45,195 nucleotides of DNA, taken from IMG/VR virus record IMGVR_UViG_3300044712_000404, positions 1-45,195 of that record. One strand, written 5' to 3'. The stretch is from a virus. Below are positions 1-45,195 of this stretch, piece by piece. Position 1 is the first letter of the stretch. Each line of letters starts with the position of its first letter. Under the pieces are notes generated by a model that saw only the letters and a list, made by a program, of their open reading frames with translations, was not told the DNA's origin and searched no databases. Made by a program: the position numbers and the translations under genes.

Positions 1-127
1 AGCTCCTCGTAGATCTTGTCCTCCAGGCGGATGTCTCGCGTGGCGTTCTGCTCGAGACCAGCCTGTAGGGCCTTCGTGTCGGACTGCAGGGAGGCCACCT
101 GGATGAGGAGTCCGATCGTGGTGATGC
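1..127. repeat. Left copy of a 127-bp direct repeat at the contig ends
   Basis: Positions 1-127 are identical to 45069-45195. The repeat lies inside a coding sequence that reads continuously when the two ends are joined. It therefore most likely marks closure of a circular assembly graph rather than the physical phage termini. The length of 127 matches a common assembler k-mer size. Confidence 0.95.
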
Positions 128-188
128 CAGACCAGCCCGCCACGGCCGCCACTGCACTCAGCAGGACGGCCCGGAGCTGCTCGTTCAC
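1..188 (-). CDS. Small TM plus coiled-coil lysis-type protein, 5' part (continues at the right contig end)
   Basis: This gene is cut by the contig ends. The start is GTG at 188-186, overlapping the stop of the upstream small-terminase candidate (GTGA). Reading runs to base 1 and resumes at 45068, ending with TAA at 45025-45023, for 77 residues in all. After a short polar start comes one hydrophobic segment (about residues 6-31, AVLLSAVAAVAGWSG then TTIGLLIQVA), then a charged helical, probably coiled-coil region (LQSDTKALQAGLEQ onward) ending in NGRGKE. Its place just after the terS candidate is where T7 has the Rz-like gene 18.5. An inner-membrane spanin or XhlA-like role is inferred from position and topology only. 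It is shorter than T7 gp18.5, and I see no nested outer-membrane spanin. Confidence 0.75.
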   Translation of the reverse strand, partial: MNEQLRAVLLSAVAAVAGWSGITTIGLLIQVASLQSDTKALQAGLEQNATRDIRLEDKIYEE

Positions 189-418
189 TGGATCATCCTC
201 TCGAGGAAGGCCTGATCCTCCTCAGTTAGGCTGTCCGCCAGCTCCTTAAGGGCTGTGCCGGCGGATGCGACCCCCGTCACGTTGTTCTTGGACAGCCAGT
301 CGATGGCTGCCTTGATGTCAGCGGTGCTGCAGTCCTCCCCCTTGCGGATCCGGTCGGTCAGTTCGCGGGTAACCAGGTTGTGGAGTTCGTCAAACTCATG
401 TTCTTGGGCCTTTCCCAT
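185..418 (-). CDS. Small terminase subunit candidate (T7 gp18-like DNA maturase A)
   Basis: This 77-residue acidic protein, predicted to be mostly helical, begins at an ATG three bases after the endolysin stop. The middle part (CSTADIKAAIDWLSKNNVTG) has the pattern seen in small T7-like maturase A proteins, where a helical stretch with a DW-L-K-N core is followed by an acidic C-terminus (SLTEEDQAFLERMI). T7 gp18 has 89 residues and recognises concatemeric DNA for the large subunit. The location fits the T7 order of fibre, holin, 18, 18.5. The large subunit is not adjacent here but about 6 kb further on around the circle. The assignment rests on size, composition and synteny; sequence similarity alone is weak. 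Confidence 0.6.
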   Translation of the reverse strand: MGKAQEHEFDELHNLVTRELTDRIRKGEDCSTADIKAAIDWLSKNNVTGVASAGTALKELADSLTEEDQAFLERMIQ

Positions 419-421
419 TGG

Positions 422-1543
422 TCAGATCACGTCTAGCGTGCGTCGAAAGTATCGTTCCCGCTCTCGAAGGCCATTCGTGCCTCCGTTGACCACCTTCGTG
501 ACCTCCAGAACCGTGGTAGCGGGGCCCACGAGCTCGTTCAGGCGGCCGATTTCCTTCCACCACCAGGCTGCAGAGGTGGCCGGGTAGGTCTGGGCCACGT
601 ACTCGCATCCCAGATCGACCACTTTCGGGTCGTTGAGGGCCACCGCGAGCTTGGTGTAGTTGAATCGGCCCGTCACCTGGAGGTATCCGGCTCCCTTGAA
701 CTTCACGCCGTCCCCGGGGAGGACGTTTCCGAGGTCTGTGCGGCCCTCGTAGGCAGCTCCAGAGGCCAGCTCCTCCATCCAGCGACCTCCACCACTCTCG
801 TGGGAGATCTGGGCCAAGAAGTGCCTCACGTTGGGCTTGGAGGTGATGCCGAAGCACTCCATCCCGGCGTTCAGCTCCTGGATCTCGGAGGCCTTGATCT
901 GGTCAGGGCGGCACTCCCAGATGTGGGCCAGTGTGGCAGCCGAGATGGGCAGCGGGGAGTCGTCCGGGACGGGCTTGGGGGCCACAGGAGCAGCGATCGG
1001 CTCGAAGGTGGTGTAAAAGCCAGGTCCGATCGACGGGGAAGCCCAGCGGGGCAGGAAGTTCTTCCAGGAGTAGCGGACTCCCTTGCCTCCTGAGCCGATC
1101 TTGACGTAGCCGCCGTTCACCACGTCCAGCTCCCCGTAGGGGTCGTGGAAGATCCCGTGGGTCTCGGTGGCTCCGATTAGGAGGATCCAGTGGCCGCCTC
1201 CCCGGGGCGCAGAGACGGGCCCGTGGTGCAGGAAGCCCACACCCACCGGACCACGCTTCAGGGCCTCCAGGAGGGCCGTAGGCGTGCCGTTCGTGTAGTT
1301 GGTCAGCTTGATGCCATACTCCAGGGCTGCCTTCCGCTGGGGCTCAGGCTCGGTCGTGTCCCCGTACTTGAGAACTGTTCGCAGAAAGGTGTCGTCCGCG
1401 TTGGATCCCAGTAGGGCCTGTGGCTTGTGGAACTTGATGGCCATGGCCGTGGTGCTGGACCGGCAGGAGCGGACGGCCTGACCTGACACCTGGCTGTCCA
1501 TCTGGGAGTAGAACTGGGGCACCTTCCAGAGGATGTTAGCCAT
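422..1543 (-). CDS. Two-domain endolysin: C39-like cysteine peptidase domain plus GH19 glycosidase domain
   Basis: The protein has 373 residues. The N-terminal part (about 5-180) looks like a papain-like C39 peptidase: SQVSGQAVRSC places a likely nucleophile at Cys27, GGHWILLIGA gives His118, and FHDPYGE gives Asp134. A proline-rich linker follows (about 182-198, APVAPKPVPDDSP). The C-terminal part (about 200-373) is a GH19 chitinase/lysozyme-type domain with the signatures QISHESGG (Glu249), MEELASGAAYEGR (Glu258) and KFKGAGYLQVTGRFNY. The GH19 half would cut the glycan of peptidoglycan, and the C39-like half could cut peptide cross-bridges. The start overlaps the stop of the small membrane protein upstream (TGATG), consistent with a lysis cassette. 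No signal peptide is seen, so release through a holin is likely. Confidence 0.88.
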   Translation of the reverse strand: MANILWKVPQFYSQMDSQVSGQAVRSCRSSTTAMAIKFHKPQALLGSNADDTFLRTVLKYGDTTEPEPQRKAALEYGIKLTNYTNGTPTALLEALKRGPVGVGFLHHGPVSAPRGGGHWILLIGATETHGIFHDPYGELDVVNGGYVKIGSGGKGVRYSWKNFLPRWASPSIGPGFYTTFEPIAAPVAPKPVPDDSPLPISAATLAHIWECRPDQIKASEIQELNAGMECFGITSKPNVRHFLAQISHESGGGRWMEELASGAAYEGRTDLGNVLPGDGVKFKGAGYLQVTGRFNYTKLAVALNDPKVVDLGCEYVAQTYPATSAAWWWKEIGRLNELVGPATTVLEVTKVVNGGTNGLRERERYFRRTLDVI

Positions 1544-1755
1544 CAGCGACCCCCACCGCGCAGGATGTTCTTGATCTGCTCGATCTGGTCATCCTCCTTA
1601 CGTCCGTACTTGGCGATCCGGGCGAAGTGCAGGATGAACTGTGCGACACTGCTCTCTTGCATCTTCGGGTTCATTCCAATGACCTCCGAGGCCAGGAACA
1701 GGAAGATGAAGACGATCGCTTCGTAGGTGAATTGAATCCCAAGAATGGTGAGCAT
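1543..1755 (-). CDS. Small membrane protein, holin candidate (T7 gp17.5 position)
   Basis: The protein has 70 residues. One strong membrane segment (about 8-26, FTYEAIVFIFLFLASEVIG) is followed by a charged, soluble C-terminal half (KYGRKEDDQIEQIKNIL). The segment ending SEVIGMNPK is, from memory, a recurrent motif in small cyanophage membrane proteins of unknown function. T7 gp17.5 holin has 67 residues and sits in the same place, after the tail fibre and before the packaging genes. Here the gene directly precedes and overlaps the endolysin (TGATG), which supports a holin role. A structural membrane role cannot be excluded. The start is 1 bp after the fibre gene stop. Confidence 0.65.
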   Translation of the reverse strand: MLTILGIQFTYEAIVFIFLFLASEVIGMNPKMQESSVAQFILHFARIAKYGRKEDDQIEQIKNILRGGGR

Positions 1756-1756
1756 G

Positions 1757-2434
1757 TCAGTAGATCAGGGTGAGGGTTCCGTACTCGGCCGCTGTCGGAG
1801 TGGCAGCAGTAGAGGTCTTCAGGTAGCGTGCATCTGGGTCGTTGGCCGAGTAGCTCAGGTAGGCCCATTTCGTGCCGTTCCAGCGTGCCCGGACGGACAG
1901 CTGAGAGGAGCCCACGAATCCTCCGGGGATGCTGATGTAGCGGGCGTCGCTCTCGATCCCGGTCGAGTTGGTGACCTGGATGACGTCGTCCAGCGTGCCT
2001 GTGCCTGGTGTGGCCGCCACATTGGCGATCACGGTCAGGTCCAGGAGATCGGCCACGATGGCAGTGATCACCTCGGCGCTGGCTGCAGCATCGGCCGCAG
2101 ACTCGGCCGCCTCGGAGGCAGTGGTGGTTGCCTCCTGGGCGACATACAGGGACTGGTTGAAGTTGTCGTTCAGGCCGTCCACAGGCAGGGACGAGCCAGG
2201 CTGCAGGACCGCAATCAGGGAGTCTGCATCCGTGACTCGCTCGATCAGGATCGGGTTGCCCGCGGTGGGAGCCGTGTCGAACTCGATCTGACCGGTGTTC
2301 GGGAAGGTGTAGTTGGAGGCCACCACACCCCCAACCGTGACCACCACATCGCTCTCGCGGAGGTATGGGAAGGCGAAGCTGTAGAGCTTCTGGGTGCCGT
2401 TGGCGGTGTAGCTGGCGGGGGTGTAGGTGCTCAT
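1757..2434 (-). CDS. Short T7-type tail fibre / fibre adaptor protein
   Basis: The protein has 225 residues. The N-terminal about 90 residues match the T7 gp17 virion-attachment domain: a YTANGTQKLYSFAFPYL start, a beta-rich DVVVTVGGVV core and an ILIERVTDAD motif. An Ala/Ser-rich helical stretch (about 100-125, TASEAAESAADAAAS) probably forms a trimeric coiled coil. A small C-terminal region with Gly, Trp and Tyr (RWNGTKWAYLSY) ends the protein. T7 gp17 has 553 residues, so this version lacks a large receptor-binding tip. It may act as an adaptor that anchors one of the separate adhesins encoded elsewhere in the genome; that role is inferred. Confidence 0.85.
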   Translation of the reverse strand: MSTYTPASYTANGTQKLYSFAFPYLRESDVVVTVGGVVASNYTFPNTGQIEFDTAPTAGNPILIERVTDADSLIAVLQPGSSLPVDGLNDNFNQSLYVAQEATTTASEAAESAADAAASAEVITAIVADLLDLTVIANVAATPGTGTLDDVIQVTNSTGIESDARYISIPGGFVGSSQLSVRARWNGTKWAYLSYSANDPDARYLKTSTAATPTAAEYGTLTLIY

Positions 2435-2439
2435 AGGGG

Positions 2440-5400
2440 TCAGGGGGTACGGAGCAGCTCGTCGATCTGCTTCTGGAGGACCTCAGCCTCAGCCGGGCGC
2501 CCCTGCTCTAGGAGGGTGCTCTGCTGGTACATGAGAGCCTGACGCTGGGCCAGGTTGGGGTTGTCCTGCAGCATGGTCTGGAAGGCCTTGCGCTTGACCC
2601 CATTGATGGTCTTGACGATGGCCTTGTAGAAGGGTTGGTCCCGGGCCGTGCCGGAGTTGCCGGTGGCCTTCCAGGTCTCCAGGCCCACCTTCACGAACTC
2701 GTTGTTCTCGAAGAGGTCGAGCAGAGCCTCGGTCAGTCCTTCCTTGTGGAGGGCTCGGGCGAAGGCAGAGCGCTCGGCAGGTGCCAGCTCGCCGCCCCCG
2801 TACTTCTCGGTCAAGAGGGTGGAGCTGTCCCAGCCAGCCTCAGTCAGGTAACCCACGACCCGCTGCTCCTTCTCCTCGGGGGATCCCTTGGGGAAGGTCC
2901 CCTGGTGGATGTGGAAGGGCACGAAGGCGTTCCAGACACCCCCGCTGAGGGAGTGCTGCTCGATCCCAGAGAAGGGGCTCACACGGGACGGATGCTGCTG
3001 GTAGTAGCCTGGGAGGAGGTTGTCGAAGACCTTGTTGATGTGGCCCTCGATCTCCTTGGCCACCGGGTCGAAGGCACTCTTGAAGGCCTGGCGTTGGCCG
3101 GCCCAGGGGATGAAGCCGTTGACCATGGTCCAGAAGCCGGCGTCGATCGTCTCCATGGATCCGTCAGACCGGCCGTTCAGGAAGGATCCCAGGCCGGCCA
3201 CACCCTGGAGCATGGAGCGGTCCGTGATTGCCATCTGGAAGCCGAACATCAGCATGGCCTGGACCTTGTCAGCCTCGTCGTAGTGGCCCATCTTGACCAG
3301 GTCCGCGACGTCAGCTGCCAGAGACAGCCAGGCCTGCAGGGGGTCGATGGGGGCGTAGGAGACCCAGCCGAAGGGCGTGCGGATGGACTTAGGCTTGTGG
3401 GTCTTGAGCCAGAGCTGACGCTGAGGACCGGGCGGAGGACCGTTGCCGGTGATCCTGCCGTCGAAGGCAGCGATGGTGGCCGCAGTCACCGCCATGGCTC
3501 CCACAGCCTGCCGGCCCTCCATCTCAGCCCGAAGGACTGGATCGAATCCCTCGTCTCCTGGCTTCAGGCGCATGACACGCCGGTACCGTACGCTGAGGTT
3601 GTTCAGGACCGGCAGGAGCTCCCACTGGTAGTTCATCACCTCGCCGGGGGTGCGGACGAAGGGAATGACCAGACGCATCCAAGGGGCAGCGTTCAGGAGC
3701 ATCTCGATGGACTTGACGATTCCCCCAGGGTCACCCTGGAAGGTGGCCATCTTGGTGTAGTCGAACAGGTCCTGATCTTTGATCTCGAAGGTCTGCGGGT
3801 CAATCCTCGACTGCTTCATCTGGTCGTAGACCCGCTCGAAGTCAGCAGTTGTGCCTCCTTCATCGAAGGCCTTGTAGCTGGCATCCATGGCGATCTTGGC
3901 CCTGGACGCCACGACCTTGGTGAAGTCGTCGATGCCCAACATGAAGCGCTCGGGGAAGCTGCCAGCCCAGGACTGGTTGAATTTGGCCAGCGTCTCGAGG
4001 TACCGCAGGGCGACATCCTGGCCAGGCGTGAAGTCGGGGGAATCCTCGAGGATCCGCCGCATATCAGCCAGCTGGGTGTTGTTGGCCTGGAGCTCCACGA
4101 TGTACTTGGCGTCCGCCATCAGCCCCTCGTTCAGGGAGGCCGTGTCGCGGGCAACCTTCAGGGCGTCCCACAGGGAATCGGTGATCCCCCGGTAGGCGGC
4201 CATGCCGGCCTTCATCATCCGCACGTCACCCTTGAACAGGCCGCTCATGCCCGTCGCCACAGGTGTGGCCAGGAAGGAGTTGAAGTTGCCGGCTCCAGCC
4301 CGGATCAGGGTGGCGGTCCCAGACAGCACAGAGTTGTACCACTGGGTCATAGTGTTCTTCCAGAGGCCTTCGCGAATGAGGCTCCACATGGTCCGGGTCT
4401 TGAGGGGATCACCCCCAGCCATCACCAGGGCAGCCGCGATCTTCCGCATCTCGTCGGCGTACTCGGCCTGGTTGCCGAGGCGGAACGCTCGCTTGGCCTT
4501 CTTGGCCCACTGCTTCAGGCCTTCCCGGCGTGCCTTGTCCAGGTCCTCAGCGGACTGGGGGCTGCCATCCGGGCCAAACCGCTGGCGATTGACCTTCTTG
4601 GTGCCCCGGGCAGACTTGCCGGTGGCCGTGAGCTTGCCGGACCAGAGATCCCGACCCGTGATCTGCATCGTCATCTGATGCAGGTCATGGAGGACCATGA
4701 TCCGGTCGATCAGCCGGTCCGCCTGGTTGCCGGGCAGCTTCTGCGCCAGGTCGTCCTTGAGGAGGCCCCGGGACAGCTGGTAGATCTGGGCTGCCGTGTC
4801 GGTCACCATGGTCTTCAGGGCGACCACACCGATCGGGTTGAGCAGTTCTGCGCTGTCCACGGTCAGGGTGGGATCCTGGACCGTCTTCATGGCGCCGGCT
4901 TCCTGCAGGAACGCCAGGAACTCGTCCTTGTCCAGGGCCTGTACTTCAGGTCCCCGGAACTTCGTGATCACCTCGACCGCCTGCTCCAGGAGCTGCTTCT
5001 CGCTGAGGCTGCTCTCCTTGGCCAGGAGGGTGAGGGTCTTCTTCTCCAGGGTCTTGCGGAGGGTCCCCATCACCTGCTTCGTGGCCTTCGGGTCGCTGGC
5101 CATGATCTTGGCCGCCGCGTCCGTGTAGGTGTGGCGCGGGGCGCCCAGGTCGGGAGCCGTGGCAGGGGCCTTGGCCAGGCCCTCGGGGATGTCGGCCCTC
5201 TTGGCACCGGCGGGGACCTGGGTCTCCAGGCGAACCTGGTCCTTCAGGGCCTCGTCGGCTGGCACGGCCTCAGCGGATCCCCTGACCTCGTTGGGGGCCA
5301 GCAGGTCAGCTGGGGTGGCCAGCTCGGCCTCCAGCTCGTCCATCTCCCGGAGGACGCCCTTGAGTTCGTCGTTGACCCGCTTCAGCTCGATCTCGTCGGG

Positions 5401-6654
5401 ATCCACCTCGGGTGGGGTTGGGGACTCCTCTCCCTCCTTGCGGGTGTTGGGGGTCTCCAGCTCGAGCTCCAGCTGGGTGCCGGGTTCGGGGGGAGGAGTG
5501 GGCTCCTGGGTGACGGACTCCAGGTCCAGCTCGCCCTGCTTGGGCCCCTTGAGTCGGGCCTGGATCTCGGCAGCTCTCTGCTCCAGCTCGAAGGCCCGGT
5601 CAGCGAGCTCCCCGAACTGAGCCCGTGAAGCTTCCGGCCACTCGGCGTTGGCCACCATGCCCCTCTGGAGGCCGAACTTCTCGAGCTCCTCGGCTGCAGC
5701 AGCCACGCCACGGGTGATGGCCTCGTCGGGGCGGATGCCTTCCTTCAAGAGGCCCTGGGTCCACTTCCTGGCGAACAGGAGAAACAGGGCGGCGTCGGCG
5801 GGAGCACCCACCAGGCCGTCGGTGACCATGGCCTTGGCCTTCGAAGTGAAGGCGCTGTCCTTCTCGTCCGTGGCCAGGCCAAGCTTCAGGGCGTTCTTGA
5901 ACTCCTGGGAGCCGAACGGCAGGCTGTCCACCATGTTGGCCAGGTTGGGGTCCCCGCGCTTGGTGAGGAGCCAGGAGGCAGCGGCGGAGGCCGGCAGACC
6001 GGTGATGCCGGCGACGGCTGCCTGCTTGAGCTTGGGGGCTCCCTTGGTGGCGGCGGCCAGGCCCGTCTCAGGGAGCCGGCGCGCCAGGCCGATCGTGGTG
6101 GCCACGAAGGAGATCAGGTTGGCGCCGGTCTCCACGGCCTGGTTGCCAGCCTCCGACTTGGGCAGATTGAGTTGCCACTCGCGGTACTTCTCGTCCAGGG
6201 GGTCGAGTTCCTTCGGGAGTTCTGCCCACGGCAGCTTTAGGGCCTTACTGACCACACGGCCGGGGTTCAGCCGCTGCTGGACGCTGAGAATCGAGAGGGC
6301 CGTGGTTGGTACAGCTTCGACCAGGGACTCGACCGTCTGCACCAGGGCTCGGTCGCCGGCACGGGCCACACCCTTCACGAAGCCCAGGACGGGGTTCTCA
6401 CTCTTGGGGCCTGGCTTGATGGCCTCCCGGTAGGCGTTCAAGGGGCTGGGGAAGGGTAGGCGCCCCTGGGCCGGGGTGGACTTGCGCTTCCTCTCTGCGG
6501 CTTGTGCAGCGGCAGCAGCCTTCTTGGCCGCCGCAGCCCTGCGCTTCTCCTCGGCCTCCTTGCGCTTCCTCTCCTCTTCTGCTTGAATGGTGAGCTGAAT
6601 CAGACCGGGCCCCTCGGAGCTCTTCTGCTGCAGCTGGTCAAGTGGGGTTGCCAT
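2440..6654 (-). CDS. Large internal virion protein (T7 gp16-like ejection protein)
   Basis: This 1404-residue protein occupies the T7 gene 16 position, between the gp15-like gene and the tail fibre; T7 gp16 has 1318 residues. The N-terminus has a strongly charged helix rich in Glu, Arg, Lys and Ala (about 25-60). A hydrophobic stretch with GLARRLPETG and LPASAAASWLL follows at about 190-225, then a long Glu/Pro-rich linker at about 350-460 and a large helical C-terminal part. No lysozyme or SLT motif is visible at the N-terminus, where T7 gp16 carries its transglycosylase. A lysozyme-like domain is instead seen in the preceding gp15-like protein. It probably forms part of the trans-envelope ejection channel. 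Confidence 0.83.
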   Translation of the reverse strand: MATPLDQLQQKSSEGPGLIQLTIQAEEERKRKEAEEKRRAAAAKKAAAAAQAAERKRKSTPAQGRLPFPSPLNAYREAIKPGPKSENPVLGFVKGVARAGDRALVQTVESLVEAVPTTALSILSVQQRLNPGRVVSKALKLPWAELPKELDPLDEKYREWQLNLPKSEAGNQAVETGANLISFVATTIGLARRLPETGLAAATKGAPKLKQAAVAGITGLPASAAASWLLTKRGDPNLANMVDSLPFGSQEFKNALKLGLATDEKDSAFTSKAKAMVTDGLVGAPADAALFLLFARKWTQGLLKEGIRPDEAITRGVAAAAEELEKFGLQRGMVANAEWPEASRAQFGELADRAFELEQRAAEIQARLKGPKQGELDLESVTQEPTPPPEPGTQLELELETPNTRKEGEESPTPPEVDPDEIELKRVNDELKGVLREMDELEAELATPADLLAPNEVRGSAEAVPADEALKDQVRLETQVPAGAKRADIPEGLAKAPATAPDLGAPRHTYTDAAAKIMASDPKATKQVMGTLRKTLEKKTLTLLAKESSLSEKQLLEQAVEVITKFRGPEVQALDKDEFLAFLQEAGAMKTVQDPTLTVDSAELLNPIGVVALKTMVTDTAAQIYQLSRGLLKDDLAQKLPGNQADRLIDRIMVLHDLHQMTMQITGRDLWSGKLTATGKSARGTKKVNRQRFGPDGSPQSAEDLDKARREGLKQWAKKAKRAFRLGNQAEYADEMRKIAAALVMAGGDPLKTRTMWSLIREGLWKNTMTQWYNSVLSGTATLIRAGAGNFNSFLATPVATGMSGLFKGDVRMMKAGMAAYRGITDSLWDALKVARDTASLNEGLMADAKYIVELQANNTQLADMRRILEDSPDFTPGQDVALRYLETLAKFNQSWAGSFPERFMLGIDDFTKVVASRAKIAMDASYKAFDEGGTTADFERVYDQMKQSRIDPQTFEIKDQDLFDYTKMATFQGDPGGIVKSIEMLLNAAPWMRLVIPFVRTPGEVMNYQWELLPVLNNLSVRYRRVMRLKPGDEGFDPVLRAEMEGRQAVGAMAVTAATIAAFDGRITGNGPPPGPQRQLWLKTHKPKSIRTPFGWVSYAPIDPLQAWLSLAADVADLVKMGHYDEADKVQAMLMFGFQMAITDRSMLQGVAGLGSFLNGRSDGSMETIDAGFWTMVNGFIPWAGQRQAFKSAFDPVAKEIEGHINKVFDNLLPGYYQQHPSRVSPFSGIEQHSLSGGVWNAFVPFHIHQGTFPKGSPEEKEQRVVGYLTEAGWDSSTLLTEKYGGGELAPAERSAFARALHKEGLTEALLDLFENNEFVKVGLETWKATGNSGTARDQPFYKAIVKTINGVKRKAFQTMLQDNPNLAQRQALMYQQSTLLEQGRPAEAEVLQKQIDELLRTP

Positions 6655-6701
6655 GCGAATCTGCGGGGGATGACCCCACAGCCTCGGCCATGGGGTTGAA
6701 C

Positions 6702-9700
6702 TTACCTGATCTGTGAAAGGACTCGCTCACGCTCCTGGCGCCAGCGACGGTAGGGGGTCTGGGAGCCGGAGCCCTTGGGGGCCCTGGCCAGGAAGTCGAT
6801 CGAGGCGATCCCTCCTGGGGAGGTACGACCCGTCGAGCCCTGCTTGCCAATGATCGTGCCAACCGAGACCCTCGAGCCTTCGGTGACGGACACGCTGTCC
6901 AGGTGGGACTTGAGGACGTCGTAGACCTCACCGGTGACCGGATCCGTGGTCTCGATCACCACGTAGTTGCCGTAGCCAGCCTCGAAGCTGACCTCCTTGA
7001 CCCGACCCTCCACGAGAGATGGGAACTGGCCGTCCTTGAAGAAGATGTCGACGCCAGGCTGAAAGCGATCCTTGCCGGGCTCCTCCAGGTTGATGGAGAG
7101 CACGTTGGCACGGCTCAGGCGGACCCGGGGAGCCGTGGACTGCTGGCGCAGTCGCTGGGCCCTGATCTTCGGCAGCCACTCCCGGAGGTTCATCTTGTTG
7201 CCGGCCTCCCACTCGTTGATGAAGGCCCGCTCCGCCGCAGCGAGATCGGTCCCTCCGTTCAGGTAGGCGGTGAGCTCAGGACGCTTCCACCCCCCGAACA
7301 TCAGCTCGGTGAACATGCGGTTCTGGAGCTCGGGGGTGAGGGGCTCGTTGCCGGTCAGGCCCAGCTTGTTCTTGAGCAGCTCCAGGGTGCGGCCCTTGCC
7401 GAGCTGGAACTGGTACATCCCGACGTGGTGGTCGGGAAGCTTGAGGATCTGGTTGATGGTCATGCGGGTCAGACCCGGACGCCCCTCCGGGTTGTCCCCG
7501 GCACCGCCGAAGTTGGATGCCTCCCAGGCCTTCGCTCCGCCCTCCAGGCGGCCCAGTTCCTGCGCGAAGGCACCCAGGGCACCGGAGAGCTCGGGGGCTC
7601 CCTGAGGGCCTCCTGTGGGGCTCACCGTGCGCTTGTTCTCGCGAATGTAGGCCAGCTGCCGCTTGGCCGCGGCGATCTGGATCGGGGTGGCCCGGGGGTT
7701 GTCCAGGACCGCGTTGGCGCGGATGCTGGCTTGCTCCAGTACCTCCTGCCCCTGCTGGCTGGCCAGGAAGGCAGTGCGGGTCAGGCCGGATGCCTTGGCT
7801 CGAGCTTCCATGTCCGCAGACAGGTTCCGGCCTTGCTCGAGTTGCTTCTGAGCTTCCCCAAGAGCACCTCCGTAGTTGTCCACAGGGCGTCCGCCACGGA
7901 TCTCAATTCCTGGGATAGAGGAGAAGTCCACAGCACCAGGGCGGGCAGAAGGCCCACCAGGGTGAGGGGGAACGACCCCGTTGACGAGAGGCTTGCCCCA
8001 GACAGGGACCAGGGGCTTGTCCGGGGACCCAGGCTTGGCCTGGAATCGGGGGTCCTTGGTGACAGCCGCCTCGATGAGGTTCTCGACGAACTGGTTGATC
8101 TGGTCTCGTGAAGCATCAGGTTTCTGAGCAACGAACTTCCGCAGAGCCTCGAGGGTCTCCCCCACCAGCTGATTGCGCCGGGTGGCGAGTCCTTGGATGA
8201 GGTCTGGGTTGGCACCATCCAGGGCGATACCCCTGGCGAGAGCACTGGTGGCGGACTGGCTCACGGTGGAGCGCATGTCCTCGATGATCCCGTCGACTGC
8301 ATCAGTCGGGAAGAATCTACCCAGCAGGCCCATGGCGTTGCTGGGGAGGTTGCCGAGGGTGACCTGCTTCTCGATCATCCGCTTGGTGATCGACTTGTCG
8401 CCCTGCTTCAGCCGGTTCTCGATGGATAGGAGGAAGTTCTCCCGGCCCTTGAACTCTTGACCCAGAAGCTGGGCGATGCCTTCCTGGGCAGCGGGGGTTC
8501 CCATGCCCTGGAGGATGGCGATGGCCTTGGATCGGATGGCCTCGAAGTCGCTCGGATCGTTGGCCTGAGCCACGTCGATCTCGAAGCCGGTGAGGACCTG
8601 CCCCACCTCGTCCTTGTTGAGCTTCTCCATGTCCTGGGCCCGGGCCTGCCGTCTGGCCTCCACCTTCTCGGTGAAGTCGGCCAGGATGGGCCCGTAGACT
8701 GGGTGATCTCCGAAGGTGACTCCATTCGGGTCCTTGGGGTTGACCACGGCGGCCTTGATGTTGTCCAGGAGCACCGGGTCGCCCCGGGTGACAGCCAGCT
8801 GGCCGATCAGGGTCACGACCTCCTTGTTGGCCTCACCCTGGTTCTTCAGGCCTAGAGCAGTCTTGCCCTCAAGGGTGGCCTTCTGGATGAAGGCGGAGAC
8901 GGCCTCAGGGTTGGAGCTGTCCAGGGAGTTGATCTCGGCCCCCAGGATGTTCAGGTACTGGTCCCGGACCTCAGCCTGCTGCCGCTTGGCGGTGGCTTCC
9001 AGGCTGTCTGCCAGGAGACGGGTCCGCATCTCGATCACGGCCGGCGTGACGGATTCCACGAGCAGGATCGGGTTCACCCGCTCGATGCCCATCTCCCGGG
9101 TCCAGGCCCGGAGGGTGACCTCCCAGGCCGCGTTGAAGGCTGCGGGTCCACGCTCCCGGGCTTCGGCCGGGCTGATCAGTTCGCTGCCTCCATCCTCCGT
9201 GGGCACGCTGATGGTCTTCTCCTGGGAGGACATCATCAGGGCCAGCATGGGCGCGTTCATCTTGGCCCGGAGCGCCCGACCCTGGGCGTCCCCGTAGGCG
9301 GCCCAGCCGGTCAGGACGGGGTCCCGCTCCCGGATCTCGACGGCGGCCTCCTTGTCGACCTCCTCGAGCTCGTTCAGGGCAGCACGCTCGCCGTAGGCGG
9401 CCGTCTTGAGCTTGGTGACGCCCTCCTGGTAGGACTCGACTGCCTCGGGCGTGGGGGCGATGTCGCCGTTCAGGGCCTTGGTGAGGTACTCCAGGCGGGT
9501 GTTCTCGTTGATGCCCTTCTGGCGATCCACGAGGAAGTCCAGGGCCGTCTTGGAGAACGTGGCCAGAGCCTCCAGGCCCTGCTCGTTCACGATCCCCTGG
9601 TTGCGGATCTGCTCGGTGCGGGCGGCCAGGACCCGCTCAGATGTGTCGTAGGTCTGGACCGGTTGGAAGCCCACCGCCGAAGGGCCATCGAGCCCAACGC

Positions 9701-9731
9701 GGCGGCCCTGCGGGGTGTAGCTGCTGGTCAT
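6702..9731 (-). CDS. gp15-like internal virion protein with lysozyme-like and degenerate M23-like domains
   Basis: The protein has 1009 residues, against 747 for T7 gp15, in the gene 15 position. Residues 1 to about 690 are mainly helical and charged, as in gp15 ejection proteins. Residues about 715-845 look lysozyme-like (LGAFAQELGRLEGG, HHVGMYQFQLGKG, FINEWEAGNKM). Residues about 885-995 resemble an M23 peptidase beta-fold (QPGVDIFF, GYGNYVVIE, LKSHLDSVSV, GTIIGKQGSTGRTSPGG). The Asp of the usual HxxxD motif and the His of the YAHL-type motif have counterparts. The first His (here within QPGVD) and the HLH motif (here IASIDF) do not, so the domain may be inactive. The lysozyme-like domain may open peptidoglycan during DNA entry, replacing the one normally on gp16. 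Confidence 0.8.
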   Translation of the reverse strand: MTSSYTPQGRRVGLDGPSAVGFQPVQTYDTSERVLAARTEQIRNQGIVNEQGLEALATFSKTALDFLVDRQKGINENTRLEYLTKALNGDIAPTPEAVESYQEGVTKLKTAAYGERAALNELEEVDKEAAVEIRERDPVLTGWAAYGDAQGRALRAKMNAPMLALMMSSQEKTISVPTEDGGSELISPAEARERGPAAFNAAWEVTLRAWTREMGIERVNPILLVESVTPAVIEMRTRLLADSLEATAKRQQAEVRDQYLNILGAEINSLDSSNPEAVSAFIQKATLEGKTALGLKNQGEANKEVVTLIGQLAVTRGDPVLLDNIKAAVVNPKDPNGVTFGDHPVYGPILADFTEKVEARRQARAQDMEKLNKDEVGQVLTGFEIDVAQANDPSDFEAIRSKAIAILQGMGTPAAQEGIAQLLGQEFKGRENFLLSIENRLKQGDKSITKRMIEKQVTLGNLPSNAMGLLGRFFPTDAVDGIIEDMRSTVSQSATSALARGIALDGANPDLIQGLATRRNQLVGETLEALRKFVAQKPDASRDQINQFVENLIEAAVTKDPRFQAKPGSPDKPLVPVWGKPLVNGVVPPHPGGPSARPGAVDFSSIPGIEIRGGRPVDNYGGALGEAQKQLEQGRNLSADMEARAKASGLTRTAFLASQQGQEVLEQASIRANAVLDNPRATPIQIAAAKRQLAYIRENKRTVSPTGGPQGAPELSGALGAFAQELGRLEGGAKAWEASNFGGAGDNPEGRPGLTRMTINQILKLPDHHVGMYQFQLGKGRTLELLKNKLGLTGNEPLTPELQNRMFTELMFGGWKRPELTAYLNGGTDLAAAERAFINEWEAGNKMNLREWLPKIRAQRLRQQSTAPRVRLSRANVLSINLEEPGKDRFQPGVDIFFKDGQFPSLVEGRVKEVSFEAGYGNYVVIETTDPVTGEVYDVLKSHLDSVSVTEGSRVSVGTIIGKQGSTGRTSPGGIASIDFLARAPKGSGSQTPYRRWRQERERVLSQIR

Positions 9732-9737
9732 GAGACG

Positions 9738-10343
9738 TCACACGGTGGGCTTGACTGGGGGCTGGAGGTCGTTATAGAGGCCGTAGCCGCCGAGGGCTGC
9801 CCCTCCAAGGCCGCTGATGAGGCCCAGAGGGCTTGGTCCTGGCTGGCGCACAGGGGCCGGCCCGATGGCACTGAAGGCCGTGTTGGTGGCCGAGCGGGTC
9901 TGGTTGTAGGTGCTCTCGATGGCCTGGAAGTAGTCGTCCTGGGCGAACCCGAGGTTCAGGCCGAGCACAGCCAGGTCACGGCCGTACTCCCGGTTCGGGT
10001 CCATCGAGATCAGGCCGATCGACCGACCGGTCTTCCCGGAGGCCTGGATCGAGCCAGCTGCCCTCTGGGCCTCCAGCTTGAGCTTGTCCGCCTCGATCGC
10101 GGCCTGCTGGTACTTGGCCCGGAGCTTCACCTGCTCGGACATGTAGGCTCGCTGGGCGGCCACCTGGTTGAGCTCCTGCTGGCGGTTGAATGCCTGCTGC
10201 TGCTGGGTGTAGGCGGCCTGCTGGGCCTCGTACTGGGCGTTGACCTGGGCCTGCTGGTTGGAATAGCTGCCGATGGTGCCGACCGCAGTCGTGACCGCAG
10301 AGGCTACACCGAGGACGAGGGCTGGGGCAATTGGTGCGCACAT
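9738..10343 (-). CDS. Internal virion protein (T7 gp14-like)
   Basis: The protein has 201 residues, close to T7 gp14 (196). I take the start at Met of MCAPIAPALVLG because this gives the usual short hydrophobic N-terminus and a 40-nt overlap with the upstream gene. An upstream in-frame extension is low-complexity and overlaps that gene much further. The hydrophobic N-terminus (ALVLGVASAVTTAVGTIG) is followed by a long Gln/Ala-rich helix (YEAQQAAYTQQQQAFNRQQE) and a glycine-rich end (GLISGLGGAALGGYG). It probably forms the outer-membrane part of the DNA ejection conduit together with the gp15- and gp16-like proteins. The synteny is complete. Confidence 0.83.
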   Translation of the reverse strand: MCAPIAPALVLGVASAVTTAVGTIGSYSNQQAQVNAQYEAQQAAYTQQQQAFNRQQELNQVAAQRAYMSEQVKLRAKYQQAAIEADKLKLEAQRAAGSIQASGKTGRSIGLISMDPNREYGRDLAVLGLNLGFAQDDYFQAIESTYNQTRSATNTAFSAIGPAPVRQPGPSPLGLISGLGGAALGGYGLYNDLQPPVKPTV

Positions 10344-10780
10344 AGCTCGAAGGGAACGAATAGGGAGGATGGATGCTCTGGCCCGACCTTGAATCCGAGC
10401 ATCTTCAAGAGACGGAGGTGGTGGTAGTTGCGCTTGTAGGCCTGATGCTTGAGACACTGGAACTGCTGGAGCTGCTCCGACACCCATCCCTTGGCCTGCT
10501 TGACGAACGAGACGGGCTCGGTCCGGCAGTAGCTGGTTGTGAGGAGCCAGGGAGAGCCCTCCCAGCCGTACTGGTCGAGTGGGACCACGCCAGCAATCCC
10601 GGCCAGGAAGCCATCCCGGTCGAAGATGCTGATGGCCTGCAGGCTGCTGTGGATGCCCTGGAGGATGGAGTCCTCCGGGTCCAGCTGGCTGGCAGCGAGC
10701 TCCTCTCGATCGGCAGGTGTGAGCAGCATGGCCAGGCCGATGCCGTCCTGGATGGTCGCAGGCTTCGAGGTGTAGGCCAT
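10304..10780 (-). CDS. gp13-like protein (GNAT-like fold, DUF2833-type)
   Basis: The protein has 158 residues, starting at an ATG that overlaps the stop of the tail tubular B gene (TGATG). It contains SLQAISIFDRDGFLAGIAG and EGSPWLLTTSYC, a pattern of short beta strands seen in the small T7 gp13-like family (DUF2833), whose fold resembles GNAT acetyltransferases. In T7 gp13 helps virion morphogenesis and is not known to acetylate. The C-terminal part is a helix-rich YKRNYHHLRLLKMLGFK motif, as is usual in GNAT-like proteins, where the last helix is followed by a strand. Position between genes 12 and 14 supports the call. Confidence 0.75.
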   Translation of the reverse strand: MAYTSKPATIQDGIGLAMLLTPADREELAASQLDPEDSILQGIHSSLQAISIFDRDGFLAGIAGVVPLDQYGWEGSPWLLTTSYCRTEPVSFVKQAKGWVSEQLQQFQCLKHQAYKRNYHHLRLLKMLGFKVGPEHPSSLFVPFELCAHQLPQPSSSV

Positions 10781-13521
10781 CAGATGGAGCGGACTCCTTG
10801 GTTGTTGTAGGTACCCTCCCATGTTACCGAATCCACGGACACCGGGAAGGGGAATGGGGCCAGGATCGTGACCTCGGTCTGGTTGCCGGCGGCCAGGACA
10901 GGCACGACCGGCTCCCCGCTGCGGACCAGGGGCAGGGTGTTGGGGATGTAGGCCCCGGCCACCTTCTGCTCGAGGGTCACCGTGTAGGGGGCCCGGCCCA
11001 GGCTCTGGACCTGGACCTGGAAGGGACCCTGGCGGGAGGAGAAGTTGAGGCGGTGGATGATCGGGATGTTGCGGGTGTCCTTGATGCTGGAGATCAGCTC
11101 ACCGGTGGCACGGTCCTGACGGGAGGTCACGTAGAAGTAGGGCATCAGGGCCTCGGCCTCGAACCGGAAGCCCACCGCAAACCGGCTGGCACTCAGGTTC
11201 CCAGGGACGCTCATGTAGTACCGCAGGCCAGAAGGCTGCAGCGGGTCGTAGGTCATAGGACCGGACACCACGTAACCCGGGTTCACGGTCTCAACGGTGA
11301 CAGCCTCAGGAGCCAGGTCCGGGAAGAACCGGTAGACCTGGGGGAAGCCGATCCTGGTCTGGTTGAGATCCGCGTCGTAGAAGGTGTCCGCATCGTAGCT
11401 GAAGCCATCCAGGCGCACGTCGATGGGCTCACCCTCGAACAGGAGCGGACCCAGGGCCCCGTACTGCTCGATGGCACAGCTCATGAGCACCACCACCGTG
11501 GGATCCTCAGGGGAGGTCACGGCACAGGTGAGGGTGTTGTTGGAGAAGAAGTGAGCCTGGATCTCTCCTGGAAGCCTCCACCTGAACCAGGCAGCCTGCT
11601 GCCGGCCCACACCGGGCACGTCGTAGAACTTGAAGCAGTAGAGCGAGGCGGGATCCTGCCGGCTGTGGAGGACCACCATCGAGGAAGTGGAGGAGGCCTC
11701 CATCCGGGTCAGGTTGGGAGGGATGTAGTTGGGGATGGACCTGGTGATGTCGGCCGTCTGAGACCGGGTGACCTCGGCCGTGGCGTCGAAGCGTGCTTCC
11801 AGGAGGCCCGACGAGTTGATCGTCTGGGTGGCCACCATGAAGCTCTGGCCCAGGTTGGCCGGCTTGATCCGGTTGTTCATCTCGAAGCTGCTCACAGCCA
11901 CGAGCTCAGCTGTCCGGCTGGAGAAGCTCTCCGTGTTGGTCTGGAGGCTGTACTGGTCGCTGTCCGCGAAGCAGATCAGGCCGTCTCCCCGGGGGACCAT
12001 GTAGTTGAAGTGAATGGGCTTCTCGCTGCCCGCAGACAGGTCGATCGGGTCGCTGTCCAGGATCGTACTGACCGTGGACCTGAAGAAGTTGAAGTAGTTG
12101 CCTGCCTCGGAGGCAATCACGTTGCCGCCAGACGCCAGCACCAGGCGGTTCTGGAAGAAGGCCATGCCGTCGATCTGGGAGCCCTTGAAGGAGGCGAACT
12201 TGTTGGTCTTCGAGTCCCCCACCTCACGATCTACCCAGTAGACCTTGAGGAACTCCTCGACGTCTCCGGTGACGGTCTTGATCCCGGTCACCCGGAACGT
12301 GTCGCCCACCTCGTTCGTGACGATGTCGTCCACGAGGTAGCCCTTACCCGGCCTGGCGATTGAGACCGCGGTGACTTCCCCGTTCGTGTCGGTGTCCTCC
12401 ACCCGCAAGCGGAGGCCCTGTCCAGATCCGTTCTCCGTGTAGAAGCTCTGGCCGGAGAGGTATCGCCCCCGGGTGCCACTCTCGACCGAGGCAGAGGTGA
12501 CGACCCCCTCCACGGTGTAGGTGGCGTCCTCAGGCTCGGCGTCGATCAGGCCAAGGGCCCGGAAGACCCAGGTGCTGTCCGGCAGCCTCACAAGCCCGTG
12601 AGGCATGGTGTCGACATCGTAGCCGTTCTTGGTCTTGGGAGCAATGGTCTCCTCCCAGACGCCTACGCCCTTGAGCTCGTCGCCATCGGTCTTGAAGACC
12701 ACCCAGTAGTCATCGCCCTCGGACTTGTCACCGCTCAAGACCTGCATCCTGGCGTTGTTGATGAACTGCCGTGGAAGCTGGGCGATGGTGTTGACCTTGC
12801 CCTTGAAGGCTTCGATGGCAGAGCCGCTGTTGCCGGCTGTCACGGTGATGCTGAAGTCCTCCTCGTCCTCCCGCGTCACGTAGAGGTAGTTGCCGATGAT
12901 CACCGAGGACATGGTGCCGTCGTTGAGCTGAGTCGAGAGGCCTTCGATCAGGTCCTCCAGGCTCAGACGGACGGCAGCATCATCGGTCGTGCTGTAGGAG
13001 TAGGTGCCCACCCCCTGGATCTCGATCTTGTACTTGGTGTTGTAGGCCACCGAGTTGATGGTGACCGCGGCGAAGGGGACATCAGCCGGGCTCTCCAGCT
13101 CGGTCCCCCTCACGTTCACCGTGCGATTCACGACCAGCGTGTAGTCGCCCAGGGTGAGCAGCTCGATGTCGTCGTCCACACTGTGGGCCAGGTACTCTCG
13201 GGCAGAGGGACCGATCGGCAGGACCGTCTGGCGCTGGCCGGACTGGCCATCCCATACCCTGATCATGTCGGAGGAGGCCGTCCGACCCATCTGCACGATG
13301 TACTTCTCATCGTCGTCGCGGTCGACCCAGCCCCACTTGCCGTCCACCAGGGCTCCCTCGAGCTGGCGGATGTGCTTGAACCCAGGCCTCTTGGCAAGGC
13401 CGAAGGTGGGGTCGGGAAGGAAGTCGTCACAGGTGACCAGCTGCCCAGGGAGCTTCAGGGAGTCGGGCTGCTGGGACACGCCGCCGACGAGGTTTGGGAT
13501 CTTCTGGGAGACAGCAGGCAT
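10780..13521 (-). CDS. Tail tubular protein B / nozzle (T7 gp12-like)
   Basis: The protein has 913 residues, against 794 for T7 gp12. The N-terminus (PNLVGGVSQQPDSLKLPGQ and PTFGLAKRPGFKHI) is the hallmark of gp12-type nozzle proteins. These form the beta-propeller-rich lower tail tube through which DNA leaves. Further typical elements are YIVQMG and WVDRDDDEKY near the start, and FFQNRLVLASG in the middle, a conserved gp12 motif. An additional beta-rich insert at about 330-400 (YTVEGVVTSASVESG, GLRLRVEDTDTNGE) probably accounts for the extra length. The gene is separated from tail tubular A by three bases. Confidence 0.93.
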   Translation of the reverse strand: MPAVSQKIPNLVGGVSQQPDSLKLPGQLVTCDDFLPDPTFGLAKRPGFKHIRQLEGALVDGKWGWVDRDDDEKYIVQMGRTASSDMIRVWDGQSGQRQTVLPIGPSAREYLAHSVDDDIELLTLGDYTLVVNRTVNVRGTELESPADVPFAAVTINSVAYNTKYKIEIQGVGTYSYSTTDDAAVRLSLEDLIEGLSTQLNDGTMSSVIIGNYLYVTREDEEDFSITVTAGNSGSAIEAFKGKVNTIAQLPRQFINNARMQVLSGDKSEGDDYWVVFKTDGDELKGVGVWEETIAPKTKNGYDVDTMPHGLVRLPDSTWVFRALGLIDAEPEDATYTVEGVVTSASVESGTRGRYLSGQSFYTENGSGQGLRLRVEDTDTNGEVTAVSIARPGKGYLVDDIVTNEVGDTFRVTGIKTVTGDVEEFLKVYWVDREVGDSKTNKFASFKGSQIDGMAFFQNRLVLASGGNVIASEAGNYFNFFRSTVSTILDSDPIDLSAGSEKPIHFNYMVPRGDGLICFADSDQYSLQTNTESFSSRTAELVAVSSFEMNNRIKPANLGQSFMVATQTINSSGLLEARFDATAEVTRSQTADITRSIPNYIPPNLTRMEASSTSSMVVLHSRQDPASLYCFKFYDVPGVGRQQAAWFRWRLPGEIQAHFFSNNTLTCAVTSPEDPTVVVLMSCAIEQYGALGPLLFEGEPIDVRLDGFSYDADTFYDADLNQTRIGFPQVYRFFPDLAPEAVTVETVNPGYVVSGPMTYDPLQPSGLRYYMSVPGNLSASRFAVGFRFEAEALMPYFYVTSRQDRATGELISSIKDTRNIPIIHRLNFSSRQGPFQVQVQSLGRAPYTVTLEQKVAGAYIPNTLPLVRSGEPVVPVLAAGNQTEVTILAPFPFPVSVDSVTWEGTYNNQGVRSI

Positions 13522-13524
13522 GGG

Positions 13525-14124
13525 TTACCGGGCGATGACGTTGAAGGGTCGATAGTTGACTCCACCCTGGCGGCCCTTCTCCACGCCGAAGACGTTGTGG
13601 CGGCCGGTCGTGCAGTCGTAGGCCAGGCAGTTGGCCCGGAGCATGGCTTCGTCCTGGGCGTTGAAGGCCACCATCTCCTGGGAGCCGATCGTGCGGCCGG
13701 CGAAGGCCCGGGCAGCCCGCTGGGCGATGTAGGTGGCGAAGACCACGGGCAGGTCCTCATAGTCCACGTCCCAGACGATGTCGCAGCTGAGGGAGGTGCC
13801 CGAGCCCCAGTCGAAGGAGTGGCTCAGGAGGTCGTAGAGCTTGCCGTCCCTCTGGACAGCACGGAAGCGGTAGGCCGTGTCCTCCTGGTTGACGGAGAGA
13901 TTCAGGATGGACTCGGGGACCAGGATGTGGCCGTTGTTATCGGCGGCCAGGGACAGGCCCTTCTCGGAGTTGAAGTTCCAGCCCTCACCCAGCACCTCGA
14001 TCCGGGTGTTGTCCAGGATGAGCAGGGCGGAGGCGATCTCGGGGTTGCTTTCCTCCAGGCTGACCACGGGGGCCTGTCCGATGGAGGTCAACATGGTGTT
14101 GACAGCTTGGAGCTTGGTGGCCAT
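13525..14124 (-). CDS. Tail tubular protein A / adaptor (T7 gp11-like)
   Basis: The protein has 199 residues, almost the same as T7 gp11 (196). Diagnostic features are the start MATKLQAVNTMLTSIGQAPV, the EGWNFN motif and the PVVFATYIAQRAARAF helix. In the virion it forms the dodecameric ring that joins the portal to the nozzle. It is the first gene after the capsid gene and its terminator-like hairpin, exactly as in T7. The C-terminus (GGVNYRPFN) is also typical of this family. Confidence 0.93.
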   Translation of the reverse strand: MATKLQAVNTMLTSIGQAPVVSLEESNPEIASALLILDNTRIEVLGEGWNFNSEKGLSLAADNNGHILVPESILNLSVNQEDTAYRFRAVQRDGKLYDLLSHSFDWGSGTSLSCDIVWDVDYEDLPVVFATYIAQRAARAFAGRTIGSQEMVAFNAQDEAMLRANCLAYDCTTGRHNVFGVEKGRQGGVNYRPFNVIAR

Positions 14125-14162
14125 GGCAGTTGGGGGTACCGTTCTGGGTACGAAAGGAAAGA

Positions 14163-14188
14163 GGCCCAGGCTTGAATAAGCCCAGGCC
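14163..14188 (-). terminator. Hairpin after the capsid gene (T-phi-like terminator)
   Basis: On the minus strand the stem is GGCC-UG-GGCUU, the loop AUUC, and the return AAGCC-UG-GGCC, which gives an 11-bp stem with two wobble pairs. A pyrimidine-rich tract (CTCTTTCCTTTC) follows. T7 has its main late terminator at the same place, between genes 10 and 11. A second inverted repeat (CTCCT-AGCC-AACTT / AAGTT-AGGAG) lies just upstream, at about 14198-14241. Partial read-through would reduce tail gene expression relative to capsid. Confidence 0.72.
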
Positions 14189-14241
14189 GTATTAAAGGCA
14201 CCAACTCCTAACTTGGCGCAAATTAGAAGTTGGCTAGGAGG

Positions 14242-15258
14242 TCAGGCGACGTTGCGGAACTCGCCCGCCACGGAGACACGGACAGGGCCCGCACCCATGG
14301 CCAGACGGCCGACGATCACGTCACCCTGGTAGATGACCTTGGTGTCGGCGCCGGTGGTCTGGATGGCGGGACCGATGCCCTCGAGGACAGCAGCAGCATC
14401 CCGATGGTAGATCAGGCCGCAGCTGTTGTTGAACTCGGCAGGAGCACCGTAGTCGTTCCGCTCACCGTAGGTGCCGGAGCCACCGATGATCCGGGCCTCG
14501 ATCGCAGGGCCAGTGGGCGAGCCGTAGCGGCCCAGGAAGGGCACGTTGTTGCTGCGCTTGATGTTGATGCCAGCGATGCTGTAGAGGCCCTCACCGGAGT
14601 TCAGGTTGCCCTGGGAGTTGCCGTACTCGCGGTTGAGGATGTTGGTGTCGACCTGGCTGATCAGGGCGTAGTACTGCCGGGGGGACAGGACCGCATAGCG
14701 ACCGTCCTTGGGAGCAGCGATCTCGTCCAGACGGGCAGCGGCCTCGAAGAAGCCGTCCACCAGGGCCTGGGCGTTGTACTCCTGGTTGGCACCGATGTTG
14801 ATGCGGAAGCCGCCGGGTTCGCCGGTCACAGGAGCAGAGGCAGCCGCGGCCTTCGAGAGCACACGGCCCACGCGCCGGTCGTAGAACTCAGCCAGGGACT
14901 GGCCGATCTGACGGGCGATGGGGCCGCGCACATCGTATTGCGAGATGACCTCGTCCAGGCTGTAGACGAAGGCGGATGCCACGAGCAGGTCATCCAGCTC
15001 GATCGTGGTCTCGGCGGACGGGGGGTCACCAGAGCCGAGAATGGCGGTGCCTGGGGTGTGATACGCGGCGGTGATCCGGCCAGTGTGAATGAACTGGTGG
15101 GAGCGACCGTTGCGGATCTGCTTGTTGAGCACAGTCTCCTTGAAGATCGTCGCGTTGCGGAAGGCCTCGTAGACCTCGCCGCTGAAGAGCTTCAGGAAGA
15201 GTGCGCGCTGATCACCGGCCTTGTTAATCCGGCCGGGTTGGGTAACCGTGAAAGTCAT
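14242..15258 (-). CDS. Major capsid protein (T7 gp10A-like)
   Basis: The protein has 338 residues, against 345 for T7 gp10A. The N-terminus (MTFTVTQPGRINKAGDQRAL) and the FLKLFSGEVYEAF motif are typical of gp10-type HK97-fold capsid proteins. So are YDVRGPIARQIGQSLAEFYD in the spine helix and GRYAVLSPRQYYALI. The gene is preceded by a 214-nt leader full of dyads and followed by a terminator-like hairpin, so it forms its own expression unit. No frameshifted gp10B-like extension is evident. Confidence 0.95.
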   Translation of the reverse strand: MTFTVTQPGRINKAGDQRALFLKLFSGEVYEAFRNATIFKETVLNKQIRNGRSHQFIHTGRITAAYHTPGTAILGSGDPPSAETTIELDDLLVASAFVYSLDEVISQYDVRGPIARQIGQSLAEFYDRRVGRVLSKAAAASAPVTGEPGGFRINIGANQEYNAQALVDGFFEAAARLDEIAAPKDGRYAVLSPRQYYALISQVDTNILNREYGNSQGNLNSGEGLYSIAGINIKRSNNVPFLGRYGSPTGPAIEARIIGGSGTYGERNDYGAPAEFNNSCGLIYHRDAAAVLEGIGPAIQTTGADTKVIYQGDVIVGRLAMGAGPVRVSVAGEFRNVA

Positions 15259-15286
15259 TGGAATCGAAAGGTGGGTTGGACCGTTC

Positions 15287-15300
15287 GACTAGCGCTAGTC
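15287..15300. repeat. Perfect 14-bp palindrome before the capsid gene
   Basis: GACTAGCGCTAGTC is its own reverse complement. It ends 29 bp upstream of the capsid start codon. It could be a protein-binding site or part of a leader hairpin. No function is known. Confidence 0.85.
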
Positions 15301-15306
15301 AGTAGA

Positions 15307-15347
15307 CGTGAAATTTCACGAAACGTGAAACTTCGGGAAACGTGAAA
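15307..15347. repeat. Three CGTGAAA iterons at 17-bp spacing
   Basis: CGTGAAA occurs at 15307-15313, 15324-15330 and 15341-15347. The first copy is half of a 14-bp palindrome (CGTGAAATTTCACG, 15307-15320). The segment 15314-15330 also forms a 7-bp hairpin, TTTCACG/CGTGAAA, with an AAA loop. The regular spacing suggests a binding array or alternative RNA hairpins. Confidence 0.85.
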
Positions 15348-15386
15348 AATTCAACGGGTATGGATTATCCACCGCAGTGGGTCCAA

Positions 15387-15424
15387 CCGAACGTTCGGCT
15401 GTTTTTGGTAAGGGGTGCCACCCC
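15387..15424 (-). other. Pair of hairpins in the capsid leader
   Basis: Positions 15412-15424 form GGGGT-GGC-ACCCC on the minus strand, and 15387-15398 is the palindrome CCGAACGTTCGG. The short run AAAAAC lies between them. They may be RNA-processing or terminator structures. Confidence 0.6.
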
Positions 15425-15427
15425 GAG

Positions 15428-15469
15428 ACCGGGGAGGGGAATCGAACCCCTCCTGAACACCATGCCGGT
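15428..15469 (-). other. tRNA T-arm-like hairpin just after the scaffold gene
   Basis: On the minus strand GGAGGGG-TTCGATT-CCCCTCC forms a 7-bp stem with a loop of T-arm type. It is enclosed by ACCGG/CCGGT. The structure looks like the 3' half of a tRNA, but no D-arm or convincing anticodon arm can be drawn. It starts immediately after the scaffold stop codon. Confidence 0.6.
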
Positions 15470-15472
15470 GGA

Positions 15473-16324
15473 TTACAGCAGATCGCCAGACACAGCCAGC
15501 CTTTCCTCCACATCCAGCCTGAACGCGGGGTCCTGCTGGTAGCGGGGATTGCTGAGATCACGCCTCAGTTCGGCCTCGCTGCGGTAGGCCTTGACCTTGG
15601 GGGCCTTGGCCACGGCTCCGGTGACCGGCTCACCGTCGAAGCCGACAGCTTGCTTGTAGCGGGTCGTCAGGGCCTCCACGGCGAACTGGGTGGCCGCCTT
15701 GTTGCCGGACTGGACCACCGCGTCGTAGCTGGCCTTGTCCTCCTCGGAGAGGTTCTCGGCAGCCCACGCCAGGGCCTTGTTGTAGGCATCCTGCCCACCG
15801 ACCCGGTTTACGATAGCGGTGGCCTCCTCGTCCGAGAGGGGCTTGGCGGGGGGAGCCTGGGCCTGGAGAGCCTGCCAGGCCTGGATCAGGTCGGCGGAGG
15901 GCAGGGCCTCGAGCTTCTGGAGGGTCTCGGGGGTGAGCTTGCCCTCGGAGGCGTAGAACTCCTCAGAGGCCTCCCGGAGGGCCTGGAAGGCGGGTGTTTC
16001 CTCCGTCTCCTGGGATTCCCCCTCCGACTGCTCAGAGGCGCCTTCCTGGTCCTCCTGGGCCTCATCTGCGGGCTCCTCGCCCTTGGCCTGCTTCAGGCGG
16101 TACTCGACCTCCTTCTGCATCAGGGCGTAGACCTCGGCGGCCGACTTGCCCTGGTACTTCTCGGGTAGCTGGGCAAGCTCGGCTTCCTGGGCCTCACGGG
16201 CCCGCTGGAAGATGGCCTCCTCGTCAGCCTCGAGCTCGGCGGTCAGGCGCTCGCCGGTGGCCAGGGCCTCCTGCTCGCGGGCCAGTCGTTGGGCTTCTTC
16301 GATCTCGTCGTTGATGGCGGTCAT
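15473..16324 (-). CDS. Capsid assembly scaffold (T7 gp9-like)
   Basis: The protein has 283 residues and is strongly acidic (307 residues in T7 gp9). It is almost entirely Glu/Ala/Gln-rich helix with a disordered acidic middle (EEPADEAQEDQEGASEQSEG). The C-terminal segment KVKAYRSEAELRRDLSNPRY with DPAFRLDVEERL is the conserved capsid-binding region of gp9-type scaffolds. It directs procapsid assembly around the portal and is released before packaging. It lies between the portal and capsid genes, as in T7. The start overlaps the preceding small gene by 4 nt (ATGA). Confidence 0.92.
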   Translation of the reverse strand: MTAINDEIEEAQRLAREQEALATGERLTAELEADEEAIFQRAREAQEAELAQLPEKYQGKSAAEVYALMQKEVEYRLKQAKGEEPADEAQEDQEGASEQSEGESQETEETPAFQALREASEEFYASEGKLTPETLQKLEALPSADLIQAWQALQAQAPPAKPLSDEEATAIVNRVGGQDAYNKALAWAAENLSEEDKASYDAVVQSGNKAATQFAVEALTTRYKQAVGFDGEPVTGAVAKAPKVKAYRSEAELRRDLSNPRYQQDPAFRLDVEERLAVSGDLL

Positions 16325-16563
16325 GTGGTGGGTTCAGAGTTGGTTTCGAGCCGGGCCGACCCAAAGGCGGGGGTCTTGACCAGCTCCCTGGCCCCGATCA
16401 TCGGCTTGCCAACCCGGTTCTTGACCTTGGGCTTGCCGACGAGGGGGCGACTTGTGGAGCGCACGGTCAGCTCGATCGGCTCGTCAGTGGGGAGCGGTGT
16501 GAGCTCAACCGGCGCCTCCGGCTGCTGGAGCTGGAGCGGCGGGGGCTTGGACTGCCTGGACAT
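16321..16563 (-). CDS. Small proline-rich protein between portal and scaffold genes
   Basis: This 80-residue protein starts at an ATG that overlaps the 3' end of the portal gene by 59 nt and ends four bases inside the scaffold gene. The first half is Pro/Gln-rich (QSKPPPLQLQQPEAPVEL) and the second half basic (GKPKVKNRVGKPMIGAREL). I do not recognise a family. Its place inside the head operon suggests a minor structural or assembly role. The start is chosen as the first ATG; an in-frame start 18 nt upstream is also possible. Confidence 0.65.
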   Translation of the reverse strand: MSRQSKPPPLQLQQPEAPVELTPLPTDEPIELTVRSTSRPLVGKPKVKNRVGKPMIGARELVKTPAFGSARLETNSEPTT

Positions 16564-18163
16564 TGTTGGGATCGAGGCCAATGGCCTGGGCGACGTTGGG
16601 GTTCTTGGTTGGATCGAGGAGAGGGGTCCCGGCGAGCTGGCCAGCCTGATCCACGAGGGACTGCTGAGTCTGCTGCTGCTGGGCGGCCTGCTTGGCCTGG
16701 GCCTGCATCTCGGGGCTGATGATCAGCTCGAGTGGGTCGATGCCTTCGGAGGCGAACAGGCGCTTCAGGAACTCGTCGGCCGACACCTTCTGCATGAAGA
16801 TCTCGGGGCCGAAGACCTGCTGGATGGTGCCGGCGACCCGGATCAGGGCCTCCCTATCCTGGCCACGGCCCACGCCGTCCAGGCCTGCTACCACCGTGGG
16901 CAGCACGAAGCCCTTGGGCAGCTTGGGCAGCTGGCCCTTCCTCTGCAGGACGGACAGCTTGCGCTTCAGGTAGGGGGCCACGACCTCGGTGGTCAGGGTC
17001 CCCAGGATGCCTCCCAGCTGCTCCATCACCTCCTGCTGGACGTACCGGACCTCCTCGGCTGTGGTGCGCTCGGACTGCCGGACGCTCAGGATCAGGAAGG
17101 CCTCGGAGAGGGACTTGGTCAGGGCCTGGATCATCTGGAAGGCCGTGGCGAAGTCGGCCTGCTTGCCGGTCACCACCGGGACCAGGTCCTCGGGGCGGCC
17201 GACCAGGACGTCTCCATTCTGGGCCTGGACAAACTCGGCCGGCTTGGTGATGGCGCCGGGGTTGAGCAGGTAGAGAATCTTGGCAGCGGCGGCAGAGCCC
17301 TCGACCAGGGACTGGGTGAGGCCCTCAAGGCTCTGGAGATCCCCGATGAACTCCTCGACCCGGCCACGGCCATAGTTCTCGCCGTCGACCACGTTGAACC
17401 GGACGGGGATCCAGGCGGGGGCGTCGGCCGGGGACATACCCTCGGAGCCCACCACCTTCTCGCCGTCGATCTCCTGATGCCAGCGCCAGTTGCCGTCCTC
17501 GAGCTTGGCCCAGGTGTAGACCAGGACTGAGTTCTCCGTGAGGGTGATCTCGGTCACAGAGGAGGGGCCAGCGGAGTCGCTCTGGACGTCGTTGGCTTTC
17601 TTCTCCTCGGTGCGGTACCTCTCGGGAAGGGTCTCCCGGTCCATAGCCTCGACGGTCACGATCTCAATCGGCCGGCTGTTCCCGTCCCGCAGGCAGACGA
17701 ATCTGTTGAGGGGGTAGAACTTGAGGCCGTCCTTGTGGTCGAAGAGGAGGCCGTTGCCTGTGGCCACCGCGTGGCGGATAGCTTGCGTCAGGATGACCCG
17801 ATCCATCGAGCCGGTGATGGCCTGGTTGATGATCCGCTCCATCTTGCTGAGCTTCTCGTCAGCCTCGGAACGCATCTTGGCGTTGAGCTCAGGGTTCTCG
17901 ACGAAGATGCCGTCCGAGATCTGCAGCTTGAAGAAGGACGTGTTCACAGGGAACAGGGCCATCATCAGCTTGGAGGCCATCACGTTGACCCCCTTGGCCC
18001 CCATGCTCTGCCAGGGGGTGGGCAGCGTGGAGCCTTCGGAGTGGCCGGACGGAGCCAGCAGGTACGGCAGGGAGAGCGTGGTGGCCCGCCGGGCAGCGTC
18101 CAGGAACTCAGTCCGGTCGCTCGAGAGAGTCTCGTAGCGGGAGGCAGCAGTACGGTCTCTCAC
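16505..18163 (-). CDS. Portal / head-tail connector (T7 gp8-like)
   Basis: The protein has 552 residues, against 536 for T7 gp8. Family hallmarks are SRYETLSSDRTEFLDAARRA near the N-terminus, TPWQSMGAKGVNVMASKLMM and ALFPVNTSFFKL. Other typical parts are NRFVCLRDGNSRPIEIVTVE in the middle and a QEVMEQLGGILGTL-type helix near residue 390. The dodecamer sits at one capsid vertex, nucleates assembly and forms the DNA packaging channel with the large terminase. The C-terminal tail is Gln/Ala/Pro-rich and low-complexity. The start is GTG, overlapping the stop of the preceding small gene (GTGA). Confidence 0.95.
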   Translation of the reverse strand: MRDRTAASRYETLSSDRTEFLDAARRATTLSLPYLLAPSGHSEGSTLPTPWQSMGAKGVNVMASKLMMALFPVNTSFFKLQISDGIFVENPELNAKMRSEADEKLSKMERIINQAITGSMDRVILTQAIRHAVATGNGLLFDHKDGLKFYPLNRFVCLRDGNSRPIEIVTVEAMDRETLPERYRTEEKKANDVQSDSAGPSSVTEITLTENSVLVYTWAKLEDGNWRWHQEIDGEKVVGSEGMSPADAPAWIPVRFNVVDGENYGRGRVEEFIGDLQSLEGLTQSLVEGSAAAAKILYLLNPGAITKPAEFVQAQNGDVLVGRPEDLVPVVTGKQADFATAFQMIQALTKSLSEAFLILSVRQSERTTAEEVRYVQQEVMEQLGGILGTLTTEVVAPYLKRKLSVLQRKGQLPKLPKGFVLPTVVAGLDGVGRGQDREALIRVAGTIQQVFGPEIFMQKVSADEFLKRLFASEGIDPLELIISPEMQAQAKQAAQQQQTQQSLVDQAGQLAGTPLLDPTKNPNVAQAIGLDPNNVQAVQAPAAPAPAAGGAG

Positions 18164-18369
18164 TGCTTACCTCCTGCGAGGGGGATCATGAGGCGACTGG
18201 TCCCCTTCGAGGCGAGGCGGGGCCGACTGCGTTGTGAGCTGGTGAGGCGGACGAGGCCGGCACCGGTGGGAGCCTGGGCCATCCAGGCGGGAAGGCCGGG
18301 CGCTGCCGGCGGTGGCTTAGGAGGCGGTGGCGGCTTGGGCGGGGAGGGAGTGGAGGGGGCTGCGCACAT
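18160..18369 (-). CDS. Small proline-rich protein upstream of the portal gene
   Basis: The protein has 69 residues: MCAAP followed by a polyproline stretch (PPKPPPPPKPPPAAPG), then a basic region. Its stop overlaps the portal start by 4 nt, which suggests translational coupling. Small proline-rich proteins with a Cys near the N-terminus are, from memory, common next to the portal gene in cyanopodoviruses, but I cannot assign a function. It is in the position of T7 genes 7.3/7.7. Confidence 0.65.
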   Translation of the reverse strand: MCAAPSTPSPPKPPPPPKPPPAAPGLPAWMAQAPTGAGLVRLTSSQRSRPRLASKGTSRLMIPLAGGKQ

Positions 18370-18371
18370 GT

Positions 18372-18878
18372 CTACGGGGCGATGGTGAGTCGGGTGGAGC
18401 CCGGAGATCGCCGCCTGGCCCGCTGGGAGTTCGGCCCCAGGGGATCCCCCAGGACCGGCACGGGTGCCGAGGTGACGATCTTCGTGGCGGCCCGCTTGGC
18501 TGAGGAAGCGGACGGAGGCTGGTAGTTCTTGTTGATCTGCCAGTAGGAGAGGACCTTCCCGCCGTAGGTGTCGGTGCCGGCTTCCTCGGCCCAGTCGCCC
18601 TCAGCCTGGACCCCAGACTCCCGGAGGAAGCTGTTGATGTCCGAGGGGCCGTAGCCCTGCTGGACCGCAGCCTCGTAGGCCTGGGTGTTGAAGACCTGGT
18701 TGGCCCCGAACCCACCCAGCGGCATCTGGGACTTCTGGCCGCGGGAGTCGAGCCCCTGGGGATTCAGGGCGTTGGCCTGGGCAGCGGCCTGCCCCTGCAG
18801 GGTGCGGATGGGGTTGGTGGGCTGGCCCAGGAGCGAGCCGCTGTAGAAGGCGTCGCTGAGGGAACGGGAGGTGGCCAT
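18372..18878 (-). CDS. Possible minor tail/head protein (T7 gp7.3 position)
   Basis: The protein has 168 residues. The N-terminus is Ser/Gln/Gly/Asn-rich (SDAFYSGSLLGQPTNPIRTL). A short motif in the middle (QQGYGPSDINSFLRESG) resembles a helical bundle. The C-terminus is basic (SAKRAATKIV, SQRARRR). T7 gp7.3 is a small tail protein needed for adsorption and lies just before the portal gene; the role here is inferred from position only. It overlaps the upstream small gene by one base. Confidence 0.65.
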   Translation of the reverse strand: MATSRSLSDAFYSGSLLGQPTNPIRTLQGQAAAQANALNPQGLDSRGQKSQMPLGGFGANQVFNTQAYEAAVQQGYGPSDINSFLRESGVQAEGDWAEEAGTDTYGGKVLSYWQINKNYQPPSASSAKRAATKIVTSAPVPVLGDPLGPNSQRARRRSPGSTRLTIAP

Positions 18879-19051
18879 CAGGAGAGATCAGCGTCGAGGG
18901 GCGAGTGGTTCAGGGCCCCCCTGAGCCGGCGGCAGATGTCCACCTGACCAGCACGGAAGGCGAACTCCTTCTCGGAGAGGGCAATGGGTGGGTAGGTGTC
19001 AGGGAAGGCTTGGATCAGCTGCTCGACGAGGATGCGGAGGGAGTCAGCCAT
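18878..19051 (-). CDS. Small helical protein of unknown function
   Basis: The protein has 57 residues, starting at an ATG at 19051 just inside the 3' end of the HNH gene. It contains two probable helices (SLRILVEQLIQAF and EKEFAFRAGQVDICRRLRGA). I do not recognise a family. It opens the head gene block, and the upstream HNH gene overlaps it by a few bases. Confidence 0.6.
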   Translation of the reverse strand: MADSLRILVEQLIQAFPDTYPPIALSEKEFAFRAGQVDICRRLRGALNHSPLDADLS

Positions 19052-19496
19052 GAGCTTCAAGATAGGAGATTGCGGACTGCAAAACGTTAGGATCCTCTCG
19101 CGCCATCCCTAGGAGAGAATTACAGTGAGAGCAGAGAAGAGCTCGAACTTTACCAGTTCGGTGTGAATGGTCAACTACGAGCTTGCCGTGGGTTGTGGGT
19201 GGGCCACCGCAGCAGCCACATTTTCCTCCTTGACTCGAAAGCATGGAACTGTAATCCGAAGATGACAGCCCGTACTTTTTGAGAAGGTGAGACTCTCTGG
19301 CTTTGTCTGGACAGTAACGTTTCCTGGCCAGGGCGTTTCTTCTAGCGTTGTCCTGGTGTGCCTTACACCGTCTATTCCAGCAAGGCTTGCACCAGGAGTA
19401 TAGTCCATCCTTCATCTTAGAGTTCTTGTAAAACTCCGATGCGGGCTTTTCCTGGCGACAGTCCTTGCAGGTCTTAACCGTACGATGGCAGGTCAC
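19044..19496 (-). CDS. Freestanding HNH endonuclease, endonuclease VII type, after nrdB
   Basis: The protein has 150 residues. The N-terminus has a zinc-ribbon-like CKDCRQEKPASEF with a second CKPC. The catalytic part carries CGCCGGPP, LVVDHSHRTGKVRALLCSHC and NSLLGMAREDP, the signature of the recombination endonuclease VII/HNH family. GTG start at 19496, overlapping the nrdB stop by 23 nt. The base composition is visibly more AT-rich than most neighbours. Such genes are usually mobile and cut a related sequence in rival phages. Here it sits at the boundary between nrdB and the head genes. Confidence 0.9.
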   Translation of the reverse strand: MTCHRTVKTCKDCRQEKPASEFYKNSKMKDGLYSWCKPCWNRRCKAHQDNARRNALARKRYCPDKARESHLLKKYGLSSSDYSSMLSSQGGKCGCCGGPPTTHGKLVVDHSHRTGKVRALLCSHCNSLLGMAREDPNVLQSAISYLEAHG

Positions 19497-20196
19497 AATT
19501 TGAGGCCTCGAAGAAAGCGGGCATCCGGGCCGGCCTGGTGAAGGCCAGCTCGGGAGCCTTGCCCCGGGCGTAGAGGTTGTTGGAGGCTCTGATCCAAAAG
19601 TCCTTGCTCAGCTGGCCTTCGCCTGCGAGCTTGTCGAACATCCAGTGGACCGTGGACTTCCGCAGAGCATTGAGACTTGGTGAGGGCTTAAGTCCCAGTT
19701 CCGTTGCAACCATGTGATGCCCTGCGACATGGGCTCTCTCGTCACGGGAGATGTCTGCAGAGACGGTGCGTATTCCAATGTCTCCGGCAAAGCGGAAGAA
19801 GGGTAGCAGGACGAAGAAGATGGATCGCTCAAGGATGGCAGCCTTCAGGATTGGGTGGTCAGGATGCTGAATCCAGGCGTCACGAATCTGGAGTCCAGTC
19901 CTCTCAAACTGCTCGTCCGACCCGTGAGCAGCCACCACGAAGCTGAGAGCCTGATCATGCCTCTCCTCATCCTCCATGTTGGATCTGAGGGCATCTTCAA
20001 CTCCGGGTGTGGAAGGCAGATCTTTCTGGAGACCTGAGGCCAAAAGATCCCTGACTGGCAGTTCAAGGTGACGAAGCGCAAGGCAACGGTGCAGGGTAGG
20101 AAGAACACCAGGACGGAGAGAGCCGGCAGTTACCGGAGAAGGAGACCACTTCCTTTTGGAAGCTGTGATTTGGTCATAGTGGGAGCGGAACGCCAT
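19474..20196 (-). CDS. nrdB: Ribonucleotide reductase small subunit (short class I NrdB-type ferritin-like protein)
   Basis: The protein has 240 residues, shorter than typical R2 proteins (about 350). Metal ligand motifs of the R2 fold can be read: a possible first carboxylate in RHLELP, ExxH in NMEDEERHDQAL, a Glu in KAAILERSIFFVLL, and ExxH in ISRDERAHVAGH. The residue four after the first His, where R2 usually has the radical Tyr, is Leu here. This fits short cyanopodovirus RNRs that have been reclassified from class II to class I (established from work on phage P-SSP7, cited from memory). With NrdA it makes dNTPs for phage DNA. It is flanked by two HNH genes and overlaps both. Confidence 0.8.
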   Translation of the reverse strand: MAFRSHYDQITASKRKWSPSPVTAGSLRPGVLPTLHRCLALRHLELPVRDLLASGLQKDLPSTPGVEDALRSNMEDEERHDQALSFVVAAHGSDEQFERTGLQIRDAWIQHPDHPILKAAILERSIFFVLLPFFRFAGDIGIRTVSADISRDERAHVAGHHMVATELGLKPSPSLNALRKSTVHWMFDKLAGEGQLSKDFWIRASNNLYARGKAPELAFTRPARMPAFFEASNCDLPSYG

Positions 20197-20560
20197 GAAC
20201 GTGTGAGGGTCGTAGAAGGTACGAATGAGCAGCTTGAAGGAGGTCTGCTCTATCCTGAAAGTGGCCCAGCCCTAGGTTGCATCTGTGGCAGAGCAATCCC
20301 CTGACTTCGCCAGTGTTATGATTGTGATCTACGCAGAACTCATTCCTGTTGCACCCAGGAGTCGGCGCTCCGCAGATAGCGCAGCAAAGTCCCTGGAGAT
20401 AGAAGATCGCATTATGCTCGTCGAGGGAGAGATTGAAGTTACGCTTCAAGTGAGCGGCGCGATACTTCTCTGGGTTGCTCTTCCTTTCCAGCTGGCGAGC
20501 TGCTTTGCGCTTGGCGTGATACAGCCTGTCGTACTCGCGCTTCTTCTCCCTGTCTCTCAC
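20174..20560 (-). CDS. Freestanding HNH endonuclease, endonuclease VII type, between nrdA and nrdB
   Basis: The protein has 128 residues. A basic N-terminus (REKKREYDRLYHAKRKAARQ) is followed by CAICGAP, FCVDHNHNTGEVRGLLCHRC and NLGLGHFQDR, the endonuclease VII-type HNH signature. The GTG start overlaps the nrdA stop (GTGA) and the 3' end overlaps nrdB by 23 nt, so it is co-translated with the reductase genes. It separates the two subunits of one enzyme without breaking either. The second such gene follows nrdB, and the two differ greatly in sequence. Confidence 0.9.
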   Translation of the reverse strand: MRDREKKREYDRLYHAKRKAARQLERKSNPEKYRAAHLKRNFNLSLDEHNAIFYLQGLCCAICGAPTPGCNRNEFCVDHNHNTGEVRGLLCHRCNLGLGHFQDRADLLQAAHSYLLRPSHVHGVPLPL

Positions 20561-21954
20561 TCCGAACAGCCTCCATCTTCAGAACTGCAGAAGCCAGCCA
20601 CAACCTCCTCGTCGTCATCTTCGAGCGGCGTGAACTGGAACCAGCTGGCGTCCTCTCCCAGAATGCCCAAGGCGTCGTCCTTGGCCTGGGTGTCGGGGGC
20701 AACCTGCAGGGCATAGTACAGGCTGGTCTGGGGCCCGGCGAGCCACTCCTCCAGGAACGCCCGGTCGTAGGTGACCTGGTCGGACCAGGAGTTGAAGCTG
20801 TAGCCGTGAAAGAGGCCGGTCCAAGTAAATGCATCTACGATGCCGTCCGCGACCCCCTGGTAGACCTCCCAACCCACCTCCGAAGCGATCTCAACATTCG
20901 GTGGATACTCATAGGTCTGAACTCCGAACGTCCCAGAATCACGATCAGTGTGACGGCGGATAGGAGGAGCCAGCTCGGGAGTGCAAGCGAAGCCATTGCG
21001 ATCGACGCTCCGATAAGAGCAAGAAGCAGTAGGGGCGATAGCGAACGCACGCTCAAACCCAGCTTCACGAGCGATCGCAGCAGCGGCGAAGATGGCTCGC
21101 TCCAGGCAATCCCAGATGATGTGGGCCTTGCGGCTGGTGCAGTCACGGAACTCTTTATACTTGACTCCTTCCTGTGCAAGGAAGTTGGCAAGCCCGAGGA
21201 TTCCGAGTCCCACCTGTTTATCCTCAGCAGGGCTTCGATACACGCCACTCTCTCCCACTCCCGTGAGCGGGTGCAGCTCAACGAGTGAACGCATACCCTC
21301 GGTAAAAGCACCTTCCAGATCCCCAATGGAGCACTGGCCAAGATTGACGTGCTGCAGAAGGCAGGTTCCCCGATGTGGAAGATACACTTCGAGGCAGACG
21401 TTCCCGTAGATGCGTCGTCCGTTCTGGTCGTATTTGATCTTGTTGAGCCAGAGATCGCCAGAAGCGATGGCCTTGAGAGTTGCATTGATCAGCTCGGGAG
21501 AAGAGTTCTCCAGGAAGTCCTCGTCCACGTCGAGGCACCGCTTGACCCAGGGGAGCTCGGATCGGGAGGCCTGGATGAACTCGAGTGCATCCTTGTGGAA
21601 GTAGTCCAGGTGGAGGGTGATGGCCCCGTTCTTGAAGGTACCACCCCGCCGGAGGATCTCGTTGAGGGTCGAGTAGATCTTGGCGAAGGAGACTGGCCCG
21701 GAGGCGGTCAGGCCCCGTCCGTTCTCGTCGCCCCGGGGGCGCAGCTTGGAGAGGTGGATGGAGACCCCAGCCCCGTTGCGGAGGGCGTAGGAGGCGAAGC
21801 GCCAGGAGTCCTCGATGCCGTCCGGCCCTTCCATCCGGTCCTCCACCACGAACACCGTGCAGGAGACCGGGAGGCGCCCATCAGGACTGTCGACCCAGGA
21901 CTGGACGCGACCGGTGCGGGAGATGAACTTGGAGACTGGGGTGGTCGGGCTCAT
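20557..21954 (-). CDS. nrdA: Ribonucleotide reductase large subunit (short cyanopodovirus-type NrdA)
   Basis: The protein has 465 residues from the ATG at 21954, where it overlaps the preceding small gene (ATGA). Active-site features are a Cys in LPVSCTVFVVED, the GAGVSIHLSKLRPRG loop and the finger loop YGNVCLEVYLP with the N-x-C-x-E triad. PTASCSYRS near residue 330 corresponds to the usual phosphate-binding PTGT-type loop. The C-terminal tail has two cysteines (FCSSEDGGCSE), likely redox-active. At 465 residues it is much shorter than cellular NrdA and lacks an N-terminal ATP cone. Such proteins were once annotated as class II; the NrdB-like gene nearby argues for class I. Confidence 0.88.
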   Translation of the reverse strand: MSPTTPVSKFISRTGRVQSWVDSPDGRLPVSCTVFVVEDRMEGPDGIEDSWRFASYALRNGAGVSIHLSKLRPRGDENGRGLTASGPVSFAKIYSTLNEILRRGGTFKNGAITLHLDYFHKDALEFIQASRSELPWVKRCLDVDEDFLENSSPELINATLKAIASGDLWLNKIKYDQNGRRIYGNVCLEVYLPHRGTCLLQHVNLGQCSIGDLEGAFTEGMRSLVELHPLTGVGESGVYRSPAEDKQVGLGILGLANFLAQEGVKYKEFRDCTSRKAHIIWDCLERAIFAAAAIAREAGFERAFAIAPTASCSYRSVDRNGFACTPELAPPIRRHTDRDSGTFGVQTYEYPPNVEIASEVGWEVYQGVADGIVDAFTWTGLFHGYSFNSWSDQVTYDRAFLEEWLAGPQTSLYYALQVAPDTQAKDDALGILGEDASWFQFTPLEDDDEEVVAGFCSSEDGGCSE

Positions 21955-22109
21955 GTGAGGTTTTCGGTGACGCGAGAAATGGGCTGGTGTTCGCCGCACC
22001 AGATGTTCACTCCAACAACAGGGAAGCAGCAGTTGTGGGGTGGGTACCGGCGGCAGACTCCCTCTTGGCTGTCGTAGAACTGGCACGACTTGCAGGTTGG
22101 TTGTTTCAT
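21951..22109 (-). CDS. Small cysteine-rich protein, probably zinc-binding
   Basis: The protein has 52 residues, in the gap between the MazG-like and nrdA genes, overlapping both (TGATG and ATGA). Cysteines occur as CKSCQFYDSQEGVC, then NCCF and WCGEHQP. The pattern of C-x2-C, an aromatic, C-R-x-PP and a C-terminal WCGE is, from memory, recurrent in small phage zinc-binding proteins of unknown function. The overlaps on both sides suggest translational coupling. It may be a small nucleic-acid or protein-binding factor. Confidence 0.72.
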   Translation of the reverse strand: MKQPTCKSCQFYDSQEGVCRRYPPHNCCFPVVGVNIWCGEHQPISRVTENLT

Positions 22110-22459
22110 CAGACCAGGTCCTCCAGGTTCGGCTCTCGATAGTCGGGTCCCTTCAGGATCTTACCGTCCTCCCGGCGGATGGGCTTGCCGTCCGGTCCCA
22201 GCTTGCTCATGTTCGACTCGAAGACTCGGGTCAGGGCCGTGTCGAGGTCCCAGCCCATGGCGGCGGCGAACTGGAAGCAGACGAAGACGAGGTCGGCCAG
22301 CTCCTTGAGGGTGTGGGTGGGGTCACCTTCTTCTCCTGCATCACAGAACTCCAGGTACTCCTCAGCGATCAGCGTGTACTGGAACTGTGCAGCATCCGGG
22401 TTCGGAGTCGGCACCTCGAACGCCTTGCGCCAGAGGAGGGCTTCGGTGAGGTGGCTCAC
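22109..22459 (-). CDS. mazG: MazG-like nucleotide pyrophosphohydrolase
   Basis: The protein has 116 residues of the all-alpha NTP pyrophosphatase fold. The metal-binding motif EEYLEFCDA and, about 20 residues later, ELADLVFVCFQFA correspond to the EExxE and ExxD motifs of MazG/HisE enzymes. The C-terminus has SNMSKLGPDGKPIRREDG and GKILKGPDYREPNL, typical of single-domain phage versions. It probably hydrolyses a nucleoside triphosphate to the monophosphate, either to clean the dNTP pool or to alter the host nucleotide pool. It lies next to nrdA and the DNA polymerase block. Confidence 0.85.
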   Translation of the reverse strand: MSHLTEALLWRKAFEVPTPNPDAAQFQYTLIAEEYLEFCDAGEEGDPTHTLKELADLVFVCFQFAAAMGWDLDTALTRVFESNMSKLGPDGKPIRREDGKILKGPDYREPNLEDLV

Positions 22460-22746
22460 TTGCGAGCCTCTTGGTTGAGACGATTCTCGACCAGCTTTGC
22501 ATAGCCGGCAATGTCATGCCAGCTGTCGGCGTAGTTGGGATCCCCATTCACGATGCGTCCGATCTTGTGGAAGATCATATCGATCGCTTCTTGCTGATCG
22601 GGAGCCAGAGTTTTGGTGCGCCGGTACAGGGCATCCGTCAACACTGCCTTCAGATCTTGGGTCACCTCAGCATGTCCAGGGAAGTCCCCATACCGCTTGC
22701 CACGCTCGGCAAGGGTAGCAGACACATCACTTGTCGGGGCGGTCAT
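22456..22746 (-). CDS. DUF6378-like phage protein
   Basis: The protein has 96 residues. I choose the ATG at 22746 (MTAPTSDVSATLAERGKRYG) because conserved sequence starts there; the reading frame extends upstream with low-complexity sequence in another gene. The motifs RGKRYGDFPGHAEVTQDL and MIFHKIGRIVNGDPNYADSW then HDIAGYAKLVENRL are typical of a widespread phage family recorded, from memory, as DUF6378. It is usually found near nucleotide metabolism and MazG-like genes and often linked to an all-alpha fold. The function is unknown. It overlaps the MazG-like gene by four bases. Confidence 0.72.
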   Translation of the reverse strand: MTAPTSDVSATLAERGKRYGDFPGHAEVTQDLKAVLTDALYRRTKTLAPDQQEAIDMIFHKIGRIVNGDPNYADSWHDIAGYAKLVENRLNQEARK

Positions 22747-23014
22747 TGGGGAAGAACTCAGCGTAGGTTGGGTTGCGACGGATGGCTCGGAGCTCCCAGG
22801 CTCGAAGTCCCCGTCCGATCCAGTCGTTTCGAAAAGAGCGTCGAGTAATTCGGAGAGAGGCAAGAAGCCAGAGGCCCGCCCATGCACGTTCGGTGGAAAC
22901 GGAGAGTTGTTGAGCCTTGAGAGTGAGGTAGACCGGGACATTGGGATCAGAGAGGATGACGAGGAAGGGGAGGCTGACCAGCAGCCACATCTCGATCAGG
23001 TGGAGGGTGTCCAT
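22727..23014 (-). CDS. Small protein with one membrane segment
   Basis: The protein has 95 residues from the ATG at 23014, inside the 3' end of the exonuclease gene. A membrane segment lies near the N-terminus (about 6-22, LIEMWLLVSLPFLVILS), followed by a second hydrophobic patch (RAWAGLWLLASL) and a basic stretch (RITRRSFRNDWIGRGLRAW). The upstream codons in this frame are arginine-rich and look like antisense shadow, so I exclude them. No family recognised. It overlaps both neighbours in different frames. Confidence 0.5.
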   Translation of the reverse strand: MDTLHLIEMWLLVSLPFLVILSDPNVPVYLTLKAQQLSVSTERAWAGLWLLASLRITRRSFRNDWIGRGLRAWELRAIRRNPTYAEFFPNDRPDK

Positions 23015-23745
23015 AGGATGGGGCTGCGGTCTTTCCAGTTGTACTCGCCTGGGCGGAGAATGCGAGCGAGGCGGGCGTTCTGGAGAGCGTCTGCTTCCGT
23101 AAGCCCTGCCTTCACGTAGGCGGCCACCACAGCCTCCCACCAGAGCTCAGGAGGGGCCTTGTCGAGGATGGCCTTGGCCTTGACCGCCCCGATGCCGGGA
23201 CAGCCCTTGTAGCCGTCCACAGGGTCCCCTGTGAGGACCTGCTGGAAGAAGAAGCGGTCGCACTCGAGTGGGGTCGGGTGGACCTCCTCCGAGCCGTTCC
23301 ACTGGCGGCAGGAGATCTGACGCAGGTCCTTGTCCGCGGAGATCAGGACCACGTTCTGCTCGGTCAGGTGGCATCGCAGGCCCAGAAGGTCGTCGGCTTC
23401 GAGGCCTTCCTGGAGGTGAGACTTGGGATGCTCCAGGGCCCACTTGACGAGCCGGTAGAACCCCAGGGGCTTCCGCTTGTTGCGGTGTCCCTTGTAGTCG
23501 GGGTCCACGTCCTTTCGGAAGTTGTTTCGCCCCGTGAAGAAGAGCTCGACGTTGTCACACTGGAAGTGCTCGATCCAGAGGTCGATGGTCCTCTGAAAAG
23601 TGTGGAGAGCCTGCGGGAAGTTGCTCGACACCATGTGCCAGTCCCCGTACTCGACCTCCACTTCGGAGGCCTGACAGGCAGTGTAGGCGGGGGTGTCCGC
23701 GTCAATGAGAAGGATGTCGGGTCTTTTCAATGGCAGTCTGCCCAT
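22996..23745 (-). CDS. 5'-3' exonuclease (T7 gp6-like, FEN family)
   Basis: The protein has 249 residues. Metal-binding acidic residues are in ILLIDADTPAYTA near the N-terminus, in LEADDLLGLRC and in LISADKDLRQI. The helix-hairpin-helix-like region is TGDPVDGYKGCPGIGAVKAK with conserved Asp and Gly. In T7 the gp6 exonuclease removes primers and degrades host DNA for reuse. The order polymerase then exonuclease matches T7 genes 5 and 6. The start overlaps the polymerase 3' end by 19 nt. Confidence 0.9.
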   Translation of the reverse strand: MGRLPLKRPDILLIDADTPAYTACQASEVEVEYGDWHMVSSNFPQALHTFQRTIDLWIEHFQCDNVELFFTGRNNFRKDVDPDYKGHRNKRKPLGFYRLVKWALEHPKSHLQEGLEADDLLGLRCHLTEQNVVLISADKDLRQISCRQWNGSEEVHPTPLECDRFFFQQVLTGDPVDGYKGCPGIGAVKAKAILDKAPPELWWEAVVAAYVKAGLTEADALQNARLARILRPGEYNWKDRSPILWTPST

Positions 23746-25523
23746 GAGTTGCCGTGCTTGGCTTCAGCAGCCAGAGGCACGTTGAGGTTGAAGGATTGGC
23801 CGACGTCCACGATGGAGGACTCGAGGATCTCCTTGATCCTGTCGACATGCTCAGGAAGTGATGACACCTGGATCTCATCGTGGATGAAGCCCAGGGGCGT
23901 GTAGGCAATGCCAACCTCCAGGTGCTCGTCGATGGTCTGGTAAGAATGCACCACCCAGTTCTTGCACACGATCGCCCCGGCACTCTGCAGGAGGTAGTTC
24001 AGGGCAGCGTGCTGCTTCCCCTGCAGCTGCAGGATGCGACCGTCGAGGGCCTTGAGCGTGTCGTCCTTGGATCGAGCCTGGACCGAGGCCAGCAGGGGGC
24101 CAAGACCAGGGATCGCTTCCACGAAGGCGGCCCGGACCCTCTTGCCCAGGGCAGCGGCCTTCCGACCCTTCAGGAGTGGGTCGACCGTGCGTCCGAGCTT
24201 CTCGTCGCCTGCCCCGTACAGGAAGGCGTAGGTCACCGTCTTGATGTCCCGGCGGCTGATGGGCACCCCTAGAGCCTGGGCCGTTGCATCCGCGTTGATC
24301 TGGTGGATGTCTCCATTGACGACGATGTCGGCGAAGCGCCCCCCGTCGAAGAAGGCGAGGTAGTGACCGAGCATCCGAAGCTCGAGGCCTGAGGCGTCAG
24401 CACCCACCTCGACAAAGCCCTCACCAGGACCAAACAGAGCGCGGCAACGCGGGTCAGAGGAAACCTGGCCCAGGTTAGGAGACCTGTGAGCATTGCGTCC
24501 TGTGTTGGTGGCAAGCGAGCAGGAGTGGTGGATCCGCCCCGCTGCTGTGACCTGCTTGAGCCAGGCGTTCTTGCCCTCGCTCAGCTGGCCCAGGCCCTTC
24601 TGGAGCTCCAGCATCCTGGCGAACTTCAGGGCCTCGTCGGTTCCGATCGCCTTGAGGACGGTCTCGTCGATCCGGGGCTTCCCGGTCTCGGTGAACTCCT
24701 CGGGGACCCAGTCCCGCCAGGTCTGGAAGACCCAAGCGATATGATCGCGGGAGGTGGGGTTGAAGTCGACGAGCTTGGTGAAGGGGGCGTCCTTGATGTA
24801 GCCAGTGGTGGAGTTGTTCCTCTTGGGGATCATCTGCTTCCCAGCCACATACGGGAAGGCGTCCCGAAGCTCGGAAGCCAGTTGTTCTGACTCGCTTCTG
24901 AGCACGCTCTCCAGCTGCTCGCCTGCCTTCACGTCGAAGGGCCAGCCGTAGCGTTCTTGGATAGCCATCACCCGGGCACAGTCGTGCTCCATCTTGACGG
25001 CTCTTTGGTAGAGGGCTGCCTTGACTTGGAGCCGCTGCCACAGGAGGCTTGTGACCTCCACGTCCCGGACGCAGTAGTCCTGCATCTCGTGGGACCACTG
25101 GGTCCAGTCGGCGTGATCCTTGTAGTCACCCTTGTGGTATTCCAGGCGCCAGCCCCAGGCCTCGAGGGAATGGCGGCCGTAGAGCTTGGGAGGCATCCCC
25201 TTCGTGCGCCGCTTGAAGTCCAGGCCCAGGATGTGGGGGAACAGCAGGCGGCTCAGGATCAGGGTGTCGGTGAGCTCGCAGGTGGGATAGAACCAGGGGT
25301 AGAGCTCGTGGATGCACTCGATGTCGTAGCCAATGATGTTATGGCCGACAAGAAGGTCAGCCTCGGCCAGGACGTTGATGCCGGTGACGATGGACTCCCG
25401 GTCGCCCTGGTCGTTGTACTGGGTGACCAGGCCAGAGTCGAGATCACGGATCACGAGGCAGTGGATTCGATCGAACCCCTGCCGCATGAATCCGTTGGTC
25501 TCGAGGTCGAAGGCAAGTCTCAA
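23727..25523 (-). CDS. DNA polymerase, family A (T7 gp5-like)
   Basis: The protein has 598 residues, against 704 for T7 gp5. The 3'-5' exonuclease motifs are FDLETNG (about 4-10), GHNIIGYDIECI (about 52-63) and DYCVRDVEVTSL (about 148-159). The polymerase motifs are GADASGLELRMLGH (A, about 373), RRDIKTVTYAFLYGAGDEKL (B, about 425) and FIHDEIQ (C, about 547). The shorter length suggests that the thioredoxin-binding loop of T7 gp5 is reduced or missing. The gene replicates the phage genome with the adjacent primase-helicase, which it overlaps by four bases. Confidence 0.96.
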   Translation of the reverse strand: MRLAFDLETNGFMRQGFDRIHCLVIRDLDSGLVTQYNDQGDRESIVTGINVLAEADLLVGHNIIGYDIECIHELYPWFYPTCELTDTLILSRLLFPHILGLDFKRRTKGMPPKLYGRHSLEAWGWRLEYHKGDYKDHADWTQWSHEMQDYCVRDVEVTSLLWQRLQVKAALYQRAVKMEHDCARVMAIQERYGWPFDVKAGEQLESVLRSESEQLASELRDAFPYVAGKQMIPKRNNSTTGYIKDAPFTKLVDFNPTSRDHIAWVFQTWRDWVPEEFTETGKPRIDETVLKAIGTDEALKFARMLELQKGLGQLSEGKNAWLKQVTAAGRIHHSCSLATNTGRNAHRSPNLGQVSSDPRCRALFGPGEGFVEVGADASGLELRMLGHYLAFFDGGRFADIVVNGDIHQINADATAQALGVPISRRDIKTVTYAFLYGAGDEKLGRTVDPLLKGRKAAALGKRVRAAFVEAIPGLGPLLASVQARSKDDTLKALDGRILQLQGKQHAALNYLLQSAGAIVCKNWVVHSYQTIDEHLEVGIAYTPLGFIHDEIQVSSLPEHVDRIKEILESSIVDVGQSFNLNVPLAAEAKHGNSWADCH

Positions 25524-27118
25524 AACGGGGATTCCTCCTCAGGCTTGTCCTTGAACCAGTCCCGCACGTCTTCCGTCATGCGTCCTGTTGTTGAATCGTA
25601 GCACACCTTGCCCGCAGGCCCTGTGCGCCCATTGTGGCGGTTCTTCAGGACCCGGACCATCGTGCCGTTCTCACCCTCCTCCAGGTCCCGTTCCAGGGCG
25701 ATGACGATGTCGGAGAGCTGGCCGATGGAGCGGCTGCCCCTCAGCTGGGACAGGTGAGCCCTGCCGCCACTCTCGTGGGACTTGCCTCCACCCTGAACCC
25801 CAGTGAGGTGGGAGATCAGGATCATCCCACAGTTGGTCTCCTCCACGAAGTTGCGGAGGCGGGTCATGGTGACGTCGATCAGTTTCCTCTCGTCTCCGTC
25901 GTCGTTGCCGGAGATCAGGATCGAGAGGTGGTCCACGAAGAGCCAGTGGCAGTCCTCCGCCATGACCATGAAGCGCAGCTCGTTCAGGAGCTCCACAGGG
26001 TCGACGGATCGGAAACCGCTGTTGAATACCACCCGGCCTGATCCCACGGATGCCTCGAAGGCCTTCCGCAGATCCTCAGGTGGGATGCTGTTGTCCAGGT
26101 GTAGGGGCTTGGAGGCCACCACCGTCATGAGGCGGAGGGCTGTCCGCTGGAGGGACTCCTCAAGGGCCACATAGCCGATCTTCTCACCCTGATTGACCAG
26201 GGCCTGGGCTACTTCACCACAGAACGTGGACTTGCCGACCCCTGTCCCTGCAGTAAGCGTGACCAGTTCCCCACGTCGGAGACCGCCGGTAAGGTCATTG
26301 AGGTCAGCGAAAGGCCAAGAAGCATCCCGGCCGCGAAGTGGTGCAGAAACGAGCGCATAGAGAGACTCACCGGCCACCACAGCCTTCGGTCTCCACGGGC
26401 GCTTGTTCCAGATGGCTTGGCGAACGGCATCATGGGAATGGAGGAGCGCTTCGTTGGCGTCCTTGAGGGGGGCAGCTGTAGCGATGAATGTACGAGCGCC
26501 AGGCAGGAGTGGAGCGCAGTCTTGCACCGCATCCTGGCCGGCCTCGTCGTTGTCGAAGAACAGCACGATCTCCTCGAAGTTGAGGAGGTACTTGAGGTTG
26601 GCCTGGATGGCCTTCTTGGCGGACTTGGCCCCCAAGGGGACGGAGACCACAGGCCAGTTGGGCCGGGCCTGCCAGACGGCTAACGCGTCCAGCTCGCCCT
26701 CGGTGATCACGATCGACTTGCCTCCTCCGAAGAGGTGCTGGCCGAAGAGGGTGCCAGGGAGCTTTCCGGTGACCGGGTGGCTCTTGTCCTGATACTTGCT
26801 CTTGTAGGCTACGAGCCGGCCGTCCCCGTCGTGGTAGGGGAGGATGATCCGCTTGCCTGCGGTGTCGAGGCGGACCCCGAACTTCCGGCAGGTCTCGGCG
26901 GTCAGGCCTCTAGAGCGGAGGGCCTGGACCTCGCCAGGGAGAGAAACAGCAGGTACTGGTAGATGCTCCGCTCCGTCGGGTCTGGTGTGTCTGTTACACG
27001 CGAAGCAATGTTCATGCCCGTCTGAGTAGAGAGAGTTGGCGTCGGAGCTTCCGCACTCGGGACAGGGGATGTGCTGGACGAACTCCGACTCCTGGTCTTC
27101 ATGGTTTACGTGAGCCAT
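25520..27118 (-). CDS. Primase-helicase (T7 gp4-like)
   Basis: The protein has 532 residues, against 566 for T7 gp4A. The N-terminal zinc finger is CPECGSSDANSLYSDGHEHC then FAC (about 19-41). TOPRIM primase motifs are VITEGELDALAVW (about 133-145) and FFDNDEAGQDA (about 185-195). The RecA-like helicase has Walker A AGTGVGKST (about 290-298) and a Walker B-like WLFVDHLSIL near residue 390. It unwinds DNA ahead of the polymerase and makes primers. The start overlaps the endonuclease I 3' end by 13 nt. Confidence 0.95.
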   Translation of the reverse strand: MAHVNHEDQESEFVQHIPCPECGSSDANSLYSDGHEHCFACNRHTRPDGAEHLPVPAVSLPGEVQALRSRGLTAETCRKFGVRLDTAGKRIILPYHDGDGRLVAYKSKYQDKSHPVTGKLPGTLFGQHLFGGGKSIVITEGELDALAVWQARPNWPVVSVPLGAKSAKKAIQANLKYLLNFEEIVLFFDNDEAGQDAVQDCAPLLPGARTFIATAAPLKDANEALLHSHDAVRQAIWNKRPWRPKAVVAGESLYALVSAPLRGRDASWPFADLNDLTGGLRRGELVTLTAGTGVGKSTFCGEVAQALVNQGEKIGYVALEESLQRTALRLMTVVASKPLHLDNSIPPEDLRKAFEASVGSGRVVFNSGFRSVDPVELLNELRFMVMAEDCHWLFVDHLSILISGNDDGDERKLIDVTMTRLRNFVEETNCGMILISHLTGVQGGGKSHESGGRAHLSQLRGSRSIGQLSDIVIALERDLEEGENGTMVRVLKNRHNGRTGPAGKVCYDSTTGRMTEDVRDWFKDKPEEESPF

Positions 27119-27474
27119 TCAGTTGGGATGTCCTTGTAGTGGCACCAGGGGAAGTTGTACTTTTCGCACCACTCCGAGTGCGTCATCTTCGCCCTGGGTG
27201 TCACAGTGAGCCTGGGATGCTGGAGCACGAACCTGATGTCGAGATCCGGGAAAGCAGCCTTGACGGCCAGCATCTTGGGCCTGCAGTCGATGCCCTTCAC
27301 CACGAACTTACCCTTCACTTCCAGGATCACCCCGTTGGGGAGGATGATGTCCGGCGTGTAGGTGTGGCTCAGGGTGTAGGGCAGCTGCAGGCTCTCGAAC
27401 TGGGCATCAGGCTGAATCGCTCCAATCGACTCCCAGACTTCACGTTCGAGCTTCGATCGGAACGCGGGGGCCAT
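27106..27474 (-). CDS. Endonuclease I / Holliday junction resolvase (T7 gp3-like)
   Basis: The protein has 122 residues from the ATG at 27474, which overlaps the SSB stop (TGATG). Longer upstream sequence in this frame runs antisense-like through the SSB gene and is excluded. The core YTPDIILPNGVILEVKG carries the catalytic Asp42, Glu52 and Lys54, matching the PD-ExK site of T7 gp3; an N-terminal Glu (EREVWES) may be the remaining metal ligand. It resolves branched DNA before packaging and helps break down host DNA. T7 gp3 has 149 residues. Confidence 0.9.
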   Translation of the reverse strand: MAPAFRSKLEREVWESIGAIQPDAQFESLQLPYTLSHTYTPDIILPNGVILEVKGKFVVKGIDCRPKMLAVKAAFPDLDIRFVLQHPRLTVTPRAKMTHSEWCEKYNFPWCHYKDIPTEWLT

Positions 27475-28031
27475 CAGAACGGGATGTCGTCGTCTTCCAG
27501 GCCGTCCAGAGCGCCGTCGGCGTCCAGCGGGCCGGTCCCAAAGAGATCGGCAGCCTCGTCCGGCGTCACAGGCGGGGGAGCCTCGCCAGCAGAGACCAGG
27601 CGCAGGATCTTCCCAGCCACGATGCGGAGGCTGAGGCCACACTTCTGGCCGAACACGTAGGGCTTCAGGCGGATGGCCAGCTGCACCTCGGTGCCCTCGC
27701 GGACGGGGGTCTCCAGGTCGAAGGGCAGGTTGTCCGGGCCGGTCACCCAGAGGAAGTCGGGCTTCTTGGAGTCTTCCGGGCCTGGATCGGGGTTGCCGTA
27801 GCTGTACTTGATGCAGCCGTCCTCGCCCCAGGGCTGGGGTTCATGGCCGACTCGCCCCTTGATCTTGGTGGCACCCCACTCGAGGGCCTTGGCGTACTCC
27901 TCCTCGAAGCGCTGGAAGTCCTCGTCGGAAAGGGTGAATCCGATGCGGCAGTTGTTGAACTTCCCGGAGGGCTTCAGGGAGATGAAGCCTTCCAGGCGTG
28001 TCGTGATGACGATGGTGTCCTTGTTGCTCAT
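27474..28031 (-). CDS. Single-stranded DNA-binding protein (T7 gp2.5-like)
   Basis: The protein has 185 residues, against 232 for T7 gp2.5. It is a beta-rich OB-type protein with the acidic, Phe-terminated C-terminal tail characteristic of the family (DGLEDDDIPF), which contacts the polymerase and helicase. Supporting sequence includes IKGRVGHEPQPWGEDGC and VREGTEVQLAIRLKPYVFG, the usual late beta-strand of gp2.5-like proteins. The position upstream of endonuclease I and primase-helicase is that of T7 gene 2.5. Confidence 0.88.
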   Translation of the reverse strand: MSNKDTIVITTRLEGFISLKPSGKFNNCRIGFTLSDEDFQRFEEEYAKALEWGATKIKGRVGHEPQPWGEDGCIKYSYGNPDPGPEDSKKPDFLWVTGPDNLPFDLETPVREGTEVQLAIRLKPYVFGQKCGLSLRIVAGKILRLVSAGEAPPPVTPDEAADLFGTGPLDADGALDGLEDDDIPF

Positions 28032-28198
28032 GTGGTGGGGATCTCTTGGGCTTGAAGTTGGGCGGTGTAGAAGAAAGGCTCCCAGAAACTTTCCCGATCA
28101 GAAGCATTGAGCCGATCACCGTCGATGGTGTCGTCCCAATACTTTTCAATCAGGCTGTCACGAAGTTCTTGGATGTCGGAAGGACCGGGATAGCTCAT
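28028..28198 (-). CDS. Small acidic protein before SSB
   Basis: The protein has 56 residues, overlapping the upstream gene stop (ATGA) and the SSB start (ATGA). The sequence begins MSYPGPSDIQELRDSLIEKY and continues with WDDTIDGDRLNASDRESFWE. It is predicted helical and acidic. No family recognised. Its tight overlaps on both sides make it very likely to be translated. Confidence 0.65.
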   Translation of the reverse strand: MSYPGPSDIQELRDSLIEKYWDDTIDGDRLNASDRESFWEPFFYTAQLQAQEIPTT

Positions 28199-28470
28199 TC
28201 GGTGAGCCCCAGCGCTTCCGACGTGTCATCGATGACTGCGTCGATTTCCTCGATGCTCTCGCCGTCCTGGGCCACCACGAACGCGTCGGTAAGCACCAGG
28301 AGGTGATTGACCTGCTCCTCGATCTCCTCGATCGGGACCTCGGTGAAGGGGACCTCGTCCTCCTCGATGAAGAGCTCGATCAGGTGGACCAGGGTGTCGG
28401 GCTGGATCGTGGTGCCCAGCTTTTCGTTGATGTCGGAAGCCAGGGTAGCGACTTCCTCGTAGGTGGCCAT
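28195..28470 (-). CDS. Small acidic protein of unknown function
   Basis: The protein has 91 residues from the ATG at 28470; a GTG eight codons upstream is an alternative. It is strongly acidic (LFIEEDEVPFTEVPIEEIEE and DGESIEEIDAVIDD) and predicted helical. A highly acidic small protein in the early/middle region could be a DNA mimic or inhibitor, but there is no direct evidence. No family recognised. Confidence 0.62.
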   Translation of the reverse strand: MATYEEVATLASDINEKLGTTIQPDTLVHLIELFIEEDEVPFTEVPIEEIEEQVNHLLVLTDAFVVAQDGESIEEIDAVIDDTSEALGLTE

Positions 28471-28522
28471 GTGAAGATGCTGTTGAGGGGGCACGCGGCC
28501 CCCGGATCAGGTGGTGTTGGGT

Positions 28523-28843
28523 TCAGGCAGCGACCAGGGCAGCCTTCGGGCGACCCTTGGGCCGGCCGGTGGGGATGGTGGTGACTTCCTTGCCGGCGTA
28601 GGTGCCGGCGTTGAGCTCCTTGACCACACGCTTGGCGGCCTTGATGGCCTGCTCGGTCTGACCACGCTCGAAGCGGATCTTGTAGGGGGTGCCGATGGAC
28701 TTGAGGGCGTCCTCCTTGGCGTTCAGGCCGTATTGGAAGATGCTGATCGTGCCGATGGCACGCTCGTCGTAGTTGCTGGGGTCTGCAGGCTGGTGGAAGT
28801 CGTAGGTGCCGACTTTCTTCTGGTCGCGGGCGGTGAGAGCCAT
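28523..28843 (-). CDS. Small basic protein with AT-hook-like C-terminus
   Basis: The protein has 106 residues. The N-terminus (MALTARDQKKVGTYDFHQPA) is followed by a beta-type stretch (IGTISIFQYGLN) and a helix (TEQAIKAAKRVVKELNA). The C-terminus has a GRPKGRPKAA sequence resembling an AT-hook, which suggests DNA binding. No family recognised. It lies in the block between RNA polymerase and SSB, where T7 has genes such as 1.x and 2. Confidence 0.65.
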   Translation of the reverse strand: MALTARDQKKVGTYDFHQPADPSNYDERAIGTISIFQYGLNAKEDALKSIGTPYKIRFERGQTEQAIKAAKRVVKELNAGTYAGKEVTTIPTGRPKGRPKAALVAA

Positions 28844-28906
28844 GTGGCTTGTGAGTGGGTGAGTTGTCCAGTGGTCCCGCTAAGGGTCCTTTGGTGGGGC
28901 GGCTGG

Positions 28907-29116
28907 TCAGCCCCGTTCGATGCGCTCCAGGTTCAGGACCCGACGATCCACATCATCCAGAGATGAATCCAGGCTGCTGAACCTGTGCTGGAGAAGGGCC
29001 ACTTCCTCGTGGATCTCCTGAACGACCCCCACGATCTTGACCAGGCCAGCAGCCAGGTCATTGAGCTGGGTGGCCAGGGTAGCCAGGCGCTGGGAGTCTT
29101 GGGCGCGGGAGGACAT
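28907..29116 (-). CDS. Small coiled-coil protein after RNA polymerase
   Basis: The protein has 69 residues, almost wholly a heptad-type helix (LATLATQLNDLAAGLVKIVG, VVQEIHEEVALLQHRFSSLD, DVDRRVLNLERIE). It starts a few bases after the RNA polymerase stop. The function is unknown; a small coiled-coil protein could bind host or phage polymerase or be a minor scaffold. The 63-nt gap that follows shows no clear signal. Confidence 0.65.
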   Translation of the reverse strand: MSSRAQDSQRLATLATQLNDLAAGLVKIVGVVQEIHEEVALLQHRFSSLDSSLDDVDRRVLNLERIERG

Positions 29117-29119
29117 GGG

Positions 29120-31636
29120 TCAGCAGAACAGGTAGTTAGATTCTCGAATCTCAGCAGGATCCAGCGTGTTGATCATGACCTCGGGATCCACGGGGACCCC
29201 CAGCTGATCAGCCCACTGGGCGAGCTGGTCCGTCTCATACATCGTAGCAAAGGTTTCCCGGATGTGCTCCATCGTCCAGCCAACATCGCACGAGAGGGTG
29301 CTGATGCAGTCGTGGACCAGGGCGATCGGCCGGTCCCAGTCCGAGAAGGCCAGGTGCAGCAGGGCCGCGTCGAAGCTGTGGATCAGGTTGGGAACAGAGC
29401 CGATCGTGATCTTGCGGCCGTCCAGGGGAGCCGAGTCCGCGTCAAAGTCGCTGACCGTGACCCGGATGCGGCGGCCCAGCAGCCTGGTGTCGACCTGCTC
29501 GGTTGGGTAGACCCGCTTCTCCAGGATGACCGGGAACCCGCTGGGGCTTGTGAACGCCACGGGCCGGCCTGTCTGGTTGGCCACGAGGTTCACGCTGTCC
29601 TGGATCCACTTACGTGCCCTCATGGGGCCGGGGAGCACCTCGGGGATGGCCTTCACGTAGACCGCATCGACCAGGTCCTTCATGGGGATCCCGTGCCCCT
29701 TGGGGAGGGCCTGGCGCAGGTAGTCCTTGGCGCTCTCACGGGTCAGCCCGTAGGGTAGGCACATGACCACCCGCTTGGTGACCTTCCTGGTGATCAGGTC
29801 TCGGAACTCCTCGGGGAGGTACTTCTTGGCTGCTTCTGCCACTGTCTTGTAGGCATCGGCGGGTCGCTCGGTGGGAGCAACGTTGACCAGCTCAGCGGCC
29901 CCGCGATCCCGGGTGAGGGCTGCCAGGTGCTGGAGCCCGGAGCAGGTTGCGTCGAATCCGACGAGGAGGTTGGACCAGGAGCGGGTGTAGGCAATGAAGC
30001 AGGCATGATACTCGAGGCAAGCAGCGAGGAACTGCCAGGGCTCATCGGCCCCCTGCCAGGTGCTGATGGTGCCCATGGGGTCGGTGGCCACAGCCTGGAT
30101 GACCCCTTGGGAGGCCCTGACCCACTCCTGCCTCTCCTCCAGCGTCTCCTTCCCCAGCCCCCAAGTCGTGGCCACCTGGAACGCCAGCCACTCCTGGTCA
30201 GCCGGCCCGGAGTAGGCCGACACCAGCAGCGAGCGGGCAAAGTCCGTCCCCTGCGGGGTGAGGTGGTTGGAGAGTGGGTAGACCCTGGCCCTGAAGTCGA
30301 AGGACCACGGGAACCAGAACGACTCCTCGTCCCGGTACATCTGGGCAATGAACAGCGTCTCTGCCGTCTGGTAGTTGCGCTGTGCCAGGAGGGCGTTGTC
30401 CTCCTCGACCTCGACCCGGGCCCGCCGGTACTTGAGCTTCTCCTCGTCCGTGGCGGTGTCCCAATCCGGCTTCTCGGGCAGGGGGAGTGGATCCGACTGC
30501 CGGAACGAGCCGATCGACACCCGAGCCTCCTGACACCTGAGGGCAACCTCCAGGACTCCCTGGTTCACCTGGAACGGGACCTTCTGGATCGCGTTCAGGA
30601 AGCGGACCGGGACCGTGAGATCGGGGACCCCCGGATTGGGTCGACACCTGGCATGTTCAGGATCAGAGCTGGATGCCTGGGCGAGAGGGGGGAGAGGACA
30701 AGCTATAGCTGGTCTATTTGATGGATTCTCCTCTCCATCCCCAGGACTCCAGGGGGCGGCGGTTTCGCCCCGTCCCTCTATACGAGGAAAGCTCTGAGAA
30801 GCCTTGCGGTGACTGAGGCCTCGGATGAGCCTCGATCCGACCCCAGAACGCAGCTCCTGGGTCAGGTAGCCGCCGGCAGGAGCGGTGAGATCCGGCTGCC
30901 AGTCGTTGGGCTCGCAGAGCATGGGCCAGCGGCAGGCTGAGACGGCCTCCGCGGCTGCCAGCATGGCGTCGACGGACCTGATCACCTCAGGAGCCGGGTG
31001 GAGCAGGGTCAGCTGGCGTTTGCGGCTTGTGACCGTCCTGCTGCTGTGGAACCAGCCCGTGGCCTCGCACAGGCGGTCCAGGAGCCAGGCTCCGACCTTG
31101 ACCTTGTGCCCGGTGGGCCACTTCAGGGCCTCGTGGGATACCCGGCGCATGGTCGCCCGGTATTTGGCCACCCGGTAGCTGTAGCCCTTGGCCTGGTGGA
31201 TCTGGGTCTTGTGGAAGGCCTCCGGTTCGGCCGCTGCGAACTGGCTGAGCAGGCACTCGTCGTAGACGCGGCCGCCGATCTGCCGGACCACGTCCCCGTA
31301 GGAGGCCCCATGCTTGGCCTGGCGCTTCTCGAAGACCACGTCGATGGTGGTCTTGAGCACGATCAGGGCCAGGGTCGAGGAGGGGATCCCGTCCATCAGC
31401 TGGACGTGGGCCGCGAACTCACCGGTGGAGCCGGCGGCGATGCGGCTGCGCTTCTCCTCGATGGCGGCGATCGTGGCCCCAAGGCCCTGGTCGACCAGCT
31501 TGTTCCCATAGATCGAGCTCGAGGCATAGACGCGGGCCTCGGCCTTGGCAGTCGCCTCCTTCAGGCGACGGATGCCCTCCTGATGGGCTTGGAGCTCGCG
31601 GGAAAATTGGCGAGAAATCTGGAGGGAAGTTGCCAT
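29120..31636 (-). CDS. Single-subunit DNA-dependent RNA polymerase (T7 gp1-like) with an in-frame insert
   Basis: The protein has 838 residues, against 883 for T7 RNAP. The three catalytic motifs are present: FDATCSGLQHLAAL (motif A Asp, about 560), RKVTKRVVMCLPYG (motif B Lys and Tyr, about 613-626) and LVHDCISTL (motif C Asp, about 775). An upstream landmark is PMLCEPNDWQPD with GGYLTQELRSGVG (about 240-270). Between this and RFLNAIQKVPFQVNQ (about 342) lies an extra, low-complexity Pro/Ser/Arg-rich segment of about 65 residues that T7 lacks. A promoter-like element lies inside it. The start overlaps the upstream gene stop (TAATG). It transcribes the middle and late genes. Confidence 0.95.
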   Translation of the reverse strand: MATSLQISRQFSRELQAHQEGIRRLKEATAKAEARVYASSSIYGNKLVDQGLGATIAAIEEKRSRIAAGSTGEFAAHVQLMDGIPSSTLALIVLKTTIDVVFEKRQAKHGASYGDVVRQIGGRVYDECLLSQFAAAEPEAFHKTQIHQAKGYSYRVAKYRATMRRVSHEALKWPTGHKVKVGAWLLDRLCEATGWFHSSRTVTSRKRQLTLLHPAPEVIRSVDAMLAAAEAVSACRWPMLCEPNDWQPDLTAPAGGYLTQELRSGVGSRLIRGLSHRKASQSFPRIEGRGETAAPWSPGDGEENPSNRPAIACPLPPLAQASSSDPEHARCRPNPGVPDLTVPVRFLNAIQKVPFQVNQGVLEVALRCQEARVSIGSFRQSDPLPLPEKPDWDTATDEEKLKYRRARVEVEEDNALLAQRNYQTAETLFIAQMYRDEESFWFPWSFDFRARVYPLSNHLTPQGTDFARSLLVSAYSGPADQEWLAFQVATTWGLGKETLEERQEWVRASQGVIQAVATDPMGTISTWQGADEPWQFLAACLEYHACFIAYTRSWSNLLVGFDATCSGLQHLAALTRDRGAAELVNVAPTERPADAYKTVAEAAKKYLPEEFRDLITRKVTKRVVMCLPYGLTRESAKDYLRQALPKGHGIPMKDLVDAVYVKAIPEVLPGPMRARKWIQDSVNLVANQTGRPVAFTSPSGFPVILEKRVYPTEQVDTRLLGRRIRVTVSDFDADSAPLDGRKITIGSVPNLIHSFDAALLHLAFSDWDRPIALVHDCISTLSCDVGWTMEHIRETFATMYETDQLAQWADQLGVPVDPEVMINTLDPAEIRESNYLFC
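30758..30794 (-). promoter_or_regulatory. Promoter-like element inside the RNA polymerase gene, copy 1
   Basis: On the minus strand this reads GAGCTTTCC, TC, then GTATAGAGGGAC, with a G-rich start and the hairpin GGCG-AAAC-CGCC immediately downstream. The core resembles the T7 sequence TATAGGGAGA. It matches copy 2 at 37064-37100 in 32 of 37 positions, and the outer base pair of the hairpin is swapped in a compensating way (G-C here, C-G there). The element lies within a coding segment that T7 RNA polymerases lack. Confidence 0.6.
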
Positions 31637-31890
31637 TAACGCAGAAGTTCAGAGCAGGCTTTCGGATCCTGGACCACCTGGGCAGCCAGGCCCCAGACCA
31701 GGACCAGCTGATGGGGTGGGACAGGCCTGAGCCCCACGGACCCCAGGCCACGCTCCAGGGCGTCGTTCAGGTCGAAGGGATGGAGCTGTCCCTGGAAGGC
31801 CAGACAGAGGGCCGTGGAGGCCACGTAGACCGCGATGTCTGCGGCTTGTGAGGGTGGGATGGTCTGGGCTGGTGGGGAGTGGTCGAGCAT
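31636..31890 (-). CDS. Small protein upstream of RNA polymerase
   Basis: The protein has 84 residues. The sequence contains Ala/Leu/Val-rich helices (AADIAVYVASTALCLAF and HQLVLVWGLAAQVV) separated by a proline-containing linker. The stop overlaps the RNA polymerase start (TAATG). No family recognised. The hydrophobic segments are short and not clearly transmembrane. Confidence 0.62.
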   Translation of the reverse strand: MLDHSPPAQTIPPSQAADIAVYVASTALCLAFQGQLHPFDLNDALERGLGSVGLRPVPPHQLVLVWGLAAQVVQDPKACSELLR

Positions 31891-31893
31891 GGG

Positions 31894-32262
31894 TCAGATG
31901 ATCGTGCGGGTGTTCTCGGTGGGCTCGGCCTGCTTCCGTTCGCTGGCCGGCACCCAGCCCCGGGATCGCATCCACTGGCGCAGGGCATCGCCCATCGGCG
32001 TGCCGGCGGGGCAGCGGCAAGCCCGGAGGGCGGCGCTGCCGTCGGCGTACAGGCCCGCAGAGAACGGTCCGTCGTCGCCAGGGTTCGACACCAGCCACTC
32101 GGCGCTGCCATTCTGCACGTGGCGGACGTACAACCCCCTGTCGTGGAACGTGTCGCTGATCCCCTCAGGAGGAGGCACGATGCCCAGGGCCTTGAGGATG
32201 GCAGCCTTCTGGGCGGATTCAGGGATGGCAGCAAGCTGCTTCCAGGACGGATTCACCTCCAT
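31894..32262 (-). CDS. Hypothetical early protein
   Basis: The protein has 122 residues, starting MEVNPSWKQLAAIPESAQKA. The ATG lies inside the 3' end of the upstream small gene. The middle has VQNGSAEWLVSNPGDDGPF, followed by a Cys-containing turn (LRACRCPAGTPMGDAL) and a basic tail. No family recognised. Its place in the early block suggests host take-over or modification functions, but this cannot be tested from sequence alone. Confidence 0.62.
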   Translation of the reverse strand: MEVNPSWKQLAAIPESAQKAAILKALGIVPPPEGISDTFHDRGLYVRHVQNGSAEWLVSNPGDDGPFSAGLYADGSAALRACRCPAGTPMGDALRQWMRSRGWVPASERKQAEPTENTRTII

Positions 32263-32405
32263 TGGTCGTCTCGAATAACTCGGATGATTGAAGCACTGGG
32301 AGAGAGTTCTTTGGCGGTGAGGATAGCTTGGGACGGAGAAGGTGCCTGTAGGCGGAGGACTCCGGCAGATGTAACGACAGTGAAGGGTCTAGGAACCAGG
32401 CTCAT
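32253..32405 (-). CDS. Small early protein (50 aa)
   Basis: The reading frame from ATG at 32405 (MSLVPRPFTVVTSAGVLRLQ) to TGA at 32255-32253 fills the gap between two neighbouring genes and overlaps both. The C-terminus (TAKELSPSASIIRVIRDDQW) looks like a short helix plus strand. I include it because otherwise about 130 bases would be empty in a very dense region; no Shine-Dalgarno sequence is evident. Confidence 0.5.
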   Translation of the reverse strand: MSLVPRPFTVVTSAGVLRLQAPSPSQAILTAKELSPSASIIRVIRDDQWR

Positions 32406-32706
32406 CTGTCTGATGGTAAAGGGCAGCCCTGCGTGCAATACACACACCCATGAGCGTGTTGAGCAGCATACCACTCAGCTGGAACTCGCTCTGTTCGGCA
32501 GGCGTGAAGTTGGCTTGTGAGCGGAGGAGAGACACGACAGGCTCACCGTCCTTGGTTTGCTCGTCCATCTCGTCTGCTGTGTCGACGTCGAACTTGTCAG
32601 CCTGGGCAGCCAGCTCAATGGTGCGATCCATGGTGGCGTGGACCAGGTCGTAGACCATCTGGTCGTAGGTAGATGGGTCGACCATGTGGGCGAGGTTGAT
32701 GCTCAT
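32389..32706 (-). CDS. Hypothetical early protein
   Basis: The protein has 105 residues. The start is placed at the ATG at 32706 (MSINLAHMVDPSTYDQMVYD) because GGAGGA lies about ten bases upstream; an ATG six codons earlier overlaps this ribosome-binding site. The rest is helical and acidic (ADKFDVDTADEMDEQTKDGE) with a Met/Leu-rich C-terminus (LSGMLLNTLMGVCIARRAAL). No family recognised. Confidence 0.62.
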   Translation of the reverse strand: MSINLAHMVDPSTYDQMVYDLVHATMDRTIELAAQADKFDVDTADEMDEQTKDGEPVVSLLRSQANFTPAEQSEFQLSGMLLNTLMGVCIARRAALYHQTDEPGS

Positions 32707-32708
32707 GT

Positions 32709-32891
32709 CTAAGGCTCCTCCCATTCAATGTATTCATCTGCCTCAGAGGAGTAGCTTCCCTTGAAAGAGACTCGATCTTCGTCCATCCACGGACTACCAC
32801 AACAGCCGCAGCCGCCTATGACGATGCCGTGCTTGATGGTGAGTTGGCTGAGTTCTTGTAGAAAGGCTTCTCTGGCTTTTGGTGTAATCAT
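32709..32891 (-). CDS. Small Cys-containing early protein
   Basis: The protein has 60 residues with the motif VIGGCGCCGSPWMDED and an acidic C-terminus (EADEYIEWEEP). The CxCC cluster next to GSPW is, from memory, recurrent in small phage proteins and could be a metal-binding or redox site. The start overlaps the upstream stop (ATGA). Confidence 0.65.
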   Translation of the reverse strand: MITPKAREAFLQELSQLTIKHGIVIGGCGCCGSPWMDEDRVSFKGSYSSEADEYIEWEEP

Positions 32892-33109
32892 CGACCCAAC
32901 TCCAATTTGAGCTGGTAGTCCAGGTGAGCAACTTGGATTTGATGTGCCAGCCTGCGGGCTGTTCGATCGTTGCTGACGTACCCTAGGCGGCTGAGTTCAG
33001 CGATGAAGACTCGCTCGCCGGGAGTGAGCAGGGAGACCCCGCTGTGGAGGATCTTGGCTGCGATCCAGCGTGCTTTCTGGACGACAGGATTGACGGCTTC
33101 AGTGTTCAT
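32888..33109 (-). CDS. Small helical early protein
   Basis: The protein has 73 residues. Helical segments (VVQKARWIAAKILHSG, TPGERVFIAELSRLGYVS, ARRLAHQIQVAHLDYQLKL) could form a winged or simple helix-turn-helix-type bundle, but I see no diagnostic motif. The gene follows a long spacer with repeated CCCTAGGC motifs, and one such motif occurs within it (32979-32992). Confidence 0.6.
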   Translation of the reverse strand: MNTEAVNPVVQKARWIAAKILHSGVSLLTPGERVFIAELSRLGYVSNDRTARRLAHQIQVAHLDYQLKLELGR

Positions 33110-33447
33110 GGGTGTGGATGATGGCGGACCCTAGGCGGCTTGTGAGTCAGTAGACGTCAGACGTGGGGAAGGTGTCGGTCGGTGCAGGCTCAGGCTCGAG
33201 ACCCGAGGAGGCTGACTCGTGGGGCTGGAGAACAGGGAACTCATGCTCAGCGTCTGCCAGGAAGTCAACCTGGGGACGAGGACGCTGATGTGGTTGAGGC
33301 TGGGTCATGGTGATGAAGCAGCTGTCGGACTCTTGGATTCTAGCGCACCCTAGGCTCGTTTGCGAGGCACCCTAGGCGGCTTGTGAATGGGCAGGGGGAA
33401 GGCCGGCCCGTGGGGACCGGCGGGGTGGATGGATGGGTGGGTGTGGG
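33110..33447 (-). promoter_or_regulatory. Spacer with repeated ACCCTAGGCGGCTTGTGA motifs
   Basis: In this 338-nt spacer an 18-nt motif (ACCCTAGGCGGCTTGTGA on the plus strand) occurs exactly at 33128-33145 and 33369-33386, with a partial copy (CACCCTAGGCTCG) at 33347-33359. A shorter copy is at 32979-32992 in the next gene. Each includes the palindrome CCTAGG. A small reading frame (33308-33147) lies between the two full copies. The copies could be operator sites or recombination scars. Confidence 0.6.
33147..33308 (-). CDS. Possible small Pro/acidic-rich early protein (53 aa)
   Basis: This reading frame begins MTQPQPHQRPRPQVDFLADA and ends with TDTFPTSDVY at TGA 33149-33147. It is proline-rich and acidic and probably disordered. 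There is no strong ribosome-binding site. It lies between two exact copies of an 18-nt repeat. Translation is uncertain. Confidence 0.45.
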   Translation of the reverse strand: MTQPQPHQRPRPQVDFLADAEHEFPVLQPHESASSGLEPEPAPTDTFPTSDVY

Positions 33448-34095
33448 TTAGCTGATGCCCCGTAGCCTGCGGTGGGTGATCCAGGTGATGGCCTGCAGGT
33501 GAGCGGGCTCCATAATCTCCCTACCAGGACTGCCGTGGTGGTAGTTGATGAGGTCCGCCGCTTCCCGGTAGTCGTCCGCGATCCGATCGTACAGGGTCGG
33601 GCTGATCTTAGGGGTCTTGTTGGTGGTGATGGTCTCGCCTGCCCATACAGAGTAGGCGTGGCCGTCGACGCATACTTCCTGCTGATTACCGAGGATGCAT
33701 CGAAAGAATGAAACTACCTTGCGTCCGTTCAGCACAGCCTCAATGTCATCCATCGTTGGATGCTGCAGCTTCAGGATGGCCAGCGCCTTCGCCAGGTTGA
33801 CTCCGTACGTGCATACTGTCACCTGAGACGCGGCGTGGCCACCATGCTCGCTGTACGTGCTGATCAGCTTCCGCGCGTCTGCGCAGTTGCGTGACCACTT
33901 GTTGTTTGGGGACAAGGCCGCGATCACCCCGGCTGCCGTGATGACTCCGATGGGATAGTCTCGGCTCAGATCGGCGGCAATGTCGTGGGCGGCAGGGTAC
34001 CACTGACGGCCCTGGGTACGCTCAACCTCAGTGGACATGGCATAGGTGCCGATGATGCTGGTGATTCTGGAGGGGTGATGTTTGGCCATGATCAC
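33448..34095 (-). CDS. Putative helix-hairpin-helix DNA-glycosylase-like early protein
   Basis: The protein has 215 residues; the GTG at 34095 overlaps the preceding stop (GTGA), and an ATG two codons on is an alternative. It contains GVITAAGVIAALSPNNKWSR, LNGRKVVSFFRCILG and VCVDGHAYSVWAG. The order of a helix-hairpin-like K-FF motif followed by VDGHA recalls the HhH-GPD glycosylase fold, where VDTHV with a catalytic Asp follows the hairpin. Similar proteins occur in many phages and plasmids as a domain of unknown function. Whether it acts on DNA bases is inference. Confidence 0.65.
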   Translation of the reverse strand: MIMAKHHPSRITSIIGTYAMSTEVERTQGRQWYPAAHDIAADLSRDYPIGVITAAGVIAALSPNNKWSRNCADARKLISTYSEHGGHAASQVTVCTYGVNLAKALAILKLQHPTMDDIEAVLNGRKVVSFFRCILGNQQEVCVDGHAYSVWAGETITTNKTPKISPTLYDRIADDYREAADLINYHHGSPGREIMEPAHLQAITWITHRRLRGIS

Positions 34096-34697
34096 AGGAG
34101 CGACAGGATGTTAGCAGCGATCACCTGCTCGGGAAAGTGCCCGAACGTGATCCGGTATGAGGCCTGTCCGATGATCTCGGATGCCAGGAACCGGGCCAGG
34201 TTCACCGACGCTGGCGTGCCTCGCATGACCAGGGGTCGGACAGTCTCACGGGCCACGGTGAGCTCACCGGTGAAGCTGTCGTCGGCGCCTAGTTGGTGGT
34301 GGTGGAGATCATGCACGAACCTGAAGCTCAGGTTCTGATAGGCAGTCCAGACAGGATGGGGCTGCTCGTTGCCGACAGTTGACACTGGCACATCACGCCA
34401 TTCCCCAGGCAGGCAGGGCCGTGAGAGGGCTGCCAGAGCTTCGGACAGGATGACGGGCCGATCCACGAACAGGGGCCGGATGCGGGACCGACGGGCATCA
34501 GAGCAGGCTCGTAGCAGCCAGACCGTGGCCGAGTCGATCAGGGGCTCAGTGACCGGCAGCCTCAGCTGCTCGTTGTCCAGCGCCAGCTTGTAGGCGGCTG
34601 CGATGGCCTGGCAGCGACGCTCGGGGTGCTGAGCCCAGCCGACGCGCTGTTCGGTGACGCGGTCGAATGTGCGGGCGGCTTGTGAACGGGCCGGCAT
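34092..34697 (-). CDS. Early protein of unknown function with HDxHHH motif
   Basis: The protein has 201 residues from the ATG at 34697, which has GAGGG about ten bases upstream; the longer in-frame start at 34826 lacks this signal. It contains RTFDRVTEQRVGWAQHPERR, RFVHDLHHHQLGADDSFTGE and a late helix (NLARFLASEIIGQASYRITF). The RFVHDxHHH stretch may bind a metal, and similar HD-type motifs occur in some phage proteins of unknown function. The stop overlaps the next gene (GTGA). It is the first gene of the early block. Confidence 0.65.
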   Translation of the reverse strand: MPARSQAARTFDRVTEQRVGWAQHPERRCQAIAAAYKLALDNEQLRLPVTEPLIDSATVWLLRACSDARRSRIRPLFVDRPVILSEALAALSRPCLPGEWRDVPVSTVGNEQPHPVWTAYQNLSFRFVHDLHHHQLGADDSFTGELTVARETVRPLVMRGTPASVNLARFLASEIIGQASYRITFGHFPEQVIAANILSLL

Positions 34698-35231
34698 GAT
34701 GATGCCCTCGGGTCTGATGAGTGGTGTGGTTGCGGTGGATGCGTGCGCTGCGTTCGCGTCGGTGAAATGGGCGCGGGTTGAGGTTCTCACTTGTGTTGGT
34801 GTGTGAACTGCGCCCAGTATGGCCACAGGTCAGCCAGCCAGGTAAGAGGGTCGTAACAAACCGTAACAAAGCTGGGGCGATAGTACAGGCGTACTCCCCA
34901 GGCGACAGATGAATCTGAGGGTTGCTCATGTTTGCACAGAGCTGCCTTGTTGAGAACCGCTCGCAATAAGCAAAAACGTATTGATAGGGATTCTGGCCTG
35001 TCCAGCCCCGCGTACCTGCACCTTCAGCAGATACGCAACAGCTGGACACGGCAGTGGTAGGAAGGGTTCTCGCGCGGCCGGGCCCAGATTGGACAGGGCA
35101 GGGGCGCCGGATTGGACAAGGGCAGGCCCCCGCCGGGGTGCTCTTGCGAACCGCTCGCAACAAGGGGGCCATGGGGGGATTTCCGGGGCCACGAACAGGC
35201 GATACCCCGGACGGAAATTTCTGGCAGAATT
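34698..35231. other. Long intergenic region between the glycine-rich adhesin and the early block
   Basis: No convincing gene is seen in these 534 nt. GAACCGCTCGCAA occurs at 34954-34966 and 35148-35160; the second copy forms a hairpin (TTGCGA/TCGCAA, 35144-35160). GATTGGACA occurs at 35087-35095 and 35110-35118. GAAATT/AATTTC (35214-35233) form a dyad overlapping the stop of the upstream gene. In the circular map this region separates the last late gene from the first early gene. That is where early host-type promoters and possibly the physical genome ends would be expected. No promoter could be assigned with confidence. Confidence 0.55.
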
Positions 35232-36167
35232 TCAGACCCCGTGAATCACATAGTCCCCTGGTGTGGAAAACACAAACCTGGAGCCAGTTGAATCTGCAAG
35301 GATGACAGCACCTGGATTCCCACTGGCTTGAAACTCACCGCCTACCCCAACATTGGAGGACGGCAGATCGGGCACGCTGTTTGGGTTGTACGTACTACCA
35401 TCATTAGACGGCCACCGAGTGGTCAGCCCATTGACTACACTGGGGTGCAAATGCCCACTGCCCCCACCACCTGGTCCTGGTCCTGCGAAGGATCCACCAC
35501 CTCCTCCGAAGTAGCCTCCACCTCCTCCTGCTCCCGGAGTTGATCCAGTAGCGCCACTACCTCCTTGTAGGGCCGTTCCTGATGTTCCAGCGCCTCCTGA
35601 AGTACCAGCTGCTCCTCCCGCAACTTGCGTTCCACCACCGCCGCCACGGCGCCAGGGGGTTCCGAACAGGGGAGCATCCTGCCCTGTTGCTCCACCGCCT
35701 AGTCCTCCTTCTTGAGGATCCCCTGAGGCTCCACCTCCTCCCCCAGCAATCAGCCGAGCATTCGCCTGGGTGACTTCTGACACAAAGACACCAGAAAGAC
35801 CCCCTCCAGCACCGCCATCGGAGCTGTTTGCCGTGAATTGAGCATTGCCTCCACCTCCAAATCCACCTTGACCCGTGTTGTAGTTTCCTCCTCCCCCAAC
35901 CCGGATGACGTAGACGTTGCCTGCTACTAGCGTAAGCTGTCCTCGTGTGTATCCACCGGCTCCAGCACGATAGCCAGGATTACGTTTGGTGCCAGCTCCT
36001 CCTCCTCCCCAGAGATAGAATTGAGCCAAACCCGCAGGAATGGGAGTGCCCGGTAGATCAGGCGGGGCCGGAGTTGTGCCTGATTGAGGAAGGGTCCAGT
36101 TGTCAGGTCTGGGTGGCCCTATGTACCGGATCGGATAGGGGAACCCGTAGGCTGTCGGAATGGGCAT
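35232..36167 (-). CDS. Glycine-rich adhesin (tail-tip / receptor-binding candidate)
   Basis: The protein has 311 residues. A short Pro-rich start (MPIPTAYGFPYPIRYIGPPR) is followed by a strand-rich motif FYLWGGGGAG and long glycine-rich repeats (GGGGNYNTGQGGFGGGG, GGGGGTQVAGGAAG). Glycine-rich repeats of this type form polyglycine II helices in the adhesins of some T-even-like phages, such as gp38, where loops between them bind the receptor. No signal peptide is seen. The base composition appears lower in GC than that of neighbouring genes. It follows a promoter-like element and two small genes, and precedes the early region. A role in adsorption is likely but inferred. Confidence 0.72.
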   Translation of the reverse strand: MPIPTAYGFPYPIRYIGPPRPDNWTLPQSGTTPAPPDLPGTPIPAGLAQFYLWGGGGAGTKRNPGYRAGAGGYTRGQLTLVAGNVYVIRVGGGGNYNTGQGGFGGGGNAQFTANSSDGGAGGGLSGVFVSEVTQANARLIAGGGGGASGDPQEGGLGGGATGQDAPLFGTPWRRGGGGGTQVAGGAAGTSGGAGTSGTALQGGSGATGSTPGAGGGGGYFGGGGGSFAGPGPGGGGSGHLHPSVVNGLTTRWPSNDGSTYNPNSVPDLPSSNVGVGGEFQASGNPGAVILADSTGSRFVFSTPGDYVIHGV

Positions 36168-36170
36168 GGC

Positions 36171-36275
36171 TCACCTCTTCTGCTCAAGAGCTGCCAGGAC
36201 CCGCCTGGCCATGTCGTGGTAGACGGACCCGGGTGGGGCTGCCTTCAGGATCTTCCGGGCCTGGTCGACCGACAT
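36171..36275 (-). CDS. Very small basic protein (34 aa)
   Basis: The reading frame MSVDQARKILKAAPPGSVYH followed by DMARRVLAALEQKR runs from ATG at 36275 to TGA at 36173-36171. A GTG start eight codons earlier would overlap the upstream gene. It is helical and basic. A good ribosome-binding site for the glycine-rich gene (AGAGGTGAG) lies at its 3' end. Function unknown. Confidence 0.55.
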   Translation of the reverse strand: MSVDQARKILKAAPPGSVYHDMARRVLAALEQKR

Positions 36276-36288
36276 GGTCGGCCTCGGC

Positions 36289-36756
36289 TCAGGCGACACC
36301 GGCCTGCTCCAGCTCGACCGCCTGGTGGATCAGGTCGTCCTTCAGGTCGTGGATGTCCAGGACTTCACCGAAGCGCTCGAGCACGGTCTCGACGATCTCA
36401 GCCTTGGTCAGGGCAGCCCAGTCGGTAGGCTCAGGGGGAAGGATCTCCAGGCCCACAGGCTCGGGGTCGAAGTCCAGCTCCAGCTGCTCGGCAACCAGCT
36501 CCAGGGGGATCCCCGGCTCCAGACTCCGCCGTTCCAGCTCAGCCAGTTCCTCAGCCGTGAACTCCTCGTCGACTTCCTCGGCCTCTACCTCGACCACCTC
36601 GATCGGCCGGATGGTCTGGAGCTGGTCGCTGAGCTCCCGGCACTGCTCCGGGTTCAGCTCGAAGATCAGCTGCGGTCGGCCACCGCCATCCAGGACGTGG
36701 AGCTCGGTGTAGTTGACCCCAGCCTCGACGGCCAGGAAGGGTGCGATCTTGGGCAT
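36289..36756 (-). CDS. Acidic protein of unknown function
   Basis: The protein has 155 residues. The N-terminus (MPKIAPFLAVEAGVNYTELH) is followed by a beta-type part (GRPQLIFELNP). The rest is extremely acidic (VEVEAEEVDEEFTAEELAEL) with a final helix (LTKAEIVETVLERFGEV). It is the first gene after the promoter-like element at 37064-37100. The location next to terL and the adhesin suggests a late function. No family recognised. Confidence 0.65.
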   Translation of the reverse strand: MPKIAPFLAVEAGVNYTELHVLDGGGRPQLIFELNPEQCRELSDQLQTIRPIEVVEVEAEEVDEEFTAEELAELERRSLEPGIPLELVAEQLELDFDPEPVGLEILPPEPTDWAALTKAEIVETVLERFGEVLDIHDLKDDLIHQAVELEQAGVA

Positions 36757-36909
36757 GGTCGATGGGTAGGTAGACGGTGGTCGAAGTGTCCACAGACGCT
36801 GAGCCTGTGTAGCTGGGCTCTACCCTCCCATCAACCAGAAGGGAGAGGAGAACCTAGGCTCTCATACGCTGAACCTGCTATAGCAGCTATCGCAGCTACA
36901 GGGTTCATC

Positions 36910-36933
36910 TAGCTTCATGAAGCTCTAGAGCTT
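36910..36933. repeat. 24-nt direct repeat, copy A (two overlapping palindromes)
   Basis: It is identical to 37031-37054 and consists of AGCTTCATGAAGCT overlapping AAGCTCTAGAGCTT, with a leading T. The two copies are 121 bp apart. They might be binding or RNase-processing sites. Confidence 0.9.
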
Positions 36934-37030
36934 GAGATGAGACTGGTAGAAGAAGGATTAACCTGGATTAGAGAGGAGAAGAGAAGAATCTAGCTTCATA
37001 CCCCTCTCATCCCCTTCAATCCAGCTTCCA

Positions 37031-37054
37031 TAGCTTCATGAAGCTCTAGAGCTT
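37031..37054. repeat. 24-nt direct repeat, copy B
   Basis: It is identical to 36910-36933. It lies ten bases beyond the promoter-like element on the minus strand, so it would be transcribed into the 5' leader. Confidence 0.9.
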
Positions 37055-37063
37055 TCGGGTGGG

Positions 37064-37100
37064 CGCGGTTTCGCGCTGTCCCTCTATACCTGGAAAGCTC
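37064..37100 (-). promoter_or_regulatory. Promoter-like element in the terL-downstream spacer, copy 2
   Basis: On the minus strand it reads GAGCTTTCC, AG, GTATAGAGGGAC, then the hairpin CGCG-AAAC-CGCG. The core resembles a T7-type promoter around the start site. It directs transcription toward the acidic, 34-aa and glycine-rich genes. It shares 32 of 37 positions with copy 1 inside the RNA polymerase gene; the hairpin differs by one compensatory pair. Confidence 0.68.
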
Positions 37101-37236
37101 CCGAAACTTGTTCCGCTGGAAGGGGTCTGGAGGTCAGGTGTCGAGTCGGGTCGGGTGGTCGACAAGCAGCGCAGCTGCGCCTGCTATCAGGGGGCCGGCG
37201 GCGGGTGGCCTCCAGGAGCCTCTCTAAGGCCCCTCT

Positions 37237-37270
37237 GGGGTCCCGGACGTACAATCCGGCACGCGACCCC
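37237..37270 (-). terminator. Hairpin downstream of terL (possible terminator)
   Basis: GGGGTC pairs with GACCCC and CCGGA with TCCGG around the loop TTGTACG, on the minus strand. A second hairpin (AGGGGCC/GGCTCCT) follows. There is no T-run, so intrinsic termination is uncertain. Confidence 0.4.
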
Positions 37271-37304
37271 CCAGACCCGCCTTGTAGGGGCTCCTAGGGG
37301 CCTC

Positions 37305-39122
37305 TCAGCGCGTCCTAGAGCCAGCCCGGACCCTGGCGCTCACGTTCCCCCCGTGCCTGGGTCGATCTGTGCGGACCTGAGCCAACTTCTGAGCCTGCGT
37401 GGCCAGCCTCTCCCGGACCCCCACCAGGACCAGCTCGTCCACGAACCGAGTCGGGTCGTCCTCGGCGGTCCTGAGCATGCTCTGAAAGGCCTCCTGGCTG
37501 AGCTTCTTGCTCTCCTCGAACTGGCTCACGTTGAGCCGGTCCGTGAAGTATGCGACCGCTATCGCCAGGGCGTCCACCCGGTCGTCATGCTTGAGGGCTC
37601 CCTTCTCCCGGCAGAGCCTGGTCATCTGGTAGGCCAGGGTCTTCTGGAGCCGCTCCTCGAGGGGCAGGTCCTGGTTGGACTGCAGGTCATACTCCACCAC
37701 GCCCCGGTCGATGATGAGCCTGTGTTGGGTGGTCACCGGCTCGAGTGCATCCAGGATGCGGTCCTCCTTCCGGACAAAGGCCCTGGTCTCCTCGAAGGAC
37801 ATGGGGATCTGGAGCTCCCGGGCGTGCTTCTGGAGCAGGGCGACCACGGTCCCGTCCCCGAAGTTGCTCTCGACCAGGCACAGGGTGGCCCCATACTGCC
37901 GGCCGATCTTGAGGATCGCCGTAAGCGTCTCGTCCGAGTAGCCCTCCCTGAACCCTCGCATGGCCCTCAGGTACAGGTTCCCGGCCACCTGGCTGACCAC
38001 GACCACGCCTGTCTCGTCCTTGCCCCGGCCCGAGGGATCCACGGCCACGATCGTGTCGGCAGGCCAGTCCAGCCAGTCGTCGCCGAGGCGGGCAGGCCGG
38101 TACCAGTGGTCGCCTGGCAGGCTGATGGCTTCCAGGTCTCCGATCCGGTTGTTCTGGTCTGCACTCCACACCACGGTTCCGGGACATTTCCGGGGATCCA
38201 AGCTGACAACTGGACAGTCGGCCAGCCTCAGCGGGTACCTGAGCAGGTCAGATAGGGATGTGTCAAGCATGAACTGCAGCTGGAACGCTGCCTTGCCCAT
38301 GACCGTCTCTCGTTCCCGCAGAAGACGATCGGAGAACCGGGTATCAGTGGGTTGGCCTGCAAGAGCCTCGATCCCGTGCTCTTCGATGTCTGCCTGGAGC
38401 TCCTCAGCCAGCCTTCCTTCGTAGCTGCTCAGACCTTCAGCGGTTGGGTAGCGACCAGGCCACACGTAGGGGGCGTATCCTCGAACCTCCAGCTTCTTGT
38501 AGATGGTGAACAGCGACTGTGGGGTCCCAAGATAGAGAATCTTAGAAGTCGTATCTGGAGTAAGAATTGACTCAAACTCAGTGGTCAAATGAAGTAATTT
38601 TTCTCTCTGAACATCAGTGGATGAATTACCTGGGTTTTCAATATCGTCAGCCAAGATTAGTGTGGCACGGCTACCTGTCATGGCGCTCGTAATGCCTACT
38701 GACTTGACTGAAGGGGATTGAGCAGGCTCGCACCCAGCAACATCGAAGGCTACCCGAGACCAGCGATTGTCTTTACCGCTGTTATCCAGGTGCTGGAGGA
38801 AGGGGAAGTCACCAATACACCTCTGGATAAAGAGAGACTGGTCGTCTGCACGCTGCTTCGATGCGGATACAATCAGGATCTTTTCGTTGACGTTGTTATA
38901 CAGCCGCCACATCACATAAGCAGCCGAGATCCAGCTTTTGCCAACACCCCGAAAACCACTAAGCTGCGCACGAAGAGGGCCATGCTGCAGGTAGTTGGCC
39001 ATCCCTAGCTGAGCTCTAGTAGGTTCCGGGAGTGACAACGACCTCCATAGGATCCGAAGAAACACAGTGAAGTCTGTCTGCAGTTTGCGCTGCAAGAGCT
39101 CTGGCGAGAAGGAGGAGTTCAT
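37305..39122 (-). CDS. Large terminase subunit (T7 gp19-like)
   Basis: The protein has 605 residues, against 586 for T7 gp19. The ATPase has Walker A SGFRGVGKSW (about 56-65) and Walker B-like ATLILADDIENPG (about 154-164). The nuclease acidic residues are in VDPSGRGKDETG (about 358), ESNFGDG (about 416) and HDDRVDALAI (about 512). The N-terminus (TDFTVFLRILWRSLSLPEPT) aligns well with T7 gp19, so this start is trusted even though the HNH gene overlaps it by 107 nt. It packages DNA into procapsids and cuts the concatemer. Confidence 0.97.
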   Translation of the reverse strand: MNSSFSPELLQRKLQTDFTVFLRILWRSLSLPEPTRAQLGMANYLQHGPLRAQLSGFRGVGKSWISAAYVMWRLYNNVNEKILIVSASKQRADDQSLFIQRCIGDFPFLQHLDNSGKDNRWSRVAFDVAGCEPAQSPSVKSVGITSAMTGSRATLILADDIENPGNSSTDVQREKLLHLTTEFESILTPDTTSKILYLGTPQSLFTIYKKLEVRGYAPYVWPGRYPTAEGLSSYEGRLAEELQADIEEHGIEALAGQPTDTRFSDRLLRERETVMGKAAFQLQFMLDTSLSDLLRYPLRLADCPVVSLDPRKCPGTVVWSADQNNRIGDLEAISLPGDHWYRPARLGDDWLDWPADTIVAVDPSGRGKDETGVVVVSQVAGNLYLRAMRGFREGYSDETLTAILKIGRQYGATLCLVESNFGDGTVVALLQKHARELQIPMSFEETRAFVRKEDRILDALEPVTTQHRLIIDRGVVEYDLQSNQDLPLEERLQKTLAYQMTRLCREKGALKHDDRVDALAIAVAYFTDRLNVSQFEESKKLSQEAFQSMLRTAEDDPTRFVDELVLVGVRERLATQAQKLAQVRTDRPRHGGNVSARVRAGSRTR

Positions 39123-39468
39123 CTGGAGTTGAATCGTTCTTAATGCGGTTTGCTCTGAGCGAAATCACCCAGACGTTGTCTGGCGTGTAACCTCGTGAGC
39201 TGTCGATTCGATCGAGGCTGGGGCTGCATTCCTTATCGACCCCAATCTTTAGTTCAATTCCTAATATAGGGCATTTACCAGGAATCTGAATGTCTGCCAG
39301 GGTGAGTGTGTGCTCCAGGCCTCGCTTTCGCGCTCGAATCCGGCTTTGCGTCAGCATCACTTGCTCTGGGTTATCTCGCGTGTACCTTCGCTGTTTAGCC
39401 TTCAACTCCTCTCTATTCTCGGCGTACCTGCGTTTCTGGTAAGCCTTCTGTGCATCAGTTTGCGCCAT
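39016..39468 (-). CDS. Freestanding HNH-type homing endonuclease overlapping terL
   Basis: The protein has 150 residues. A basic N-terminus (QKAYQKRRYAENREELKAK) precedes CPILGIEL, SPSLDRIDSSRGYTPDNVWV and ISLRANRIKNDS, a pattern common to phage HNH endonucleases. The 3' end runs 107 nt into terL in another frame. The base composition here is visibly lower in GC than in most of the genome. It sits directly behind a strong terminator-like hairpin, so its own expression probably depends on read-through or another promoter. Confidence 0.83.
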   Translation of the reverse strand: MAQTDAQKAYQKRRYAENREELKAKQRRYTRDNPEQVMLTQSRIRARKRGLEHTLTLADIQIPGKCPILGIELKIGVDKECSPSLDRIDSSRGYTPDNVWVISLRANRIKNDSTPDELLLLARALAAQTADRLHCVSSDPMEVVVTPGTY

Positions 39469-39474
39469 AGGAAA

Positions 39475-39492
39475 GGGGCCCTTTCGAGCCCC
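39475..39492 (-). terminator. Hairpin with GAAA tetraloop between the adhesin island and HNH/terL
   Basis: On the minus strand GGGGCUC-GAAA-GGGCCCC forms a 7-bp stem (one wobble pair) closed by a GNRA-type loop, followed by TTTCC. It ends the tail gene island. Confidence 0.7.
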
Positions 39493-39501
39493 TGGTAGTG
39501 A

Positions 39502-40242
39502 TCACTTGCCGTCGGCACGCTTGGTGTTGTACTTCTTGCCCTTCCACATGAAGACCTTGGATCCCTCGGAGCGGGCCTTCTTGAAGCTCTTGGGGAAGCT
39601 CTTGGCGGTGGCCTTCTCCTTGGCGCTGGGCTTGTTGGAGGGTCGGTCAGCGGAGAGTCGGGGCTTGCCCTTCAGCGTGCCGTCAGCCGCCCGGCGAGGG
39701 GCCAGGACGGCCGCTGCAGTTGCCAGGGGGGCGGACTTCCGCAGACCACGGCCCACGGCCCGGCCCAGGTTGCCGGCTACTTCCCGGCCCACGGAGGCGA
39801 CGGTGGCGGGCTTGGCTGCTGTGCGCCCAGGCTTGGTCAGGGCCTGCCGGAGGGCGTTGTTCCGGCTCTTGGTGCCCTCAGTGACCTCTGCCAGGCGCAG
39901 GGAGCCCTGGCGGGTCTGGGGCCGTGGACTCTTGGGAGCCGTGGCTCGAGCGGGGCCCTGGAGAGGCCTCTGTGGGTTCTTGACTGTCAGATCCGTCCTG
40001 GCTCCCAGGCGCATGCTCTGCTGGACCGAGGAGGGCTGCTTGCGGGCCTTCTGGACGTCCCCGGTGATCCTCTTGATCGTGGAGCTGGTCCCCCGGCTGG
40101 CGTCGGAGGTGGTCTGAGCCGTCGAGACCTTCTGCCGGTTGGCCCGGCTGCTCGCGTTTGCCCCGCTGACCTTGGCCTTCGAGGCCTTCTGACGCTTCGA
40201 CCGTTCGGCCGAGCTCGTGACTTTCTTCTTGGCAGGTGCCAT
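39502..40242 (-). CDS. Basic, low-complexity virion protein candidate
   Basis: The protein has 246 residues from the ATG at 40242, which overlaps the tail-spike stop (TAATG). It is very rich in Lys, Arg, Ala and Ser (MAPAKKKVTSSAERSKRQKA). The C-terminus (FKKARSEGSKVFMWKGKKYN) carries the F-x3-R-x2-G-x3-F-x-W-x-GK-x-Y pattern found at the ends of many phage structural proteins. It may be a nucleic-acid-binding internal protein or a fibre accessory. A much longer upstream frame is an antisense-like shadow of the spike gene and is excluded. Confidence 0.72.
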   Translation of the reverse strand: MAPAKKKVTSSAERSKRQKASKAKVSGANASSRANRQKVSTAQTTSDASRGTSSTIKRITGDVQKARKQPSSVQQSMRLGARTDLTVKNPQRPLQGPARATAPKSPRPQTRQGSLRLAEVTEGTKSRNNALRQALTKPGRTAAKPATVASVGREVAGNLGRAVGRGLRKSAPLATAAAVLAPRRAADGTLKGKPRLSADRPSNKPSAKEKATAKSFPKSFKKARSEGSKVFMWKGKKYNTKRADGK

Positions 40243-42191
40243 TACTTGACCCTCTCGAGTGTAAGGAAGGAACCAGGGAGCAGGTTCGTGTTGTCCCCCG
40301 GTGTGTTGGTGCCCTGGGCCCAGCTGATGCTGAGCGTGCCGTTGGCGCTGGGCTCCAGGAAGCCCTGTCCGGTCACGTAGCCGTTGCCGCCGGATGCGCT
40401 GGCCACCGTGACGATGGCGTTGGCGGCGTTGGTTCCTGCCCCACCAACCGCGCCGGCCGGGTCGATGGTCTGCCGAGTTTCCCGGAAGGTCGTGGTGGTT
40501 GGCGTGTCGATCCTGAACTGGAAGTCCGCCGCTGCCGTCGTGTTGAAGTAGAGCCCGTACGTGAAGGCGTACCTGGCACCCGAGCGGACCGCGATCTGGA
40601 GAACCGGATCCACGGACAGGGTGGCACTGTTGCGGGTCAGGGAGGAGGATCGTGCGACCCGTCCACCACTCAGGCCGCCGTAGTCGATCCGGCAGGTGAC
40701 GTCCAGATTGGCGTCTCCGATCACCCAGGAAGCGGTGGAGTTGCTGAGGTGGTTGAAGACGTTGACCTGGCTGCCTGCCTGACCTGCGAAGTCCATCAGC
40801 GGGACGTTGGCCTGGAGATCCCAGGACACGTTGCCAATGTTCGCGCCAGTCAGGACGCCGCCGAAGTTGAAGGCAGCCGAGGTGATCGACGGGGCCTCCT
40901 GGAGGTTGGACCGGCGGACCTTGAGGCCTCCACCGATGTTCACGCCAGAGGCTGCCCCGAAGAACTTGATGGATTCCTTGAGCGTGTGACCCACGGTGCC
41001 ACCCAGGATGTTGAGCCCGTTGATCGTGCAGGCTGAGGCGAACCGATAGGAGAACTCGGGGTAGCGGGAGTCGTCGGACACGGTAGGCGTGCCACCGATG
41101 CCGTTGATGTCGTCGGAGCCGGTGAACACGTTGCCGATGAAGTCCACGTTCCGGACCTGGCCGGTCTTGAAGTAGACCACAGCACTCCGCTCCGGATCGC
41201 TGTCCTTGTTGTGCTGGCAAACGTTGTGGTTGAAGAAGGAGTCCACGACCCCTCCAGCCCCATCGCAGTAGAGGAACTGGCCCCCAATGTCGAGCACGTT
41301 GTTGCAGACATCCGCACCCCGCAGGGCCACGGTGCCACTCACGTGGATAAAGCGGGCCCCGTCCCCGATGTGGACCAGGTTGTGGGTGATCCGGGTCTTC
41401 CGGTGGCCGTAGAACGGCTGTTGGTGGTCGTTGGTGAGCGCTGTCCCGGTGCCGTCGGTGGTCGTCGGGTTGAAGTCCAGGGCCAGGCAGGTGCCAGTGC
41501 AGTCGGAGAAATTGCACTCGGACAACTCCAGGTTCCGCCCGTTGTAGCGGATGGCGTTGCCCCAGAGGTACTGGTCAGCGGGAGCCCCGGGCGTGTGCTT
41601 CTTGAAGCCGGAGAAGTTGCAGCCGTTGACGCTCGAGTCCATGTCGTGGACGTTGTTCTCCCCCACCGTGTAGGCGGGGATCCTCTCGAAACGGAGCAGG
41701 TTCTGAGCAGAGGCTGCCGTGAATACGGTCGAGGTGAACGAGAGGTTGGCCACCCGCCCGGGGACCTGAAACCAGATCCCGGAGGTGTTGGCGGTGGCAA
41801 ACTGGAAGCGGATTTTGTTCTCGGAAGCATAGGCCCCCAGACCCACCATCTTCTTGCCGTCGACGGTCGCCAGGATCTGGGAGTCCAGGTTGTATGTGCC
41901 AGGCTCCACGCCGAAGATGCTGACTGCTGGATCGTTCAGGGCATCCCTGAAGGCATCGGTCCAGGAGTTTGTGGAGCTCTTGTAGTCGGTGACGGTGACC
42001 GAGAAGGGATCTCCGAAGTAGGGGAGGTTGTTCCAGGTGTTGACCCCGTCCCCAATCTTCATTCGGTAGGTCTTCCAGAGGCCGATCTCGACTCCGATCT
42101 GGCCAGCCGGCAGAATGGGGTTGAGGGACTCCCACCCTGCTCGCGTGTTGGTCCTCTGGGAGTGGTTGGCCCGCAGGTTGTAGGTGGGCAT
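40242..42191 (-). CDS. Tail-spike-like protein with MTD-type N-terminal domain and beta-helix
   Basis: The protein has 649 residues. The N-terminal region (about 25-62, LPAGQIGVEIGLWKTYRMKI then GDGVNTWNNLPYF) resembles the domain found at the start of many fibre proteins and hyaluronate lyases. The main part is rich in short repeated Asn/Gly/Val strands (FSGFKKHTPGAPADQYLWGN, VSGTVALRGADVCNNVL) typical of a right-handed parallel beta-helix, as in pectate-lyase-type spikes. The C-terminal part is beta-sandwich-like (RSGARYAFTYGLYFN) and may hold trimers together. It probably binds or cuts surface polysaccharide. Confidence 0.8.
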   Translation of the reverse strand: MPTYNLRANHSQRTNTRAGWESLNPILPAGQIGVEIGLWKTYRMKIGDGVNTWNNLPYFGDPFSVTVTDYKSSTNSWTDAFRDALNDPAVSIFGVEPGTYNLDSQILATVDGKKMVGLGAYASENKIRFQFATANTSGIWFQVPGRVANLSFTSTVFTAASAQNLLRFERIPAYTVGENNVHDMDSSVNGCNFSGFKKHTPGAPADQYLWGNAIRYNGRNLELSECNFSDCTGTCLALDFNPTTTDGTGTALTNDHQQPFYGHRKTRITHNLVHIGDGARFIHVSGTVALRGADVCNNVLDIGGQFLYCDGAGGVVDSFFNHNVCQHNKDSDPERSAVVYFKTGQVRNVDFIGNVFTGSDDINGIGGTPTVSDDSRYPEFSYRFASACTINGLNILGGTVGHTLKESIKFFGAASGVNIGGGLKVRRSNLQEAPSITSAAFNFGGVLTGANIGNVSWDLQANVPLMDFAGQAGSQVNVFNHLSNSTASWVIGDANLDVTCRIDYGGLSGGRVARSSSLTRNSATLSVDPVLQIAVRSGARYAFTYGLYFNTTAAADFQFRIDTPTTTTFRETRQTIDPAGAVGGAGTNAANAIVTVASASGGNGYVTGQGFLEPSANGTLSISWAQGTNTPGDNTNLLPGSFLTLERVK

Positions 42192-42194
42192 GAA

Positions 42195-42776
42195 TCAGCC
42201 CTCCACGATGGTGGCGACGGGGATCTGAAAGCCGGTGCCTGCACCAAGGCGGCCGGCCTGGGCGGTCAGAACCTCACCAACCTCGTAGCCTTCCCCGTTG
42301 CGGGCAGCTACGAGCGTGCAGACGGTCACGATGCCTCCAGCCACGGTGATGTCGGCGGCAGCACCACCCAGAGGGCGCCCGGCCTGGTTGACCCGCACCA
42401 GAGGCACGTTCGTGTAGGAGCCGTTCGTGTAGCCGGAGCCAGCGGTGATGGCACCGAGGGTGGCGATGGCTCCCTTGGCGACTCGGCGGATGCGGCCGGT
42501 GCGCTTGCCGTTGACCAGGGTGGCAGGGACCCGGTCCGCGAGACGCACCGTGTTGATGGCGTCCGTGGAGACAGCTACGGTCGCGTTGGCACCCTGGGTG
42601 GTGGCCGTGGCCTGAATGGTCCGGTTCAGGCGGTGCTTGTCGAGGCGGGCCTTGCGGAAGTCCAGGCCCGGGGTGACCTGGTTGGTAAAGGGACTCTGGA
42701 CCGTGGTGCGGGAAGCACCTGCGGTCTGGGCGGGCATGGCGCCGTAGGCGGCGGTTTCGTTGGTGACAGTGGCCAT
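42195..42776 (-). CDS. Structural protein with repeated beta motif, adhesin island
   Basis: The protein has 193 residues. The second half contains GAITAGSGYTNGSYTNVPLV and a related repeat (GRPLGGAAADITVAGGIV, NGEGYEVGEVLTAQ), a small beta-repeat widely seen in phage tail proteins. The first half is Asn/Thr/Arg-rich (DFRKARLDKHRLNRTIQATA). It is likely a fibre or adaptor component. I cannot give a precise function. Confidence 0.65.
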   Translation of the reverse strand: MATVTNETAAYGAMPAQTAGASRTTVQSPFTNQVTPGLDFRKARLDKHRLNRTIQATATTQGANATVAVSTDAINTVRLADRVPATLVNGKRTGRIRRVAKGAIATLGAITAGSGYTNGSYTNVPLVRVNQAGRPLGGAAADITVAGGIVTVCTLVAARNGEGYEVGEVLTAQAGRLGAGTGFQIPVATIVEG

Positions 42777-42785
42777 GTGTATCTC

Positions 42786-43088
42786 TCAGAGGGAGGGGTG
42801 GGGTTGGGGCTCTTGGGCCCCTGCGTAGAATCGGCCTGCGTAGCCGTAGTGTGGGGCCAGGTAGTCGGCAGCGCCTGGGGGAAGCTGTCCGGTCACGTTG
42901 CAGAAGTAGCCATCGAGGCCTTCCACAGGACCAATCTCGTCGATGTTCCAGCCGAACCAGTTGCCTCTGGCGTCTTGGGACTGGCCATCAGTGCGGAGCT
43001 GATCAGCCTCGGTGTCCCAGAACCCGAGCGCAGTGGCAACCGCCCTGGCTTGATCGAAGTCGGTGAACTGGAGGGTATAGAGCGCCAT
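42786..43088 (-). CDS. Small protein in the adhesin island
   Basis: The protein has 100 residues. It begins with MALYTLQFTDFDQARAVATA and contains WFGWNIDEIGPVEGLDGYFC and VTGQLPPGAADYLAPHYG. The ferredoxin-like pattern of alternating strands and helices is suggested but not proven. It may be a tail-fibre chaperone or accessory. No family recognised. Confidence 0.55.
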   Translation of the reverse strand: MALYTLQFTDFDQARAVATALGFWDTEADQLRTDGQSQDARGNWFGWNIDEIGPVEGLDGYFCNVTGQLPPGAADYLAPHYGYAGRFYAGAQEPQPHPSL

Positions 43089-43090
43089 GG

Positions 43091-44446
43091 CTATACGGTG
43101 AGTTGTTGAATGAGGGATTGAACCGTGCCACCAGGGAACAACATCAGCCGCCGCATGGCACTTCTGGCGATGTTGCCCGCCTGATTCCGCCCCACGAACA
43201 TGCGGTCAAACGTCGGCACGGTACCGCTCGTATCGGTCACTGGAACGCCGCCGTTAACGGAGATGGCGAAGTTGTTGGCCTCAAATGCGCAGGCAGCCTT
43301 AAAGATCGTTCCCGCCGATACTGTGCCGCCATCAATGCTGGATTGGCTTACTCCGCCATCCACCACGTTGAAGACAGGATCAGTGCCGCTGGTGATCAGC
43401 TCCAGTCGTTCATTGGCGGTGTTGTCGTTCAAGCTGATCAGCCCTTGTGTGCCACTGGCAAGCGTCGAGCCTTCAATGTAGATCACTCCAGCCGTGGTGC
43501 CGGTTAGTCCAAGAACGCTGAAGGTATCCGCGCTGCGGGTGACAGCTGAGCCGGTGGTGATGATTGGAGAGGTTGGGACTAACCCCTGCTCAAGCTGCGA
43601 GACCCACCCCTCAATCACACCAACGCTAGTGGAAGCTCCGATTGTGTCGTGGTGCAGGATGTTCTGAATCTGCGTAAGAGCAGAGACCAGTGTTCCCGAT
43701 ACCCAAACCCTGAACCATCCATTGCCATAGGGGATAATCCCACTGTTGACACCCGTTGCCGTGCCGAAGACCGCTTGCGACACATCAGCGGTGCCGGTTA
43801 GGAGGTCAAACCGGTGGCTTCTGAATCCGTTGCTCCCTGTATTATCCTGCACTGTGCAGATAACGTAGCGTTCGGATACGTACTTGACGAACCACGACCC
43901 GCAGTACTGGCCAGTGGTGGTGGTGTTAAAGTTATTTCTGACCCGCTTCAGCGCACTTGCGGAGCTTACTGGCGTGCTTGTCCACGAGGTTGTGATGCCA
44001 TCAAGAGCAGTATTAACTCCTTCCGCGTAAGTGTTTGACGCAACGCTCCAGCTACCTGCAATTGGCTGGTGGCTTCTGCTGATGTTATTGGTAGCTGCCG
44101 GATCGTGCACATACTGCCAAACCCCATTGACCAGCTCAAATCCCGGCACATCAGCTGGGAACTCCTCAAACTGCGTACCGTTCCAGCACAGCTTGGATGA
44201 GCTAGGGCGGGTGAAGGTTGGTACAACCCCTACTATCCTGTCGACAATTGTGCGGCGAGTGAAGTCGATGTCCAGGGCAGGGACTTGTCCAGCCAGGGCT
44301 TCTAGGCCACTGCGATCTACGCCAAGGGGATAGGCTTTGGAGGTGGCACTGGACCCCCGGTATCCCCCCAGGATCTCTGCATCGTAGGCTGCCCCGGACA
44401 GGGGGTTGTTGAATGGTGCAGCCCGTGAGATGTTGACTGCTGTCAT
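43091..44446 (-). CDS. Large virion adhesin with concanavalin-like/LamG-type domain
   Basis: The protein has 451 residues. The N-terminal part (AAPFNNPLSGAAYDAEILGG and LCWNGTQFEEFP) may anchor it to the tail. The middle (about 110-290) has NISRSHQPIAGSWSV and GWFRVWVSGTL, which recalls carbohydrate-binding beta-sandwiches, and the bridging motif VPTSPIITTGSAVTRSAD is common in phage fibre proteins. The C-terminal part (about 300-440) ends in FERMFVGRN-like LamG-type strands (FDRMFVGRNQAGNIARSAMR). The base composition is lower in GC than the core genes. A host-recognition role is likely. Confidence 0.72.
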   Translation of the reverse strand: MTAVNISRAAPFNNPLSGAAYDAEILGGYRGSSATSKAYPLGVDRSGLEALAGQVPALDIDFTRRTIVDRIVGVVPTFTRPSSSKLCWNGTQFEEFPADVPGFELVNGVWQYVHDPAATNNISRSHQPIAGSWSVASNTYAEGVNTALDGITTSWTSTPVSSASALKRVRNNFNTTTTGQYCGSWFVKYVSERYVICTVQDNTGSNGFRSHRFDLLTGTADVSQAVFGTATGVNSGIIPYGNGWFRVWVSGTLVSALTQIQNILHHDTIGASTSVGVIEGWVSQLEQGLVPTSPIITTGSAVTRSADTFSVLGLTGTTAGVIYIEGSTLASGTQGLISLNDNTANERLELITSGTDPVFNVVDGGVSQSSIDGGTVSAGTIFKAACAFEANNFAISVNGGVPVTDTSGTVPTFDRMFVGRNQAGNIARSAMRRLMLFPGGTVQSLIQQLTV

Positions 44447-44748
44447 AGAGGTAGACTCTGAAGGGACGAGGGGTTGAAGAAGGGCTGACTCAGGAACCAG
44501 TCGATCACATCGCTGGAGCCCTTGCTTCGGTTGCAGTCACGGCAGGCGGCGACGAGGTTGGAGGCATCGTTGCGACCTCCACGGCATCTCGGCTTGACGT
44601 GATCGAGTGTGAGTTGCTCAGAAGAGCCGCAGTAGACACACCGGTGGTTGTAGTGAGCCTTGATGGACTCACGCCAGAGGCGCTTGGCTTCGGAGCTGGA
44701 CATGGCTTGGAGATCCTGGAGGAGATGGTCCGGGGTCAAACTTGGCAT
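44443..44748 (-). CDS. HNH endonuclease (classical type)
   Basis: The protein has 101 residues. The HNH core is CVYCGSSEQLTLDHVKPRCR followed by GGRNDASNLVAACRDCNRSK, with both CxxC pairs and the DH. It differs from the three other HNH proteins of this genome, which are of other types. It overlaps the start of the 451-residue adhesin gene by four bases (ATGA). It may be a mobile endonuclease that accompanies the adhesin island, or a packaging-associated HNH nuclease. Confidence 0.9.
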   Translation of the reverse strand: MPSLTPDHLLQDLQAMSSSEAKRLWRESIKAHYNHRCVYCGSSEQLTLDHVKPRCRGGRNDASNLVAACRDCNRSKGSSDVIDWFLSQPFFNPSSLQSLPL

Positions 44749-44757
44749 GTGTGGCGG

Positions 44758-45036
44758 TCAGCGTTTCCGTTTCACCGGCTTCTTAACTGCGTTGTCACCG
44801 GCACCATTCCTGGCCCGGTTCTTGGCGGGGGACTCGAGCACCATCCGACCATCAGTCGTGTGGCTCAGGTCCATCCCCCCCTTGCCTGCAATACCCCGGC
44901 GCCGTCTCTCTGCCCACCGCGCTTCGGAGGCCGCCTTCACGGACGGCTTCTTGTTGAGCTTGCGCTGGTAGGCTGATTTCTTGGCGGCTGCCTTGGGGTT
45001 CTTGGCGTAGTATTTTGCGGACTTACTCTTTGCCAC
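44758..45036 (-). CDS. Small basic conserved cyanophage-type protein
   Basis: The protein has 92 residues, with a GTG start at 45036 that overlaps the preceding gene by 14 nt. The N-terminus (AKSKSAKYYAKNPKAAAKKS) and the middle motif GKGGMDLSHTTDGRMVLESP followed by KNRARNG are, from memory, widespread in small proteins of cyanophages. It is strongly basic and probably binds nucleic acid or is a minor virion protein. It directly precedes an HNH gene, an arrangement also known from other phages. Function not established. Confidence 0.7.
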   Translation of the reverse strand: MAKSKSAKYYAKNPKAAAKKSAYQRKLNKKPSVKAASEARWAERRRRGIAGKGGMDLSHTTDGRMVLESPAKNRARNGAGDNAVKKPVKRKR

Positions 45037-45195
45037 GGCCGTTCTCCAGAAGTTGACGGAGCAGCTTGAGCTCCTCGTAGATCTTGTCCTCCAGGCGGAT
45101 GTCTCGCGTGGCGTTCTGCTCGAGACCAGCCTGTAGGGCCTTCGTGTCGGACTGCAGGGAGGCCACCTGGATGAGGAGTCCGATCGTGGTGATGC
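45023..45195 (-). CDS. Small TM plus coiled-coil lysis-type protein, 3' part (5' part at the left contig end)
   Basis: These bases carry the C-terminal 57 codons or so of the gene that starts at 188 on the minus strand near the left end. The TAA stop is at 45025-45023. Bases 45069-45195 repeat positions 1-127. The full product is 77 residues and ends KLLRQLLENGRGKE. See the entry at 1-188 for topology and role. Confidence 0.75.
   Translation of the reverse strand, partial: ITTIGLLIQVASLQSDTKALQAGLEQNATRDIRLEDKIYEELKLLRQLLENGRGKE
45069..45195. repeat. Right copy of the 127-bp direct repeat at the contig ends
   Basis: It is identical to positions 1-127. See the left copy. Confidence 0.95.

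Follow-up and report, generated by a model that had tools for sequence, protein, structure and literature searches.

The window, by which we mean the whole 45,195-base stretch of DNA analysed here, belongs to a T7-like phage that is related to the cyanopodoviruses and whose genes lie on the minus strand. It encodes a T7-type single-subunit RNA polymerase of the cyanopodovirus type (Table 1), and the open reading frame of this polymerase (31636..29120) runs without interruption over all 838 residues, as the earlier sequence-only reading had stated for the segment discussed below. A megablast search with the right half of the window against cultured phages gave no match. An exact direct repeat of 127 bases is found at positions 1-127 and 45069-45195, as from a circular assembly. 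Judging by phage Syn5, the physical ends of the genome probably lie near 36.7-37.3 kb.

Table 1. Genes, candidate promoters and predicted RNA structures at the two loci in the window.
Feature	Position	Strand	Basis
Single-subunit (T7-type) RNA polymerase gene, 838 aa	29120..31636	minus	PHROG 414 E=9e-179; tblastn to cyanopodovirus RNA polymerases; PDB match to T7 RNA polymerase
In-frame insert, residues 274-335	30632..30817	minus	Alignments with relatives; linker between N-terminal domain and thumb; flanked by T7 residues about 287 and 318
Second, longer leader stem within the insert (predicted)	30669..30752	minus	RNA folding of copy 1 and relatives; similarity to downstream part of copy 2
Hairpin GGCGAAACCGCC, predicted 5' end of promoter-1 transcript	30758..30769	minus	Folds in all copies
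Candidate phage promoter copy 1, GCTTTCCTCGTATAGAGGGAC	30772..30792	minus	Exact two-copy pattern; site homologous to Syn5 promoter
5' hairpin GCGCGAAACCGCGC of the predicted promoter-2 transcript	37063..37076	minus	RNA folding
Candidate phage promoter copy 2, GCTTTCCAGGTATAGAGGGAC, noncoding	37078..37098	minus	Two-copy pattern; equivalent of Syn5 promoter just after terminase
Terminase large subunit, directly upstream of promoter copy 2	37305..39122	minus	PHROG 38 E=1e-96

The polymerase carries an in-frame insert, whose limits were set by comparison with 23 cyanopodovirus polymerases of about 777-789 residues. The sequence-only reading had placed it at 30600-30830, which is close, and the alignments narrow it to the limits given in Table 1. 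Among the relatives inspected, polymerases outside the clade with the insert have a linker of about 20 residues at this site and no extra segment. The segment had also been thought to have no counterpart in T7, which does not hold, as T7 has about 30 residues (288-317) between the same anchors compared with 86 in the window. An AlphaFold2 model of moderate quality (29 sequences, mean pLDDT 72.6) matches T7 RNA polymerase structures overall and has a pLDDT below 50 across residues 252-337. In this model the insert is thus an unstructured loop within the linker that precedes the thumb.

Within the insert lies one of two copies of a promoter-like element. The sequence GCTTTCCnnGTATAGAGGGACnnnGCGAAACCGC is found exactly twice in the 45-kb genome, at 30759-30792 in the insert and at 37065-37098 in noncoding DNA (0 expected), and GCTTTCCNNGTATAGAGGGAC exactly twice in the window, at 30772-30792 and 37078-37098 (0.01 expected). 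A longer pattern that includes GCGAAACCGC likewise has exactly two occurrences in the window, with 0 expected. The two copies have a 43-nt block in common with 84% identity, and a comparison of the insert with the 9 kb upstream gave a top repeat score of 26, while the maximum among shuffled sequences (n=60) was 16. These exact two-copy patterns confirm that a promoter-like element is embedded in the in-frame polymerase insert. Transcription from copy 1 would probably start at the G after TATA. Copy 2 is positioned about 205 nt past the stop of the terminase large subunit, compared with 0-6 nt in Syn5, P60, P-SSP7 and S-RIP2. No sigma-70 promoters were found in the window between 29000 and 37400.

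Two further motifs were found near these copies. CCAGCTATA, at 30704-30712 on the minus strand, is a conserved part of the insert in most relatives (exact in the window, L001, L002 and L003, and present as CCAGCTATC in L103). It was considered as a promoter and rejected because the window has the exact motif only once. In the noncoding DNA after copy 2, an exact palindrome-rich repeat of 24 nt, AAGCTCTAGAGCTTCATGAAGCTA, occurs twice on the minus strand (36910-36933 and 37031-37054).

The promoter of Syn5 was identified experimentally, and one phage promoter serves more than 37 kb of genes in this phage (PMC3950665). The Syn5 promoter ATTGGGCACCCGTAA is found at position 4929, at polymerase codons 269-274 between LIR and LNNLQ, which is the site of the insert in the window. 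A second ATTGGGCACCCGTAA is found at 44797, just past the terminase gene, which ends at 44791 (5 nt after). Because an experimentally identified promoter is located at homologous polymerase codons, the earlier suggestion of a self-regulating promoter inside its own gene is supported by homology. The Syn5 promoter sequence itself has no match in the window within 3 mismatches. As the candidate promoter of the window is wholly unlike that of Syn5, we infer its activity by homology, from position and pairing.

The same pairing was found in other cyanopodoviruses. In P-SSP7, S-CBP42, S-RIP2 and P60 the strongest repeat that the polymerase gene shares with the genome lies in the corresponding linker, and in P-SSP7, S-RIP2 and P60 its partner is positioned 0-6 nt past the terminase stop. 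The terminase of S-CBP42 is unannotated, and the repeat partner lies in the gap where the terminase should be. The repeat pairs of P-SSP7 and S-CBP42 are AACCCCTACGTATACAGGGG and CATCTGGCCCATGTAAGCAGGGAGA. Among the metagenomic loci with at least 7.6 kb of upstream sequence, 15 of 16 have the top repeat in the 60-75-nt linker of the 2.3-kb polymerase gene. One additional locus with 5.3 kb upstream (L022) also has the repeat in the linker, which makes 16 out of 17 metagenomic cyanopodoviruses. In the distant relative L079, whose polymerase locus is cyanopodovirus-like and has 8 kb of upstream sequence, no repeat pair was detectable, and a different arrangement is possible there. Loci with short upstream sequence mostly have no repeat, as expected if the partner falls outside.

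The copies are 88% identical within a genome, a value that is biased upward because metagenomic second copies were found by similarity, and 50% identical between genomes (0 of 20000 permutations). Independent support for the pairing comes from the annotated references, where the partner lies beside the terminase. The two copies thus change in step within each genome. Judged from these sequences, the intragenic site appears to be used for a promoter across the whole cyanopodovirus group. In the openly accessible literature covered here we found no statement of this conserved intragenic position, and we make no claim of priority.

In two scans of IMG/VR we recovered relatives at about 75% identity (L001, L002 in genome G001, L003, L102 and L103) and the fragments L004, L005 and L104. 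All of these closest IMG/VR relatives carry the insert, whose length ranges from 46 to 86 codons across six complete genes. Over the insert, L004 and L005 are identical to L002, and the insert peptide of L104 is that of L102. When viral contigs were scanned for the exact pattern, only five contained the upstream part of the element, all of which belong to this clade.

The coding frame through the insert is open in six lineages, the other two forward frames contain stops, and the insert length is always a multiple of three. The chance of finding no stop is 0.05-0.22 per lineage by dinucleotide shuffling, and an open frame by chance across six lineages, which are related, is unlikely. This constancy of frame bears on the earlier idea of a spliced or processed RNA segment, which is not supported. 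A self-splicing intron or otherwise excised RNA with an incidentally open frame would fit the strong predicted RNA structure (z -2.1) and the combination of DNA-level conservation with variable length. Besides the frame, however, the Rfam search argues against it, with no match at the gathering threshold and no credible match to any known RNA, group I and group II intron models included, at the relaxed threshold. Moreover, the core of the insert recurs at the noncoding promoter position, and its site is the promoter site of Syn5. Taken together, excision from the RNA is very unlikely. The insert was also considered as a tRNA and a tRNA search found none.

The DNA of the insert, and not its peptide, is conserved. 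The codons over GCGAAACCGC are GAA-ACC in the window, L001 and L102, and CGA-AAC-CGC in L002, L003 and L103. In L001 (L001:2365-2454) the upstream half of the promoter element, with AAGGCTTCTCAGAGCTT(T/G)CC, has a tandem duplicate of 70 nt inside the polymerase gene. This length is not divisible by three, and the duplicate is read out of phase with the first copy. The insert might instead be under selection for its peptide, as a binding loop for instance, with the promoter-like DNA as a by-product. It is indeed always translated, and its start, SHxKxSxSFP, is conserved among relatives. On the other hand, the remaining peptide is hypervariable and modelled as disordered, the noncoding copy of G001 also has most of the bases that encode SQSFP, and the reading frame changes both over the hairpin DNA and in the L001 tandem copy. 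We regard selection for the peptide as very improbable. The sequence-only reading had named two patterns that would contradict it, conservation of the segment as protein and absence of the extra residues from relatives. Neither was found: relatives carry the residues, and the DNA is conserved across frames.

Most promoter copies of the cyanopodoviruses are followed by a hairpin, with a mean z of -1.7 for the coding and -2.0 for the noncoding copies. In the hairpin, the outermost base pair is G-C in copy 1 of the window and in L001, and C-G in the other copies, which is a compensatory change.

Other structures were seen after the noncoding copies. In 15 cyanopodoviruses the noncoding post-terminase promoter copy is followed by a hairpin with the invariant loop GTGGTG and the 3' motif TGTGG..GCG (L101:44808-44852, L108:42015-42058, L106:26996-27039 and 12 IMG/VR loci). 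All of its 8 pairs are 100% paired and 6 of them have compensatory changes; its covariation score was reached by 0 of 500 shuffles. This hairpin may be a short conserved phage RNA, and in that form it was not seen in the window. A hairpin that resembles a terminator, with a T-run, was seen by eye after the noncoding promoter copy in P60 and S-CBP42. A terminator scan past the second promoter of Syn5 found none under the rule of the tool.

The second promoter copy is visible in two genomes of the clade only, the window and G001. In G001, which has the same promoter pair, it is located around position 44939, near the contig end and after a long open frame ending at 44420. The G001 copies resemble each other past the promoter on either side, upstream as well as downstream (0 of 500 shuffles in each case). 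Between the window copies, similarity past the promoter is found downstream and is weak (6 of 500 shuffles), and the upstream extension of the cassette, present in G001, has no similarity between them. This similarity beyond the promoter points to, but is no proof of, enlargement of the insert through recombination with the noncoding copy.

Alternatively, the extra DNA could be a selfish palindromic element comparable to the Rickettsia palindromic elements, which insert into genes in frame. The insert is in frame and palindrome-rich, and has a noncoding relative in the same genome. In contrast to a dispersed element with many copies at varied sites, there are two copies per genome, as in the window, always at the two sites that hold promoters in phages without the insert. 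We consider a selfish element very improbable. The related proposal of a mobile promoter cassette that landed in frame holds in part: the insert does resemble the noncoding post-terminase cassette, clearly in G001 and weakly in the window, whereas the presence of only two copies at an old promoter site does not fit a random landing.

Thus the segment is very likely a promoter of the phage polymerase with leader hairpins, placed at an intragenic site used across cyanopodoviruses. Under this explanation, the host polymerase would first make the full-length polymerase mRNA from early promoters, and the phage polymerase would then initiate at the internal promoter and read all downstream replication and structural genes. 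Transcripts from the internal promoter would be without the first 285 or so polymerase codons, so that the polymerase would be cut off from self-amplification by that route. The copy just after the terminase would be the second member of the promoter pair. By analogy with the leaders of T7 gene 10, the hairpins probably protect the 5' ends of the long transcripts. In this clade the promoter region was probably enlarged by the recombination described above, and the extra DNA would be translated as an unstructured loop accommodated in the flexible linker. An N-truncated polymerase, which had been suggested as a product of the internal promoter, is not needed by this explanation and we found no positive evidence for it.

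The element could also be mainly a replication origin or priming site that uses the promoter, and not a switch to late transcription. The primary origin of T7 lies just downstream of gene 1, and the element is positioned akin to it, at about 14% of the genome from the post-terminase promoter. The transcription of more than 37 kb from a single promoter in Syn5 (PMC3950665) speaks against this as the main role, which we consider unlikely. The analogy to T7 makes a role as an origin possible, and such a role is compatible with the element being the main promoter. As a plausible though still tentative scheme, the fixed cyanopodovirus site would have coding and noncoding copies kept in concert by recombination and would serve as main promoter, as shut-off of its own gene and possibly as replication origin, with the cassette of this clade copied in and domesticated as a disordered loop.

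With the repeat pairs found here, the single experimental case of Syn5 becomes a proposed positional rule, namely a repeat of 20-25 nt common to the polymerase linker and the bases just past the terminase. Such a rule supplies promoter candidates where prediction from the polymerase is difficult. In a phage polymerase screen of 2024, promoter prediction was described as the critical limiting factor (PMC11475235), and the generic promoters that it predicted for P-SSP7 and S-CBP42 are not those of the repeat pairs above. Another screen left out coding sequence by design (PMC13029058). The insert itself would be a promoter cassette tolerated as protein, in which the bases are kept and the reading frame is changed.

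Palindrome-rich DNA tolerated as an extra peptide in a gene is known from the Rickettsia palindromic elements, which the insert resembles in this respect. Unlike them, the element in the window is not dispersed and is bound to a promoter site. T7 has the same type of polymerase, and the promoter core in the window resembles that of T7 in having TATA and then the starting G. The layout is analogous too, as one promoter is close to the polymerase gene and another close to the end of the genome. To our knowledge, none of the T7 promoters (phi OL, phi 1.1A and others) is located at the intragenic site found in the window. T7 has about 15 promoters in total (PMC3950665).

A promoter inside the phage polymerase gene is already known from Syn5, while the enlarged insert with promoter, leader hairpins and frame switching appears to be peculiar to this clade. 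Syn5 has two promoters only, and the window likewise has two candidate promoters; each is followed by a hairpin, one in the polymerase gene at homologous linker codons and one after the terminase large subunit, which is the Syn5-type architecture. The promoter sequence differs between them, and we treat it as non-defining since it varies between phages. Finally, the Syn5 promoter is found in a short linker of about 20 residues, whereas that of the window is found in an insert of 62 residues with further leader structure.
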